60,186 nt of DNA, from contig NZ_JAEINH010000003.1 of NCBI RefSeq assembly GCF_016342785.1, positions 293,129-353,314 of the forward strand, given 5' to 3'. Below the pieces are notes generated by a model. It saw only the letters and a program-made list of their open reading frames with translations. It had not been told where the DNA came from and ran no database searches. The translations under genes and the position numbers were made by a program. Below, piece after piece: positions 1 to 60,186 of this stretch; within the stretch, counting starts at the first letter, position 1, and every line of letters starts with the position of its first letter. Source of the DNA: Sanguibacter suaedae. GTDB lineage: Bacteria > Actinomycetota > Actinomycetes > Actinomycetales > Cellulomonadaceae.

Positions 1-81
1 ACGCGCGGGTTCATGGGGGACCCCGAGCTTCTCGATGAGCTGAGCAGCCGGCGTGACCTGACGTCGAGTCTTCGGTGTCAC
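1..81 (-). CDS. rnc: Ribonuclease III, N-terminal fragment cut by window edge
   Basis: Twenty-seven codons are visible from a GTG start at 81, preceded by a GAGGGG ribosome site. The residues include AAQLIEKLGVPMNP, typical of the N-terminus of actinobacterial RNase III, which cleaves double-stranded RNA in rRNA processing. It follows rpmF by 49 bp on the same strand, the usual rpmF-rnc order in Actinobacteria. The catalytic and dsRNA-binding domains lie outside the window, so the call rests on the short N-terminus plus synteny. Confidence 0.8.
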   Translation of the reverse strand, partial: MTPKTRRQVTPAAQLIEKLGVPHEPAR

Positions 82-130
82 CGGTGTACCCCTCTACGAC
101 CTTCCGGTCGACGCGTGAGCGTCGGCAGGA

Positions 131-325
131 TCAGTTCGCGTGCTCGGTCCGCATCGCCTCGGCGTACTGGCGACCCTTGTAGGTGCCACACGTGGGGCAA
201 GCAGCGTGCGACAGCTTGTCGCCCTTGCACTGCGGGCACGTGGTGAGGTTCGCGGCGGTCGTCTTCCACTGCGAACGACGCGCACGGGTGTTGCTGCGCG
301 ACATCTTGCGCTTCGGAACAGCCAC
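131..325 (-). CDS. rpmF: Large-subunit ribosomal protein L32
   Basis: A 64-residue protein starting [19 protein letters not shown], the hallmark L32 N-terminus, with a four-cysteine zinc ribbon (CPQC and CPTC). It is a 50S subunit component. The GTG start at 325 is chosen because it gives the standard L32 N-terminus; reading further upstream would add residues absent from the family and overlap the DUF177 gene. It lies 2 bp after that gene, the common yceD-rpmF pair, and is presumably cotranscribed with it. It is the zinc-binding (C+) form. Confidence 0.97.
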
Positions 326-327
326 GG

Positions 328-897
328 CTAGCTCTCTTTCGTCTCGTTGAACATGCTCTGCAGAGTCGACCACCGGGGGTCGATCACGTCATGGCCGTGC
401 TCGGGGTCGTCCGCCAGGCGCGCTCCACACTCAGAGCACAGACCCGGGCAGTCCGACGAGCACAACGGTTGGAATGGTAGTGCAGTGACCACCGAATCCC
501 GAAGCACCGGCTCGATGTCGATCAGATCGCCCTCGAGCACACGCACCTCGTCCTCCTCGTCCCCCGCCTCCGACGCCGCATCGGCGCGCTCGGCGTACAC
601 GAACAGCTCCTGGACGGGGATGTCGATGTCCTCGACGACCTCCTCCAGGCACCGCACGCACTCGCCGACCGCTCGACCAGCGACCGAACCGGAGACCAGG
701 ACCCCTTCCATCACCGCTTCGAGCCTCAGGGAGACGTCGAGCTCGGTGCCTTCGGGGATGCCGATCACGACCGTCCCGAGATCCGCAGGAGCCGCGACGG
801 TCCGATCGACCGACCGCATGGACCCGGGTCGTCTGCTGAGCTCGTGGGTGTCGATGACGAGCGGCGAACGGGGGTCAAGAGTGATGGGTCGCTCCAT
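328..897 (-). CDS. DUF177 (YceD) family protein
   Basis: A 189-residue protein of the YceD/DUF177 family, which almost always precedes rpmF and in plants and bacteria is linked to 23S rRNA accumulation. A cysteine cluster (ECVRC near residue 80 and a [13 protein letters not shown] motif near residue 150) suggests metal binding. An acidic stretch lies near residues 105-120. It sits upstream of rpmF with a 2-bp gap, so translational coupling is likely. The molecular function is not firmly established. Confidence 0.9.
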
Positions 898-1018
898 GGT
901 ACGTCCAGACAGGTGGGATCTCGGTCCGTGCCATGAGTAGCAGGACCAACAGGCAATGCTACGTCATCGACCGCGCAGAACCCAACTCAGCGCCCGGCGG
1001 TCGAGCACGCCCGGACGG

Positions 1019-1540
1019 TCACGCCCCGCCGCGGTCCCCGACGTCCTCCCCGAGGCGTTCGGCGAGCTTCGCCCGGCCGGCCTGGACCTGCGTGATGATC
1101 TTGCCGAGGTCGATCTCGAACTCCGCGAGCCGCCGGTCGCAGTAGTCGTCCGCCTCGTGGCGCAGCTTCGCCGCCGTCGCCTCGGCCTCCGCCACGATCT
1201 CGCGCGCACGGGTCTCAGCCTGCAGGACCACCTGCTGCTGGTCCACGAGCTGCGCGGCGCGCTCGCGCGCCGTCCGGATGATGTCCTCTGCCTCGGCCTG
1301 CGCGCCCTCGAGGACGTGGTCGGCGTCCGAGAGCACCTCGTCCGCGCGGGTCAGCTGCGTCGGCAGCGCCTCGCGGAGCTCGTCGATGAGGTCGAGGGCC
1401 TCGTTGCGGTTCACCAGCACGGAGGAGGACATCGGCATGGCCCGCGCCCGCTCGACGATGTCCGTCAGCGCGTCGAGCAGCGCCGGCACACCGACGTGCT
1501 CACCCTCCACGTAGATCTCGTTCACGTCGTCGCTGCTCAT
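1019..1540 (-). CDS. sepIVA: DivIVA-like coiled-coil division protein (SepIVA homologue)
   Basis: A 173-residue protein. The N-terminal segment (LLDALTDIVERARAMPMSSS) resembles mycobacterial SepIVA (Rv2927c) and is followed by a long Ala/Glu/Arg-rich coiled coil (about residues 60-150) ending in a conserved CDRRLAEFE segment. SepIVA is a septation and elongation factor at the membrane. The gene neighbours, DUF177 and rnc on one side and coaD on the other, match the mycobacterial order. The ATG at 1540 has a GAGGAG site overlapping the coaD stop, so the genes are coupled. The coiled coil is shorter than in mycobacteria. Confidence 0.75.
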   Translation of the reverse strand: MSSDDVNEIYVEGEHVGVPALLDALTDIVERARAMPMSSSVLVNRNEALDLIDELREALPTQLTRADEVLSDADHVLEGAQAEAEDIIRTARERAAQLVDQQQVVLQAETRAREIVAEAEATAAKLRHEADDYCDRRLAEFEIDLGKIITQVQAGRAKLAERLGEDVGDRGGA

Positions 1541-1541
1541 C

Positions 1542-2060
1542 TCACTCCTCGTCCGCGGGACCGGGGGCGTTCCCGGCGCCCACCGTGCCACCCAGTGCGG
1601 TCCGCACGGCGGAGGCAACGCCGTCCGGCACCAGATCCGTGATCGTGCCTCCGTGCCGGGCGACGTCCTTGACCAACGACGAGGCGACGTGCGCGAGAGC
1701 CGGGTCGCCGGGGACGAACACCGTCTCGACGCCGACCAGGTGGCGGTTCATGAGCGCCATCGGGAGCTCCGCGTCGAAGTCCGCACCGCCCCGCAGCCCC
1801 TTCACCACGGCGGACGCACCGAGGGACCGGCAGAAGTCGGCGAGGAGCCCGGGCACCACCTCGACACGCACCCCGTCGACGTCCGCGAGCGCGGCCCGTG
1901 CCAGCGCCACCCGCTGCTCGACGTCGAGGAGGGGGGCCTTCGAGGAGTTCCGGGCGACCCCCACGACCACCTCGTCGAACATGCTCCGCGCCCGGCGGAC
2001 GATGTCGAGGTGGCCCAGGGTGATGGGGTCGAAGGACCCGGGGCAGACAGCGAGAGTCAC
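1542..2060 (-). CDS. coaD: Phosphopantetheine adenylyltransferase
   Basis: A 172-residue enzyme that transfers AMP from ATP to 4'-phosphopantetheine, the penultimate step of coenzyme A synthesis. The nucleotidyltransferase signature GSFDPITLGH is at the N-terminus, KGLRGGADFDAELPMA near residue 90 and SSLVKDVARHGG near residue 130. The GTG at 2060 is preferred over one at 2078: the family begins right before AVCPGSFDP, and the upstream choice would overlap rsmD. It lies 4 bp after rsmD and 1 bp before sepIVA, within one operon. Confidence 0.95.
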   Translation of the reverse strand: MTLAVCPGSFDPITLGHLDIVRRARSMFDEVVVGVARNSSKAPLLDVEQRVALARAALADVDGVRVEVVPGLLADFCRSLGASAVVKGLRGGADFDAELPMALMNRHLVGVETVFVPGDPALAHVASSLVKDVARHGGTITDLVPDGVASAVRTALGGTVGAGNAPGPADEE

Positions 2061-2064
2061 GGTC

Positions 2065-2631
2065 TCACGGTAGTGCACCGTCGGTGTCGCGCTCGGCGTA
2101 GTAGACCGCGGTGTCGCCGTACGTCCTGGACGCGACGAGCCGCCACGAGGGCGGCCACGACGGCTCGGGCGACCGGCCGGAGCGTTCGACGACGACGATC
2201 CCGTCGTCCGCGAGCGCGGCCTCGAGGGAGGCGAGGACGTCGGCGACCGTCGCGTCGGTCACGTCGTACGGGGGGTCGAGGAAGACGACGTCCCAGGGGT
2301 GGGCTGCGGGGAGGGTCGCGTACCGCTCCGCGCGGTCCGTGACGACCTGCACCCCGGGGAGGCCGAGCGCGGTGACGTTCCTCGAGCACACGGCGGTGGC
2401 GGCCCGTGCGGAGTCGACGAGGACCACCGTCCGGGCACCACGGCTCGCGGCCTCGAGGCCGAGGGCGCCGGACCCGGCGTAGAGGTCGAGGACCCGGGCG
2501 TCGTCGAGCACGCCGTAGTGCTCGAGGCGCGAGAAGATCGCCTCCCGGACCCGGTCGCTGGTCGGGCGGGTGCCCCTGGGGGGCACCGCCAGTCCTCGGC
2601 CCCCGACCGTCCCTGCCACGATGCGCGTCAC
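2065..2631 (-). CDS. rsmD: 16S rRNA (guanine966-N2)-methyltransferase
   Basis: A 188-residue Rossmann methyltransferase. Motif I is DLYAGSGALGLEA (about residues 49-61) and the catalytic motif is LDPPYD (about residue 119), the DPPY form expected of N2-guanine methyltransferases. RsmD modifies G966 of 16S rRNA during 30S assembly. The start is GTG. It sits between recG and coaD, the standard actinobacterial rsmD-coaD arrangement. Confidence 0.94.
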   Translation of the reverse strand: MTRIVAGTVGGRGLAVPPRGTRPTSDRVREAIFSRLEHYGVLDDARVLDLYAGSGALGLEAASRGARTVVLVDSARAATAVCSRNVTALGLPGVQVVTDRAERYATLPAAHPWDVVFLDPPYDVTDATVADVLASLEAALADDGIVVVERSGRSPEPSWPPSWRLVASRTYGDTAVYYAERDTDGALP

Positions 2632-2668
2632 CGGACCAGCCTACCGAGGCGCTTGCGGTCAGGTGCGG

Positions 2669-4972
2669 TCAGGTGCGGTCGAGGAACTCCTCGCGCTCCC
2701 CGTCGAGGCGTTCGGCGATGGCCTCGCGCAGGGCCGGCGCCCCGTCGAGGCCCGGGTCGGCAGCGACCACCCGGGCGGCGTCCTCCCGGGCGACGGCGAT
2801 GACGTCGGCGTCCTTGACGACCCGCAGGAGCCGCAGAGAGCTCGACCGCCCGGACTGCGCGGCGCCGAGGACGTCGCCCTCGCTCCGCATCTCGAGGTCG
2901 GCTGCGGCGAGCTCGAAGCCGTCGGTCGTCGCGGCGAGGGTCGCGAGACGCTCCCCCGCCGGCGAGCCGGGGGCCGCCCGCGACACGAGGAGGCAGAGCC
3001 CCGGGTCGCTCCCCCGGCCGACGCGCCCGCGCAGCTGGTGGAGCTGGGAGATCCCGAACCGGTCCGCGTCGAGGATCACCATGACGGTCGCGCTGGGCAC
3101 GTCGACACCGACCTCGATGACGGTCGTCGAGACGAGGACGTCGAGGTCGCCAGCGGTGAAGGCGGCCATCGCGGACTCCTTGTCGGCCGGGGTCATCTGC
3201 CCGTGGAGCACGCCCGTCCGCACGCCGGCGAGCGCAGGCTCCGCCCGCAGCGCGTCGACGACCTCGAGGACCGCCCGCAAGGGTGCGCGCGCGTCGTCGC
3301 CGGCCTCCTCGTCGAGGGCCGTGAGCCCGTCGAGGAGATCGGGGACGTCGTCCTCCTGCTGCGGCCGGGAAGGAGCGCCCGACGGGTCGTCCGGGGTGAT
3401 GCGCGGGCACACCACGTAGGCGCGGCGCCCGGCGTCGACCTCCTCGCGGACGCGTGACCAGGTGCGCGCCATCCACGCCGCGTTGTCCGCGGGCACCACG
3501 TGCGTGGTGATCCCGGCCCGCCCGGCGGGCACCTCACGAAGGGTCGAGGTCTCGAGGTCGCCGAAGACCGTCATCGCGACCGTCCGCGGGATGGGGGTCG
3601 CCGTCATGACGAGGAGGTGTGGGACCCGCTCGGCCTTGGCGCGCAGCGCGTCACGCTGCTCGACGCCGAACCGGTGCTGCTCGTCGACCACCACGAGGCC
3701 GAGGTCCGCGAACTGGACGGTGTCGCCGAGGAGCGCGTGCGTCCCGACGACGATCCCCGCAGCGCCGCTCGCCGCGTCGAGGAGGTTCTTCCTGCGCGCC
3801 GCGGTGCTCTGGGAGCCCGTGAGGAGCGCCACCCGGGTGCCGTGCTCGCGCCCGCCGAGCAGGCCGTGCTCGGCGAGGTCGCCCAGGAGCGCGGCGAGGG
3901 TGCGGGCGTGCTGCGCGGCGAGCACCTCGGTCGGGGCGAGGAGCGCGGCCTGGCCACCGGCGTCGACCACCTGGAGCATGGCCCGCAACGCCACGACCGT
4001 CTTTCCGGACCCCACCTCACCCTGGAGGAGACGTTGCATGGGCCGTGGGAGCGCCAGCTCGCGGGCCAGCTCCTCATTGACCGCGCGCTGGCCCTCGGTG
4101 AGGGAGAACGGGAGCGCGGCGTCGAAGTCCGCGAGGATGCTCGCTCCGTCACCGGGGCCGCGGAGCGGACGGGGCACCGCCTCGAGGTGGGCGACCTGCG
4201 ACCGTCGCCGGGCGAGCGCCGCCTGGAGGACGAACGCCTCCTCGTACCGCAGCCGGTCCCGTCCGCGCTCCGCCTGGGCGGCGTCGGCGGGCTCGTGGAC
4301 GTCGAGGAACGCCTGGTGCAGCCCGACGAGCCCCCGGGCCAGGAGCACGTCGTCCGGGACGGGGTCGGGCACGTCGGCCGGTGTCAGCGGGCCGAGGACG
4401 GTGCGCACGGCGCGCTCGACGCGCCACGTCGGCGCGGAGGCGCTCGCGGGGTAGATGGGGACGGGGCGGCCCGCCTCCGCGAGTGCGGAGGACTCGTCGT
4501 CCGCGTCGACGCCGACGAGCAGGTAGTCCGGGTGCGTGAGCTGGCGCTCGCCGCGGTACTCGGAGACGATCCCGGTGAAGAACCCGGTGCGCCCGGGCCG
4601 CAGCCGGTCCTCGTGGACGCGCAGGACACCGGGTCGCTTGGCGAAGAACGTCAGCGCGAGACGGTGGGTCCCGTCGGTGACGACCGCCTGCAGCATCGCC
4701 CCGCCGCGGGAGCGCATCTGCCGCACGGTGGCGGTGGCCACGCGTGCGACGACCGTCACGTGCTCGCCGACGGCGAGCTCGCTCATGTCCGTCATGCGGC
4801 CGGGCTCGCCGTACCGGCGCGGGTAGTGGCGCAGCAGGTCGCCGGTGGTGCGGAGACCGAGCTTGGCGAGCGGCCCGGCCGTGCGTGCGCCGAGGACCGT
4901 GGCGAGAGGCTCGTGGAGGCGGTCCGCGGGGCCCTCGCCCCACGCCTCTCCGGGCGTCGGTGCCGCGCTCAC
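2669..4972 (-). CDS. recG: ATP-dependent DNA helicase RecG
   Basis: A 767-residue helicase that remodels stalled forks and Holliday junctions. An N-terminal wedge/OB region (about residues 20-160) precedes helicase motifs: Walker A GEVGSGKT near 318, DEQH at 430-433, MTATPIPRT near 460, and QLRGRVGRGSDPG in the C-terminal third. Between the two RecA lobes there is a roughly 50-residue acidic insertion (PQQEDDVPDLLDG onward), as often seen in actinobacterial RecG. The GTG at 4972 overlaps the stop of the DAK2 gene by 4 bp, so translation is probably coupled; longer upstream readings are out of family. Confidence 0.95.
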   Translation of the reverse strand: MSAAPTPGEAWGEGPADRLHEPLATVLGARTAGPLAKLGLRTTGDLLRHYPRRYGEPGRMTDMSELAVGEHVTVVARVATATVRQMRSRGGAMLQAVVTDGTHRLALTFFAKRPGVLRVHEDRLRPGRTGFFTGIVSEYRGERQLTHPDYLLVGVDADDESSALAEAGRPVPIYPASASAPTWRVERAVRTVLGPLTPADVPDPVPDDVLLARGLVGLHQAFLDVHEPADAAQAERGRDRLRYEEAFVLQAALARRRSQVAHLEAVPRPLRGPGDGASILADFDAALPFSLTEGQRAVNEELARELALPRPMQRLLQGEVGSGKTVVALRAMLQVVDAGGQAALLAPTEVLAAQHARTLAALLGDLAEHGLLGGREHGTRVALLTGSQSTAARRKNLLDAASGAAGIVVGTHALLGDTVQFADLGLVVVDEQHRFGVEQRDALRAKAERVPHLLVMTATPIPRTVAMTVFGDLETSTLREVPAGRAGITTHVVPADNAAWMARTWSRVREEVDAGRRAYVVCPRITPDDPSGAPSRPQQEDDVPDLLDGLTALDEEAGDDARAPLRAVLEVVDALRAEPALAGVRTGVLHGQMTPADKESAMAAFTAGDLDVLVSTTVIEVGVDVPSATVMVILDADRFGISQLHQLRGRVGRGSDPGLCLLVSRAAPGSPAGERLATLAATTDGFELAAADLEMRSEGDVLGAAQSGRSSSLRLLRVVKDADVIAVAREDAARVVAADPGLDGAPALREAIAERLDGEREEFLDRT

Positions 4973-6660
4973 AGCTCCTCCGTCCCGACGAGCACGTCCG
5001 TCGACGCCCGACCGGAGCGCAGGAGGAGGACCTCGGTGCCGGGTCTCGCGTCCTGCGCGCGAGCGACGACCTCGTCGACCACCGTCGCGTCCGCCTCCTC
5101 GTCCACGAGGAGCGTGAGGAGGACCTCGGCGCCCGCCGTCGCCCCTGCGACGCGTCCCGCCACGGTCGCACCGGCCGCTGCGACCGTGAGCCCTCCCACG
5201 GAGGCGACGTGCACCGACCCGGCGGCGTCGAGCGCCTCGGTGACGCGGTCGGTCTGCGGTGCGCCGGCCCATGCCGCGAGGGCGGCGACGACGTGGAGGT
5301 CGGTGCGCGGCGGGGCGACGGTCACCCTGGGGAGAGCGTCGGGCGCTTCGTCACCGTCACCCGTGGCCGCGAGAGCGCGTGCCGCCTCGTAGGAGGACTC
5401 GTCGACGGGGAGGACGAGGACGCGGTCCTCACCGGTCTCGAGCACCGCGCGGCGCAGGTCGGCGGTGGTGACGTCCTCGTCGACGCGCAGGACCACGACG
5501 GCACCGCTGCGCGCGAGGTCCGCGACGAGGCCGGGCGCCGTCGTGCAGGCGACCACGCCACCCGACCCGGGACCGGCGTCCCGGGGCCCTACGACCTGGA
5601 GCGCGAGGCTGCGGACGACCACCTGCCGGACCGTCGGACGTCGGCCGTCCTCATCGCGGGCGACGACGCGCACCACGTCCTCGGGACGGTCGGTGTGCAC
5701 GTGGACCTGCCACATCGCGCCCCCTGGGGCGGCCGCGGGGCCAGGCACGTCGCCTCCCACCACGACGACCGACTCCCCCAGCTCCTGGAGGTCCCGACGC
5801 AGGCGACCCCCGACGTCGCGCGACGCAGCGACCCGGTCCGCGCCGTCCCGGTGCTCGACGACGAGGACCACCTCGAACTCGCCGTCCACGGCGGGACGGC
5901 CAGGACGCGCCAACGCTCGGTCGGCGCTCTGCTCAGGGGCGGAGAGGGAGCCCATGAGGACGACGGTGCCCTGACCCTCCGACAAGGCACCCGCCGTCGA
6001 ACCGGTACCGGCCGCGACGCAGAGCGCGTCGAGGACCAGGGACAGCCCGTACGCGCCGGCGTCGAGCACGTTCGCCGCGCGCAGGACGTCGAGCTCGTCC
6101 GCGCTGCGCCCGAGCGCCTGCCGCGCACCGTCCCGCGCCGCCGTGAGGACGCCCACGACGTCGCTCCCGTCCGCCAGCGCCGTCGCGGCGCACGCGGCGG
6201 CGACCTCGGCCGCGCTGAGGATGGTCCCGCGCCTGGGGTCGGCGACGGCGCGGCCCGCCGCCTCGGACGCCCCCGCGAGAGCCCGGGCCGTCACCACCGC
6301 GTCGACGACGTCGTCCGCCGCGCCCACGGCGAGCCCACGGAGGTACTCGCTGAGGATGACACCGGAGTTGCCCCGTGCGCCGAGGAGCGCACCGTGGGCG
6401 AGCGCGGCGAGGAGGGCACCGACGGACGCCCCGGCCGACTGCCGGTCGACCTCCTCCTTCGCCCGCGCGAAGGTCAGGCAGAGGTTGGTCCCCGTGTCCG
6501 CGTCCGCCACGGGGAAGACGTTCGCGGAGTCGATGACCCCACGGGCCGCTCCGAGCGCCCGGCAGGCGGTGATCGCCCAGGTGCGGACGGTGTCGGGGGT
6601 GAGGGCGTCGCCGGTGCCCTGCTGCACCGCCGGTCCCGCCGGTCCCGCCAGTCCTGCCAT
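4969..6660 (-). CDS. DAK2 domain protein, FakA/YloV-like kinase subunit
   Basis: A 563-residue protein. Its N-terminal DAK2 (dihydroxyacetone kinase L-like) domain has the metal/ATP-binding motif NVFPVADADTGTNL (about residues 47-60) and GARGNSGVILSE near residue 100. The second half is the middle/C-terminal region seen in YloV/FakA, the ATP-binding subunit of fatty acid kinase in Firmicutes. In Actinobacteria this gene conventionally precedes recG, but its substrate is unproven. The ATG at 6660 has a GAGGAGG site. A Gly/Ala/Pro-rich stretch at the extreme N-terminus is probably disordered. Confidence 0.85.
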   Translation of the reverse strand: MAGLAGPAGPAVQQGTGDALTPDTVRTWAITACRALGAARGVIDSANVFPVADADTGTNLCLTFARAKEEVDRQSAGASVGALLAALAHGALLGARGNSGVILSEYLRGLAVGAADDVVDAVVTARALAGASEAAGRAVADPRRGTILSAAEVAAACAATALADGSDVVGVLTAARDGARQALGRSADELDVLRAANVLDAGAYGLSLVLDALCVAAGTGSTAGALSEGQGTVVLMGSLSAPEQSADRALARPGRPAVDGEFEVVLVVEHRDGADRVAASRDVGGRLRRDLQELGESVVVVGGDVPGPAAAPGGAMWQVHVHTDRPEDVVRVVARDEDGRRPTVRQVVVRSLALQVVGPRDAGPGSGGVVACTTAPGLVADLARSGAVVVLRVDEDVTTADLRRAVLETGEDRVLVLPVDESSYEAARALAATGDGDEAPDALPRVTVAPPRTDLHVVAALAAWAGAPQTDRVTEALDAAGSVHVASVGGLTVAAAGATVAGRVAGATAGAEVLLTLLVDEEADATVVDEVVARAQDARPGTEVLLLRSGRASTDVLVGTEEL

Positions 6661-6696
6661 GTCGAGGTCCTCCTCGGTCGTCCGGACGGACACGAC

Positions 6697-6726
6697 TTGA
6701 GACCGCGCCCGCGCATCGGCTACCCT
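6697..6726 (+). promoter_or_regulatory. Probable sigma-A promoter for rpmB
   Basis: TTGAGA (6697-6702) and TACCCT (6721-6726) are separated by 18 bp, close to the vegetative consensus. Initiation near 6733 would give a leader of about 140 nt before rpmB. This is motif inspection only. Confidence 0.5.
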
Positions 6727-6874
6727 ATCGAGGTTGCCCGGACACACACGGGCATGCGGTCATCCTCAGCACACCACCCACGGGCCCGGCCCGTGACCGG
6801 TGATGCGAGGGCCCGCATCCACAGACCATTGAATTCGCCGCCCACCGCGGCGTGCATGACGATCAGGAGAGACC

Positions 6875-7066
6875 GTGGCTGCCAACTGCGAAGTCTGCGC
6901 AAAGGGCCCGAGCTTCGGGCACAGCATCTCGCACTCGCACGTGCGCACGAAGCGCCGCTGGAACCCGAACATCCAGCGTGTTCGCGCAATCGTCAACGGC
7001 GCGCCCAAGCGCCTCAACGTGTGCACCTCGTGCCTCAAGGCAGGCAAGGTCACCCGCAACGTCTGA
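6875..7066 (+). CDS. rpmB: Large-subunit ribosomal protein L28
   Basis: A 63-residue protein with a CEVC...CTSC zinc-binding pair and the conserved GHSISHSH and RTKRRWNPN segments of L28. It is a 50S subunit component. The GTG at 6875 is preceded by an AGGAGAG site. It is transcribed divergently from the DAK2-recG operon, a common actinobacterial arrangement, and is followed by a perfect hairpin terminator. It is the zinc-containing (C+) form. Confidence 0.97.
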   Translation: MAANCEVCAKGPSFGHSISHSHVRTKRRWNPNIQRVRAIVNGAPKRLNVCTSCLKAGKVTRNV

Positions 7067-7089
7067 GACTCCCCAGCAGGACTCTCACC

Positions 7090-7124
7090 GAGAGCCCGTC
7101 GGACCACGTGTCCGACGGGCTCTC
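7090..7124 (+). terminator. Hairpin terminator after rpmB
   Basis: A perfect 14-bp stem (7090-7103 with 7111-7124) with a 7-nt loop begins 23 bp after the rpmB stop. There is no long T run, which is usual in this high-GC group. Confidence 0.8.
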
Positions 7125-7182
7125 GTGCTCTCCGGAGGCGCGCGCTGTTGGCTCACCGCCCCGATCGTGGCAGGCTGAGCCC

Positions 7183-7695
7183 GTGGACCAACTCGACGAC
7201 GTGACCATCCGCCCGGCGACACCGCAGGACGCAGGCGCCATCGCTCGCATCCACATCGCCTCGTGGCGCGAGGCGTACGCCGGCATCGTGCCGGACGAGT
7301 ACCTCGCGTCCCTCGACGAGGACGCGCGCGAGGAGCGGTGGACGACGATCCTCTCCGACGAGCCGTCCCGGACGTGGATCGCCCAGGTCGCACGGCGGAC
7401 CGTCGGGTTCGCCAGCGTCGGCCCCAGCCGGGACGAGGACGCCGAGCCCGGTGACCTCGAGCTCTACTCGATCTACCTCGACCCCGAGTCCTGGGGGCGG
7501 GGCGTCGCCCGGGACCTCATGCGCACGATCCTCACCGAGGTCCCCGAGACGACCCCCATGTCGCTCTGGGTGATCGCCGACAACGCTCGCGCCCAGCACT
7601 TCTACAAGCGCCACGGGTTCGCCGCGGACGGCGTCGAGCGCCTGGAGCAGTACGGCGACAAGAGCGTCACCGAGATCCGCTACCGCCGCGCCTGA
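7183..7695 (+). CDS. GNAT family N-acetyltransferase
   Basis: A 170-residue protein with a complete GNAT fold: RPATPQDAGAIARIHIASWREAY at its start region (positions about 8-30) is typical of the YitH/RimI-like group, followed by the acetyl-CoA loop ESWGRGVARDLM near residue 105 and the C-terminal ARAQHFYKRHGF motif. It transfers acetyl from acetyl-CoA to an amine; the acceptor cannot be read from sequence. The GTG at 7183 is chosen because the domain begins a few residues later. It is a lone gene converging with thiL. Confidence 0.85.
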   Translation: MDQLDDVTIRPATPQDAGAIARIHIASWREAYAGIVPDEYLASLDEDAREERWTTILSDEPSRTWIAQVARRTVGFASVGPSRDEDAEPGDLELYSIYLDPESWGRGVARDLMRTILTEVPETTPMSLWVIADNARAQHFYKRHGFAADGVERLEQYGDKSVTEIRYRRA

Positions 7696-7705
7696 CGGCC
7701 CCGCC

Positions 7706-8683
7706 TCATCCCGAGAAGTGGTCCCACCCGCCGCCCACGGCCGCGGGCGCACCCTCGACGGTCACCGGCCCGGACGAGCCGGGAGCCGTCGCGACCACAC
7801 GGCCGACACGTCTGAACCCCGCCGGGAGGTCCCCGTCCGGGAAGGTCGCGAGCATGCCGTGGTCCTCACCCCCGGTGAGGACCCACGTCGTCGCGTCACG
7901 TCCCAGCGCGTCCGCCGCCACCCGTACGGCGGCCAGGTCCTCGGCCAGCGCGGTGCCGGGGGCGTCGAGGTCGAGGACGACCCCGCTCGCCCGGGCGATC
8001 CGGCCCGCGTCGCGCACCAGGCCGTCAGACACGTCCATCATCGAGGTCGCCCCGGCACGTGCCGCCTCGAGCCCTGCCTCGAGCGGCGGGTCGGGGCGCA
8101 GGAACGCGGTGACGAGCGCCTCACCGACGTCAGGGCGCCCTTCCCTGAGCAGCTCGAGCCCTGCGGCCGACCGTCCGAGGACCCCGGCGTGGGCGACGAC
8201 GTCCCCCGGGCGCGCGCCGGACCGCAGCACCGGGGCACGCCCCTCGAGGTCCCCGTGGACGGTGACGGCGGCCACCACCGCGTCCCCACCCGAGAGATCT
8301 CCCCCGACGACCGCGGCCCCGACCTCGGCGCATGCCAGGGCGAGGCCCCGCGCGAACCCCGTCACCCAGTCCACCTCGACGTCCCCGGGCACCACGAGGG
8401 ACACGACGAGCGAGGTCGGCCGGGCCCCCATCGCGGCGACGTCGGCGAGGTTCTGCATCGCGGCCCGCCACCCCACGTCCTCACCGGAGGACCAGGAACG
8501 CACGAAGTGCCGGTCCTCGACGAGCACGTCCGTCGACACGACGAAGCGACCGTCGGGGGCGGCCACCACCGCGGCATCGTCACCCGGGCCCACGAGCGTC
8601 GAGGAACCCGACGGGAGCAGGGGGAAGATCCGGGCGAGGAGCTGCTCCTCGGAGAGGTCGCGGACGAGCTCTGGCATGGTCAC
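7706..8683 (-). CDS. thiL: Thiamine-monophosphate kinase
   Basis: A 325-residue kinase of the PurM/AIR synthase superfamily that converts thiamine phosphate to thiamine diphosphate. Motifs visible are GPGDDAAVV near residue 32, STDVLVEDRHF near 50, NLADVAAMGA near 78, MMDVSDGL near 217 and LTGGEDHG near 268. The GTG at 8683 lies 6 nt downstream of a TAGGGT box with no clear Shine-Dalgarno, so the transcript may be leaderless; an ATG two codons in is an alternative. It is divergent from the DUF3515 gene. Confidence 0.95.
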   Translation of the reverse strand: MTMPELVRDLSEEQLLARIFPLLPSGSSTLVGPGDDAAVVAAPDGRFVVSTDVLVEDRHFVRSWSSGEDVGWRAAMQNLADVAAMGARPTSLVVSLVVPGDVEVDWVTGFARGLALACAEVGAAVVGGDLSGGDAVVAAVTVHGDLEGRAPVLRSGARPGDVVAHAGVLGRSAAGLELLREGRPDVGEALVTAFLRPDPPLEAGLEAARAGATSMMDVSDGLVRDAGRIARASGVVLDLDAPGTALAEDLAAVRVAADALGRDATTWVLTGGEDHGMLATFPDGDLPAGFRRVGRVVATAPGSSGPVTVEGAPAAVGGGWDHFSG

Positions 8684-8689
8684 GAAGGA

Positions 8690-8695
8690 ACCCTA
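8690..8695 (-). promoter_or_regulatory. Minus-10 box for leaderless thiL
   Basis: On the minus strand TAGGGT ends 6 nt before the thiL GTG. No convincing ribosome site lies in between, fitting a leaderless mRNA. No clear minus-35 was identified. Confidence 0.4.
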
Positions 8696-8755
8696 TCCGC
8701 CATCCCCTCCCGAGGACCCGCGTGCACGCCCGCAGGCGCCACGGGCGGGGGCGGA

Positions 8756-8761
8756 TAGAGT
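8756..8761 (+). promoter_or_regulatory. Minus-10 box for leaderless DUF3515 gene
   Basis: TAGAGT ends 7 nt before the GTG at 8769 and no Shine-Dalgarno is present, so transcription probably starts at or next to the start codon. Confidence 0.4.
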
Positions 8762-8768
8762 TGACGCC

Positions 8769-9263
8769 GTGCCAGCCCAGCGACGTCCCCGCCCCTCGAC
8801 CTCCCTGGTGCTCGCGGCGGCGCTCGCCGCCATCACCACCGCGGGGTGCGCCGCGACCATCTCGGTCCCCGCAGGGCCCGACGCCGCCAACCCGCTCTGC
8901 GCACGCGCCGTGCTCGCGGTCCCCGGCAAGGTGGCCGGTCAGGAGAAGGTCCGTGCGTCCGGTCAGGCGACCGCCGCCTGGGGCCAGGCAGGGGCTGCCG
9001 TGACGCTGCGCTGCGGTGTCGAGCCGCCGACCCCCACCACGGAGGACTGCCAGTCGATCACCGTGGACGTCCGGGGCGAGGAGACCGTGTTCGACTGGAT
9101 CGCCGTCCAGGACGACGCGGGCTGGACGTTCGTCACCTACGGTCGTGAACCCGCGGTGTCCGTCCAGGTCCCGGCATCGCTCGCGCTCGAGCAGCCGACC
9201 GCCGCGCTCGTCGACCTGGCGGCCGCCGTCAACGAGATCCCCGCGACCCGCCAGTGCGTCTGA
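8769..9263 (+). CDS. DUF3515 family probable lipoprotein
   Basis: A 164-residue exported protein: a basic N-terminus, a hydrophobic segment (about residues 10-24) and a TAGC sequence that is a weak lipobox. The mature part has the DUF3515 pattern (NPLCARAVLAVPGKVAG, LRCGVEPPTPTT, SVQVPASLA). Function is unknown. In Actinobacteria this family is repeatedly next to thiL and ddl, as here. It converges on ddl with 6 bp between the stops. Confidence 0.85.
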   Translation: MPAQRRPRPSTSLVLAAALAAITTAGCAATISVPAGPDAANPLCARAVLAVPGKVAGQEKVRASGQATAAWGQAGAAVTLRCGVEPPTPTTEDCQSITVDVRGEETVFDWIAVQDDAGWTFVTYGREPAVSVQVPASLALEQPTAALVDLAAAVNEIPATRQCV

Positions 9264-9269
9264 TCCCTG

Positions 9270-10508
9270 TCAGCGCAGACCGGTAGGACGTTCCAGCGCG
9301 AGCTCGAGGAGCTCGGTGATGAGGTCGGGGTAGGACAGCCCCGTCCTCTCCCACATCCGGGGGTACATGGAGAACTGGGTGAACCCCGGCATCGTGTTGA
9401 TCTCGTTGACGACCACGTCCCCCCCGTCGGTGACGAACACGTCGACGCGCGAGAGCCCTTCCGCACCGACGGCCTCGAAGGTCCGCACCGCGACGTCGCG
9501 GACCTCCTCGACGAGCTCTGGCGGGAGGTCGGCCGGGCAGGAGAGGGCCACGTCCTGCTCCGCGAGGTACTTCGCCTCGAAGTCGTAGAAGTCCCGCCCG
9601 TCGGCCGTCACCACGATCTCGCCGGGCAGCGACGCCCGGGGCCGGGAGCCACCGCGCCCACCGAGCACCGCGCACTCGATCTCACGCCCGACCACGCCCG
9701 CCTCGACGATGACCTTCGGGTCGTGACGCTGCGCCTCGGCGATGGCCGCCGGGAGGTCCGCGAGGTCGCTCACCCTGCTGATGCCGAGGCTCGACCCGGC
9801 GCGCGCGGGCTTGACGAAGACCGGCAGGCCCAGGTGCGCCACCGACTCCGTCCAGGCCTGCGGGTTCGCCTCCCACTCCCCCGGCCGGATCACCGTGAAC
9901 GGTGAGATCGGCAGGCCCTGGCCGGCGAGCACGAGCTTCATGAAGTGCTTGTCCATGCCGACGGCCGACGCGAGGACGCCCGCGCCCACGTACCGGACGT
10001 CGGCCATCTCGAGGAGCCCCTGGAGGGTCCCGTCCTCCCCGAACGGGCCGTGCAGGAGCGGGAAGACGACGTCGACGTCCCCGAGCACGCGCGGGACGTC
10101 GTCCTGCGCGAGGACCCGCACGGCGCGCTGGTCCACGGACAGCGGCAGGATCACCTCGTGCGTCGACGGCTCGACCTCAGGGAGGTGCCCCTCGCGGATC
10201 GTCCACCGATCGGGGTCGTCGTCCGCGAGGACCCACTGCCCGTCGCGCGTGATGCCCACCGGGGTGACGTCGAACCGGGTGCGGTCGATGGAGCGCAGCA
10301 CGCCGGCGGCCGTCGCGCACGAGATGACGTGCTCGCCGGACCGCCCCCCGAAGAGCAGGACCACCCGGACACGAGCGTCCGGGTCCGGAGCCGTGGACGG
10401 CGTCGTAGCGGTAGCGGCTGCGCCGCGCTTGTCGTGCTCGTCGTGCTCGTCGTGCTCGTCGTGCTCGTCGTGCGGAGCAGCAGGCTGGGGTGCGTGTTCG
10501 GTAGACAT
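9270..10508 (-). CDS. ddl: D-alanine--D-alanine ligase with HDE-repeat N-terminus
   Basis: A 412-residue ATP-grasp ligase making D-Ala-D-Ala for peptidoglycan. Motifs: VLFGGRSGEHVIS near residue 55, PLLHGPFGEDGTLQG near 150, KPARAGSSLGISRV near 220 and the metal-binding NEINTMPGFTQFSMYP near 375. The ATG at 10508 is used; a 17-residue upstream extension looks non-coding. The first 45 residues are a low-complexity His/Asp/Glu segment encoded by a 9-bp tandem repeat, absent from typical Ddl and possibly metal-binding or just a flexible tail. It is divergent from the trans-sulfuration gene, 42 bp away. Confidence 0.95.
   Translation of the reverse strand: MSTEHAPQPAAPHDEHDEHDEHDEHDKRGAAATATTPSTAPDPDARVRVVLLFGGRSGEHVISCATAAGVLRSIDRTRFDVTPVGITRDGQWVLADDDPDRWTIREGHLPEVEPSTHEVILPLSVDQRAVRVLAQDDVPRVLGDVDVVFPLLHGPFGEDGTLQGLLEMADVRYVGAGVLASAVGMDKHFMKLVLAGQGLPISPFTVIRPGEWEANPQAWTESVAHLGLPVFVKPARAGSSLGISRVSDLADLPAAIAEAQRHDPKVIVEAGVVGREIECAVLGGRGGSRPRASLPGEIVVTADGRDFYDFEAKYLAEQDVALSCPADLPPELVEEVRDVAVRTFEAVGAEGLSRVDVFVTDGGDVVVNEINTMPGFTQFSMYPRMWERTGLSYPDLITELLELALERPTGLR
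10431..10475. repeat. 9-bp tandem repeat encoding HDE in ddl
   Basis: Four perfect copies of GTCGTGCTC (10431-10466) and a fifth degenerate copy (to 10475). On the coding strand they give four His-Asp-Glu triplets plus His-Asp. Being a multiple of three, copy-number change would keep the ddl frame. Confidence 0.9.
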
Positions 10509-10550
10509 CGCGTGCGACTTTACCGGAGCGCGAGGCATACTCTCGGTCCC

Positions 10551-11747
10551 ATGGACCACTCATCCCCCGAGCCTGCACACGCCCCTCACGACCGCCACGA
10601 GACGTCCCTGTCCCGCGCCACCCGTGCCGTCACGTCGGGCCGCCCGGCGCGGACCGGCGGGGCGCCCGTGAACCCGCCCGTCGTCCTGTCCTCGACGTAC
10701 GTCTCGGCGGGCGTCCCGCAGCCCGGCGAGAAGCTCTACACGCGTGCAGGAACCGAGACGTGGGAGCCCTTCGAGCAGGCCGTCGCCGACCTCGAGGGTG
10801 CGTCCGAGCCCGGGATCGTCTTCGCGTCCGGCATGGCCGCCATCGCAGCCGTCCTGTCCTTCGTGCCCGACGGGGGCACCCTCGTCGTGCCGCGGCACGC
10901 CTACCAGGTCACCCTGGGGTTCGCCGACGACCTGGCCGCACGGCACGGGGTGCGCGTCGTGCGGGTGGACGTCGCCGAGACCGCGGCGACCGTCGCGGCG
11001 TTCGAGGGCGCGGACCTCGTGTGGATCGAGTCCCCCACCAACCCGATGCTCGAGGTCGCGGACGTACCCGCGCTCGTCGACGCGGCGCACCGGGCGGGCG
11101 CTCTCGTCGCCGTGGACAACACCTTCGCCACACCTCTCGTCCAGCGCCCCCTGGAGCTCGGGGCCGACGTCGTGGTGCACTCCGTGACCAAGTACCTCGC
11201 CGGGCACTCCGACGTCGTCCTCGGGCTCGCCGCGACCAGCTCGCCGCACCTCGCGGAGCAGATCCGCGCGTACCGGACGCTCCACGGTGCCGTCGCCGGG
11301 CCGTGGGAGGTCTGGCTCGCGCTGCGCGGCCTGCGCACCCTGGCGCTGCGCGTCGAGCGCGCGCAGGCGAACGCCGCCGAGCTCGCACGCCGCCTCCAGA
11401 CGCACCCCGCCGTCGCGGAGGTCCGCCACCCGAGCCTCCCGACCGATCCCGGCCACGCGGTCGCGGCCCGGGACATGGATGGCTTCGGGGCGATCCTCGG
11501 GGTCCGTCCACGTGGCGGCGCCGCCGCGGCGGATGCGGTCGTCGACGCCGTGCGCCTCTGGGTGCCGGCCACGAGCCTCGGGGGCGTGGAGTCCTCCCTC
11601 GAGCGTCGCCGCCGGTTCTCCACCGAGTCGCTCACCGTCCCGGACGACCTCTTGCGCCTGAGCGTCGGCATCGAGGACGTCGACGACCTCTGGGCCGACC
11701 TCGACGGCGCCCTGAACCGGATCGTTGCGGAGCCGCAACAGTCCTGA
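10551..11747 (+). CDS. Trans-sulfuration family PLP-dependent enzyme
   Basis: A 398-residue Cys/Met metabolism enzyme (cystathionine gamma-synthase/gamma-lyase group). The PLP lysine is K214 in SVTKYLAGHSDV; SPTNPMLEV (about residues 162-170) and VDNTFATPLVQ (about 187-197) are also family motifs, and SLGGVESSLE near 345 belongs to the C-terminal domain. The exact reaction (synthase versus lyase) cannot be settled from motifs. The N-terminal 25 residues are His-rich and extend beyond the usual start, but no better start is visible. It stands alone between ddl and a lipoprotein gene. Confidence 0.85.
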   Translation: MDHSSPEPAHAPHDRHETSLSRATRAVTSGRPARTGGAPVNPPVVLSSTYVSAGVPQPGEKLYTRAGTETWEPFEQAVADLEGASEPGIVFASGMAAIAAVLSFVPDGGTLVVPRHAYQVTLGFADDLAARHGVRVVRVDVAETAATVAAFEGADLVWIESPTNPMLEVADVPALVDAAHRAGALVAVDNTFATPLVQRPLELGADVVVHSVTKYLAGHSDVVLGLAATSSPHLAEQIRAYRTLHGAVAGPWEVWLALRGLRTLALRVERAQANAAELARRLQTHPAVAEVRHPSLPTDPGHAVAARDMDGFGAILGVRPRGGAAAADAVVDAVRLWVPATSLGGVESSLERRRRFSTESLTVPDDLLRLSVGIEDVDDLWADLDGALNRIVAEPQQS

Positions 11748-11834
11748 CCCCCGCACCACCTGCCCGACCCTCCCGTCGCCCGTAGGGTCGAGGAGAAGGC
11801 CGCACCACCGACGACACACACCCTGGGGGCGACG

Positions 11835-12569
11835 ATGACGACGACGCGACCGATCCGTACCACCGCCGGGCGACCCGGGCGCCCGGCCCGAGCAGGAGGC
11901 ACCTTGCGCCTCGTCGGGGCTGGGACGATCGGGCTCCTGCTCCTCGCCGGCTGCTCCGCCGACCCGGAGCCGGTGAGCACCACTACACCGTCGAGCACGG
12001 TGACCGACACCGAGACCTCGGAGCCCGTTCCCACGTCGACGAGCTCCGCACCGATGCCGGACGCGGCCACCACGGCACCGCCGGACACGGCCGACGACGA
12101 GCCGGCCGACGAGATGCCGTTCCCCGCCAACACCCTGCCCGACACCGCCGAGGCGTCGGCGGGGGCCGCCCTCACCGTCGTCGACGTCCGCACCGGACGC
12201 CACGACGGCTTCGACCGCGTGGTCTACGAGATGGAGGGGCCGGGGACCCCGGGGTGGTACGTCGAGTACGTCGACCAGGCTGAGCAGGCCGGCAGCGGGA
12301 AGGTCCTCGACCTCGCCGGGGACGGCACGCTCGCCGTGCGCATCTCGGGGAGCGGCTACCCCATGGACAGCGGGGCGGATCCCTTCTCGCACGACGGCCC
12401 CGTCGAGGGCGAGGGGACGGTCGTGGTGACCGAGGCCCGCGGGTGGAGCGTGTTCGAGGGGATCACCGACGCGTTCGTCGGCCTCACCGAGGCCGGGCAC
12501 CCGTTCCGGGTGCACCTTCTCGAGGACCCCGTGCGGGTCGTGGTCGACGTCGCGCACACCACGGGGTGA
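11835..12569 (+). CDS. AMIN-like domain lipoprotein
   Basis: A 244-residue predicted lipoprotein. A basic N-terminus and hydrophobic helix end in the lipobox LLAGC (Cys40), followed by a Thr/Ser/Pro/Asp-rich linker (about residues 45-110). The C-terminal domain of about 130 residues (TVVDVRTGRHDGFDRVVYEM to VRVVVDVAHT) has the AMIN-like beta pattern. Such domains bind cell-wall or periplasmic ligands, but the role here is unknown. A GGGGGCGACG stretch before the ATG can serve as ribosome site. Confidence 0.8.
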   Translation: MTTTRPIRTTAGRPGRPARAGGTLRLVGAGTIGLLLLAGCSADPEPVSTTTPSSTVTDTETSEPVPTSTSSAPMPDAATTAPPDTADDEPADEMPFPANTLPDTAEASAGAALTVVDVRTGRHDGFDRVVYEMEGPGTPGWYVEYVDQAEQAGSGKVLDLAGDGTLAVRISGSGYPMDSGADPFSHDGPVEGEGTVVVTEARGWSVFEGITDAFVGLTEAGHPFRVHLLEDPVRVVVDVAHTTG

Positions 12570-12570
12570 T

Positions 12571-12594
12571 CCCGGCAGCGCCGGAGGCGCCGGG
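12571..12594. terminator. Possible hairpin between convergent genes
   Basis: CCCGGC (12571-12576) can pair with GCCGGG (12589-12594), with additional GC pairing inside, in the 30-bp gap between the lipoprotein and gpsA stops. It is short, so support is weak. Confidence 0.35.
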
Positions 12595-12599
12595 GCGGG

Positions 12600-13598
12600 T
12601 CAGGCCTTCTCGGACTTCTGCGGCCGGGCGAGCAGGCCCCGGGCCATCTCCCCGACCGGCAGACCCTCGTGGAGGACGGCCACCACGGCCTCGGTGATGG
12701 GCATGTCGACGTCCACGGACCGGGCGAGCTCGAGGACGGACCGGCACGACTTCACGCCTTCAGCGGTGCCGCCGGTCGCGACGATCGCCTCGTCGAGCGT
12801 CATGCCCTGGCCGATGTGCTTGCCGAGGGTGTGGTTCCTCGAAGACGGTGACGCGCAGGTCGCCATGAGGTCGCCCATGCCGGCCAGACCGGGGAACGTC
12901 TCGGCGTCCGCTCCGAGCACGAGCCCGAGCCGGGTGATCTCGGCGAGACCCCGGGTGATGACGGTCGCGGTCGTGTTGAAGCCGAAGCCGCGCCCCTGGG
13001 CCATCCCCACCGCGAGGGCGATGACGTTCTTCACGGCACCGCAGAGCTCGACCCCGACGACGTCGGGGTTCGTGTACGGGCGGAAGTAGCCCGACGAGCA
13101 CGCCCGGGCGACGAGCGCGGCCGTCTGCGGGTCGCTCGACGACACGACGGTCGCCGTGGGCTGCCGCTGGGCGATCTCTCCCGCGAGGTTGGGGCCGGAG
13201 ACCACGGCGACGCGGTCCGGCGGCAGGCCGAGCGCGTCCCCGACGACCTGGCTCATACGCTGGTCCGTGCTCAGCTCGACGCCCTTCATGAGGGACACGG
13301 CCACGGCCTTGTCGGGGATCAGGTCCCGCAACGGCTCGAGCGTGGCACGCGCGCTCTGCGACGGGATGGCGACGACCACGAGGTCGACGTCGTCGACGGC
13401 GGCACGGACGTCGGTGGTCCCCGTGATCCCGGCCGACAGCACGATCCCCGGCAGGTAGCGGTCGTTCTCGTGCTCGGTGGTGATCCGTGCGGCGAGGGCC
13501 TCGTCGCGGCCCCAGAGCCGCACCGTGCACCCTGCGTCCGCGAGCACCTGGGCGAACGTCGTGCCCCAGGCCCCGGAGCCCAGGACCGCGGCGATCAC
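12600..13598 (-). CDS. gpsA: Glycerol-3-phosphate dehydrogenase [NAD(P)+]
   Basis: A 332-residue enzyme making sn-glycerol 3-phosphate for phospholipids. Its N-terminal Rossmann motif is VLGSGAWGTTFAQVL; SGPNLAGEIA (about residue 137), ELCGAVKNVIALAVGMAQG (about 185-203, with the catalytic Lys) and AGMGDLMATC (about 245) are diagnostic. The GTG at 13598 overlaps the plsC stop by 4 bp, so the two genes, which make lysophosphatidate substrates and product, are coupled. Confidence 0.96.
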   Translation of the reverse strand: MIAAVLGSGAWGTTFAQVLADAGCTVRLWGRDEALAARITTEHENDRYLPGIVLSAGITGTTDVRAAVDDVDLVVVAIPSQSARATLEPLRDLIPDKAVAVSLMKGVELSTDQRMSQVVGDALGLPPDRVAVVSGPNLAGEIAQRQPTATVVSSSDPQTAALVARACSSGYFRPYTNPDVVGVELCGAVKNVIALAVGMAQGRGFGFNTTATVITRGLAEITRLGLVLGADAETFPGLAGMGDLMATCASPSSRNHTLGKHIGQGMTLDEAIVATGGTAEGVKSCRSVLELARSVDVDMPITEAVVAVLHEGLPVGEMARGLLARPQKSEKA

Positions 13599-14353
13599 GA
13601 GGGGTCCTTCTCGGTCGGCACGTCCTTGACGGTGCGGCGCATGTCGTACCGCACCGTGGGTGCCTCCTCCTGGCGGATGCCCTCGAGGAGAGCGGTGATG
13701 GCGGCCATGATGCGCTCAGTGGCCTCGACGAGCACGGCGGCGTCGAGGGGGCGGTCGTAGAGGTCGTCGAGGTCGACGGGCGGTCCAGCGTGCATCGACA
13801 CCTTCTTCCGCGGGAAGAGGCTCAGGCGCTTGGAGTACTGCGGGAGGATGAGCTGCGGACCCCATTGGGCGACGGGGATCACGGGGACACGGCTGCTCAG
13901 CGCGAGCCGCGCGGCACCGGTCTTGCCCGCCATGGGCCACAGGCCCGGGTCGCGGGTGAGCGTCCCCTCGGGGAACACGGCGACGCACTCCCCCGCCCGC
14001 AGCTGACGGACGGCTTCGGCGAGCGACGCTGCGGCTCCCGCGGTGTTGCGCTGCACGGGGATCATCCCGGTCCGGTCGAGGACGGTCCGCAGGACCGGCA
14101 CCTTCCACAGCGAGGACTTCGCGAGGATCCTCGGGGGGCGCGCCGTGTCGTAGAGGAAGTGGGCGAACGTCAGGGGGTCGAGGTTCGTCATGTGGTTGCC
14201 CGCTGCGATGAAGCCGCTGTCCGTCGGGAAGTGCTCGGTGCCCTTCCAGTCGCGGGTGCTCACCATGAACAGGAACGGCTTCACGACGCCCGCGACCATG
14301 CGGTACGTGAGGTTCTTGCCGTTCCCGGTTGCGGGGGTTGCCTCGTTCGTCAC
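13595..14353 (-). CDS. plsC: 1-acyl-sn-glycerol-3-phosphate acyltransferase
   Basis: A 252-residue LPLAT-family enzyme acylating lysophosphatidate to phosphatidate at the membrane. The HX4D catalytic motif is H54-MTNL-D59 and the substrate motif FPEG is at 127-130, followed by a basic, amphipathic C-terminal half. It overlaps gpsA by 4 bp, forming a glycerolipid pair. Overall length fits PlsC. Confidence 0.92.
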   Translation of the reverse strand: MTNEATPATGNGKNLTYRMVAGVVKPFLFMVSTRDWKGTEHFPTDSGFIAAGNHMTNLDPLTFAHFLYDTARPPRILAKSSLWKVPVLRTVLDRTGMIPVQRNTAGAAASLAEAVRQLRAGECVAVFPEGTLTRDPGLWPMAGKTGAARLALSSRVPVIPVAQWGPQLILPQYSKRLSLFPRKKVSMHAGPPVDLDDLYDRPLDAAVLVEATERIMAAITALLEGIRQEEAPTVRYDMRRTVKDVPTEKDPS

Positions 14354-14368
14354 CGGGAAAGGCTACCG

Positions 14369-14400
14369 CGACGCCGGGAGGTGGCTGCCTCCCGGCGTCG
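14369..14400 (-). terminator. Hairpin terminator after murA
   Basis: A perfect 13-bp stem (14369-14381 with 14388-14400) with a 6-nt loop begins 6 bp beyond the murA stop and lies before plsC. It likely separates murA from plsC-gpsA transcripts. Confidence 0.75.
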
Positions 14401-14405
14401 TGGAG

Positions 14406-15722
14406 TCACTCGCGGCTGAACTCAGCGCCGAGCGCCTCGAGCTTCTCGGTGAAGCGCTCGTACCCGCGGTCGATGAGCTGGATGCCACGGACCGTGGAGG
14501 TGCCCTTGGCGGTGAGCGCGGCGATGAGGTGGCTGAACCCGCCCCGCAGGTCCGGGACCTCGATCTCCGCCGCGGCGAGCGGCGTCGGGCCGGAGATCAC
14601 GGCCGAGTGGTAGAAGTTCCGCTGGCCGAACCGGCAGGGCCGACCACCGAGGCAGTCCTTGTAGACCTGGATGGTGGCGCCCATGCCGACGAGCGCGTCG
14701 GTGAAGCCGAAGCGGTTCTCGTAGACGGTCTCGTGGACGATCGACAGGCCGGTCGCCTGCGTCAGGGCCACGACGAGCGGCTGCTGCCAGTCCGTCATGA
14801 ACCCGGGGTGGACGTCCGTCTCGAGGACGATGGACCGCAGGTCGCCGCCGGGGTGGAAGAAGCGGATGCCCTCGTCCTGGACGTCGAACTCCCCCCCGAC
14901 CTTGCGGAAGGTGTTGAGGAACGCCGTCATCTCGGGCTGCGTGGCTCCCTTGACGAAGATGTCACCGTGCGTGGCCAGCGCCGCCGACGCCCAGGACGCG
15001 GCCTCGATGCGGTCGCCCAGCGCCGTGTGCCGGTAGCCCGACAGGCGCGCCACGCCCTCGATGCGGATGACGCGGTCGGTGTCGACCGAGATGATTGCGC
15101 CCATCTTCTGCAGGACGTTGATGAGGTCCATGATCTCGGGCTCGATGGCTGCGTTGGACAGCTCGGTGATGCCCTCGGCGCGGACGGCCGTGAGGAGAAG
15201 CTGCTCGGTGGCCCCCACGCTCGGGTACGGCAGCGTGATCTTGGTGCCGCGCAGGCCGTTGGGGGCCGCGAGGTAGATCCCCTGCTCGCGCTTGTCCACG
15301 TGCGCGCCGAACTGGCGCAGGATGTCCAGGTGGTAGTTGATGGGCCGGTCGCCGATGCGGCAGCCGCCCAGGTCGGGGATGAACGCCTCGCCGAGCCGGT
15401 GCAGCAGCGGCCCGCAGAAGAGGATGGGGATGCGGCTCGACCCTGCGTGCGCGTCGATGTCGGCGACGTGCGCCGACTCGACGTTGCTGGGGTCGAGGCG
15501 CAGCACGCCGGCGGGCGCGTCGTAGTCGACGGTGACGCCGTGGAGCTCGAGGAGCCCGGACACGACCGCGACGTCGCGGATCTCCGGGACGTTCCGCAGC
15601 TCGCTGGGCGTGTCCCCGAGGAGGGACGCGACCATGGCCTTGGAGACGAAGTTCTTCGCGCCACGCACGGTGATGGTTCCGTCCAACGGGGTGCCGCCGT
15701 TGACGTAGAGCAGATCGTTCAT
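14406..15722 (-). CDS. murA: UDP-N-acetylglucosamine 1-carboxyvinyltransferase
   Basis: A 438-residue EPSP-synthase-fold enzyme catalysing the first committed step of peptidoglycan synthesis. RGAKNFVSKAMVASLLGD near residues 20-37 holds the conserved Lys-Asn pair. The loop motif LGGCRIGDRP places the active-site Cys at 121, the residue alkylated by fosfomycin; mycobacterial MurA has Asp there instead. The ATG at 15722 is taken as start; a GTG at 15755 would add 11 residues. It is a monocistronic unit between hairpins. Confidence 0.95.
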   Translation of the reverse strand: MNDLLYVNGGTPLDGTITVRGAKNFVSKAMVASLLGDTPSELRNVPEIRDVAVVSGLLELHGVTVDYDAPAGVLRLDPSNVESAHVADIDAHAGSSRIPILFCGPLLHRLGEAFIPDLGGCRIGDRPINYHLDILRQFGAHVDKREQGIYLAAPNGLRGTKITLPYPSVGATEQLLLTAVRAEGITELSNAAIEPEIMDLINVLQKMGAIISVDTDRVIRIEGVARLSGYRHTALGDRIEAASWASAALATHGDIFVKGATQPEMTAFLNTFRKVGGEFDVQDEGIRFFHPGGDLRSIVLETDVHPGFMTDWQQPLVVALTQATGLSIVHETVYENRFGFTDALVGMGATIQVYKDCLGGRPCRFGQRNFYHSAVISGPTPLAAAEIEVPDLRGGFSHLIAALTAKGTSTVRGIQLIDRGYERFTEKLEALGAEFSRE

Positions 15723-15797
15723 GTGCTTATCGTCGCCTATCCCTGGGCCCTGCACCTACTCCGGGTACGGATGTGCACGGGGTCTTCACGTGCAGAA

Positions 15798-15842
15798 CGC
15801 CCCCGCACCGCTCCGTGTTCCCTCCGGAGCGGTGCGGGGGCG
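15798..15842 (-). terminator. Strong hairpin terminator after leuCD
   Basis: An uninterrupted 18-bp GC-rich stem (15798-15815 with 15825-15842) with a 9-nt loop starts 13 bp past the leuD stop. It ends the leuCD transcript ahead of murA. Confidence 0.85.
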
Positions 15843-15855
15843 TCCTCGGCGGCCG

Positions 15856-16494
15856 TCAGGAGACGGGACGCGCAGCCTCGATGTCGACGGGCGGGAGGTG
15901 CCGCGCAGGGAGCGTCGTGGGCCGCCACGACGCTCGCGACGTCTCGAACTCGGTGATCTCGTCGGCGTGCTGGAGGGTGAGCCCGATGTCGTCGAGCCCT
16001 TCCATGAGGCGCCAGCGGGTGTAGTCGTCGACGTGGATCGGGACGACGACGTCGTCGGCGCTCGCCGTGCGGTCGACGAGGTTCACCGTGACCTCGGTCC
16101 CCGGCCTGGTCTCGAGGACCTTCCAGAGGAGCTCGACGTCCTCCTGGGCGACCTGGGCGGCGAGGAGGCCCTGCTTGCCCGAGTTGCCGCGGAAGATGTC
16201 GGCGAACCTCGAGCAGAGGACCGCCTTGAACCCGTAGTCCTTGAGCGCCCAGACGGCGTGCTCGCGGGACGAGCCGGTCCCGAAGTCGGGTCCGGCCACG
16301 AGGACGGAGCCGCTCGAGTAGGCGGGCTGGTTGAGGACGAAGGACTCGTCCCCGCGCCAGGCGGCGAAGAGCGCGTCCTCGAACCCCGTGCGGGTGACCC
16401 GCTTGAGGTAGACGGCGGGGATGATCTGGTCGGTGTCGACGTTGCTGCGCCGCAGCGGCACGCCCACCCCGGTGTGCGTCGTGAACTTCTCCAT
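15856..16494 (-). CDS. leuD: 3-isopropylmalate dehydratase small subunit
   Basis: A 212-residue aconitase-swivel subunit that completes LeuC to interconvert 2- and 3-isopropylmalate. It begins [20 protein letters not shown], with [12 protein letters not shown] near residue 20 and the substrate-contact motif [13 protein letters not shown] near residue 72. The ATG at 16494 fits family length; it follows leuC by 29 bp and shares its transcript. Confidence 0.96.
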
Positions 16495-16523
16495 GGTGGC
16501 TCCTGGAAGGTGTGTGGTGGGCG

Positions 16524-17963
16524 TCAGGCGGGCTGGAGGGCGTCGGTGTCCGCCGCGTCGTTCGCGAGGTCGGCGGGCGAGGAGAGTGTGCCGCGGATCG
16601 CGGTCGCGGCGGCGACGAGCGGCGACACGAGGTGCGTGCGCCCCCCCTTGCCCTGGCGGCCCTCGAAGTTGCGGTTGGAGGTCGACGCGCTCCGCTCGCC
16701 GGGGGCGAGCTGGTCGGGGTTCATGCCGAGGCACATGGAGCAGCCCGCGTTACGCCATTCGGCGCCGAAGTCCTTGAAGACCGCGTCGAGTCCCTCGGCC
16801 TCCGCCTGGAGGCGCACGCGAGCGGACCCGGGCACCACGAGGACGCGCAGGGTGTCGGCCTTCTTCCGGCCCTCGATGATCTCGGCGACCGCTCGCAGGT
16901 CCTCGATGCGCCCGTTGGTGCACGACCCGATGAAGACCGTGTCGACCGCGATGTCCCGCAGCGGGGTGCCGGGGTTGAGGCCCATGTACTCGATGGCGCG
17001 CTCGGCGGCCACGCGGTCGTTCTCGTCGGCGATCTCCTCGGGGACGGGGACGTTCGCCGACAGGGGCAGCCCCTGGCCCGGGTTGGTGCCCCACGTGACG
17101 AAGGGCTCGAGGTCGTCGGCGTGGAGGACCACCTCGGCGTCGAACGTCGCGTCGTCGTCGGAGCGCAGGGTGCGCCAGTACTCGACAGCCGCGTCCCAGT
17201 CGGCGCCCTCCGGGGCGTGCGGGCGCCCCTTGAGGTACTCGAAGGTGGTCTCGTCGGGCGCGATCATCCCGGCCCGGGCACCCGCCTCGATGGACATGTT
17301 GCAGATGGTCATCCGCCCCTCCATGGAGAGGTTCCGGATGGCCTCGCCGCGGTACTCCAGGACGTAGCCCTGGCCACCGCCGGTGCCGATCTTCGCGATG
17401 ACCGCGAGGATGATGTCCTTCGCGGTGCTGCCCTCGGGCAGGGCCCCGTCGACGGTGATGGCCATGGTCCGGAAGGGCTGGAGCGGTAGGGTCTGCGTGG
17501 CGAGGACGTGCTCGACCTCGCTCGTCCCGATACCGAAGGCCAGCGCCCCGAAGGCGCCGTGGGTGGAGGTGTGCGAGTCCCCGCAGACGACGGTGAGCCC
17601 CGGCATGGTCAGCCCGAGCTGCGGCCCGACGACGTGGACGATCCCCTGGTCTGCGTCACCGAGCGAGTGGATCCGGACACCGAACTCGCGGGCGTTGTTC
17701 CGCAGCGTGTCGATCTGCGTGCGGCTGGTGAGGTCGGCGATGGGCAGGTCGATGTCGAGGGTGGGGGTGTTGTGGTCCTCGGTCGCGATCGTGAGGTCCG
17801 GGCGTCGCACGGGGCGCCCCGCGAGGCGCAGCCCCTCGAACGCCTGGGGGCTCGTCACCTCGTGGACGAGGTGGAGGTCGATGTAGAGGAGGTCGGGTGA
17901 CCCGTCGCTACCGCGGCGCACCAGGTGTGCGTCCCATACCTTCTCTGCCAGCGTGCCGGCCAT
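16524..17963 (-). CDS. leuC: 3-isopropylmalate dehydratase large subunit
   Basis: A 479-residue aconitase-family subunit of the leucine pathway. The [4Fe-4S] ligands are in FIGSCTNGR and GCSMCLGMN in the C-terminal third; [20 protein letters not shown] is near residue 130. The ATG at 17963 has an AGGA site; a GTG one codon upstream is possible. It is divergent from the IclR regulator, which probably controls it, and is cotranscribed with leuD. Confidence 0.96.
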
Positions 17964-18034
17964 CACAGTTCCTCTCGTGTGCGATCACCCAGGTTCCGGG
18001 CGCTTCCCGGTCGATCTCCGGAGAGCCAGCTTGC

Positions 18035-18051
18035 GTCTCAGCCTTCGAGAC
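18035..18051. promoter_or_regulatory. Inverted repeat in leuC / IclR intergenic region
   Basis: GTCTC (18035-18039) and GAGAC (18047-18051) are inverted around a 7-bp spacer in the 102-bp gap between divergent leuC and the regulator gene. It is a candidate operator by position only; the arms are short and could be chance. Confidence 0.3.
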
Positions 18052-18065
18052 TGCAATATCGACCT

Positions 18066-18785
18066 ATGGACAATTCTAGCGGAGTCGGAGTGCTGGACAA
18101 GGCAGCCTCCGTCCTGGGTGCTCTCGAAGCCGGCCCAGCAACCCTCGCACAGCTCGTCGCAGCGACCCGACTGGCACGCCCGACCGCCCACCGCCTCGCC
18201 GTGGCGCTCGAGCACCACCGGCTCGTCACCCGCGACATGCAGGGACGGTTCGTCCTCGGACCGCGCCTCAACGAGCTCGCGACCGCGGCGGGCGAGGACC
18301 GCCTCCTCGCAGCGGCGAACCCGGTGCTCACGGCGCTGCGCGACCACACGGGCGAGAGCGCCCAGCTCTACCGGCGCCAGGGCGACCAGCGCATCTGCGT
18401 CGCCGCGGCGGAGCGGCCGGTGGGGCTTCGCGACTCGATCCCCGTCGGCGCCACCCTCACCATGCACGCCGGCTCGGCCGCGCAGATCCTCCTGGCGTGG
18501 GAGGAGCCCGACCGCCTCCACCGCGGGCTCCAGGGGGCGAAGTTCACCGCGACGATCCTCTCAGGAGTTCGTCGGCGCGGATGGGCCCAGTCGGTGTCCG
18601 AGCGCGAGGTGGGTGTCGCCTCCGTCTCCGCACCCGTCAGGGGTCCGTCCGGCCGGATCGTGGCGGCGGTCTCGATCTCCGGCCCCGTCGAGCGCCTGAG
18701 CCGGCAGCCCGGCCGCCTCCACGCCGGGTCCGTCGTGGCCGCCGCGAACCGGCTGACCGAGGTGCTGCGCCGGACCGGGGAGTAA
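18066..18785 (+). CDS. IclR-family regulator of leucine genes (LtbR/NdgR type)
   Basis: A 239-residue regulator. An N-terminal winged helix-turn-helix (about residues 5-65, with LARPTAHRLAVALEHHRLV) is followed by the IclR effector-binding domain (GESAQLYRRQGDQRICVA; VSAPVRGPSGRIVAAVSISGP). Its divergent position next to leuCD matches LtbR of Corynebacterium glutamicum and NdgR/AreB of Streptomyces, IclR members controlling leucine and related genes. Orthology is inferred from context and size. Confidence 0.88.
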   Translation: MDNSSGVGVLDKAASVLGALEAGPATLAQLVAATRLARPTAHRLAVALEHHRLVTRDMQGRFVLGPRLNELATAAGEDRLLAAANPVLTALRDHTGESAQLYRRQGDQRICVAAAERPVGLRDSIPVGATLTMHAGSAAQILLAWEEPDRLHRGLQGAKFTATILSGVRRRGWAQSVSEREVGVASVSAPVRGPSGRIVAAVSISGPVERLSRQPGRLHAGSVVAAANRLTEVLRRTGE

Positions 18786-18905
18786 CAGGACGATTTGGGA
18801 GGGTCCGCCCTTCCTGAAATACGCTGGTCGCGCTCTCACCGGGTCGTTCGCTCAACCACCATGGGCTCGCCTGGCTTCGCCTACACACCGCCTCGAAGGA
18901 TGCCC

Positions 18906-20939
18906 GTGACACTGCACGAGTCCACTCGCCTCGCCCACGGTCCCGGGCCGAAGCTCCACAGGCCTGCCCTCCGCGCCGACATCCAGGCGCTGCGGGCGCT
19001 CGCTGTCGGACTCGTCGTCCTCTACCACTTCTGGCCCAACCGGCTTGCTGGCGGATTCGTGGGCGTCGACGTGTTCTTCGTGATATCCGGCTTCCTCATA
19101 ACCCTCCAGATCGTGAAGGAAGCCGACGAGACCGGCCGTATCAGGCTCGGTAGGTTCTGGGTACGACGCGCACTTCGCCTTCTTCCTGCGGCCCTTCTCG
19201 TGCTCGGCGCCACGACGGCGGCAACCCTCGTCTTCTTCCCGAAACACCTCTGGCAACAGACGTTCCGGGAGATCGGTGCCGCAACCGTGTACATCGAGAA
19301 CTGGGTCCTCGCGGCCGACTCTGTCAACTACATGGCCTCGAACAACACGGCTTCCCCGGTCCAGCACTTCTGGACGCTCTCGGTGGAAGAGCAGTTCTAC
19401 ATCGCCATCCCGATCATCGCAGCGCTCGTGCTCCTCTCGGCGTCGTGGCGTCGCAACCTCGGCGCTCTCTACGGAATCGTACTCGTCGCGTCTCTCGCCT
19501 ACTCGGTCTACGCGACGGAGACAGCACCATCAGTGGCGTACTTCGCGACCACCACTCGCGCCTGGGAGTTTGCAGCGGGAGGGCTCTTGGCGATCTCTGG
19601 CTCGGTCGCTCCGGCACGAGCCAGGCCGATCGCAGCATGGACCGGCATCGCGCTCATCGTCTACAGCGGGATTCAGTTCACCGCAGCCACGCCCTTCCCT
19701 GGCTACGCGGCAGCCCTGCCTGTGCTCGGAACCGCCCTCGTCATCTGGGCGCATCACGATGCCGGCGCTTTTCGTCGGTCCACACACCTCCCTTTCGTTC
19801 AGACCGCGGGGAACATCTCTTATTCGATCTACCTCTGGCACTGGCCTCTGATCGTCGTAGGTGGAATCGCGCTCGGCCGGGATCTAGATGCGGTACTGAA
19901 GTTACTTCTTCTCGTCGCGACGTTCTCACTCGCCTACATCTCCACCCGATTCTTGGAGAACCCGATCCGCTTCCGAGCAGTCCGTGCCGCGCGGCCTCGC
20001 CGAATCGCACTCGCCAGCATCTGCGCAGTCATGGTCGGGATACTCGCCGCCTCGGCGGCCGGATGGGCATATGTCGAGCGCCGTGTGGAAGCACTAGGAG
20101 AATCGGCCGACGCCATCGCTATCGCCCAGGCGGATCCGTGCTTCGGAGCAGGCTATCTGGTAACCCCCCGTTGTCCTGAGCCCACAGTGCTGACACCAGA
20201 TGTCGACGTGTTCCAGGAGGACGACGGCAATCGAGCCGAGTGCTGGGGCACGGTGTGCACGTTGGAGACGTCGGGCGTGCCCACGAAGCGCGTAGCCGTC
20301 GTGGGCGACTCGCACAGCAACGCCTTGCTCCCCGCCTACGATCAACTTCCAGAGGCACTCGGCTGGGAGATCGACGTCTTCGGTGTCGGCGGGTGCTATC
20401 TGACGAGCGCCAAGATTAACCGCGGCAACGCGGACCTCGAAGAGCAGTGCCGCGCGTGGAACTCTACGACGCAACAGACCCTGCTGGACGGAGGATACGA
20501 CGCGGTCCTCGTTACGCACTTCGAGGGGTTCCCGCTGCACGTCCCTGCGGGAACTGACCCACGGTCGGCGGAGATCGACGGGCAGGTAGAGGCGTGGACT
20601 CCCCTCCTCGACGCCGGGATCAGCGTGATCGCGATCTCGGACAACCCTCGCTTCCCGGGCTCAACTCTCGAGTGCATCGCGCAGAACGGCCTCGACGCCG
20701 CTCAGCACTGTCGGACACCCAGGTCAGAGGCGCTCCCAGAGGTCAGCAGCAGCGAGGCAGCCGCCCAGAAGACCGACGCGCTGTACCTCGATCTGTCTGA
20801 CGCCTACTGCTCTGTCGACTTCTGCGCACCCGTTGTGGGGGGCGTGATCGTGCTGCACGACCGCGATCACATCTCCGGTAGCTTCGCCGCCTCGTTGGGT
20901 CCCGTGATAGTCCGCAAGCTCGAAGAGAGTGCGATCTAG
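18906..20939 (+). CDS. Acyltransferase-3 membrane protein with SGNH domain (OafA-like)
   Basis: About 677 residues. The N-terminal half is the multi-pass acyltransferase-3 domain (RADIQALRALAVGLVVLYHF, GVDVFFVISGFLIT, SVEEQFYIAIPI, SYSIYLWHWP). The C-terminal half is an extracytoplasmic SGNH hydrolase-like domain with GDSHSNALLPAY near residue 455 and the DRDH catalytic pair near the end. Such proteins O-acetylate or O-acylate surface polysaccharides. The GTG at 18906 is well spaced from GAAGGA; an ATG at 18900 is alternative. The gene is less GC-rich with freer third positions than its neighbours, suggesting acquisition. Substrate is unknown. Confidence 0.85.
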   Translation: MTLHESTRLAHGPGPKLHRPALRADIQALRALAVGLVVLYHFWPNRLAGGFVGVDVFFVISGFLITLQIVKEADETGRIRLGRFWVRRALRLLPAALLVLGATTAATLVFFPKHLWQQTFREIGAATVYIENWVLAADSVNYMASNNTASPVQHFWTLSVEEQFYIAIPIIAALVLLSASWRRNLGALYGIVLVASLAYSVYATETAPSVAYFATTTRAWEFAAGGLLAISGSVAPARARPIAAWTGIALIVYSGIQFTAATPFPGYAAALPVLGTALVIWAHHDAGAFRRSTHLPFVQTAGNISYSIYLWHWPLIVVGGIALGRDLDAVLKLLLLVATFSLAYISTRFLENPIRFRAVRAARPRRIALASICAVMVGILAASAAGWAYVERRVEALGESADAIAIAQADPCFGAGYLVTPRCPEPTVLTPDVDVFQEDDGNRAECWGTVCTLETSGVPTKRVAVVGDSHSNALLPAYDQLPEALGWEIDVFGVGGCYLTSAKINRGNADLEEQCRAWNSTTQQTLLDGGYDAVLVTHFEGFPLHVPAGTDPRSAEIDGQVEAWTPLLDAGISVIAISDNPRFPGSTLECIAQNGLDAAQHCRTPRSEALPEVSSSEAAAQKTDALYLDLSDAYCSVDFCAPVVGGVIVLHDRDHISGSFAASLGPVIVRKLEESAI

Positions 20940-20992
20940 GTCGTCTGTTCGCGTCAAGATCGGGCCCCACTGGGCACACACCGGTCTGCGCT

Positions 20993-21025
20993 CCGCCGTG
21001 CAGGTACTGACTACCTGCACGGCGG
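20993..21025 (+). terminator. Hairpin terminator after acyltransferase
   Basis: A perfect 14-bp stem (20993-21006 with 21012-21025) and 5-nt loop, 53 bp past the acyltransferase stop. Confidence 0.7.
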
Positions 21026-21063
21026 GCTGGTCGTCTCGCCCAGAGGGGTCAGGCCCGGAAAAC

Positions 21064-21100
21064 ACCGCAGGCCCGGTCGGCGAGCGACCGGGCCTGCGGT
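21064..21100 (-). terminator. Hairpin terminator after the tRNA cluster
   Basis: A perfect 16-bp stem (21064-21079 with 21085-21100) and 5-nt loop, just past the 3' end of the last minus-strand tRNA-Glu. Together with the hairpin at 20993 it separates the convergent units. Confidence 0.75.
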
Positions 21101-21118
21101 GATGCCGAAGCATCCATG

Positions 21119-21191
21119 TACCCCCAACGGGATTTGAACCCGTGTTACCGCCGTGAGAGGGCGGCGTCCTAGGCCGCTAGACGATGGGGGC
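21119..21191 (-). tRNA. tRNA-Glu (CUC)
   Basis: A 73-nt cloverleaf on the minus strand beginning GCCCCCA. The anticodon stem CCGCC/GGCGG encloses loop CUCUCAC, giving anticodon CUC; the T arm GGGTTCAAATCCC and discriminator A are present. It is identical to the copy at 21265-21337. CCA is not encoded. Confidence 0.95.
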
Positions 21192-21264
21192 CTAAGCCGG
21201 ACCGATCACGCCGAGGCGTGGCGATTCGGTGCCGTCCGCGGCCCGATGGACCATGGACGATGCG

Positions 21265-21337
21265 TACCCCCAACGGGATTTGAACCCGTGTTACCGCCGT
21301 GAGAGGGCGGCGTCCTAGGCCGCTAGACGATGGGGGC
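21265..21337 (-). tRNA. tRNA-Glu (CUC), second copy
   Basis: Identical over all 73 nt to the copy at 21119-21191, and the identity continues a few bases past the 5' end. Spacing between copies is 73 bp. Likely a recent tandem duplication or one kept identical by conversion; probably cotranscribed with tRNA-Gln. Confidence 0.95.
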
Positions 21338-21427
21338 CTAAGCTCGACGCCCGGAGGGCGACGTGCCGATGCGAACGCTATCGAACTCGGCCTCCGTGAG
21401 GAAGACCAAGCATGCTGCGCTCTGCGC

Positions 21428-21498
21428 TGGGGTACCAGGACTCGAACCTAGAATGACGGTACCAGAAACCGTTGTGTTGCCAATTACACCATACCCCA
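21428..21498 (-). tRNA. tRNA-Gln (CUG)
   Basis: A 71-nt cloverleaf on the minus strand beginning UGGGGUA, typical of tRNA-Gln. The anticodon stem ACGGU/ACCGU encloses UUCUGGU, giving CUG; T arm and the closing acceptor UACCCCA are intact. It is first in the tRNA-Gln, Glu, Glu cluster. With gatCAB in the window it is expected to be charged indirectly through Glu-tRNA(Gln). Confidence 0.94.
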
Positions 21499-21539
21499 TG
21501 GGGGTAAGACTCTCCGGCCTGCTCTTCTCCACCAACGAC

Positions 21540-21639
21540 GCGTCAGGCGAGAAATGCTCCTGACGCACCTGTGGCTTCCGAAGGTTTTCCGGGGGGCCTA
21601 CCGTCGGAAAACACTACCCGAGTCTCTCGCTCTCGCCAA
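21540..21639 (-). promoter_or_regulatory. Probable promoter and leader of the tRNA cluster
   Basis: On the minus strand TTGGCG (21634-21639) and TAGTGT (21611-21616) are 17 bp apart. Downstream, before tRNA-Gln, are two 8-bp inverted repeats: 21584-21591 with 21605-21612 (overlapping the minus-10) and 21540-21547 with 21559-21566. The leader would be about 105 nt. Motif-based only. Confidence 0.4.
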
Positions 21640-21676
21640 ACCGGCCGAGCGTGACGAGCGCCACGCCGACCCCAGG

Positions 21677-21711
21677 GGTGGCTCGGAGCCCCTCCCCGGC
21701 TCCGAGCCACC
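21677..21711 (-). terminator. Hairpin terminator after gltX-HAD operon
   Basis: A perfect 14-bp stem (21677-21690 with 21698-21711) with a 7-nt loop, 4 bp beyond the HAD gene stop. Confidence 0.8.
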
Positions 21712-21715
21712 ATGC

Positions 21716-22486
21716 TCACGCATCGACGCCGAGCATCCCGACGACCTCCCGCAACGACGGTACGACGACGATCCCCTCGGCCTCGGCGAGCGCCGGGTCC
21801 TCGAGGTGCGGTCCGCCCCGGCGGGCACCGGGCCGGTCGACCCAGACCGCGCGCAGGCCTGCCGCAAGTGCCCCTCGCGCGTCGACGTCGAGCTCGTCAC
21901 CCACGTACACGGTCCGGTGCGGTTCGGTGCCGAGCAGACGGCAGGCCTCGAGGAACACACGGGGGTCGGGCTTGCCCACCCCCAGCGTGTCGACACCGAC
22001 GAGCATCGGGACGTCACCGAGACCTGCCCGCTCGAGCTTGAGCACCTGGTAGTCGAAGGCCGCGTTGGACAGCGCGCCGACCTTCAGGCCGTGCGCGGCG
22101 AGGTCAGCGACGCACGAGGCTGCCTCTGCGTGGGCGGCCCAGCCGTCCTGGAAGGCCCCCTCGAAGACGGCGTCCCACTCCTCGAAGGCCTCGTCGGGCA
22201 CGGGCGCTCCCCCGAACTCCTCCTGGAGCAGGTTCGCCCGCGCCAGGCGCTGGGCCCGGAACGTCGTCTCGCCACGGGTGTACGCCCGGTAGTGCCCCAG
22301 GGCGTCGCGCCGCCAGTGCACGAGGACCTCGTCGTGGCGGTCCGCCGGAAGATCGGGGAGGTACGTCTCCGCGATGCGCCGCATGGCGACCCCGAAGGCG
22401 CTGCGCGTGTCGACGAGGGTGTCGTCGACGTCGAAGAGCACCCCGTCGACCTGGCCGCCGAGGAGCGGCAGCGGCTCCCGGCTCAC
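21716..22486 (-). CDS. HAD-superfamily hydrolase
   Basis: A 256-residue haloacid-dehalogenase hydrolase. The nucleophile motif is [10 protein letters not shown] (Asp19/Asp21), motif II is ALSNAAFD near residue 138, and [13 protein letters not shown] plus [14 protein letters not shown] give motifs III and IV. The helical cap lies between residues 30 and 120. It is probably a small-molecule phosphatase; substrate unknown. The GTG at 22486 overlaps the gltX stop by 4 bp, so it is coupled to gltX. Confidence 0.88.
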
Positions 22487-24018
22487 AGGCGCGCGCGGAG
22501 GGCGCGCAACCGGGTCAGGGACGCCTCGCGCCCGAGGATCTCCATGGACTCGAAGAGCGGCGGCGAGACCCGCCTCCCGGTGATCGCGACCCGCAGGGGG
22601 GCGAACGCGAACCGGGGCTTGATGCCCATCTCCTCGACGAGGACCGCCTTGAGGGCCTCCTGCTGGGCTGCCGGGGAGAAGTCCTCGAGCGCCTCGAGGG
22701 TCGCGACCGACCGGTCGAGGACGTCCGCCGCCTCGGGCCGGAGCGCTGCGAGGGCCTCGTCCTCGAACGTGACCGCGTCGTCGGCCACGAAGAGGAACCC
22801 GAGCATGCCCGGAGCCTCGCCGAGGAGCGTCATGCGCTCCTGGACGAGGGGCGCGGCGGCCTCGAGGAGGGCCCGCTCGGCCGCCTCGAGCTCGTCGTAG
22901 GTGGATGCAGCGAGCGCACAGCTCGCATGGAGGTACGGGACGAGGCGGGCGCGGAAGTCCTCCGGTGCGAGCCGACGCAGGTGGGTGGCGTTGATCGCCT
23001 CCGCCTTCTTCAGGTCGAAGCGTGCCGGGTTGGGCAGCACGTCCGCGACGTCGAAGGCCGCGACGAGCTCGTCGATCGTGAAGATGTCGTTGTCCGCGGA
23101 GATGCTCCAGCCGAGGAGCGCCAGGTAGTTGAGCAGACCCTCGGGGGTGAAGCCCCGCTCGCGGTGGAGGAAGAGGTTGGACTCCGGGTCACGCTTGGAG
23201 AGCTTCTTGTTGCCCTCCCCCATGACGTACGGGAGGTGTCCGAAGGCCGGCATGACCGTGGCGACGCCGATCTCGAGGAGCGCCCGGTAGAGGACGACCT
23301 GGCGCGGCGTGGAGGACAGGAGGTCCTCCCCGCGGAGCACGTGGGTGATGCCCATGAGCGCGTCGTCGACGGGGTTCACGAGGGTGTAGAGGGGCTGGCC
23401 GTTGGCGCGGACGATGACGAAGTCCGGAACGGTGCCCGCCTTGAACGTCACGTCACCACGGACGAGGTCGGTGAACGTCACGTCCTCGTCGGGCATGCGG
23501 AGACGGAGGACGGGCTCACGGCCCTCCGCGCGGAACCCGGCCCTCTGCTCGTCGGTGAGATCGCGGTCGAAGCCGTCGTACCCCATGACCTTGGGCCGCC
23601 CTGCGGCGACGTTGCGCGCCTCGATCTCCTCCGGCCTGGAGAACGACTCGTACGCGTACCCGCCCTCCACGAGGCGACGCACCACGTCCTGGTAGATCTC
23701 GCCGCGCCGGGACTGCCGGTACGGCTCGTGCGGGCCGCCCACCTCGACGCCCTCGTCCCAGTCGAGGCCGAGCCAGCGGAGCGCGTCGAGGAGCTGCGTG
23801 TAGCTCTCCTCGGAGTCGCGCTCGGCGTCCGTGTCCTCGATGCGGAACACGAACGTCCCGCCGACGTGGCGCGCGTACGCCCAGTTGAACAGCGCCGTCC
23901 GGACGAGGCCGACGTGCGGCGTCCCGGTGGGCGACGGGCAGAACCGGACGCGGACGTCGCTGCCGGCCACGGGCGTGGTGAGGTTGGTGGGGGCGGTTGA
24001 CTCAGAGGGCACGGACAC
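22483..24018 (-). CDS. gltX: Glutamyl-tRNA synthetase
   Basis: A 511-residue class I synthetase. The HIGH-type motif is SPTGTPHVG near residue 28 and the KMSKS-type motif is KKLSKRD near residue 260; the anticodon-binding helical domain follows. With gatCAB present and tRNA-Gln upstream, it is probably non-discriminating, charging both tRNA-Glu and tRNA-Gln with Glu (inference). The GTG at 24018 gives the standard N-terminus [11 protein letters not shown] after a 20-residue lead. Confidence 0.95.
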
Positions 24019-24107
24019 ACCTGGGTTTCGTCGGTGTTGCGGGTGGGCTGGTGAGCGGCCCTGGCGGGCCGCGTCGAGGTCCCGAAGCATGGCCTCGGGG
24101 CTGGGGG

Positions 24108-24899
24108 TCAGTCGTCGTGGCTGCGGCGCACGACGGGGTTGCTCAGGACGCCGATCCCCTCGACCTCGCACTCGACGCGGTCGCCTGCCACGAGAGGGCC
24201 GACGCCGGCGGGGGTACCGGTGAGGATGACGTCGCCGGGCAGCAACGTGAACGCCTCGGAGACGTAGGACACGAGGAACGCGACGTCGAACACGAGGTCA
24301 CGGGTGTTGCCGTCCTGGCGGGTCTCGCCGTTCACGCGGGACCGGACCCCGAGCTCGTCGGTCTCAAGGTCGGTGACGATCCACGGTCCCAACGGGCACG
24401 ACGAGTCGAAGCCCTTGGCGCGTGCCCACTGGCCGTCCGTGCGCTGGGCGTCGCGCGCGGTGACGTCGTTCGCGACGGTGTACCCGAGGACGTGCTTGAG
24501 CGCGCTCTCGGGGGTGACGTCCTTGGTGATGCGCCCGATGACGACGGCGAGCTCCGCCTCGTGGCTGACCTCGCTCGAGAAGTCGGGCAGCACGATGGGG
24601 TCGTCCGGACCGACGACGGACGTGTTCGGCTTGAGGAACAGCAGCGGGCTGGCGGGGACCTCGTTGCCCATCTCGGCGGCGTGGTCGGCGTAGTTGCGTC
24701 CGACACCGACGATCTTGGACCGCGGGATGACGGGTGCGAGCAGGCGCACCCCGTCGCCGATCTCGATCCGCTCGCCCGTGGGCTGCACCGGCATGTAGAG
24801 GGGGTCGCCGCTGAGCACGGCGAGGTAGTCCTTGCCGTTCTCGGTCTGCACGAACCCGAAGCGGGGGTCTTCTCCTGTGGTGAATCTCGCGATGCGCAC
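24108..24899 (-). CDS. Fumarylacetoacetate hydrolase family protein
   Basis: A 263-residue FAH-fold protein. Core motifs are [15 protein letters not shown] near residue 66, [16 protein letters not shown] near 88, the metal ligands in [10 protein letters not shown] near 114, [12 protein letters not shown] near 140 and [11 protein letters not shown] near 226. Family members are C-C hydrolases, oxaloacetate decarboxylases or isomerases of aromatic degradation; the substrate cannot be assigned. In many Actinobacteria this gene lies beside gltX, as here (90 bp upstream). Confidence 0.88.
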
Positions 24900-24960
24900 G
24901 GGTCAAGCCTACGGGGAGCCCGGTGGTGCGCGGTGGTGCGCGCCGACGCGGAGGGCAGCG

Positions 24961-25857
24961 TCAGACGCGCGCGAGGACCTCGCCGTTGAGGACGGAGAAC
25001 CACCCGTCGGGAGCCTCGGCCCACCGCTGCCACTCGTGCGCGAGGTCCTCGAGCGCGACGTCGTCGGCGAGGTTGGACTCCTTGGCCTGGTGGGCGAAGT
25101 TCGACGCGATGCACCGCTCGGCCCAGAGCCCTCCCCACCACGACCGGGCCTCGGGCGTCGCGTAGCACCACACGCCCGCCGACGCGGTGAGCGCCTCGGG
25201 GGCGAACCCCGACTCCTGGAACCAGGAGAAGAGCCTGCGTCCGGCGTCCGCCTGGTACCCGTACGCGGCGGTGACCTCGTGGTACAGGGTGTTCCACTCG
25301 GTGAGGCCGGCGGACTCGGGGTACCAGGTCATGGCCGCGTAGTCCGCGTCGCGGGCCGCGACGACGCCCCCGGGACGGGTCACGCGACGCATCTCGCGGA
25401 TGGCGGCGACGGGGTCGGAGAGGTGCTGGAGCAGCTGGTGGGCGTGGACGACGTCGAAGGTGTCGTCGGCGAAGGGGAGCTCGTACGCGTTCGCCTGCTC
25501 GAAGCTGACGTTGGCCGCACCGTTCTCGTCCGCGAGCGCCCGTGCGCTCCCGAGGACGGAGGTGGCGGCGTCGACCCCGACGACACGGCCGGGGGCGACG
25601 AGGCGGGCGAGGTCGACGGTGACGGTGCCGGGGCCGCACCCGACGTCGAGGATGCTCATGCCCTCGCGCAGGAGGGGGACGAGGTAGGCGGCGGAGTTGG
25701 CCGCGGTGCGGGCGCGGTGGGACCGCAGGACCGACTCGTGGTGCCCGTGGGTGTAGGACTCGGACTCGCGGGACTGCTCGCTGCCGCGCGCGCCGGTGGG
25801 CGCCTCGCGGAGGGCGTCGGACGGCGCGGCGGTGCGCACCGTGCTGGGTTGGTTCAT
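24961..25857 (-). CDS. SAM-dependent class I methyltransferase
   Basis: A 298-residue methyltransferase. Motif I is ILDVGCGPGTVTVDLA near residue 70, the acidic motif II is GVDAATSV near 94, and FDVVHAHQLLQHLSDP near 135 with VTRPGGVVAARD near 160 complete the fold; it resembles the UbiE/Methyltransf_11 group. A C-terminal 120-residue region rich in Trp may form the acceptor site. The substrate is unknown. It is divergent from the aldo/keto reductase. Confidence 0.85.
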   Translation of the reverse strand: MNQPSTVRTAAPSDALREAPTGARGSEQSRESESYTHGHHESVLRSHRARTAANSAAYLVPLLREGMSILDVGCGPGTVTVDLARLVAPGRVVGVDAATSVLGSARALADENGAANVSFEQANAYELPFADDTFDVVHAHQLLQHLSDPVAAIREMRRVTRPGGVVAARDADYAAMTWYPESAGLTEWNTLYHEVTAAYGYQADAGRRLFSWFQESGFAPEALTASAGVWCYATPEARSWWGGLWAERCIASNFAHQAKESNLADDVALEDLAHEWQRWAEAPDGWFSVLNGEVLARV

Positions 25858-25975
25858 GCGTACGACGGTAGGGCCGGGGGACGAGGAGCGAGACCCCATT
25901 CTCAGATGGTGGTCATCGATGGACGGGGGGCGGGCCGGGTGGTGCCGGTGGGGCACCTCGACGTACGTTCCTCGC

Positions 25976-26965
25976 ATGAGCCACTCGACCGCGCCCGCGC
26001 TGCGCCACCTCGGTTCCTCCGGACTCACCGTCTCCGTCGTCGGGCTCGGGTGCAACAACCTGGGCCGTCCGCGGACGGCGACGGAGTCCCAGGAGGGCAG
26101 CAACGCCGTGGTGCGCGCAGCGGTGGACGCGGGGATCACGTTCTTCGACGTGGCGGACGTGTACGGCGCCGAGCCCGGGCTCTCCGAGGAGCGCCTCGGC
26201 GTGGCGCTCGGGTCACGCCGCGCGGACGTCGTCGTGGCGACGAAGTTCGGCATGGACGCCCGGGGGGCGAACGGGCCCGACCACGGGGCGCGCGGCTCCC
26301 GGCGGTACGTCATCGCCTCCGTCGAGGCGTCGCTGCGCCGTCTGGGAACGGACTGGATCGACCTCTACCAGTTCCACACCCCGGACCCGGGGACCCCCGT
26401 GGAGGAGACGCTGAGCGCCCTCGACGACCTCGTGCGGTCCGGCAAGGTCCGGTACGTGGGCCACTCGAACCGGGCGGGCTGGCAGATCGCGGAGGCCGAG
26501 CTGCTCGCGAGGTCGCTCGGCACGGAGCGGTTCGTCTCGAGCCAGAGCCACTACAACCTCCTCGACCGCAGGGCGGAGCTCGAGGTGGTGCCCGCCTCCG
26601 AGGCGTTCGGGCTCGGTGTGCTGCCGTACTTCCCGCTCGCCAACGGTCTGCTCACGGGCAAGTACACGCGCGACGACGCACCGGCCGACGGGCGGATCAC
26701 GCACTCGAAGCCGGCCATCCTCGAGTCGGCCCCGTGGGACGCCCTCGAGGCGTACTCCGCGTTCGCGGCGGAGCGCGGCCTGAGCGAGGTGGAGGTCGCG
26801 TTCTCCTGGCTCGCGGCGCAGCCGACGGTGTCGAGCGTCATTGCGGGCGCCACGCGCCCGGAGCAGGTCGCCCAGAACGCGGCGGCCGTCCACGAGCTCT
26901 CCGCTGACGACCTGGCACGCCTCGACGCGATCTTCCCGCCGCCGGAGAAGGTCGCCCTCTTCTGA
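25976..26965 (+). CDS. Aldo/keto reductase
   Basis: A 329-residue TIM-barrel NADPH oxidoreductase. The catalytic tetrad is visible: Asp and Tyr in DVADVYG near residue 60, Lys in VVATKFGMD near 88 and His in LYQFHTPD near 130; nucleotide-binding residues are in GATRPEQVAQN near 285. The family reduces carbonyl compounds; the substrate is not predictable. It is a single gene upstream of the interrupted glycosylase-like gene. Confidence 0.92.
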   Translation: MSHSTAPALRHLGSSGLTVSVVGLGCNNLGRPRTATESQEGSNAVVRAAVDAGITFFDVADVYGAEPGLSEERLGVALGSRRADVVVATKFGMDARGANGPDHGARGSRRYVIASVEASLRRLGTDWIDLYQFHTPDPGTPVEETLSALDDLVRSGKVRYVGHSNRAGWQIAEAELLARSLGTERFVSSQSHYNLLDRRAELEVVPASEAFGLGVLPYFPLANGLLTGKYTRDDAPADGRITHSKPAILESAPWDALEAYSAFAAERGLSEVEVAFSWLAAQPTVSSVIAGATRPEQVAQNAAAVHELSADDLARLDAIFPPPEKVALF

Positions 26966-26997
26966 GGCGGCTGCCGCTGCGCCTGGTGCGGCGCCCG

Positions 26998-27003
26998 TAG
27001 GCT
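26998..27003 (+). promoter_or_regulatory. Minus-10 box for leaderless host gene
   Basis: TAGGCT ends 6 nt before the ATG at 27010 and there is no Shine-Dalgarno between. This promoter would now also transcribe the intact copy inside the insertion, which follows on the same strand. Confidence 0.4.
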
Positions 27004-27009
27004 GGCCCC

Positions 27010-27690
27010 ATGACGAGCAGCACCGGGACCGCCGACCACCCCGAGGTGGTCGCCGTCGACCGTCCCGGCGGTGTCGACGACTCACCCGGGACTCTCGAGC
27101 CCGCACGCTGGGTCTCCCTGGCCGATCTCCACGCCGCGCGAGCGGACGCCCTCACCCGGGGGTGGCGGGAGCGTCGCGGCACCGGGGTGGAGCACCAGAT
27201 CGAGGACTTCCTCCACACGTACTACCCGGCCCGCCCGGCGCAGCTGCGGCGCTGGCACCCCGGGGCCGGCGTGACGCTCGCGTCCGCGCCGGACGTGCCG
27301 GGCGCGGCGGAACGGTCGACGTGGCGCTGGTACGTGGTCTCGGACACCGGTGCGACGCTCGACGTCGCCGCGTTCCTCGCCGACCGCGGCGACACCGTCG
27401 CGTACGTCCGTGACCTGCTCGTGTCCACGGCGTCGCGTCCCGCCGCCCTGGGATGCTTCGGGCTGCACGAGTGGGCGATGGTCTACCGCCAGGGCGGCGA
27501 CACCCGGCACTCCTTGCCGCTGCGACTGGGCCCGGAGGGGACCGACGCCGTCGTCGAGGCACACCCGGTGCGCTGCACGCACATCGACGCGTTCCGGTTC
27601 TTCACCCCCGAGGCCAGGCCGCTCAACCAGCTGCAGCCCACCCGGGACACGCAGCGCGACCTCGAGCAGCCGGGCTGCCTGCACGCCGGG
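27010..27690 (+). pseudogene. Interrupted '3-methyladenine DNA glycosylase'-type gene, 5' part
   Basis: The first 227 codons of a gene whose family is widely labelled 3-methyladenine DNA glycosylase in Actinobacteria, although I see no helix-hairpin-helix or AAG motif. Conserved blocks are EDFLHTYYPARPAQLRRWHPG, GCFGLHEWAMVYRQ, DAFRFFTPEARPLN and LEQPGCLHAG. At the conserved motif normally read as MDL-KW the frame runs into foreign DNA and stops at 27774. The missing 3' part lies at 30888-31157 in the matching frame; joining the two gives a 316-residue full-length protein. The strand, frame and spacing prove a clean interruption. Confidence 0.9.
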
Positions 27691-27699
27691 ATGGACCTG
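27690..27699. repeat. Left copy of insertion-site direct repeat
   Basis: GATGGACCTG, identical to 30887-30896. It covers the Met-Asp-Leu codons of the interrupted gene and marks the left junction. The inner six bases GACCTG recur at 29881-29886. Confidence 0.8.
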
Positions 27700-27770
27700 G
27701 TTAGGTCGCAAACATGCAGCTCGGCACGCACCGAAGCCGGTCGCATGAGACAGCCTGTGAAGGCATGCGC

Positions 27771-28658
27771 ATGAGAACGACGACACTCAGAGAACTGAAG
27801 AGCCCAGACTGGCGATTGCTCGAGAACTCGCACGCACTTCGTGCAGATGCGCTGACGGCGGGCTGGCGGGAGCGGCGCCAGACTGGAACGAAGCACGCGA
27901 TCGAGGACTTTCTCTTCACCTACTACAGCACGAAGCCGTCCCACCTTCGGCGTTGGCATCCGGGCGCAGGCGTCGTCTTGTTGGGTACCCCACTGGATTT
28001 CGGCGATCGCTCCTCGTGGCGGTGGTACGAAGCCGTCGAGGAGGGACTGGCTCTTGACGTCGACGCCTACCTCGCGGACCGCGAAGAGACCGTGCTTTAC
28101 ATCCGCGACCTCCTGGCACGGACTGCCTCGCGGCCAGCCAACGTCGGGTGCTTCGGTCTCCACGAGTGGGCGATGATCTACCGGCAGACCGACACGACGC
28201 GCCATCCCCTGCCTCTGCGCCTCGGCGCGGACGGAACCGATGCGGTCGTCGAGGCACACCCCATTCGCTGCACCCACTTCGACGCCTTCCGGTTCTTCAC
28301 GCCAGACGCAATCCCCCTCAACAAGGTGCGGCTGACTCGAGATCAGCAGCCGGATTTCGAGCAGCCGGGATGCCTACACACCGGAATGGATGCTCTGAAG
28401 TGGGCGATGAAGCTCTCGCCAGCCATCGACAGCGCGCTCGTGCTGGACTGCTTCGACCTCGCGAGGGACATCCGGGTTCTCGACATGCAGGCCAGCCCGT
28501 ACGACGTCCGCGAGTACGGGTTGGAACCCGTGGCAATCGAGACCGCTGAGGGCAAGGCTGAATACTCCAAGCGTCAACGCGATTTCGCGGCGAGGTCCGC
28601 GCCGTTGCGGAGACGCATCATCGAAGCGTGTGACCTCCTTCTCAACTTGCGATCCTAG
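27771..28658 (+). CDS. Intact replacement copy of the '3-methyladenine DNA glycosylase'-type gene
   Basis: A 295-residue, full-length homologue of the interrupted host gene, with all conserved blocks (EDFLFTYYSTKPSHLRRWHPG region, GCFGLHEWAMIYRQ, DAFRFFTPDAIPLN, CFDLARDIRVLDMQASPYDV). The ATG at 27771 has GAAGG seven bases upstream; an in-frame ATG at 27765 is too close to it. It lies 71 bp inside the left junction, in the host gene's orientation, so the host promoter can serve it. At the position of the junction motif it encodes MDALKW and the DNA core reads GATGCT (28389-28394) instead of GACCTG. Its stop overlaps that of the convergent remnant (CTAG). Confidence 0.9.
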   Translation: MRTTTLRELKSPDWRLLENSHALRADALTAGWRERRQTGTKHAIEDFLFTYYSTKPSHLRRWHPGAGVVLLGTPLDFGDRSSWRWYEAVEEGLALDVDAYLADREETVLYIRDLLARTASRPANVGCFGLHEWAMIYRQTDTTRHPLPLRLGADGTDAVVEAHPIRCTHFDAFRFFTPDAIPLNKVRLTRDQQPDFEQPGCLHTGMDALKWAMKLSPAIDSALVLDCFDLARDIRVLDMQASPYDVREYGLEPVAIETAEGKAEYSKRQRDFAARSAPLRRRIIEACDLLLNLRS

Positions 28659-28835
28659 GAGGAGATACTCGCCCGAACGGCAGCCAGAGCGACTGAGGCG
28701 CGTTCCTCCTGCCCGTGGGGCCAGCGGGCTGGATCGTTCACGTAGCTGGTGCGTTCCTCTGACGATGACATGCGACCGCCCATAGCGTTCATGTACCACC
28801 CGGTCGAGGCCGCGACCGATCGTTCAGAACCTCTG
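28655..28835 (-). pseudogene. Remnant of the convergent membrane-anchored protein gene
   Basis: Read on the minus strand this gives a C-terminal fragment (NDPARWPHGQEERASVALAA, then VRASISS and a stop) matching the end of the protein at 30185-30805 (NDPAHWPAGQKERASAALAS, then VRSGIPS). Similarity fades with frame loss near 28800-28835, so the upper bound is approximate. The tail-to-tail stop overlap with the gene copy on its left is the same as in the right module. Confidence 0.7.
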
Positions 28836-28880
28836 GCCTCGGAGGCAACTCATGTCAGAGGCGTCTGCGATCCTCTGACT

Positions 28881-29747
28881 GTGGACGACTACCAATGGAT
28901 GCCGCCGGGACTCGACCCGGAACGGGCACAAGCATTTTTGACTCCGAGCACTGGGCTACCGGAAGCCGCGTCGGAGGCGATCCACCGGTGGATCGTCGAT
29001 GATAAGTACAGCCACGAGAGCCTGTCTTGGAAGTTCATGATCGACTTCCAGTCCGCGAGCCACATGGACCTAGGTCTCCTCCACCAGAACACTGTGCAGG
29101 TGGGCGACGCTCTGAAGTACCTGCGAACCCTCACAGAGGACCAGCGCACCTACCTCCTCGACTACATGCTCAGTGGGCTCTACCCGAGACCCGATATCGG
29201 ACGCGCAATGCCTGAGCGGGCCACACGTCTCGCTAGCATCCTTCGTGCATCCGGTGCAGGCTGGACCGTTATGGCTCGCCGGGGACGATGGGGTCTCCAG
29301 CGAGTAGTCCCGGTGGGCGTGACAGACGTAGTTGAGTCCGTGCTGAGCAGCGCCGACCGGGCGTCAGCTTTGCTGCGGACCGCGTGGTCCGGGGCCTTCG
29401 GACTAGAGTCTTCTCCGAGTCATGCGTACTACGACGCTGTGAGGGCGGTCGAGGTATATTCCTGTCCGCTCATCTCGCCGCGTGACAAATTGGGGACTCT
29501 CGGGAAGGACATCAACGTCCTGCGCAGCAAGCCCGAGGCTTGGACGTTCGCACTCGTCGGAAGTGACCGGACGTCCGCCGTCGAGCATCTGGTATCCGCA
29601 ATGCAGCTGCTCTGGCATAGCCAGACAGACCGCCACGGGTACGCCGACTACCGAGACATTTCACAGCTCGAGGCACAGGCGGCTGTACTGCTAGCGTCCA
29701 CGATCGTTGGGTGGCTCTCGCAAGGCGCATTGCGGCGGGCGACCTGA
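28881..29747 (+). CDS. Unknown protein with Abi-like C-terminal motif
   Basis: About 288 residues from a GTG at 28881. The open frame extends up to 28749, but that stretch coincides with the decayed remnant on the other strand, so a downstream start is preferred; ATG 28899 is another option. The C-terminus (LWHSQTDRHGYAD, then a long Ala/Val helix SQLEAQAAVLLASTIVGWLS) resembles the RHG-plus-helix ending of abortive-infection (Abi_C-like) and related actinobacterial hypothetical proteins. The middle segment YYDAVRAVEVYSCPLISP fits the same group. No signal peptide. A defence role is only a guess from this pattern and the mobile context. Confidence 0.6.
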   Translation: MDDYQWMPPGLDPERAQAFLTPSTGLPEAASEAIHRWIVDDKYSHESLSWKFMIDFQSASHMDLGLLHQNTVQVGDALKYLRTLTEDQRTYLLDYMLSGLYPRPDIGRAMPERATRLASILRASGAGWTVMARRGRWGLQRVVPVGVTDVVESVLSSADRASALLRTAWSGAFGLESSPSHAYYDAVRAVEVYSCPLISPRDKLGTLGKDINVLRSKPEAWTFALVGSDRTSAVEHLVSAMQLLWHSQTDRHGYADYRDISQLEAQAAVLLASTIVGWLSQGALRRAT

Positions 29748-29880
29748 CGTGACACCTGGCGGGGAATGCGCGAAACGACCACATTGGCACGCGACCTTTC
29801 TGCGATTGGGGGTCGGAGCGCCCCGGGTGCATCCGCGTGGAGTACGTCACCAACGCTGGTCGTGCGCCGATGTGTACATC
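29748..29880. other. Non-coding right end of the left module
   Basis: No convincing gene is seen between the unknown gene and the middle GACCTG repeat. The last bases before the repeat (GTGTACATC) weakly resemble those before the right-hand repeat (GTGTGACGATG), as expected of two element right ends. Confidence 0.4.
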
Positions 29881-29886
29881 GACCTG
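29881..29886. repeat. Middle copy of insertion-site core
   Basis: GACCTG, the six-base core shared with both outer repeats. It is followed after 12 bases by AACATGCATCTCGG, nearly the same as the motif 11 bases after the left repeat, so it marks the junction between two modules. Confidence 0.65.
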
Positions 29887-29958
29887 CAAAAGCGTCAAAA
29901 CATGCATCTCGGGGAGTAGAGCAACCCGCTACAAGGGACGACCCGGGAAGGCACACAC

Positions 29959-30188
29959 ATGAACACCACGGCCCCAGAGAACTCTTGAGTCAGGACGGGC
30001 GAACGCTCGCACGCACGCGCTTCGAGCGGACGCTCTGACGGCGGGCTGCCGCGAGCCGCGCCAGCCCGAAGTGAAGTATGCGATCGAAGACTCCCTCTTT
30101 ACCTACTACAGCACGAAGCCGTCGCTACGTCGGCGGTGGCAACCGGATCATCAAGGCGTGCGACCACCTGCTCGGCGAGCGCTCCTAA
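29959..30188 (+). pseudogene. Decayed third copy of the glycosylase-like gene
   Basis: It starts ATG at 29959 like the intact copy, is out of frame after nine codons (TGA), then regains recognisable sequence: HALRADALTAGCREPRQPE and AIEDSLFTYYSTKPSLRRRW. There a large internal deletion joins it directly to the gene's last 14 codons (RIIKACDHLLGERS, then stop) in another frame. The AIED...STKPS stretch is close to the intact copy at DNA level. It cannot encode a functional protein. Confidence 0.85.
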
Positions 30189-30805
30189 CTTGGGATCCCG
30201 GACCGAACTGACGCCAAGGCAGCGGACGCCCGCTCCTTCTGCCCCGCCGGCCAGTGCGCTGGGTCGTTCGAGTAGCTGATGTATGCCTCAGGAGACGCCA
30301 TGATGTCCGTGCGAATCTCGCTACTCCCCGTGCTCCGCCAACCTCGGCGGTCAACCAGCACCATCAGGTTGATCTGTGCAGGCTCGCCAGTGCACAGCAC
30401 CCGGGGGTCAACGTCGAATTCAACGAACTTGGTCGCCACCGCGCGGCCTCCCACGACGAACGGATGCGGGAAGTCTTCGGTGTCGTCCGGACGCGGCATG
30501 ATCGTCGTCCTGAACTGCTTCGTGGGTGCCAAGACTGGGACGCCGGCGCTAACGAGTTTCAACCGAAGATCAATCACCACGAGCGGCTTCGCGCCTGTGT
30601 TGTAGAGGGTGACGGGAAGGCGCAGTGCGGCCCGATCGGATCTGGCATAGCCCGAGAACACCACGACTTGCGTCATCAAGAGGCGCCCAGGCCGAACGTT
30701 GATCCACCAAAATGAGGCGACAGTGAAGAGCAGAGCACAGAGGGCGATCACAACCGCGGGTGTCAGTCCTGACGGGATTGACGACGGATCCGCACCTAGG
30801 AACAT
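30185..30805 (-). CDS. Membrane-anchored protein of unknown function
   Basis: A 206-residue protein with one N-terminal transmembrane helix (LTPAVVIALCALLFTVASFW region, about residues 14-35) and a soluble remainder with beta-rich features (VTLYNTGAKPLVVIDLRLKL; NLMVLVDRRGWRS). It may be anchored with its bulk on either side. I do not recognise the family. The ATG at 30805 is used; a TTG two codons upstream is possible. It is the convergent partner of the gene copy in this module, and its C-terminal fragment persists in the left module. Confidence 0.65.
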   Translation of the reverse strand: MFLGADPSSIPSGLTPAVVIALCALLFTVASFWWINVRPGRLLMTQVVVFSGYARSDRAALRLPVTLYNTGAKPLVVIDLRLKLVSAGVPVLAPTKQFRTTIMPRPDDTEDFPHPFVVGGRAVATKFVEFDVDPRVLCTGEPAQINLMVLVDRRGWRSTGSSEIRTDIMASPEAYISYSNDPAHWPAGQKERASAALASVRSGIPS

Positions 30806-30886
30806 GACCAAACTCTAGAGCAGTGGCTCGTTGGAACGACATACCTACAGACCGGTTCCGTCGGGTGCGTGTGTATGCGGTGTGAC

Positions 30887-30896
30887 GATGGACCTG
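30887..30896. repeat. Right copy of insertion-site direct repeat
   Basis: GATGGACCTG, identical to 27690-27699. The ATG within it is in frame with the displaced 3' part of the host gene, so recombination between the two outer repeats would restore the gene exactly. Confidence 0.8.
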
Positions 30897-31157
30897 CTCA
30901 AGTGGTCCCTGAAGCTCGGCCCCGCAGCACCCGGCGACCTCCTCCTCGACTGCTTCGAGCTCGCCCGCGACATCCGCGTCCTCGACATGCAGGCGTCGCC
31001 CTACGACGTGTCGTCGCTGGGCCAGGAGGCCGTCCCGATCGAGACCCCGCAGGGCCGGGCGGAGTACGTGCGCAGGCAGCGCGGCTTCGCCGACCGGGGA
31101 CAGGCGCTCCGCGAGCGTCTCGTCGCCGCGTGCGACCGCGTCCTGACGCTCGGCTGA
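30888..31157 (+). pseudogene. Interrupted '3-methyladenine DNA glycosylase'-type gene, 3' part
   Basis: The last 89 codons of the host gene, beginning at the Met-Asp-Leu motif: LKWSLKLGPAAPGD, CFELARDIRVLDMQASPYDV, ETPQGRAEYVRRQRGFADRG and a normal stop. It aligns with the C-terminal part of the intact copy at 27771-28658 and has the high GC of the host flanks. On its own it lacks a proper start and the N-terminal two thirds. Confidence 0.9.
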
Positions 31158-31167
31158 CCGCCCCTGC

Positions 31168-32628
31168 TCATCCCTTCGCCGCGGTACCGGTGGCCGTCGT
31201 CGACCACACGTCGCCGGGCAGGTCCCCGGGGAGCAGCGGGTTGCCGGCCCCGACGAACGGCGCGTCCTGCCGCCCCGTGCGCACCGCCTGCTCGTAGTCC
31301 TTCAGTGCGCCGAGGGCCCACCTCCCGAGGAGGACGATCGCCACGAGGTTCACCGTCGCCATGAGACCCATCGCCACGTCGGCGAGCGCCCACACGACCT
31401 TCAGGCTGAGGAGCGCGCCGAGAGCGACGGCACCGAGGACGAGCACCCGGAGGACGACCAGGCCGCGTCCTCGCACGCCGAGGAACTGGAGGTTCACCTC
31501 TGCGTAGGAGTAGTTCCCGAGGACGGAGGAGAACGCGAACACGAAGATCAGGGCGGTCAGCAGGGGCGTGGTCCAGGTTCCGAGGGACGCTGCGACCGCG
31601 CCGGCGGTGAGCTCGGCGCCGACAGCCTCGGTGGTCTCCCCCGGTGAGTACACGTCGGGACCTGCGACGAGGATCATCATGGCCGTGGCGGTGCACACGA
31701 GCATGGTGTCGACGAAGACCCCGAGCGACTGGACGAGGCCCTGCTTCGCTGGATGGCTCACGGTGGCCGTCGCGGCGGTGTTGGGCGCGCTGCCCATGCC
31801 CGCCTCGTTGGAGAACAGACCTCGCTTGACCCCGTTGAGCAGCGCGGCGAGGAGGCCCCCGCCGGTCCCGGCGACGGCCTCGTCGAGACCGAACGCCCCC
31901 TCGACGATCTGGGCGAGCACGCCGGGCACCGCGCTCGCGTTGAGGGCGACGACGACGAGCGCGAGCAGCAGGTACACGCCCGCCATGATCGGCAGGACGA
32001 CGCCGGCGACCGTCGCGACACGACGGACCCCGCCGAAGAGCACGGGGGCGGCCAGGAGCACGAGGAGGACGGCGCTCCACCCGGTCCCGACGTCGTGCCC
32101 GGTGGCGAGGGCGTCGCTGATGGTGTTGGCCTGGACCATGTTGAACGCGAAGCCGAACGTGAACACGAGCAGGACGGCGAAGAGGACCGCGAAGGGCCGC
32201 GAGCGCAGGCCCGTCCGGATGTAGTACGCGGGTCCGCCGCGGAAGGTCCCGTCGGTCGTGCGCTCCTTGAACATCTGGGCGAGCGTGGCCTCGACGAAGG
32301 CGGTGGCCATGCCGACGAGCGCCACGACCCACATCCAGAAGATCGCGCCGGGCCCGCCGAGGGTGAGTGCGATGGCGACGCCGACGATGTTCCCGGTGCC
32401 GACCCGGGAGGCGAGGCCGACGCAGAAGGCCTGGAACGAGGAGATCCCACCGTCGGCCCCTCCGCGCGACCCGACGACCGTGCGCCACATCTGCCGCACG
32501 AGACGGACCTGGACGGCTCGGGTGCGGACCGTGAAGTAGAGGCCGGCACCGACGAGGAGGTAGATGAGCAGGTACGTGTAGAAGAACGTGCTCACGGGCT
32601 CGATGACCGTGGTGGTGAAGTCGTCCAT
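31168..32628 (-). CDS. Sodium:alanine/glycine symporter (AGCS family)
   Basis: A 486-residue multi-pass membrane transporter. The family signature is FCVGLASRVGTGNIVGVAIAL near residue 70 (positions about 68-88), with GGPGAIFWMWVVAL, GGPAYYIRTGL and GLFSNEAGMGSAPNTAA near residue 270. It imports small neutral amino acids with a cation. The C-terminal tail after about residue 445 is cytoplasmic and divergent. The ATG is at 32628. It converges on the displaced 3' part of the interrupted gene. Confidence 0.92.
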   Translation of the reverse strand: MDDFTTTVIEPVSTFFYTYLLIYLLVGAGLYFTVRTRAVQVRLVRQMWRTVVGSRGGADGGISSFQAFCVGLASRVGTGNIVGVAIALTLGGPGAIFWMWVVALVGMATAFVEATLAQMFKERTTDGTFRGGPAYYIRTGLRSRPFAVLFAVLLVFTFGFAFNMVQANTISDALATGHDVGTGWSAVLLVLLAAPVLFGGVRRVATVAGVVLPIMAGVYLLLALVVVALNASAVPGVLAQIVEGAFGLDEAVAGTGGGLLAALLNGVKRGLFSNEAGMGSAPNTAATATVSHPAKQGLVQSLGVFVDTMLVCTATAMMILVAGPDVYSPGETTEAVGAELTAGAVAASLGTWTTPLLTALIFVFAFSSVLGNYSYAEVNLQFLGVRGRGLVVLRVLVLGAVALGALLSLKVVWALADVAMGLMATVNLVAIVLLGRWALGALKDYEQAVRTGRQDAPFVGAGNPLLPGDLPGDVWSTTATGTAAKG

Positions 32629-32683
32629 CGTGCGTGCCCCCTCCGTGAGCGGCGCAGGGCGCGCCGACCGCCGTCCATGGACC

Positions 32684-33217
32684 CTAGGGCACGTCGCGGT
32701 CCCAGACCACGCGACCGTCGTCCCGGAGGCGGGCGCCCGGGGCCGGCTGGTGCGGGCTCGTGCGCGCCTCGGGGAGCAGGTGCCGCACGTCGACGCCGTG
32801 CCGCAGGACGGCGACGTCGGCGACGAGGCGGCGGTGGCAGCGCCACCAGACGCTCTCGGAGCACAGCACCACCGTCGGCGTGGACGCCGCGTCGGCGAGG
32901 AGGGCGGCGAGGGCGGCCTCGAACTCCTCGGTCCGCGTGTGCGCGGCGTAGGCGCGGAACGACTCGACCTTCCACCAGGGGTCGGGAGAAGGCCCGTCGG
33001 GCAGGCGCCTCCTGCCCCCGAGCCGTTCCTCCCACCGGTACCCCACCCCGGCCCCGGGCAACCACGCAGGCAGGGCGTCGCGGCTCACGTCGGGGTTGGT
33101 GCGGCTCCCGGGGAACCTCCGAACGTCCACGAGGCTCTCGATCCCCACCGACCGGAGCTGGGCCGACAGCCCTTCGCGGTCGAGGCGTCCGTGCCCCATG
33201 GTCCACAGCTGCGTCAC
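32684..33217 (-). CDS. DUF488 family protein
   Basis: A 177-residue protein of DUF488. It begins VTQLWTMGHGRLDREG with SLVDVRRFPGSRTNP near residue 30, YRWEERLGGRRR near 60 and the conserved CSESVWWRCHRRLVADV near 120, whose Cys and His residues suggest metal or nucleic-acid contacts. The function is not established. The GTG at 33217 has a strong GGAGGAG site. Confidence 0.88.
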   Translation of the reverse strand: MTQLWTMGHGRLDREGLSAQLRSVGIESLVDVRRFPGSRTNPDVSRDALPAWLPGAGVGYRWEERLGGRRRLPDGPSPDPWWKVESFRAYAAHTRTEEFEAALAALLADAASTPTVVLCSESVWWRCHRRLVADVAVLRHGVDVRHLLPEARTSPHQPAPGARLRDDGRVVWDRDVP

Positions 33218-33303
33218 CGCTCCTCCTCCTGCTCGTCGTGCACCGGTCCCGTGAGCGACCATGGTCCTTCGACCCCGCCACCCACACCACCGGAGACCTC
33301 CCC

Positions 33304-33783
33304 GTGCACCTCACGCCCCGCAGGCTCTTCCGCGCCGTCGCCCTCGCCGAGGCGGTGACGTGGGCGCTCCTCCTCGCGGCCATGCTCGCCAAGTACGGCT
33401 TCGACGCCGGTGACCTCCCGGTGTCCGTCGCCGGCCCGGTCCACGGTCTCGCGTTCCTCGCGTACGCCCTCACGGCGCTGGTCGTCGGGCTGGACCGCCG
33501 CTGGCCGCGCAGCGTCACCCTGGTCGCCGTCGCGGCGGCCGTCGTGCCCTTCGCGACGGTGCCCCTCGAGCGCTCGGTCGAGCGGCGCGGCCTGCTCGAC
33601 GGCGGGTGGGCGACCGAGGCGACCGACGACCCGGCGGACCGCACGCCCGTGCGACGGGCGCTGCGGTGGATGCTCACGCACCCCGCGCTCTTCACCGTGC
33701 TCCTCGTCGCGACGCTCGCGGTCGTCATGAGCGTCCTGCTCGCCCTCGGCCCGCCCACCGAGTGGGGCGCGCACGCCGGGTAG
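33304..33783 (+). CDS. DUF3817 family membrane protein
   Basis: A 159-residue integral membrane protein with four hydrophobic segments (about residues 7-25, 40-62, 70-90 and 132-152). The N-terminal AVALAEAVTWALLLAAMLAKY and PVHGLAFLAYALTAL blocks are typical of DUF3817. Function unknown. The GTG at 33304 has GGAGA eight bases upstream. It precedes the helicase gene by 49 bp. Confidence 0.82.
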   Translation: MHLTPRRLFRAVALAEAVTWALLLAAMLAKYGFDAGDLPVSVAGPVHGLAFLAYALTALVVGLDRRWPRSVTLVAVAAAVVPFATVPLERSVERRGLLDGGWATEATDDPADRTPVRRALRWMLTHPALFTVLLVATLAVVMSVLLALGPPTEWGAHAG

Positions 33784-33832
33784 GCCGAGCGGACGGAGGT
33801 GACCCGGCGCCGGACCTGGGACAATCGACCGG

Positions 33833-36436
33833 GTGACCTCCTCGACCCCTCCCCTGAGTCTGCTCAGCCACCTGCCTCCGGTCCCCGCGGGCGGCGTGCC
33901 CGACCCCGACGAGCTCTACGAGGGCTTCACGTCGTGGGCGCAGGACCGCGGGCTGGCCCTGTACCCGGCACAGTCCGAGGCGCTCATCGAGCTGGTCTCC
34001 GGGTCCCACGTGATCCTCAGCACCCCGACGGGCTCCGGCAAGTCCCTCGTGGCCATGGGGGCGCACTTCGCGGCGCTCGCCGCCGGGAAGCGCTCCTTCT
34101 ACACCGCGCCCCTCAAGGCGCTGGTGAGCGAGAAGTTCTTCGCGCTCGTCGAGGCCTTCGGGTCGCAGAACGTCGGCATGATGACGGGCGACTCGTCGGT
34201 GAACCCCGGGGCGCCCATCATCTGCTGCACAGCCGAGATCCTCGCGAACATCGCCTTGCGCACCGGCGGCGTGGAGGCCGAGGACCCGGGTGTCGACCAG
34301 GTGGTCATGGACGAGTTCCACTTCTACGCCGACCCCCAGCGCGGGTGGGCGTGGCAGGTGCCGCTCCTCGAGCTGCCGCAGGCCCAGTTCCTCCTCATGT
34401 CGGCCACCCTCGGCGACACGGAGATGTTCCGGGAGGACCTCGACGAGCGCACGGGCCGGCCGGTCGCCGAGGTCACGAGCGCCGAGCGGCCCGTCCCGCT
34501 GAACTTCAGCTACGTGGTCGAGCCCCTCCCGGAGGTCATCGAGGACCTCGTCCACACGCACCGTGCACCCGTGTACGTGGTGCACTTCACGCAGAAGGAC
34601 GCCGTCGAGCGGGCGCAGGCGCTGCTGAGCACGAACGTCGCGAGCCGCGCCGAGAAGGACGCGATCGCCGCCGAGCTCGGCGACTTCCGGTTCACCTCCG
34701 GGTTCGGCCGGTCCCTGAGCAAGTTCCTGAGGCAGGGCATCGGCGTCCACCACGCCGGGATGCTCCCCAAGTACCGGCGCGTCGTGGAGCGCCTCACCCA
34801 GAAGGGCCTCCTCAAGGTCGTCTGCGGCACCGACACGCTCGGTGTCGGCATCAACGTGCCCATCCGCACCGTGCTCCTCACGAGCCTCGTGAAGTTCGAC
34901 GGCGAGCGCATGCGTCACCTCACGGCCCGCGAGTTCCACCAGATCGCCGGGCGCGCCGGGCGCGCCGGCTACGACACCGTCGGCGAGGTCCTCGTCATGG
35001 CCCCCGAGCACGTCGTGGAGAACCGTCGCCTGCTCGAGCGTGCCGGTGACGACCCGAAGAAGCTCAAGAAGATCGTCCGGAAGAAGGCCCCCGCGGGTGC
35101 GGTGAACTGGACGGACAAGACGTTCGAGAGGTTGCGCGACTCCGAGCCGGAACCCCTGACCAGCCACTTCACGGTGAGCCACGCGATGGTCCTCAACGTC
35201 CTGGCCCGTTCGGAGTCCGGCGCGGACCCCGTCATGGCCATGCGCCACCTGCTCACCGCGAACCACGACACGGACGCCCAGAAGGCGGCGCACGTGCGCC
35301 AGGTGTTCCGGATCTACCGGTCGCTGCGCCAGGCGGGGATCGTCGAGAAGGTCCCCGGTGGCGACGCCGGGTACACCGTCCGCCTCACCGTGGACCTCCC
35401 CCGCGACTTCGCGCTCAACCAGCCGCTCTCCCCCTTCGCGCTCGCCGCGCAGGAGCTCCTCGAGCCCGAGTCACCCACCCACGCCCTCGACGTGGTGTCC
35501 GTCATCGAGGCGACGCTCGACGACCCCCGCCAGGTCCTCTACGGGCAGCAGCGGGCCGCGCGCGGCGAGGCGATCGGTGCGCTCAAGGCCGAGGGGTACG
35601 ACTACGACGAGCGCATGGCCGCGCTCGAGGACGTCACGTGGCCCAAGCCGCTCGACGAGCTGTTGTCCGCCGCGTTCGCGTCGTACAAGCAGACGAACCC
35701 GTGGGTGGCGGACCAGGAGCTCTCACCCAAGTCGGTGGTCCGCGACATGGTGGAACGTGCCCAGACGTTCGGGGAGTTCGTCTCCCGCTACCAGCTGGAC
35801 CGGACCGAGGGCGTCGTCCTGCGCTACCTCGCCGACGCGTACCGCACCCTGCGCCAGACGGTCGCCGCGGACCACCGCACGGAGGAGGTCGAGGAGATCA
35901 CGGAGTGGCTCGGTGAGCTCGTCCGTGGGGTCGACTCCAGCCTGCTCGACGAGTGGGAGCGCCTGTCGAACCCCGTCGACGACGGCTCGGAGGGCCTCGC
36001 CGGGGACCCGTCGGCGCCTGGTGCGGTCGTCGAGGCGCCCGCGCGCCCCGTCACGGCGAACCGCCGCTCCTTCCGCGTGCTGCTGCGCAACGCGCTCTTC
36101 CGGAGGGTGGAGCTCGCGTCGCGCGAGGCGTACTCGGCGCTCGGCTCGCTCGACGGCGCGTCGGGGTGGGACGCCGACGCGTGGGCGGACGCGCTCGACC
36201 CGATGTTCGAGCAGTACGGCGACGACGCCGTGGGTGTCGGACCGCAGGCGCGCTCGCCCCGGCTCCTGCACGTCACGGAGGGCGTCGACGGCAACTCGCG
36301 CCTGTGGTCGGTACGTCAGGTCCTCGACGACCCGGACGGTGATCACGACTGGGGTATCACCGCGCTCGTCGACCTCGACGCATCCGACGACGCCGGCGAG
36401 GTGGTCCTCCGGGTCACGGCGGTCGCCCCGATGTGA
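33833..36436 (+). CDS. DEAD/DEAH-box helicase with DUF3516 C-terminus
   Basis: An 867-residue Ski2-like helicase. Motifs: Walker A STPTGSGKS (about residues 63-71), DEFH at 160-163, LMSATLGD near 187, GVGINVPIRT near 342 and QIAGRAGRAGYD near 375. After about residue 420 comes the long DUF3516 region, specific to actinobacterial helicases of this class, ending in a beta-rich VLRVTAVAP. Likely an RNA helicase, but its substrate is unproven. The start is GTG. Confidence 0.92.
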   Translation: MTSSTPPLSLLSHLPPVPAGGVPDPDELYEGFTSWAQDRGLALYPAQSEALIELVSGSHVILSTPTGSGKSLVAMGAHFAALAAGKRSFYTAPLKALVSEKFFALVEAFGSQNVGMMTGDSSVNPGAPIICCTAEILANIALRTGGVEAEDPGVDQVVMDEFHFYADPQRGWAWQVPLLELPQAQFLLMSATLGDTEMFREDLDERTGRPVAEVTSAERPVPLNFSYVVEPLPEVIEDLVHTHRAPVYVVHFTQKDAVERAQALLSTNVASRAEKDAIAAELGDFRFTSGFGRSLSKFLRQGIGVHHAGMLPKYRRVVERLTQKGLLKVVCGTDTLGVGINVPIRTVLLTSLVKFDGERMRHLTAREFHQIAGRAGRAGYDTVGEVLVMAPEHVVENRRLLERAGDDPKKLKKIVRKKAPAGAVNWTDKTFERLRDSEPEPLTSHFTVSHAMVLNVLARSESGADPVMAMRHLLTANHDTDAQKAAHVRQVFRIYRSLRQAGIVEKVPGGDAGYTVRLTVDLPRDFALNQPLSPFALAAQELLEPESPTHALDVVSVIEATLDDPRQVLYGQQRAARGEAIGALKAEGYDYDERMAALEDVTWPKPLDELLSAAFASYKQTNPWVADQELSPKSVVRDMVERAQTFGEFVSRYQLDRTEGVVLRYLADAYRTLRQTVAADHRTEEVEEITEWLGELVRGVDSSLLDEWERLSNPVDDGSEGLAGDPSAPGAVVEAPARPVTANRRSFRVLLRNALFRRVELASREAYSALGSLDGASGWDADAWADALDPMFEQYGDDAVGVGPQARSPRLLHVTEGVDGNSRLWSVRQVLDDPDGDHDWGITALVDLDASDDAGEVVLRVTAVAPM

Positions 36437-36477
36437 CCCGGCAGCGGCCCTGGTCGGCGGAGGACCTCCCGTGCGCG

Positions 36478-37083
36478 TCAGGCGGGGAGCTCCCACGGTC
36501 CGGCCGGCCCTGCCGGGTCGTCCCGGTGCCGTGTCGCCACCCACGCGTCGGTCCGCTCCCCACGGTGGTCCAGCCACATGTGGAGCGTCCCGCCGAACGT
36601 GAAGCCCGTCTTCCAGGCGACCCGGCGCGAGCCGACGTTGCCGACGTTCGCGTACCAGATGACGGTCTCGAGACCGAGGGTGTCGAACCCGTGCTCGAGC
36701 AGGAGCGTCACGGCCGTGGTCATGACGCCCTTCCCACGGATCGCCGGGTGGGCACCGAAGGCGATCTCCGCGCGCCGGCTCCCCATGTCCCGCAACGACA
36801 GGCTGCCCGAGAAGCGGCGCTCACCGTCCGGGTGCGTCGACTCGATCGCGAAGAGGTGCTCCGACCCCTCCCGCCAGCCCGCCGGGGCGACGTCGTGGAT
36901 CCAGCCACGGGCCATGCCGAGGTCGTAGGGCGAGGGCACGGTCGTCCACCGGACCGAGAGGGCGTCCGTGCACTGCTCGACGACGGCGCGGGCGTCGTCC
37001 GGACGGTGCGCGCGCAGGGTCACGTCGCCGTCACGCAGGACGGGGACGGCGTCGGGCCAGGTCACAGGGTCGCTCAGGGTCAT
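36478..37083 (-). CDS. GNAT family acetyltransferase (RimJ/RimL type)
   Basis: A 201-residue protein of the RimJ/RimL-type GNAT group: DGDVTLRAHRPDDARAVVEQ near residue 18, the acetyl-CoA loop HPAIRGKGVMTTAVTLLLEH near residue 112 and VIWYANVGNVGSRRVAWKTGF near residue 140. Such enzymes acetylate N-termini or small molecules. The acceptor is not known. It stands alone with divergent ybaK-like gene. Confidence 0.87.
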   Translation of the reverse strand: MTLSDPVTWPDAVPVLRDGDVTLRAHRPDDARAVVEQCTDALSVRWTTVPSPYDLGMARGWIHDVAPAGWREGSEHLFAIESTHPDGERRFSGSLSLRDMGSRRAEIAFGAHPAIRGKGVMTTAVTLLLEHGFDTLGLETVIWYANVGNVGSRRVAWKTGFTFGGTLHMWLDHRGERTDAWVATRHRDDPAGPAGPWELPA

Positions 37084-37151
37084 GCCTGGTATCCAAGCAG
37101 ATCCGCGCACCCGTGTCCGGGAATTTCCCGCACCACACCGACCGACGGGGC

Positions 37152-37157
37152 TACGGT
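37152..37157 (+). promoter_or_regulatory. Minus-10 box for leaderless ybaK-like gene
   Basis: TACGGT ends 7 nt before the ATG at 37165; the seven bases between do not form a ribosome site. Confidence 0.35.
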
Positions 37158-37164
37158 GGACCGC

Positions 37165-37668
37165 ATGGCGAAGAGGTCCGCGAAGCACGGTCACGGCGGG
37201 ACGCCCGCGCTCGTCGCGCTCGAGGCGTCCGGCGTGCCGCACACCGTCCACCCGTACGAGCACGACCCGGCGAGCGACCTGGGCTACGGCCTCGAGGCGG
37301 CGCAGGCCATCGGGGTGGACCCCTCGCTCGTGCTCAAGACCCTCGTGACGTCCGCCGACGGGACCCTCGTCGTAGCCGTTCTGCCGGTCGACAGGACGCT
37401 CGACCTCAAGGCTCTCGCCCACGCTGTCGGTGCCAAGAGAGCCGTCCTCGCGGAGCACGCCGTCGCCGAGCGGGCGACCGGGTACGTCGTGGGCGGCATC
37501 TCGCCCCTCGGCCAGCGCCAGACGCACCCGACCGTCGTTGACGCGTCCGTCCTGGGCGCCGACGTCGTGTACGTGTCGGCGGGACGGCGAGGCGTGGACG
37601 TCGGGCTCGCTCCGCAGGACCTCGTCCGGCTCACCGGGGCCACGACCGCACCCGTCGCCCGCGCCTGA
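37165..37668 (+). CDS. ybaK: YbaK/ProX-type Cys-tRNA(Pro) deacylase
   Basis: A 167-residue YbaK-fold protein that clears Cys mischarged onto tRNA-Pro. Recognisable segments are ALEASGVPHTVHPYEHDP near residue 13, LVLKTLVTSADG near 55 (with the conserved Lys), LDLKALAHAVGAKRAVLAEH near 76 and TGYVVGGISPLGQRQ near 103. The YbaK rather than ProX assignment follows the GGISPLGQ motif. Single gene. Confidence 0.9.
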   Translation: MAKRSAKHGHGGTPALVALEASGVPHTVHPYEHDPASDLGYGLEAAQAIGVDPSLVLKTLVTSADGTLVVAVLPVDRTLDLKALAHAVGAKRAVLAEHAVAERATGYVVGGISPLGQRQTHPTVVDASVLGADVVYVSAGRRGVDVGLAPQDLVRLTGATTAPVARA

Positions 37669-37729
37669 CCGCCGGGCAGCCCCTGCGCCGAGCGGGCGCC
37701 CGGCGACGCGTCCGTCGGGCGCCCGGTCG

Positions 37730-39202
37730 TCACAGGCGCCGGGCGACCACGTACCCCTGCTCGTCGTAGACGATCTCGTAGTCCGTCCCCGGGTACAGGC
37801 CCTCCGCGTACGCGGCGACGTCCATCGGCGGCTTCCCGCCCCACCCGTGCTGGTCGACGACCACGTACTGCGGCCGGACCGCCGGGTCCGTGACGATCCA
37901 GTAGACGCGTCGGTCGGTCGCGAGCTGGACGATGAGCCCGCGGTCGCTCGCGACGGTCGCCCCCTCGGGGACCGCGTCGACCGCGCCCTGCGCGGCCGGG
38001 AAGCGGGCGTCCCTGCGGTAGGACTCCGGGTCCCACAGGTCGCTCAGCGGGAAGCGCGGGAGGAGGACGAGCGCGACGACGACCATCGCCCCGGGGGCCA
38101 CGCGCGCCAGCAGCCGCGACGCGCGCCACGGCGAGGCCTGCATCGACCGCAGCCCGTCGATCGCCGCGGCGAACAGGACGGGCATGAGGATGAGGGAGTA
38201 GTGCCAGGTCGTGCCCCAGTAGAACTCCGTGGACCCCGCGAAGCGCCACAGCAGGGTCGGGACCACGAGGAGCGCCAGGGACGACCGCAGCGCGACGAAC
38301 ACCGTGAGAAGACCCAGGAGCGCGAGGGTCTCGAGCTTCACCGCCGGGGTGAGCAGCCCGGCCAACGACTGCAGCGCTCCCCCGACGGTGTCACCCGCGC
38401 CCGCGGCGACCTCGTCGTCCTCCCCGAGCCGACCCCAGTAGTCGTACCGGCCCTGCGGGTTGAACGCCGGGACCACCACGCCCACGACGAGCGCCATCCC
38501 CACGACGCCCACACCGGCGGTGATCGCCCCGAGGGCCCGCTGCCCGCGCAACCACAGGACCACGCCGAAGGCGGCGACGGTGAGGCCGAGGTCCTCCTTG
38601 ACCCCGAGGAGGAGCGCGACCCACACCGCGCTCGCCCGCCACCGGCCCTCGAGGAACGCCGTCAGCCCCAGAGCCAGGAGAGGGACAGCGAGCGCGTACT
38701 CGTGGAACTGGACGTCGACCGCCGACTGCACGCCCCAGGAGAACGCGTAGGCGCCGGCGAGCGCGAGCCCGCGCCAGGGCCCCAGGAGGCGTCGGGCGGT
38801 GAGGGCTACCGGGACCACGGACCCCGCGACGAGCACGCACTGGGCGACGAGCAGCGTCAGGGGGGTGGGGAAGAGCGCGTAGAAGGGGGCGAGGACCACG
38901 AGGAACGGGGAGAAGTGGTCGCCCAGCTGGTGGAAGTCGGGTCCCTTGACGGTGACGATCGGGACGCCGTGCTCCGCCCACCCCCGGACGGCCTGCTCGA
39001 AGATCGCGAGGTCCCAGGACGGGTTGTCCCACCGGTACCAGCGTGCGACCGACAGGACGAGGTAGGCCAGGAACGCGACGGACGCGAGCCCCCACACGGG
39101 GACGCGCGACGCGCGCCCATCGCCCCGGGCGTCGTCGACCTCACCCTCCGTGGGTCCTCGGCGCTCACGGGCAACGGTGTCCTGGGCGTCCAGCTCGGTC
39201 AT
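37730..39202 (-). CDS. DUF2079 family multi-pass membrane protein
   Basis: A 490-residue polytopic membrane protein with about ten hydrophobic segments. The DUF2079 signature is near the N-terminus: RWDNPSWDLAIFEQAVRGWA, KGPDFHQLGDHFSP (His/Asp loop) and DVQFHEYALAVPLLAL. The layout resembles GT-C glycosyltransferases, but the activity is unknown. The C-terminal 100 residues are soluble. It is divergent from the yggS-like gene, 34 bp away. Confidence 0.85.
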   Translation of the reverse strand: MTELDAQDTVARERRGPTEGEVDDARGDGRASRVPVWGLASVAFLAYLVLSVARWYRWDNPSWDLAIFEQAVRGWAEHGVPIVTVKGPDFHQLGDHFSPFLVVLAPFYALFPTPLTLLVAQCVLVAGSVVPVALTARRLLGPWRGLALAGAYAFSWGVQSAVDVQFHEYALAVPLLALGLTAFLEGRWRASAVWVALLLGVKEDLGLTVAAFGVVLWLRGQRALGAITAGVGVVGMALVVGVVVPAFNPQGRYDYWGRLGEDDEVAAGAGDTVGGALQSLAGLLTPAVKLETLALLGLLTVFVALRSSLALLVVPTLLWRFAGSTEFYWGTTWHYSLILMPVLFAAAIDGLRSMQASPWRASRLLARVAPGAMVVVALVLLPRFPLSDLWDPESYRRDARFPAAQGAVDAVPEGATVASDRGLIVQLATDRRVYWIVTDPAVRPQYVVVDQHGWGGKPPMDVAAYAEGLYPGTDYEIVYDEQGYVVARRL

Positions 39203-39236
39203 CCGGTCATTCTGACGTACGACGCGGAGAACTACG

Positions 39237-40007
39237 ATGGCCCTCGTGCCTTCGATCCCGCTCACCGATGCAGTCACCCGGGTCCTCGACCGGGTGGGGA
39301 CCGCCTGCAGCGCTGCGGGCCGCGATCCTTCGGAGGTCCGCCTGCTCCTCGCGACGAAGACGCAGGACGCCGCGACGGTGCGCGCCGCGGTCACCGCGGC
39401 TCGCGGCCTGGCCGCGTCGCGGTCGGACGGGGGGCCGCAGGTCCTCGTGGGCGAGAACAGGGTCCAGGAGCTCGTGGAGAAGGCACCCGACCTCGCCGAC
39501 CTCGCGCTGACCGCGCACCTCATCGGGCCGGTCCAGTCGAACAAGGTGAACCTCGCCCTCCGGGCGCTGGCCACGCACGCGGCAGCCTGTGTGGAGAGCA
39601 TCGACTCCGCTGCCCTGGCGACGCGGTTCGGGGACCGCGCCGTGGAGGTCCTCGCGGCGCCGCTGGACGTCCTCGTCCAGGTGAACGTCTCCGGCGAGCC
39701 CACCAAGTCGGGCGTCGCACCGGCCGACGCTCGCACGCTCGCGGAGGTCGTGGCCGCACATCCGGGGCTCGCCCTGCGAGGCTTCATGACGATCGGGGCG
39801 AACAGCACCGACGAGGCCCTCGTGCGACGTGGTTTCGCCGAGCTCCGGCGCATCCGGGACGACGTGCTGAGCAGCGGGTCGCCCGGCCTCGCAGGTGCCG
39901 TCGAGCTCTCGATGGGCATGAGCCGCGACCTCGAGGTGGCTGTCGCGGAAGGAGCCACGATCGTGCGGGTCGGCACTGCGGTGTTCGGCACCCGGCAGCT
40001 GCCCTGA
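39237..40007 (+). CDS. YggS/PROSC-type PLP homeostasis protein
   Basis: A 256-residue alanine-racemase-fold protein that binds PLP through the Lys in LLLATKTQDA near residue 41 and buffers the cofactor. Other blocks are LVGENRVQELVEKA near 70, HLIGPVQSNKVN near 92, VLVQVNVSGEPTKSG near 145, GFMTIGA near 182 and SMGMSRDLEVAVAEGAT near 226, all diagnostic. Unlike typical actinobacteria, no ftsZ/sepF cluster surrounds it; it sits by DUF2079 and a hypothetical gene. Confidence 0.92.
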   Translation: MALVPSIPLTDAVTRVLDRVGTACSAAGRDPSEVRLLLATKTQDAATVRAAVTAARGLAASRSDGGPQVLVGENRVQELVEKAPDLADLALTAHLIGPVQSNKVNLALRALATHAAACVESIDSAALATRFGDRAVEVLAAPLDVLVQVNVSGEPTKSGVAPADARTLAEVVAAHPGLALRGFMTIGANSTDEALVRRGFAELRRIRDDVLSSGSPGLAGAVELSMGMSRDLEVAVAEGATIVRVGTAVFGTRQLP

Positions 40008-40049
40008 ACCGGATTTGCTCCGCCGTGGCCCATAGGTCATCGTCAGACC

Positions 40050-40847
40050 ATGAAGACTCCGTTCTCGCGTCGGCCGCGTCCCGTGCCACTCCCCTCAGGT
40101 GTCGCCGAGCGCTGGTCTCCGGAGGAGGGCTGCGTCGTGGTGACCGTCCCCTTCGAGGTCACGCCCCGTGACGAGAGCACCACGGCGGACCGGTTGTCCG
40201 AGACGATCGTCGCGACGGTGAAGAACGTCCAGGCCGGGTCGTTCGGCCACTCGATCCCCGAGGGCGTCACCGACGCGGGGGTCCGTATCAACGTCGAGTC
40301 GACCGCACCGATCGGTACTCTCGCGGAGCGCCAGGTGGAGATCCTCACGGAGCGGCTGGGGCGGTCGATCCCCCTGACCGTCACCACGGTCGTCCCTCCC
40401 GAGCCGGCACCGGAGCCCGAACCGGTGGAGCCTCCCGCTTCCGAGGGCACGTCGGCGGCGGCTGTCCGGGGCCCTGCGCGCCCCGAGCCGAGCCCGGGTC
40501 TCGTCGCCGCTCCCTACGTGTGGGACGCGGAGAAGGAGCACCTGCGCGCCGAGGTCGTCTACCTCGGCGAGGAGGGCGCCGACGCCCAGACGCAGGCGGA
40601 CGTGCGTCGCCTCGTCGAGCTCACCGTCGCGGACCTCGCGTCCCCGACGACGCAGGCCCTCGTCCCGCCGGACGCGTCCGAGTCGTTCACCGTGTGGCTC
40701 ACCGTCGCGGTGAACGAGGACGCCGTGGGGCCGCTCACGGAGAAGCTGTTCGAGGACGGCGAGGACCAGTTCGAGGACACCCGGGTCGACTTCGTGGCGC
40801 TCACCGAGCCGCGGACGACCATCGAGGAGATGCTCGCAGGACGCTGA
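40050..40847 (+). CDS. Hypothetical two-domain soluble protein
   Basis: A 265-residue acidic soluble protein without signal peptide. Two domains of about 100 residues flank a Pro/Glu-rich linker (about residues 115-150). Both begin with a Trp-containing strand segment (ERWSPEEG; YVWDAEKE) and alternate beta strands with helices, so they may be an internal duplication. I do not recognise the family. It follows yggS by 42 bp on the same strand and converges on the lipoate ligase gene. Confidence 0.7.
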   Translation: MKTPFSRRPRPVPLPSGVAERWSPEEGCVVVTVPFEVTPRDESTTADRLSETIVATVKNVQAGSFGHSIPEGVTDAGVRINVESTAPIGTLAERQVEILTERLGRSIPLTVTTVVPPEPAPEPEPVEPPASEGTSAAAVRGPARPEPSPGLVAAPYVWDAEKEHLRAEVVYLGEEGADAQTQADVRRLVELTVADLASPTTQALVPPDASESFTVWLTVAVNEDAVGPLTEKLFEDGEDQFEDTRVDFVALTEPRTTIEEMLAGR

Positions 40848-40856
40848 CCGCCGGGA

Positions 40857-41906
40857 TCAGGGGACGCGCGCGGTCCACTCCGCCGAGGAGAACTTCGTCT
40901 CGGCGAGCTCGCGGGCGCGGGACCACTCGGCGTCGGTGACGACGCCCTCGACGGTGTCGTAGCGGCCGCGGAAGTGGGCCTTGAACGCCTCGATGACGTC
41001 GGCCCGTGCCATCCCGGTCTGGGAGCGCACGGGGTCGACGCGCTTGTTGGCGCTCTTGGTCCCCTTGTCGCTCATCTTCTCGCGGCCGATGCGCAGCACC
41101 TCGAGCATCTTGTCGGCGTCGATGTCGTAGGCCATGGTCACGTGGTGCAGGACGGCTCCCCCGACGAACCGTTTCTGGGCGGCTCCGGCGATCTTGCCCG
41201 CGGGCGACGCGATGTCGTTGAGCGGCTGGTAGGTGGCCTCGACACCGAGGTCACCGAGCGCGCCGAGGACCCAGTCGTCGAGGAACGCGTACGAACGCTC
41301 GAAGCTCAGCCCCTCGACGAGCGAGGCGGGGACCGTGAGCGAGTAGGTGATGGTGTTGCCGGGCTCGATGAACATCGCCCCGCCGCCGGACACCCGTCGG
41401 ACGACGGTGATGCCGTGCCGTTCCGCGGCCTCCGGGTCCACCTCGTTCCTCAGGGACTGGAACGACCCGATGACGACGGCAGGGGCTCCCCACTCCCAGA
41501 TGCGGAGCGTCGGGCGGCGCCTGCCTGCGTCGACGGACTCGGAGATCGCCTGGTCGAGCGCCATGTGCATGGCCGGGCTCTGCGGGGCGTCGTGGACGAT
41601 CTCGAAGGTGTGGTCGTGCCAGCCGGTCGCATGACCGAGGGCTCGGCGCACGGCGATCGCGACAGCCTCCGCGCTGAATCCGACGAGCACCGCGGCAGGG
41701 TCGAGCGCGGCGGTGATCGCCGCGGTGAGGACGGGGACCGCGGAGCCGACGGGCATGCCGGTGAGCGCCCTGACGATGTCGAGGAGCGCGTCGTCGGGCT
41801 CGAGGAAGAAGTCGCCGCTCACCGCCACGTGGGCGAGCGCCCCGTCCTCGACCTCGAGGTCGACCGCGACGAGCTTGCCACCAGGAACCTTGTATTCGCC
41901 TCTCAC
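40857..41906 (-). CDS. lplA: Lipoate--protein ligase family protein
   Basis: A 349-residue protein. The N-terminal 90 residues (EYKVPGGKLVAVDLEV; FFLEPDDALLDIV) form the LplA accessory domain, usually C-terminal in Escherichia coli LplA. The catalytic BPL/LplA domain follows with RRVSGGGAMFIEPGNTITYS near residue 168 and the lysine motif KIAGAAQKR near 235. It attaches lipoate or octanoate to 2-oxoacid dehydrogenases and GcvH. The N-terminal placement of the accessory domain is common in Actinobacteria. The start is GTG. It is divergent from the padR gene. Confidence 0.88.
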   Translation of the reverse strand: MRGEYKVPGGKLVAVDLEVEDGALAHVAVSGDFFLEPDDALLDIVRALTGMPVGSAVPVLTAAITAALDPAAVLVGFSAEAVAIAVRRALGHATGWHDHTFEIVHDAPQSPAMHMALDQAISESVDAGRRRPTLRIWEWGAPAVVIGSFQSLRNEVDPEAAERHGITVVRRVSGGGAMFIEPGNTITYSLTVPASLVEGLSFERSYAFLDDWVLGALGDLGVEATYQPLNDIASPAGKIAGAAQKRFVGGAVLHHVTMAYDIDADKMLEVLRIGREKMSDKGTKSANKRVDPVRSQTGMARADVIEAFKAHFRGRYDTVEGVVTDAEWSRARELAETKFSSAEWTARVP

Positions 41907-41980
41907 GTCCCCACCCTATGCCCGCCGGCGTGCTGCACCCGGGTGGCCTTGGTCACCCGGCGACGGAGACCTCGCACCGA

Positions 41981-42006
41981 CGACTAGTCGACATTCCGAC
42001 TAGTCC
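41981..42006. promoter_or_regulatory. Probable PadR operator (two ACTAGT sites)
   Basis: CGACTAGTCG (41981-41990) and CGACTAGTCC (41997-42006) are near-identical palindromes 16 bp apart, ending 16 bp before the padR ATG. PadR regulators commonly repress their own operon from palindromes in this place. The site also lies upstream of lplA. Confidence 0.5.
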
Positions 42007-42022
42007 GTGGAACGATGAGTCC

Positions 42023-42388
42023 ATGGACGAACCGACCGCCCCCGAGTGGGTCCGCGGCCTCCTCGCGACGTGCGCCCTCGCCGTGCTCGCCCGTGGCAGC
42101 GCGCACGGGTACGCCGTCGCGCAGCAGCTCCAGGCCGCGGGCGTAGGACCGGTGAAGGGCGGCGCCCTCTACCCGGTCCTCAACCGCCTCGAGGAGGACG
42201 GTGCGGTGACGGCCACCTGGACGCAGGGCGAGGGCGGGCCTGGCCGCAAGGTGTTCACGCTCACCTCGCAGGGGCGTGACAGGCTCGCCGCGCTGCGCAC
42301 CGGGTGGGACCCGTTCGCGACCGCGGTCGGCGACCTCCTCCAGGACCACCCACCAGCACCCACCTCGACCTCGGGAGAGACCTCATGA
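42023..42388 (+). CDS. PadR family transcriptional regulator
   Basis: A 121-residue winged-helix regulator: LLATCALAVLARGSAHGYAVAQQL, VGPVKGGALYPVLNRLEEDGAV and GPGRKVFTLTSQGRDRL are the PadR pattern. The ATG at 42023 is in frame with a full domain; an ATG at 42015 is in another frame. Its stop overlaps the start of the following membrane protein by 4 bp. PadR plus a small membrane partner is a frequent pair, and autoregulation through the upstream palindromes is likely. Confidence 0.9.
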   Translation: MDEPTAPEWVRGLLATCALAVLARGSAHGYAVAQQLQAAGVGPVKGGALYPVLNRLEEDGAVTATWTQGEGGPGRKVFTLTSQGRDRLAALRTGWDPFATAVGDLLQDHPPAPTSTSGETS

Positions 42389-43416
42389 CCGAACCCACCC
42401 GCACCGAGTGGCTCCACCCGGACGACGAGGCCTGGGGGGACCGCCTCCTCGCTCGGCTCCTCGTCACCCACGACGTGGCCCTCGACGACGCCGAGAGCGC
42501 CGTCGAGGACGCACGCCGCGCCTGTCACGAGTCCGGTCGAACGGCTGCCGAACTCTTCGGCAGCGCCGACGCACACGCCCGTGAGGTCGCGAACGACATC
42601 GTGCCCGTGACGAAGAGGGCCGCCGTCGATCTCGACGGCGCCAGCCCTCGCGACCGGTGGACGCTCCTCCTGCTCGGCACGGGGTGGCTCGGGAGCATCT
42701 GGAGCATCTGGCTGCTCGTCGCGGACGGGTGGTGGGTCGACGTGGAACCCGCGGCGCTCGCCCTCCTGGCGGGGATCGTCGTCGGGGCGGCCGGCACCTG
42801 GTTCGGCACCCTGGCACGCACCGCGGGAGACCTCCGTGGGTGCTGGTCGTGGTGGGCGCTGGGGGCGGTGGGAATCGTGGCCGGTGCCGTCGGCGCGTCC
42901 TCCTTCTCGGACGTCGCCCCTCTCGGAGAGGTCCCGACGCTCGTGGTGCTCGCGGCGGCTGTCGCCGTCATCGTCGTGGGCTTCGTCCGGGAGGAGCCTC
43001 GCGCCGAGCCCGACCCGGCACCGGGCGGCACGACTCCGGACGCCTGGTTCGACAGGCTCCACGGCCTGCTCCGAGGCCGGTACCACCTGCCCCGCGCCAC
43101 CGCGAGGCAGCACGTCGCGGACGCACGGAGCCACTGGACCGACACCGGCAGCGTCCACCCCGAGGACGAGTTCGGCACCCCTGAGGTCTACGCCCTCGAG
43201 CTCCTCGACGGTTCGCCGGAGCCGGAGCGCAGGAAGGCGCGCTACGCCACGTGGCTCTACACCGTGGTCGCCGGGTACTGGGCTTTCGTCACCACCACGA
43301 CCGTCCTCGACGACGGGAGCCTGTGGAGCATCGTCTGGCGGGCCGTCGCGTTCCTCCTCTTCGCGGGAAGCGCGGTGAGCGCGTGGCGGCGCTCGAAGCC
43401 CGCCGCCGCGGCGTGA
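42385..43416 (+). CDS. Membrane protein with two HAAS-like domains, PadR partner
   Basis: A 343-residue protein. Two cytoplasmic helical segments resemble the HAAS domain usual in PadR partners: about residues 15-65 (RLLARLLVTHDVALDDAESA) and about 215-275 (HLPRATARQHVADARSHW). Four hydrophobic segments lie between residues 92 and 200 and two more at the C-terminus. The duplication of the HAAS-like part is unusual. The ATG overlaps the padR stop, so the two are cotranslated; the protein may sense envelope state with PadR (inference). Confidence 0.75.
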   Translation: MTEPTRTEWLHPDDEAWGDRLLARLLVTHDVALDDAESAVEDARRACHESGRTAAELFGSADAHAREVANDIVPVTKRAAVDLDGASPRDRWTLLLLGTGWLGSIWSIWLLVADGWWVDVEPAALALLAGIVVGAAGTWFGTLARTAGDLRGCWSWWALGAVGIVAGAVGASSFSDVAPLGEVPTLVVLAAAVAVIVVGFVREEPRAEPDPAPGGTTPDAWFDRLHGLLRGRYHLPRATARQHVADARSHWTDTGSVHPEDEFGTPEVYALELLDGSPEPERRKARYATWLYTVVAGYWAFVTTTTVLDDGSLWSIVWRAVAFLLFAGSAVSAWRRSKPAAAA

Positions 43417-43426
43417 CGCCGTCGGC

Positions 43427-45016
43427 TCAGCGGGGTTCGACGCCCGCGTGGACGAGACCGTAGATGGCCGAGTCCGTGAGCGCCTCCCAGGACGCCTCGA
43501 GGAGGTTGGGTCCGACTCCGACGGTCGACCAGCTGCGCTGCCCGTCCGTGGTCTCGATGAGCACGCGCGTGATGGCGTCGGTGCCGTGCTCCTGGTCGAG
43601 GATGCGGACCTTGAAGTCGATGAGCTCGAAGGTCTCGATCTGCGGGTACACCCGGGTCAACGCGAGGCGGAGCGCCTGGTCCAGGGCGTTCACCGGACCG
43701 TTGCCCTCCCCGGTGCTCACGTGGCGCTCACCACCGGCGTTGAGCTTGACGGTCGCCTCGGCGGTGGCCACGACACCACGGTGGCCGGTGCGCTCCACGA
43801 TGGTCCGCCAGCTCTCGACGTCGAAGTAACGGGGACGCTCCCCGACCATCTCCTCGACGAGGAGCAGCTCGAAGGACGCGTCGGCGGCGTCGTACGTGTA
43901 CCCGTTCGCCTCGGCCTCCTTGACGCGTGACGTGATGCGCGTGAGGACCTCCGCCTGCCCCGAGAGGTCGAAGCCGAGCTCCTTGCCCTTGAGCTCGATG
44001 GAGGCTCGCCCCGCCATGTCGGACACGAGCATCCGCATGTCATTGCCCACGAGCGTCGGGTCGATGTGCTGGTAGAGGTCCGGGTCGACCTTGATGGCGC
44101 TCGCGTGGAGACCGGCCTTGTGGGCGAACGCGCTCGCACCCACGTAGGGCTGGCGCGCGTACGGCGAGATGTTGGTGATCTCGCTGATGGCGTGCGCGAT
44201 GCGCGACGCGTCGCCCAGGCCCTCGCCCGCCAGGAGGGACCGGCCGCCCTTGAGCTCGAGGTTCGCGACGACGGTCACGAGGTCGGCGTTCCCGGTGCGC
44301 TCGCCGTACCCGTTGACGGTCCCCTGGACGTGGCTGCACCCGGCATCGACCGCGGCGAGGGTGTTCGCGACGGCGCAGCCCGTGTCGTTGTGGGCGTGCA
44401 TCCCGAGGACCGGCCCGTCGCCCACGGCGTCGCGGATCTCGGTGACGATGTCCGACACCCAGTGCGGGAGCATCCCACCGTTGGTGTCGCAGAGCGCGAC
44501 GACCTCGGCCCCGGCCGCCAAAGCGGCCTCGACGGCGCTGCGCGAGTAGGCCGGGTCGAACCGGTACCCGTCGAAGAAGTGCTCCGCGTCGACCACGACG
44601 CGCCGGCCCTCGGACACGAGGAACCGCACGGTGTCCGTGATCATCGCGAGGTTCTCCTCGGCCGTGGTCCGCAGGGCGCGCTCCACGTGCCGGATGTCGG
44701 ACTTGGCGACGAGCGTCACGACCGGGGCGCCCGAGTGCAGGAGCGCGAACACCTGCGGGTCGTCCTCGGCACGCGTGCCGACCTTGCGGGTGGCACCGAA
44801 GGCCGCCAGGACCGCGTTCTTCAGGGTGAGCTCGCGGGCGGCCCGCGCGAAGAAGTCGGTGTCCTTGGGGACCGCTCCCGGCCACCCGCCCTCGATGAAC
44901 CCCACCCCGAGCTCGTCGAGGTACGGCGCGATGGCGAGCTTGTCCGCGACGGACAGGTTCATGCCCTCCTGCTGGGCGCCGTCACGCAGGGTGGTGTCGT
45001 ACACGTGGAAGCTCAC
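43427..45016 (-). CDS. cimA: Citramalate synthase
   Basis: A 529-residue DRE-TIM metallolyase that joins pyruvate and acetyl-CoA to citramalate, the threonine-independent route to 2-ketobutyrate and isoleucine. Motifs: [14 protein letters not shown] at the N-terminus, [14 protein letters not shown] near 143, the metal ligands GMHAHNDTG near 203 and [11 protein letters not shown] near 235; the LeuA dimerisation/regulatory domain occupies about residues 385-520. It is longer than LeuA of this type and lacks the alpha-IPMS signature, favouring CimA. Start GTG. Confidence 0.9.
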
Positions 45017-45097
45017 GGGAAACTCTCTTCCGTGCTGATGGTCGGGTGGACGTCGGACGGTTCGAGGGCCGCACCGCGGAGGCGCCGCTCCTCTCTC

Positions 45098-46225
45098 TCA
45101 GACGAGGCGCGTCATCCACCCGTGCGTGTCGGCGGCACGGCCGTTCTGGATGTCGGTGAGCTCGCCGCGGACGGTCATCGTGACGTCTCCCGCGCCACCG
45201 TCGGCGATCGTCAAGTCGAAGTCCGTGCCGGCGAGACGCCCGATCGGCGTGACCACCGCTGCGGTGCCGCACGCGAAGACCTCGGTGATGGACCCGTCCT
45301 GGATGCCGCTGCGCACCTCGGTGAGCGGGATGCGGCGCTCCACCACGTCGTGCCCGCGGTCCGTGAGGAGACGGAGGATCGACGAGCGGGTCACGCCCTC
45401 GAGGATGGAGCCCGTGAGCTCGGGGGTCTCGACGGAACCGTCGGCGCGCACGAAGAACACGTTCATCCCACCGAGCTCCTCGATGGCGGTGTTCGTCGCC
45501 GCGTCGAGGAAACAGACCTGCTCGCAGCCCTGCTCGTGGGCGAGGACCTGGGGCAGCAGGCTCGCGGCGTAGTTCCCGCCGCACTTCGCGTCGCCCGTCC
45601 CGCCCGGCCCCGCGCGGTGGTGGTCCTCCGAGACCCAGATGGACACGGGCTTCACCCCGCCGGCGAAGTACGGCCCCACCGGGGACGCGATGACGAGGAA
45701 CTCCGCCTCCATGGAGGGGCGCACACCGAGGAACGCCTCGGACGCGTACATGAAGGGCCGCAGGTAGAGGCTGGCCTCCTCGCCGTCCGGCACCCAGTCC
45801 AGGTCGGTCCGGACGAGCGCGGCGACGGCGCCCACGAAGTCGGCGGTCGAGAGCTGCGGCAGGGCGAGCCGCGCGGCGGAGCGGGCGAAGCGTGCCGCGT
45901 TGGCCTCGGGACGGAAGCTCCACACGCTCCCGTCGTCGTGCCGGTACGCCTTGAGGCCCTCGAAGATCTCCTGCCCGTAGTGCAGGACGGAGCTGGCGGG
46001 GTCGAGCATGAGCGGTCCGTACCGCTCGACGCGGCGGTCGCTCCATCCCGTCGCGTCCGACCACGTCGCACGGGCCATGTGGTCCGTGAAGACGGTGCCG
46101 AACCGCGGGGACGCGAGCGCAGCCGCACGCTCCTCGGCGGGGAGGGGCGCGTCGGTGCGCCGGACGTCGAACGCGCCTGCCATCTCGTCGACGGACTGCG
46201 GGGTTCCTGCGAGCGTTGAACTCAT
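45098..46225 (-). CDS. ilvE: Branched-chain amino acid aminotransferase
   Basis: A 375-residue fold-type IV PLP enzyme for the final step of Leu, Ile and Val synthesis. Conserved features are VLHYGQEIFEGLKAYR near residue 84, LYLRPFMYASE near 160, the PLP-lysine region GDAKCGGNYAAS near 216, EELGGMNVFFV near 260 and SILEGVTR near 285. The ATG at 46225 gives family length. It follows leuB by 118 bp on the same strand and precedes cimA. Confidence 0.95.
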   Translation of the reverse strand: MSSTLAGTPQSVDEMAGAFDVRRTDAPLPAEERAAALASPRFGTVFTDHMARATWSDATGWSDRRVERYGPLMLDPASSVLHYGQEIFEGLKAYRHDDGSVWSFRPEANAARFARSAARLALPQLSTADFVGAVAALVRTDLDWVPDGEEASLYLRPFMYASEAFLGVRPSMEAEFLVIASPVGPYFAGGVKPVSIWVSEDHHRAGPGGTGDAKCGGNYAASLLPQVLAHEQGCEQVCFLDAATNTAIEELGGMNVFFVRADGSVETPELTGSILEGVTRSSILRLLTDRGHDVVERRIPLTEVRSGIQDGSITEVFACGTAAVVTPIGRLAGTDFDLTIADGGAGDVTMTVRGELTDIQNGRAADTHGWMTRLV

Positions 46226-46343
46226 GTTCCTTGGCCTTTCACCTGGCGATCCCCGCAGTTTCCCACGTCCAGGGCCCGGAGGGTACGACGCGGGTCGGCG
46301 AGGCCGCCACGACGTCGTCGGGGCGAGGAGCGGCCGGCCGCGG

Positions 46344-47387
46344 TCAGCCGCGGACGCGGTCCGCGAGGTCGGTGCCCACCTCGGCAGTTGACCGGGCGCG
46401 GTCGCCGCGCTCCACGAGGTCCGCGGCGACCGCGGCCTCGACGCGCGCAGCCTCCTCGGTGAGGCCCAGGTGGTCGAGGAGCATCGACACGGAGAGGACC
46501 GTGGCCGTGGGGTCGGCCTTGCCCTGACCGGCGATGTCCGGGGCGGACCCGTGGACGGGCTCGAACATGGAGGGCACCGAACGGTCCGGGTTGATGTTCG
46601 CGGAGGCCGCGAGGCCGATGCCGCCCGTGATCGCGGCCGCCTGGTCGGTGAGGATGTCACCGAAGAGGTTGTCGGTGACGATGACGTCGAACCGCGACGG
46701 GTTCGTCGTGAGGAAGATGGTCGCGGCGTCCACGTGGAGGTAGTCGGTCGTGACGTCCGGGAAGTCCGCGTTGACGGCCTCGACCGTCCGGCGCCAGAGG
46801 TGTCCCGCGTGGACGAGGACGTTGTGCTTGTGGACGAGCGTCAGGTGCTTGCGCGGGCGGGCCTGGGCACGGGCGAAGGCGTCGCGCACCACGCGCTCCA
46901 CGCCGAAGGCGGTGTTGACGCTCACCTCGTTGGCGATCTCGTGCGGCGTGCCGGCACGGATCGCTCCCCCGTTGCCCACGTACGGTCCCTCGGTGCCCTC
47001 GCGGACGACCACGAAGTCGATCTCACCGGGCTCGGCGAGCGGGGAGCGCACCCCGGGGTAGAGCTTGCCGGGGCGCAGGTTGACGTAGTGGTCGAGCGCG
47101 AAGCGCAGCCGCAGGAGCAGACCGCGCTCGAGCACCCCGGACGGGACGGTCGGGTCACCGATGGCCCCGAGGAGGATCGCGTCGTGCCCGCGGATCGCGG
47201 AGAGGTCCTCGTCGGTGAGGGTCTCCCCCGTGCGGTGCCAGCGCTGCGCGCCGAGGTCGAACTCCGTGGTCGCGACGGTGACGTCGCTCCCCGAGAGCGC
47301 GACGTCGAGGACGGCGAGCCCCTGCTCGACGACCTCGATCCCGATGCCGTCGCCTGCGACCACTGCCAGCCCGATGTTCCGCGTCAT
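46344..47387 (-). CDS. leuB: 3-isopropylmalate dehydrogenase
   Basis: A 347-residue beta-decarboxylating dehydrogenase oxidising 3-isopropylmalate with NAD+. It has the diagnostic [13 protein letters not shown] at the N-terminus, [17 protein letters not shown] near 90, [15 protein letters not shown] near 125, [19 protein letters not shown] near 230 and [18 protein letters not shown] near 270. The ATG at 47387 is used. A TATACC element shortly upstream may be a minus-10. Confidence 0.95.
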
Positions 47388-47493
47388 GTTCACCAGGGTA
47401 TACGCAGTCCCACCTAGCGGGACGCGCGTCTCGACATGCGACCCGGGTCGTCGGTCCCTCCCAGGGGTCCCGTGCCCGTGAGAGGGTGCTGCC

Positions 47494-47811
47494 ATGACCG
47501 TCGTGAAGATCAACGCCATCGACGTCCCCGAGGGCGCCGGACCCGAGCTCGAGGAGCGGTTCGCCGCACGCAAGGGGGCGGTCGAAGGGTCCCCCGGGTT
47601 CCTCGGCTTCCAGCTCCTCCGGCCCGTCCGGGGCGAGACCCGCTACTTCGTGTCGACCACCTGGGAGACCGAGGAGGCCTACCTGGCCTGGGCCGACCAG
47701 CGCTCGCCCGCGGCCCACGCCGGTCGTCCGCCCGTGGCGACCGGCGCGTCGCTGCTCGAGTTCGAGGTCGTCCTCGACGTCACCCCGACCGGGACGGACG
47801 CCCCGGCCTAG
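47494..47811 (+). CDS. Antibiotic biosynthesis monooxygenase (IsdG/HmoA-like)
   Basis: A 105-residue ferredoxin-like ABM-fold protein: [21 protein letters not shown] at the start, [13 protein letters not shown] near residue 37 and [13 protein letters not shown] near 58. The pattern is closest to heme-degrading IsdG/MhuD-like monooxygenases. Heme cleavage is plausible but unproven. Its stop overlaps the stop of the convergent fusion gene (47808-47811, CTAG). Confidence 0.82.
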
Positions 47812-48818
47812 CCCGCCGAGCGGGGGTACAGGAGCTCGAGGCGCTCCGTCACGACGGGCATGTCCGTCGTGAACGGCTCCCCCACCGTGTCCAGGGCGCG
47901 CCGGAAGAACCCCTCGTGGTCCTTGCGCCAGGACTCCAGGGTCCGGTCCCCCTCCCCCTCGGCCGCCGCGAACTCCTCGGTCACCTCGTCGAAGGGCACG
48001 ACCGCCACCTCGGTGACACGCACCAGCGCCCGGGGGTGACCAGACCCGTCGAGGACGATCGACAGATCACCGACCGCCGGGAGCGGCACCTCGTCGTCGT
48101 ACTCCCACCGTGCCGACGAGGTCGCGGTCTTGGTCCCGGAGAGCACGAGGCCGAGCAGTGCGTCAGCCATGCGCGGGTCGTCCCCGAAGGCCCATGCGGG
48201 CGGGGCGACACCGGCGGCGACCGTCACCCCGCCGACCACCTCGATCTTGCCGAGCCCGGCCCTGCCACGCGCCGCCTGCCAGAAGCTCTCGATCTCGTCC
48301 CCGTCGTCCTCCGACACCTGGACGTCGTTCCCGTCCCCGCCGACCGTCCCGGCGGCATCGACGCCGTCGGGAGCCGCGCCCGGCCCGAACGGCTCGAGGA
48401 CGAACACGGGGATGACCCGGTCCGTCGCGACCGCGTAGTCCGCGTAGTCGGGGAACGCATCCACCGAACGCGACCACCAGAGGTCCCGCTCGTCGCCCTC
48501 GAGCTCGCGCGCGAGGTAATCACCGACGTGCGCGCCGTCGCGCAGCTCGACGTGCGGGTGCGCGACGAGGTTGTGGTACCAGGTGGGGTGTGCGGGTGCG
48601 CCGCCCAGGGAGGCGACGACGGCGTACTCGCCGTCGTGCTCGACCCGCATGAGCGGCACCTTGCGGACGTTGCCGCTCCGCGCGCCCACGCAGGTGAGCA
48701 CCACCACGGGCATCCCCCGCATGGTCGCGCCCTCGGCGCCCTCGGTCCGTTCGTAGAGCTCGACCTGCTCGCGGACCCGTGCGTCGGTGCTGGGCTCGTA
48801 CGTTCCGTGGAGTGGCAT
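47808..48818 (-). CDS. Fusion of DUF385/Ddn-type and ASCH domains
   Basis: A 336-residue protein with two unrelated domains. Residues about 1-150 are DUF385/Ddn-like (deazaflavin F420-dependent nitroreductase family): PVVVLTCVGARSGNVRKVPL and HPTWYHNLVAHPHVELRDG are diagnostic. Residues about 180-330 are an ASCH/YhfF-type domain (ESFWQAARGRAGL, LVLSGTKTATSSARWEYDDE), a fold linked to RNA or modified nucleoside binding. A linker rich in Gly/Asp joins them. The frame is uninterrupted, so this is a true fusion unless the sequence has an error. The role is unknown. Confidence 0.82.
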   Translation of the reverse strand: MPLHGTYEPSTDARVREQVELYERTEGAEGATMRGMPVVVLTCVGARSGNVRKVPLMRVEHDGEYAVVASLGGAPAHPTWYHNLVAHPHVELRDGAHVGDYLARELEGDERDLWWSRSVDAFPDYADYAVATDRVIPVFVLEPFGPGAAPDGVDAAGTVGGDGNDVQVSEDDGDEIESFWQAARGRAGLGKIEVVGGVTVAAGVAPPAWAFGDDPRMADALLGLVLSGTKTATSSARWEYDDEVPLPAVGDLSIVLDGSGHPRALVRVTEVAVVPFDEVTEEFAAAEGEGDRTLESWRKDHEGFFRRALDTVGEPFTTDMPVVTERLELLYPRSAG

Positions 48819-48834
48819 CTGCCCAGTCAAGCAG

Positions 48835-48870
48835 GTCGGGCCCGCCTGCGACAGAGCAGACGGGCCCGAC
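48835..48870 (-). terminator. Hairpin terminator after ilvBNC
   Basis: GTCGGGCCCG (48835-48844) pairs with CGGGCCCGAC (48861-48870), and the loop contains a further CTGC/GCAG pairing. It begins 25 bp past the ilvC stop. Confidence 0.7.
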
Positions 48871-48894
48871 GTCATGCGCGGCGCGGACGGGAGG

Positions 48895-50522
<1,628 letters not shown>

Positions 50523-50543
50523 CTCAGCTTCCAGCCTTCCCGG

Positions 50544-52385
50544 TCAGTCTTCGCGGTCCCACGCGGGCGAGATGCCGCGCGCGTACTGGATGTCGTCGTT
50601 GCTCACGCCGGCAGCCACCATCGGCCACACCATGGCGTCTCGCGACACGTTGAAGTCGACCAGCACCGGCTGGTCGTCGATCTCCTCGGCACGCTTGATC
50701 GCGGCGTCGACCTCGTTCGCGTGCTCCACGCGGATCCCGACGCACCCGTACGCCTCGGCCAGCTTGACGAAGTCGGGGACGCGCCGCGTCCCGTGCCCGG
50801 TGTGCAGGTCGGTGTTGGAGTAGCGCGACTCGTAGAAGAGGGTCTGCCACTGCCGGACCATTCCCAGCGACGAGTTGTTGATGAGCGCGACCTTGATGGG
50901 GATGTCGTTGATCGTGCAGGTCGCGAGCTCCTGGTTGGTCATCTGGAAGCACCCGTCGCCGTCGATCGCCCAGACCGTCCGGTCGGGCTGCCCGACCTTG
51001 GCGCCCATGGCCGCAGGGATCGAGTAGCCCATGGTGCCGAGACCACCGGAGTTCAGCCACGTGTTGGGCCGCTCGTAGCGGATGAACTGCGACGCCCACA
51101 TCTGGTGCTGCCCCACGCCCGCGACGTAGATGCTGTCGGGCCCGGAGATCTCGCCGAGACGGCTGATGATGTGCTGCGGGGCGAGGTGGCCGTCCTCGGG
51201 CTCCGTGAATCCCAGGGGGTACGTGTCCCGCCAGCTGTCGATCTGCCGCCACCACGCCTCGAGGTCCGGCCGGCCGTTCTTCTCGTGCTCGCGCTGCAGC
51301 TCGGGAAGCAGGTCCGCGATGACCTCCTTGAGGTCACCGACGATCGGAACGTCGGCGATGCGGTTCTTCCCGATCTCGGCGGGGTCGATGTCCGCGTGGA
51401 TGATCGTGGCGTGCGGCGCGAAGCTCGAGAGCTTGCCCGTGACGCGGTCGTCGAACCGGGCCCCGAGCGCGAACACGAGGTCCGCCTTCTGCAGCGCCGC
51501 GACGGCGGGCACGGTGCCGTGCATGCCGGGCATGCCGAGGTTCTGCGGGTGGGAGTCGGGCAGCGCACCGCGGGCCATGAGGGTGGTGACGGCCGCTGCG
51601 CCGGACAGGTCGACGAGCGCCCGCAGCTCGGCTGCGGCGCCCGATCGGATCGTGCCTCCGCCGACGTAGAGCACCGGGCGGCGGGCCGACGCGAGGAGCC
51701 GCGCGGCCTCGCGGATCTGCTTGCTGTGCGGCTTGGTCACCGGGTGGTAGCCCGGGAGGTCGAGCGCCTGGGGCCACGAGAAGGTCGTGCGCGACTGCAT
51801 CGCCGACTTCGCGATGTCGACGAGCACGGGTCCGGGCCGGCCGGTGGACGCGATGTGGAACGCCTCGGCGATGGTCCGCGGGATGTCGTCGGGGTCCGTA
51901 ACGAGGAAGTTGTGCTTGGTCACCGGCAGGGTGATGCCGACGATGTCGGCCTCCTGGAACGCGTCGGTCCCGATGAGGGACGCACCCACCTGGCCGGTGA
52001 TGGCGACCATGGGGATCGAGTCCATGTTGGCGTCGGCGATCGGGGTGACGAGGTTCGTCGCTCCGGGGCCGGACGTCGCCATCGTCACGCCGACGCGACC
52101 GGTGGCGTGGGCGTACCCGGACGCTGCGTGCCCGCCGCCCTGCTCGTGGCGCACGAGGATGTGGCGCAGCCGCTTCGAGTCCATGAGGGGGTCGTACGTC
52201 GGGAGGATCGCGCCACCGGGGATCCCGAAGACGACCTCGGCACCGGCAGCCTCGAGGGACCGGACGATGGACTCGGCCCCCGTGAGCTCGTACGGCGCGA
52301 CGACCTCTGCATCGACGGTCGCGCGCGGCGCGGTCGGGACGGGCTTGGGTGCGCCGGGCGGCGCCGGGGTGGGTCCCTGGACCAT
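50544..52385 (-). CDS. ilvB: Acetolactate synthase large (catalytic) subunit
   Basis: A 613-residue ThDP enzyme that makes acetolactate and acetohydroxybutyrate. [15 protein letters not shown] near residue 52 and [18 protein letters not shown] near 75 (with the catalytic Glu) are at the N-terminus; the ThDP motif is [18 protein letters not shown] near 485. The first 28 residues are Pro/Ala-rich and absent from many homologues. The ATG at 52385 is preceded by GGAGA. A translational attenuator lies upstream. Confidence 0.97.
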
Positions 52386-52473
52386 CGGGTTCTCCTGTGT
52401 ACGGAAACGGGTGGATTCTGGTCCTGCGCCTTGTGGGCCTCGGACCGGTCCTCACGGGTGGTGACATGAAAAA

Positions 52474-52507
52474 ACCCCTCGGACCCGGTTAGGGCTCTTC
52501 GAGGGGT
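52474..52507 (-). terminator. ilvBNC attenuator terminator
   Basis: On the minus strand ACCCCTCG-type stem arms (52500-52507 with 52474-52481, 8 bp) enclose 18 nt with further CCC/GGG pairing, followed at once by six T residues (52474 down to 52469). This classic intrinsic terminator lies between the leader peptide and ilvB and so must be conditional. Confidence 0.85.
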
Positions 52508-52538
52508 GAGCGCGCTGACGAGACCTCAGTGGTGGGCC

Positions 52539-52592
52539 TCAGCCAACGCGCTCAGGAAGTACTACGAGAATGATCGTCTGCACACGATGCAC
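52539..52592 (-). CDS. ilvL: ilv leader peptide (attenuation)
   Basis: A 17-codon frame on the minus strand from GTG at 52592: MHRVQTIILVVLPERVG, then TGA. Six of seven consecutive residues in IILVVL are Ile, Leu or Val, the end products of the pathway. A GGAG stands 8 bases before the start. Just past it, TGAGCGCG (overlapping the leader's end) can pair with CGCGCTCA, competing with the terminator at 52474-52507. This is the attenuation layout known for ilvBNC in Corynebacterium. Not long enough for automatic gene callers. Confidence 0.85.
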   Translation of the reverse strand: MHRVQTIILVVLPERVG

Positions 52593-52783
52593 AGTACGCT
52601 CCGCGCCAGGCTATGTCACCCATCGGCACGCCCGTCTCGCTGGTTGAGATACGGGTGATCACGGACGAGGACCTGGAAGGGTCGGCCTGCACGGACGATC
52701 GGCCCTGTGGATCTCGGTTCTCCCGTACCGCGAGGACCTAGAGTAAGGACGCGCACCAGACACCCACCCGGAGGACCACCCCG

Positions 52784-53347
52784 ATGAGCCTGCGTCTCAC
52801 GGCCGTACGGCCATGCCGTCGAGGTGCGGCTGTAGCTGCCGTGGCCTTCGGGATGGCCCTCACCGGATGCTCGACGGATGTCACGGGCCGCACGGACCCC
52901 GGCGGCCTCACCCACCGGGCCTTCGAGAGAGTGGCCACGGACCGACTCCTCGAGACGACCCTCACCGTCCACGGGACGGTGACGGACTTCCCCACCCCGA
53001 ACGGCTACGACGGCGACGCGCAGGTGCTGGTCCTCGTCGACGTGACCCTCTCCGCGGGCGACGTCCTCCAGGCGACGACGGGACCTTCCGATCTCGCGTT
53101 GCGGGCCGCCGCGGGCGACGAACGCGCCGCCGAGACGAGCCCAGCCGTGTCCGTCGCCCTCACCGATGCCACGCTGTGGCCCCTCGAGGACCTGCCCGGT
53201 GGCCGTTCGCAACGTGGGTGGGTCGCGTTCCCCGTCGACCGGGACACTCTCGACAGGGCGGAGCTGGTCCTGCGCCTCCCGGCGCACGACCGCAACTCCG
53301 ACGACTCGCCCCGGGACGAGCTCGTCGTCCTGCTCGCCGAGGACTGA
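52784..53347 (+). CDS. Hypothetical lipoprotein
   Basis: A 187-residue predicted lipoprotein: a basic N-terminus, a hydrophobic stretch and the lipobox ALTGC with Cys29. The remaining 155 residues are beta-rich without recognised domain (VLVLVDVTLSAGDVLQ; RGWVAFPVDRDTLDRAELVL suggest a DUF4352-like immunoglobulin fold, which is a guess). It converges on ilvD with 6 bp between stops. Confidence 0.72.
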   Translation: MSLRLTAVRPCRRGAAVAAVAFGMALTGCSTDVTGRTDPGGLTHRAFERVATDRLLETTLTVHGTVTDFPTPNGYDGDAQVLVLVDVTLSAGDVLQATTGPSDLALRAAAGDERAAETSPAVSVALTDATLWPLEDLPGGRSQRGWVAFPVDRDTLDRAELVLRLPAHDRNSDDSPRDELVVLLAED

Positions 53348-53353
53348 CCGGGC

Positions 53354-55099
53354 TCAGTAGAGGACGGCACCCTGCGACGCGGAGTGCACGAGCTTGGCGT
53401 ACTTCGCCAGCACCCCGCGCGTGTACGTGGGAGGCAGCGGCTGCCAGCCTGCCTTGCGGGCCTCGAGCTTCTCGGGTGCGACGAGGACCTCGAGGGTCGC
53501 GCTCGCGACGTCGAGACGGATACGGTCGCCATCCTTCACGAAGGCGATCGGACCACCGTCGACGGCCTCCGGCGCCACGTGACCCACGCAGAGTCCCGTG
53601 GTCCCCCCGGAGAACCTCCCGTCCGTGAGGAGCAGGACGTCCTTGCCCAGGCCGGCGCCCTTGATGGCACCGGTGATGGCCAGCATCTCGCGCATGCCGG
53701 GCCCGCCCTTGGGGCCCTCGTAGCGGATGACGACGACGTCGCCCGCGGCGATGGTCCCGTCCTCGAGGGCATCCATCGCCGCCCGCTCGCGCTCGAACAC
53801 CCGCGCGGTGCCCTCGAACACGTCCGAGTCGAAGCCCGCGGACTTCACCACCGCACCCTCGGGAGCGAGCGACCCGTGGAGGATCGTGATCCCGCCGGTG
53901 CGGTGGATCGGGTTCGACAGCGCTCGCAGGATCTTGCCGTCGGGGTCGGGCGGTGCGATGTCCGCGAGGTTCTCCGCGACGGTCTTCCCCGTGACGGTGA
54001 GGCAGTCGCCGTGGAGCAGCCCCGCGTCGAGGAGCGCCTTCATGACGACCGGGACACCGCCGATGCGGTCGACGTCCGCCATGACGTACCGGCCGAACGG
54101 CTTGAGGTCACCGAGGTGCGGGACCTTCTCCGCGACCCGGGTGAAGTCGTCGAGCGTGAGGTCCACCTCGGCCTCGTGGGCGATGGCCAGCAGGTGGAGC
54201 ACGGCGTTCGTCGACCCGCCGAACGCCATGACGACGGCGATCGCGTTCTCGAACGCCTCCTTGGTCATGATCTGGCGCGCGGTGATGCCCTTGCGCAGGA
54301 GCTCGACGACGGCCTCGCCCGACTTCAGAGCGAACGCGTCGCGTCGGCGGTCCGCCGACGGCGGCGCAGCGGACCCGGGCAGCGACATCCCGATCGCCTC
54401 GGCGACGGACGCCATCGTGTTGGCGGTGTACATCCCGCCGCACGCTCCCTCTCCGGGGCAGATGGCCCGCTCGATGCGGTCGAGGTCACCCTTGCTCATG
54501 AGCCCCTTGGCACAGGCGCCGACGGCCTCGAACGCGTCGATGAGCGTCACGTCCTTCTCGGTGCCGTCCTCGAGCTTCACCCAGCCCGGCATGATCGTGC
54601 CGGCGTAGAGGAAGACCGACGACAGGTCGAGGCGTGCCGCGGCCATGAGCATGCCCGGCAGCGACTTGTCGCAGCCGGCGAGGAGAACAGACCCGTCGAG
54701 CCGCTCGGCCTGCATGACCGTCTCGACGGAGTCGGCGATGATGTCGCGCGAGACGAGCGAGAAGTGCATGCCCTCGTGACCCATGGAGATCCCGTCGGAC
54801 ACGGAGATGGTGCCGAACTCGAGCGGGTACCCGCCGCCCGCGTGCACGCCGTTCTTCACCGCCTTCGCCAGGCGGTCGAGCGACAGGTTGCACGGCGTGA
54901 TCTCGTTCCACGAGCTCGCCACGCCGATCTGGGGCTTGGCGAAGTCGTCGTCCCCGAGCCCGACGGCGCGGAGCATGCCGCGTGAGGCCGTGGCCTCGAT
55001 GCCGTCGGTGACCTTGCGGGACCGGGGCTTGATGTCGACCCCGGCCGAGGAGCCCTCTCCGGCAGCGGCGTCACGGGTGGTGTCAGGCGTTTCGCTCAT
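53354..55099 (-). CDS. ilvD: Dihydroxy-acid dehydratase
   Basis: A 581-residue Fe-S enzyme dehydrating dihydroxy acids to the keto acids of Ile, Val and (via KIV) Leu. The cluster cysteines are in [10 protein letters not shown] (Cys70), [11 protein letters not shown] (Cys143) and [12 protein letters not shown] (Cys221). [16 protein letters not shown] near residue 300 and [19 protein letters not shown] near residue 490 are also typical. Start ATG, own transcription unit separate from ilvBNC. Confidence 0.97.
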
Positions 55100-55215
55100 G
55101 CTCTCGAGTGTAGGACCGCGCCGACCGGACGAGCCGCGGCAACCACCCTGCGGACGCCGCCGGTGCGGCGGCCCGTGATCGCGCCCGGTCCGGCCGCTCC
55201 ACCTACTGTGGTCCG

Positions 55216-56562
55216 GTGACGACGATCCACTGGTTCCGACGAGATCTCCGCCTGTCGGACAACCCGGCCCTGCTCGCCGCGGCGCGCGAGGCTGCCGCGG
55301 ATGGGGACGACCTCGTCGGGCTGTTCGTCGTCGACGACTCCCTCTGTTCCGTGTCGGGTGGCCCCCGCCTCAGCCATCTCGCACGCTCGCTCGCAGCCCT
55401 CGACGAGCAGATGGGCGGGCGTCTGGTGGTCCGCCGTGGTGACCCTGCCGTCGTCGTGCCGTCCGTCGCCATGGAGGTCACGGCCACCGCCGTGCACGTC
55501 ACGGGCGTCGCGGAGCCGCGGGGGCGTGCCCGGGACTCCGCCGTGGGGTCGGCGCTCGGTGCTGCGGGCGTCCGGCTCGTGAGCACGGGGACACCGTACG
55601 CGGTGAGCCCAGGGCGGCTGCGGACGGGTGCCGGGACGGGCTACCGGGTGTTCACGCCGTTCCGCAGGGCCTGGTACGAGCACGGGTGGCCCTCCCCGGC
55701 TCCTGCGCTCTCGGGCGCCCGGTGGGCCGACGTCCCCGGCGAGGGCCTCCCGCCGACGGCGGCGGGAGCGGCTGCCGGGGAGAACCATGCTCTCAGGCGG
55801 TGGCACGCGTACCTCGACGACGTCGACCGGTACGCACAGGACCGGGACCGACCGGACCTCGACACCACGTCACGGATGTCGGTGCCCCTGAAGTGGGGTG
55901 AGATCCACCCCCGGACGATGCTCGCCGACCTCCGCACGCTCTCCGGGGTGGGCCCCGACGCGTTCAGGTCGCAGATCGCGTGGCGCGACTTCCACGCGGA
56001 CGTGCTCTTCCACGCGCCGGACGCAGCGCACTCCTCGCTCCGCCAGGTCCTGCCCGACGACTCCTGGGCCCCCGCTGCCGTCGCCGACCCGTGGTTCGAC
56101 GCGTGGACCGCAGGGAGGACCGGCTACCCGGTGGTGGACGCCGGGATGCGGCAGCTCCTCGCCGAGGGGTGGATGCACGGGAGGCTGCGCATGATCGTCG
56201 CGTCGTTCCTGGTGAAGGACCTCCATGTCCCCTGGCAGCGCGGGGCAGCGCACTTCATGGCGCATCTCGTCGACGGGGACGTCGCGCAGAACCAGCTGAA
56301 CTGGCAGTGGGTCGCCGGCACCGGGCTGGACGCCGCACCGTACTTCCGGATCTTCAACCCCGTCACCCAGGGGCTGAAGTTCGACCCCGACGGTGACTAC
56401 GTCCGTCGATGGGTCCCCGAGCTGCGCGACGTCCCGGGGAAGGCTGTCCACGAGCCGTGGAAGCTCTCCCGGCTCCCGACCGGCTACCCCGAGCGCCTCG
56501 TCGACCACGCCGAGGAGCGACGCGTGACGCTCGCCGACTACGAACGCCACCGACGCGCCTGA
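55216..56562 (+). CDS. phr: Deoxyribodipyrimidine photolyase
   Basis: A 448-residue FAD photolyase. [15 protein letters not shown] opens the antenna (alpha/beta) domain; the FAD domain contains [16 protein letters not shown] near residue 217, the [13 protein letters not shown] segment near 256, [13 protein letters not shown] near 302, [17 protein letters not shown] near 320 and the closing [12 protein letters not shown] and [11 protein letters not shown] motifs. It repairs UV-induced cyclobutane dimers using light. Start GTG. Converges with gatB. Confidence 0.95.
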
Positions 56563-56601
56563 GAGGCTCGTCCGCTCAGGCGAGACGGGGCGCTAGCGAC
56601 G

Positions 56602-56649
56602 GAAGGCCGCACGGCCCGCACCGAGGGTCGGTGCGGGCCGTCGGCCTTC
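56602..56649. terminator. Bidirectional hairpin between phr and gatB
   Basis: A long stem of 20 bp with one bulged base (56602-56622 with 56630-56649) and a 7-nt loop fills the gap between the convergent genes and can serve both. Confidence 0.75.
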
Positions 56650-56658
56650 GTGCTGCGA

Positions 56659-58164
56659 TCAGGTGGTGCGTTCGAGGATGAGCTCCCTGACGCGGCCGGC
56701 GTCGGCCTGACCTCGGGTCGCCTTCATGACGGCGCCGATGACAGCACCGACCGGGCCGAGGTTCCCCGAGCGGATCTTCTCCGCGATGTCCGGCTGTGCG
56801 GCCAGCGCGGCGTCGATGGCCTCGAGCAGCGGCCCGTCGTCCGAGACGATCTCGAGCCCCCGCGCGGAGACGATCTCCTCCGGCGAGCCCTCTCCCGCGA
56901 GCACGCCCTCGAGGACCTGCCGGGCGATCTTGTCGTTGATGCGTCCCGAGTCCACGAGCGACTGGAGCTGGCCGATCTGCTCCGGCGTGACAGGCAGCTC
57001 GGACAGCTCGACCTCGGTGGTCTTCGCGGTCCGAGCGAGCTCGCCCATCCACCACTTGCGTGCTGCGGCCGGGCTGGAGCCCGCCTCGATGGTGGTCTCG
57101 ATGAGCTCCATCGCCCCGGCGTTGACGACGTCCCGCATCTCGGGGTCGGAGTAGCCCCACTCCCCCTGGAGACGTCGGCGCCGCGCGGCAGGCAGCTCGG
57201 GGAGGGTCGCCCGGATCTCCTCGACCCACTCGCGGGACGGGGCGACGGGCACGAGGTCGGGCTCTGGGAAGTACCGGTAGTCCTCCGCGTCGGACTTCAC
57301 ACGCCCGGACGTCGTGGTGGAAGTGTCCTCGTGCCAGTGGCGGGTCTCCTGCACGACGCGCTCTCCCGCGTCGAGCACGGCGGCCTGACGGGAGATCTCG
57401 TAGCGGACGGCCCGCTCCACCGACCGGAAGGAGTTGACGTTCTTCGTCTCCGTCCGCGTCCCGAGCGGGGACTCGGGGGTCGGCCGCAGGGAGAGGTTCA
57501 CGTCGGCGCGGACGTTGCCCCGTTCCATCCGTGCTTCCGAGACCCCGAGTGCCCGGAAGATGTCGCGGATCGTCTGGACGTAGGCGCGGGCGACCTCGGG
57601 TGCGCGTTCGCCGGCGCCCTCGATGGGGCGCGTGACGATCTCGACGAGCGGGATGCCGGCCCTGTTGTAGTCGACGAGCGAGTACTCGGCGCCGTGGATC
57701 CGGCCGGTGCTCCCGCCGACGTGGGTGTTCTTGCCCGCGTCCTCCTCCATGTGGGCGCGCTCGATCTCGACCCGGAAGATCGACCCGTCGTCGAGCTCGA
57801 CGTCGAGGTAGCCGTCGAAAGCGATGGGCTCGTCGTACTGGGACGTCTGGAAGTTCTTGGGCACGTCCGGGTAGAAGTAGTTCTTCCGTGCGAAACGGCA
57901 GGACTCCGCGATCTGGCAGTTCAGCGCGAGCCCGATCCGGATGGCGTACTCGACGGCCGTGCCGTTGAGCACCGGGAGCGCCCCCGGCAGGCCCAACGAT
58001 ACGGGCGTCACCTGGGTGTTGGGCTCTCCGCCGAACTCGACCTCGGCGGCGCAGAACATCTTGGTGAGGGTTCCGAGCTCCACGTGGACCTCGATGCCGA
58101 TGACGGGGTCGAACCGGGCGACCGCCTCGTCGTAGTCGACGAGGTCGGGTGCGGTGTGGCTCAT
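56659..58164 (-). CDS. gatB: Asp/Glu-tRNA amidotransferase subunit B
   Basis: A 501-residue kinase/tRNA-binding subunit. [15 protein letters not shown] at the N-terminus, [19 protein letters not shown] near 95, [13 protein letters not shown] near 137 and [20 protein letters not shown] near 155 are conserved; the C-terminal YqeY-like tail carries [14 protein letters not shown]. With GatA and GatC it converts Glu-tRNA(Gln) to Gln-tRNA(Gln). The ATG at 58164 overlaps the gatA stop by 4 bp. Confidence 0.97.
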
Positions 58165-59675
58165 CGTGCGATCTCCAGTTCTGGTGCCTGGGCGAGCAAC
58201 GGACCGCCCCACCCTGCCTCGAGCGCCGCCTCGAGGGCGGCGCCCACCCGGTAGAGGCGGTCGTCGGCCCTGGCAGGTGCGAGGATCTGGAAGCCGACGG
58301 GGAGACCGTCGTCAGACAGTCCGTTGGGCACCGAGAGGCCCGGGACACCTGCGAGGTTGGCGGGGATGGTCGCGATGTCGTTGAGGTACATGGCGAGGGG
58401 GTCGTCGAGCTTCTCGCCGAACCGGAACGCAGTCGTGGGCGATGTCGGTGAGACGAGGACGTCGACCGACGCGAACGCTGCGTCGAAGTCGCGCTGGATG
58501 AGCGTGCGAACCTTCTGAGCACTGCCGTAGTAAGCGTCGTAGTAGCCCGCTGACAGGGCGTACGTGCCGAGGATGATCCGACGCTTGACCTCGTCGCCGA
58601 ACCCCGCACCGCGGGTGGCCGCCATGACGCGCTCGGCGGTCACGGGTCCGTCCTCGGGCTCGACACGGAGGCCGAAGCGCATCCCGTCGAACTTCGCGAG
58701 GTTGCTGGAGGCCTCCGACGGCATGATCAGGTAGTAGGCGGACAGCGCGTGCCGGAAGCTGGGGCAGCCGACCTCGACGATCTCGGCTCCTGCCGCGCGC
58801 AGCAGGTCGAGCGACTCCTCGAAGCGTGCGGAGACCCCGGCCTGGTACCCCTCGCCGCTCAGCTCGTTGACGACACCGACCCGGACGCCCGTGAGGTCGC
58901 CCTGCGCGCCGAGTCGTGCAGCGGCCGACAGCGCCGGGACGGGGTCGGGCAAGGAGGTCGAGTCACGGGGGTCGTGGCCGCCGATGACCTCGTGGAGCAG
59001 GGCGGCGTCGAGGACGGACCTCGTCACGGGGCCGGCCTGGTCGAGGGAGGACGCCATGGCGATGAGGCCGTACCGCGACACTCCGCCGTAGGTAGGCTTC
59101 ACGCCGACGGTGCCCGTGACGGCACCGGGCTGCCGGATGGATCCGCCGGTGTCGGTCCCGATGGCCAGCGGCGCCTCGAAAGCGGCCACGGCCGCAGCGG
59201 ATCCGCCCCCGGATCCACCGGGGATGCGGTCGAGGTCCCACGGGTTGTGGGTGTTGCCATATGCGGAGTGCTCGGTGGACGATCCCATGGCGAACTCGTC
59301 CATGTTCGTCTTGCCGAGGATGGGCATCCCGGCGGCACGCAGCTTCTCGACGAGGGTCGCGTCGTACGGAGGGACCCATCCTTCGAGGATCTTGGACCCG
59401 GCGGTGGTGGGCATCCCTCGCGTCACGACGACGTCCTTGACGGCGACGGGCACACCTGCGAGCGGGTGGAGCGTCTCACCTGCCGCGCGGCGGGCGTCGA
59501 CGTCGCCCGCGGCGGAGAGCGCGTCCTCGCTGCTCACGTGCAGGAAGGCGTGGACGGCTCGGTCGACGTCGGCGATCCGGTCGAGGTGCGCCTGGGTGAG
59601 CTCGACGCTGGTGATCTGACCGGAGACGAGCTGCTGAGCCATGGTGTCGGCCGAGAGACGCGTGAGGTCGCTCAT
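58161..59675 (-). CDS. gatA: Glu-tRNA amidotransferase subunit A
   Basis: A 504-residue amidase-signature enzyme that releases ammonia from glutamine. The catalytic Ser-cisSer-Lys triad lies in [20 protein letters not shown] (Lys near residue 79) and [15 protein letters not shown] plus [13 protein letters not shown] (near 150-185). Its start overlaps the gatC stop by 4 bp, ensuring stoichiometric GatCAB production. Confidence 0.97.
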
Positions 59676-59971
59676 GAGTCCTCCCCGAGGATCTGGGGGA
59701 CGAGGAACCGTCCACCCTCGCTCGCGGGCGCGGACGCCATGACGTCGTCGACGTCGAGGGGGGGTACAGGGGTGTCCGTTCGGAAGACGTTCGTCAGTGG
59801 GAGGGGGTGGCTCGTCGCGGGGACGTCGGGCGTGGCGACCGCGGACACCTCTGCGATCGCGTCGACGATGACGACGAGCTCGCCGGCGAGGCGGTCGAGC
59901 TCTTCTGGTCGTAGGTCGATGCGGGCGAGGGCTGCGACTCGCGCGACCTCGTCACGGGAAAGTGTGGACAT
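59672..59971 (-). CDS. gatC: Glu-tRNA amidotransferase subunit C
   Basis: A 99-residue stabilising subunit with [22 protein letters not shown] at the N-terminus and the typical [15 protein letters not shown] and [10 protein letters not shown] segments. First gene of gatCAB. TAGACT stands 6 bp ahead of the ATG, so the mRNA may be leaderless. Confidence 0.95.
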
Positions 59972-59977
59972 GCGCCC

Positions 59978-59983
59978 AGTCTA
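59978..59983 (-). promoter_or_regulatory. Minus-10 box for leaderless gatCAB
   Basis: TAGACT on the minus strand ends 6 nt before the gatC ATG; no ribosome site fits between them. Confidence 0.4.
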
Positions 59984-60069
59984 GGCCCTCGTGCGATACC
60001 CGTTCCGGGGCGCACGCTGAGGCGTGCGGTGTGTGTCGCGCGTGTCTCGGTGTCGCTGTGGTGGAATGA

Positions 60070-60101
60070 CGAAGGCCCACCCCTTGCGGGGTGGGCCTTC
60101 G
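60070..60101 (-). terminator. rRNA operon terminator
   Basis: A perfect 14-bp stem (60070-60083 with 60088-60101) with a TTGC loop lies about 10 bp past the 5S 3' end. Confidence 0.85.
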
Positions 60102-60110
60102 TGAATGGTT

Positions 60111-60186
60111 GTCCGGCGGCGTCCTACTCTCCCACACAGTCTCCCGTGCAGTACCATCGGCGCTGAAGGGCTTAGCTTCCGGGTTC
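60111..60186 (-). rRNA. rrf: 5S ribosomal RNA, 3' part, cut by window edge
   Basis: The minus strand reads GAACCCGGAAGCTAAG, GCGCCGATGGTACTGC and GGGAGAGTAGGACGCCGCC, universal in actinobacterial 5S rRNA. The 5' third lies beyond the window. The 3' end is estimated within a few bases from the terminal stem GCCGCCGGAC. It marks the end of an rrn operon extending off the right edge. Confidence 0.9.

Follow-up and report, generated by a model that had tools for sequence, protein, structure and literature searches.

Homologues of one protein gene, conserved across actinobacteria, are cut by inserted DNA at the same codons (228-229, within GCLHA-x-MDLYKW) at 16 occupied or formerly occupied sites, 14 of which hold a full-length frame of the gene. 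This bears out the original prediction that integrative elements target a conserved coding motif and mostly leave a complete gene. On the basis of these sites, of the recombinases found at some of them and of the att sites in assembly G417, we read the insert described here, from Sanguibacter suaedae, as most likely a tandem pair of elements that belong to a serine-integrase family but have no recombinase. We consider it highly probable that the family shares an attB within the coding sequence, inserts by attP x attB exchange and brings a replacement 3′ part or copy, two such elements lying without recombinase in tandem in the window (the whole 60,186-nt stretch of DNA that was analysed).

The interrupted gene and its two inserted modules

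The host gene is of a ~300 aa type. As predicted, it is cut in frame at Met-Asp-Leu, and joining the outer flanks (27010-27693 and 30888-31157) in silico gives a 316-codon frame. The comparison with relatives that had been proposed was run, and all five other genomes of the genus carry the gene uninterrupted, as one long match each. The displaced 3′ part in the window is closer to the relatives than the 3′ part of the inserted copy (135 vs. 126 bits). One deposited record names the gene as a putative 3-methyladenine DNA glycosylase; Pfam, NCBIfam and PADLOC gave no assignment, and a sequence search against the PDB gave no result. A fold model of the product (pLDDT 93.5) gave 245 PDB matches, all of them above E 0.001, with the diiron enzyme PolF ranking first (E 0.23). 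A search of 221 family genomes did not detect the gene in 32, where it is therefore not essential. Plasmid records gave five putative relatives of the gene, and none were seen in viral_contigs or phage records.

The insert spans 27694-30890 and consists of two modules of 2187 and 1010 bp (Table 1).

Table 1. Features of the split host gene and the inserted modules (positions in the window)
Feature	Position	Strand	Remarks
Native 5′ part of split host gene	27010..27693	+	228 codons, up to Met; GC3 0.93
Left junction, core ATGGACCT	27691..27698	+	same 8 bases join attP, attL and attR in G417
Left end of module 1	27699..27770	+	AACATGCAGCTCGG at 27711-27724; open in host reading frame
ATGA overlap	27771..27774	+	stop of broken host frame (27772-27774) overlaps start of copy (27771)
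Intact replacement copy, module 1	27771..28658	+	295 codons; ORF
Relic of 3′ end of 208-aa gene type, module 1	28661..28774	-	38 residues; aligns with module 2 at the DNA level
Cargo gene of module 1, 332 aa	28749..29747	+	Abi_C match below Pfam cut-off
Middle junction, ATCGACCT	29878..29885	+	junction alignment
Left end of module 2	29886..29958	+	AACATGCATCTCGG at 29899-29912
Decayed copy, module 2	29959..30188	+	~230 bp, internal deletion, frame broken
Convergent cargo gene of module 2, 208 aa	30185..30811	-	ORF
Right junction, core ATGGACCT	30888..30895	+	junction alignment
Displaced native 3′ part of host gene	30888..31157	+	GC3 0.94

The left ends of the two modules and the copies that follow them are homologous, as had been proposed, with a local alignment score of 244 (best of 200 shuffles, 46); the left ends alone score 36 (best of 2000 shuffles, 32). 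The sequence AACATGCAKCTCGG was found twice in the window, with 0.00 expected. The copy of the interrupted gene in module 1 is complete but divergent, with 65% and 61% identity to the host 5′ and 3′ parts; it retains 54 of the 55 residues invariant in 84 homologues and presumably does the gene's work. The idea that each module brings a replacement copy thus stands for module 1, but a full copy in module 2 was rejected, the remnant there being short, internally deleted and broken in frame. Similarly, the convergent gene expected behind each copy is present in module 2, but was rejected for module 1, where only the relic is left and the cargo gene is co-directional. Relatives of the 332-aa cargo gene were detected in 11 of 220 other family genomes, and relatives of the 208-aa gene (57-63% identical) in three of the 220. 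The window cargo had no match in PADLOC, and an Rfam search of 26900-31300 returned nothing.

Three full-copy cases (the window and the public loci L034 and L047) show a four-base overlap between the end of the broken host frame and the start of the copy, suggesting translational coupling of the copy to the host frame. Use of the host start for the new copy is also supported, since the broken host frame continues into the element as far as the start codon of the copy. The frame upstream of the module 2 copy stops at 29919.

GACCTG repeats had been put forward as marks of the insertion. They are present at the insert ends, but are not informative alone (65 in the window, 52.3 expected, 65 reached in 7 of 100 shuffles; further examples at 27412 and 29741), and as sole evidence they were rejected. 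The window has ATGGACCTG at both outer ends and nowhere else (0.21 expected; two reached in 3 of 100 shuffles), and the middle site reads ATCGACCTG. That the insertion site is real follows from homologous genes elsewhere, in which the cut lies at identical codons. The near-chance frequency of GACCTG would suit an ordinary tandem gene duplication with later decay and fortuitous repeats. However, the host parts join seamlessly, the copy and cargo differ from them in codon GC (GC3 0.93-0.94 in the host parts, 0.78 in the module 1 copy and 0.71-0.75 in the two cargo genes) and the same cut recurs with unrelated cargo; this duplication was therefore rejected as extremely improbable.

Occupied sites in related genomes

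The 16 sites comprise the window, 12 of 52 other genomes with multiple matches to the gene, and three of 80 public loci (the best 80 of 581). The 52 genomes came from three scans (18, 10 and 24, with up to five candidates per genome in the latter two) and were re-examined by match list, with G097, G609, G865 and G501 added. Sequence stretches were fetched for 17 of the 52 and for G097; G116 was fetched as a reference only. The 40 genomes scored as lacking an insertion were mostly judged by coordinates alone (split matches, contig edges, frameshifts, weak second matches). Sixteen is a lower bound, because insertions that leave one match are missed and at most five candidates per genome were scored in two scans. 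ORFs in the relatives were chosen by a codon-GC script, and labels like tape-measure-like or type I restriction-like rest on inspection of the sequences.

In 13 loci, the window among them, the two junctions align at identical codons, as they do in G417, where they lie on two contigs. The full-length frames consist of ten with a second 3′ part in frame (five fusions with 36-37 extra codons and five seamless) and four with a whole extra copy. G417 and G541 carry no replacement, which is therefore not obligatory. In nine of 12 pairs the displaced 3′ part outscored the other one against the relatives' genes, with a margin of a single bit in two of the nine. The three exceptions are G047, G526 (decayed) and L034, the last because the reference set holds other element copies. 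In a tree, the L034 copy groups with L047 and L051 and is separate from the host gene of L034. No recombinase was seen in G047, G736 or G526, and their second 3′ part is possibly of other origin; we regard these seamless cases as weaker evidence. Cargo in the relatives includes ApeA, SIR2, AAA/IetA-like and TIR genes, and the cargo may serve anti-phage defence.

The inserts range from 0.6 kb to prophages of ~48 and ~53 kb, and the recombinase-bearing elements include these prophages as well as a 21-kb and a 3.3-kb element. The family is thus not tiny and recombinase-free by nature, as first supposed, and the window modules are more simply explained as reduced or satellite members.

Recombinases, att sites and the origin of the modules

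A large serine recombinase (Resolvase and Recombinase domains) is encoded at the right junction of four of the 16 sites (L034, G112, G656 and G417), and L051 retains a 52-residue recombinase relic. The L034 and G112 proteins, the two compared, are only 34% identical, so that one shared specificity can only be presumed. Relatives of the L034 recombinase (E ≤ 1e-40) were found in 59 of 396 genomes of the order; target gene and recombinase occur together only in L034, L051 and L129 among the loci compared, which include 30 of these matches. The recombinase of G656 resembles that of phage phiCAM at 47%, for which no attB was found, and the G112 recombinase had no match in viral_contigs.

The G417 assembly contains attP, attL and attR of one ~53-kb phage, with identical arms meeting in ATGGACCT. 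Its attP dyad (17/23) was equalled in 0 of 5000 shuffles, and the dyad is also strong in G656 and L034. In the window it is 12/23 for module 2 (p 0.02) and 8/23 for module 1 (p 0.59), with p 0.10 for the outer pair; it was not significant in seven of 11 other elements tested (G417 apart). The modules have att sites at both ends. As first noticed, no recombinase was seen among the ORFs of the insert, and the single genome match to PF00239 is a 246-aa ORF that lies on another contig and has the size of a small resolvase. Lacking a large serine recombinase of their own, the modules are called relatives of the family and not full members.

We propose that the conserved codons act as attB for large serine recombinases and that phages and smaller elements would enter by attP x attB exchange in ATGGACCT. 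Directly behind the left end, most elements carry a whole copy of the gene or else a new 3′ part into which the host frame continues. The host promoter would serve the replacement and, in the full-copy type, so would the host frame up to the stop-start overlap, the copy probably being translated by coupling and functional. The window modules may have arrived through a recombinase acting in trans, or may have lost theirs after arrival. Module 1 probably came later than module 2, whose copy would have turned redundant and then decayed.

Weak dyads in the small elements, the lack of a recombinase in the insert and the 61-65% identity of copy and host gene could also fit modules that travelled through homologous recombination in the flanking gene, or that spread between strains within the chromosome. 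We think this unlikely, as the junctions of the small elements fall in the same 8 bases as those of the recombinase-bearing ones and protein identity of 61-65% makes a foreign copy a poor substrate. A stronger alternative, to which we give slightly less than an even chance, is that the modules are relics, left immobile when serine-integrase elements lost their recombinase in place, the tandem reflecting two successive insertions before the loss. This accords with an insert without a recombinase in a genome that has no large one at the sensitivity of PF00239, with the decayed module 2 copy, and with the stages of decay seen in L047, L051, G526 and G736. Satellites fit at least equally well, however, since there are repeated cases of small elements that have no recombinase yet hold a full replacement along with open cargo genes (G042, G056, G093 and G242). 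The relic account differs from our preferred explanation only in the fate of the recombinase.

Known systems and implications

CIMEs and similar islands without a recombinase are bounded by att-like sites and grow by tandem accretion; the window modules resemble them, but bring with them a replacement for the gene that they interrupt.

A complete substitute for a disrupted protein gene, first thought unusual in so small an element, is already known, and the gene-replacing principle has precedents in the Vibrio recA island and in tRNA-dependent lysogeny. The available part of the report on the recA genomic island of Vibrio cholerae S24 (RME) describes insertion at a single position within a conserved protein gene; a complete but diverged recA copy lies at one end of the island and an integrase at the other, and excision restores the host gene (PMC4405046). 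Like the site described here, RME thus pairs an interrupted protein gene with a complete, diverged copy of it. RME is, however, a single 32.8-kb island with a 'phage integrase' and XerS, whereas here we find large serine recombinases, many cargoes and hosts, sizes of 0.6-53 kb, 3′-part and whole-copy versions at one site, the stop-start overlap and tandem recombinase-less members (PMC4405046). In tRNA-dependent lysogeny, as presented in the portion of the source consulted, integration likewise breaks the host gene, the junction does not rebuild it and a full replacement comes with the element, but the target is a tRNA gene and the enzyme a tyrosine integrase, against a protein gene and a serine recombinase here (PMC10865867).

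Distant large serine recombinases are known to share one conserved protein-gene site, for example in a prolyl isomerase gene; in the text available to us these targets are disrupted, replacement copies are not mentioned and 'glycosylase' has no match in the main text (PMC10083194). Streptococcal ICEs in rumA also use a serine integrase inside a protein gene and exchange the 3′ part of the target, but the exchange, in the excerpt seen, alters protein length and frame, whereas here the frame continues into a homologous 3′ part (PMC4701971). The phiJoe-type element at SCO2603 of Streptomyces coelicolor is similarly small and variable, with a serine integrase and a phage attB in a conserved gene; its site lies near the end of a radical SAM gene, and the sections consulted do not mention a replacement copy (PMC5311408).

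A more far-reaching joint reading, which we offer tentatively and hold to be rather doubtful, is that one codon motif is a shared dock at which true recombinase-free satellites rebuild the gene and imported alleles come to replace a core gene. If so, phages, integrase-bearing islands and recombinase-free defence cassettes would stack in tandem at a single motif, full-copy satellites would obtain ribosomes from the broken host frame through the stop-start overlap, and host fragments and cargo would decay until only the imported allele stays. Candidates for replaced alleles would be Micromonospora L047 and Streptosporangium L051, perhaps also L060 and L075.

Under our preferred explanation, these sites form one searchable system in which a conserved protein gene serves as a landing site without lasting gene loss, and in which 3′-part and whole-copy solutions occur at the same codons. 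It yields a group of serine recombinases with an apparently common, conserved attB in coding sequence, a system for testing satellites that lack a recombinase, and an actinobacterial cargo site for which displaced 3′ ends can serve as a search signature. It also represents a possible route by which core genes may be replaced by foreign alleles.

The split gene and its two modules

When the outer flanks of the split host gene are joined in silico, an uninterrupted frame of 316 codons is obtained, as the original prediction had it. The two modules are related, as their left ends and copies are homologous (score 244, against 46 for the best of 200 shuffles). The similarity of the left ends also stands when these are aligned alone (score 36, against 32 for the best of 2000 shuffles). 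Within the window, AACATGCAKCTCGG is confined to the left ends of both modules. The GACCTG repeat, proposed to mark the ends and middle of the insert, has little meaning taken alone, as it is seen 65 times in the window with 52.3 expected. Each module was also thought to bring a replacement copy followed by a convergent gene. This holds for the copy of module 1, which is whole, but not for the decayed copy of module 2, and for the orientation of the module 2 cargo gene but not for that of module 1.

Features of the split host gene and its insert (window coordinates)
Feature	Position	Orientation	Size	Remark
Host gene 5′ part	starts at 27010			cut at codons 228–229 (Met-Asp)
Module 1	27694–29880		2187 bp	
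Module 1, whole copy of the interrupted gene	27771–28658			
Module 1, relic of the 208-aa gene type's 3′ end	28661–28774	minus	38 residues	
Module 1, cargo gene		co-directional	332 aa	
Module 2	29881–30890		1010 bp	
Module 2, decayed copy	29959–30188			
Module 2, cargo gene		convergent	208 aa	
Host gene 3′ part	resumes at 30888			

The copy in module 1 is open over 295 codons. Of the 55 residues invariant among 84 homologues it retains 54, and of the 92 conserved at the 95% level it retains 89; for the joined host gene the numbers are 54 of 55 and 91 of 92. Its GC3 is 0.78, compared with 0.93–0.94 for the host parts. In the tree its neighbours, moderately supported (85/83), are genes from four genomes of the same genus, and the joined host gene is placed elsewhere within the same 30-row clade. 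The donor of the copy was thus probably a close relative.

Module 1 lies next to the host promoter with module 2 behind it. In the simplest order of arrival, module 2 would have inserted before module 1, which would have entered at the left junction of module 2, leaving the inner copy free to decay. The relic in module 1 is a sign of cargo exchange behind a constant replacement copy. As the DNA around it can be aligned with module 2, both modules seem to derive from a common arrangement in which the cargo of module 1 was swapped.

Occupied sites in other genomes

Matches to the host gene are present in 189 of the 221 family genomes, in 299 of 396 from the order sample and in 204 of 394 from the class sample; these samples overlap, and the window's genome is among them. 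The name 3-methyladenine DNA glycosylase is given to the gene in one plasmid record. Neither Pfam nor NCBIfam gave a match at E 1, and no relative was found in the PDB by sequence at E 1; the structure model is confident (pLDDT 93.5) and has no significant match among PDB folds. The attachment codons encode residues invariant among 44 aligned proteins (G200, C201, L202, H203, M206 and D207). In DNA conservation the site ranks 80th of 772 windows along the gene, about the top tenth and below the gene's peak.

Among 52 other multi-match genomes whose match lists were gone through again, 12 have the 3′ part doubled or displaced at this site; these come from the family (G042, G047, G056, G093, G104, G112), order (G242, G417, G526, G541) and class (G656, G736) samples. 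Adding the window and L034, L047 and L051, which are public loci among the best 80 of 581, brings the occupied or formerly occupied sites to at least 16. Both junctions could be aligned at 13 of the 16; those of G417 are on separate contigs, and no right host fragment was found when looked for in L047 and L051. GA[CT] is common to the left and right junctions, inside ATGGACCT or near forms of it. The distance from core to core is 0.6 kb in G736, 1.1 kb in G526, 1.8–6.4 kb in others, 21 kb in G112 and 48 kb in G656, where the insert has a 1572-aa ORF that on reading its sequence appears tape-measure-like. The G417 phage is ∼53 kb.

Genome G288 has the intact target gene on one contig and, on another, an isolated 3′ part of it preceded by an attB-like stretch, inside a transporter-like gene cluster (L198, contig 9, 5412–5876, minus strand). 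At the right junctions of loci L125 (2208) and L126 (3979) the right arm resembles the left half of attB (TTGCCTGCAC...ATGGACCTG). Such a junction thus resembles a fresh attB and might accept a further element.

Gene rebuilding, recombinases and attachment sites

The target gene is rebuilt in several ways. In the fusion type (n = 5; G042, G056, G093, G104, G112) the host frame continues in frame into the insert for 36–37 extra codons, closing with a second PLTRxxQxxYEQPGCLHAx, and the new 3′ part follows from MD. Five sites have a seamless junction (G047, G242, G656, G736, G526), and four carry a whole copy (window, L034, L047, L051). In G417 and G541 the frame ends after 21 and 7 codons, counted from the core ATG with its stop; the stretches covered, which include part of the G417 phage interior, gave no second 3′ part. 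The G541 insert at these codons is 6.4 kb long (L193, 1514–7923).

Scored against other genomes' genes, the displaced 3′ part does better than the fused or copied one in 9 of 12 pairs, with a lead of only 1 bit in G042 and G112. The exceptions are G047, G526 (a decayed fragment) and L034, for which the reference set includes other element copies. In the tree the L034 copy groups with L047 and L051, distant from the host gene of L034; that host gene has a long row and an unsure placement. In the Micromonospora loci L060 and L075 the sole copy seen is of the allele type found in the elements of L034 and L047. It stands in the usual gene order, shared with L034 and L047, as if a foreign allele, which elements may have brought in, had taken the place of the core gene.

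A 4-base overlap between the stop of the broken host frame and the copy's start codon is seen in the window (ATGA), L034 (GTGA) and L047 (ATGA). As the window copy stands apart from the other two in the tree, the overlap occurs in two lineages. It suggests a hand-over of translation from the broken gene to the copy.

Large serine recombinases work by exchanging attP and attB within a short core. Proteins with the Resolvase and Recombinase domains that mark these enzymes were found at the right junctions of L034, G112, G656 and G417, and L051 has a remnant of 52 residues with 79% identity to the L034 enzyme. The L034 and G112 enzymes, the only two of the four compared, are 34% identical. In the G417 assembly (L194, L195, L196) attL is on contig 2, and attR and attP are on contig 1, attP between the recombinase and the left arm. 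This attP equals attR up to ATGGACCT and attL from ATGGACCT onward. On contig 1 the recombinase gene occurs in two places 52.6 kb apart, so that the assembly contains either a tandem prophage or a circular form. The attP arms form a dyad of 17/23, equalled by 0 of 5000 shuffles. Among 11 other elements the dyad is strong in G656 and L034 (each 15/23; 0 and 4 of 5000 shuffles), weak in G242 (p 0.03) and G112 (p 0.046), and not significant in 7. In the window it gave p 0.02 for module 2, 0.59 for module 1 and 0.10 for the outer pair.

Insertion would proceed by attP × attB exchange in ATGGACCT, with which the locus anatomy agrees. The replacement, directly after the left end, would be served by the host promoter and host frame, and the recombinase, where one exists, lies at the far end of the element. 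The only PF00239 match in the window's genome is a 246-aa ORF on a different contig; the window modules may have travelled with the help of a recombinase supplied in trans, or may be relics.

Cargo and precedents

ApeA is carried in G056 and G093. The G242 cargo includes SIR2 and AAA (ThsA- and IetA-like), a ParA-like ATPase and DUF6414, and that of G112 a TIR-like protein and genes that read as type I restriction-like. No Pfam match was found for the large G042 cargo protein or for one protein each of G056 and G541. The window's 332-aa protein matches Abi_C below the cut-off and has no PADLOC match; relatives are present in 11 of the other 220 genomes of the family. From the company that it keeps, we would guess at a defence role for the window cargo. 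Relatives of the 208-aa protein occur in 3 of 220; they adjoin other accessory genes (L215, L216, L217), and the stretches covered there hold no relatives of the target gene or of large serine recombinases.

A full-length replacement in a recombinase-free element of 1–2 kb was originally regarded as unusual. For the replacement itself there is a precedent: the recA island of Vibrio cholerae carries, like module 1, a complete divergent copy of the protein gene that it interrupts (PMC4405046). In tRNA-dependent lysogeny the element supplies a replacement for the broken tRNA gene (PMC10865867), and a Streptomyces paper states that few integration tools restore their target, which is inactivated in most cases (PMC12924846). 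We found no paper on a serine integrase attB in a 3-methyladenine DNA glycosylase gene, and none of the titles and abstract beginnings among the entries listed, with subscription journals mostly outside coverage, concerns this site. The gene-replacing principle is so already known, and the elements described here are another form of it with a rich comparative set.
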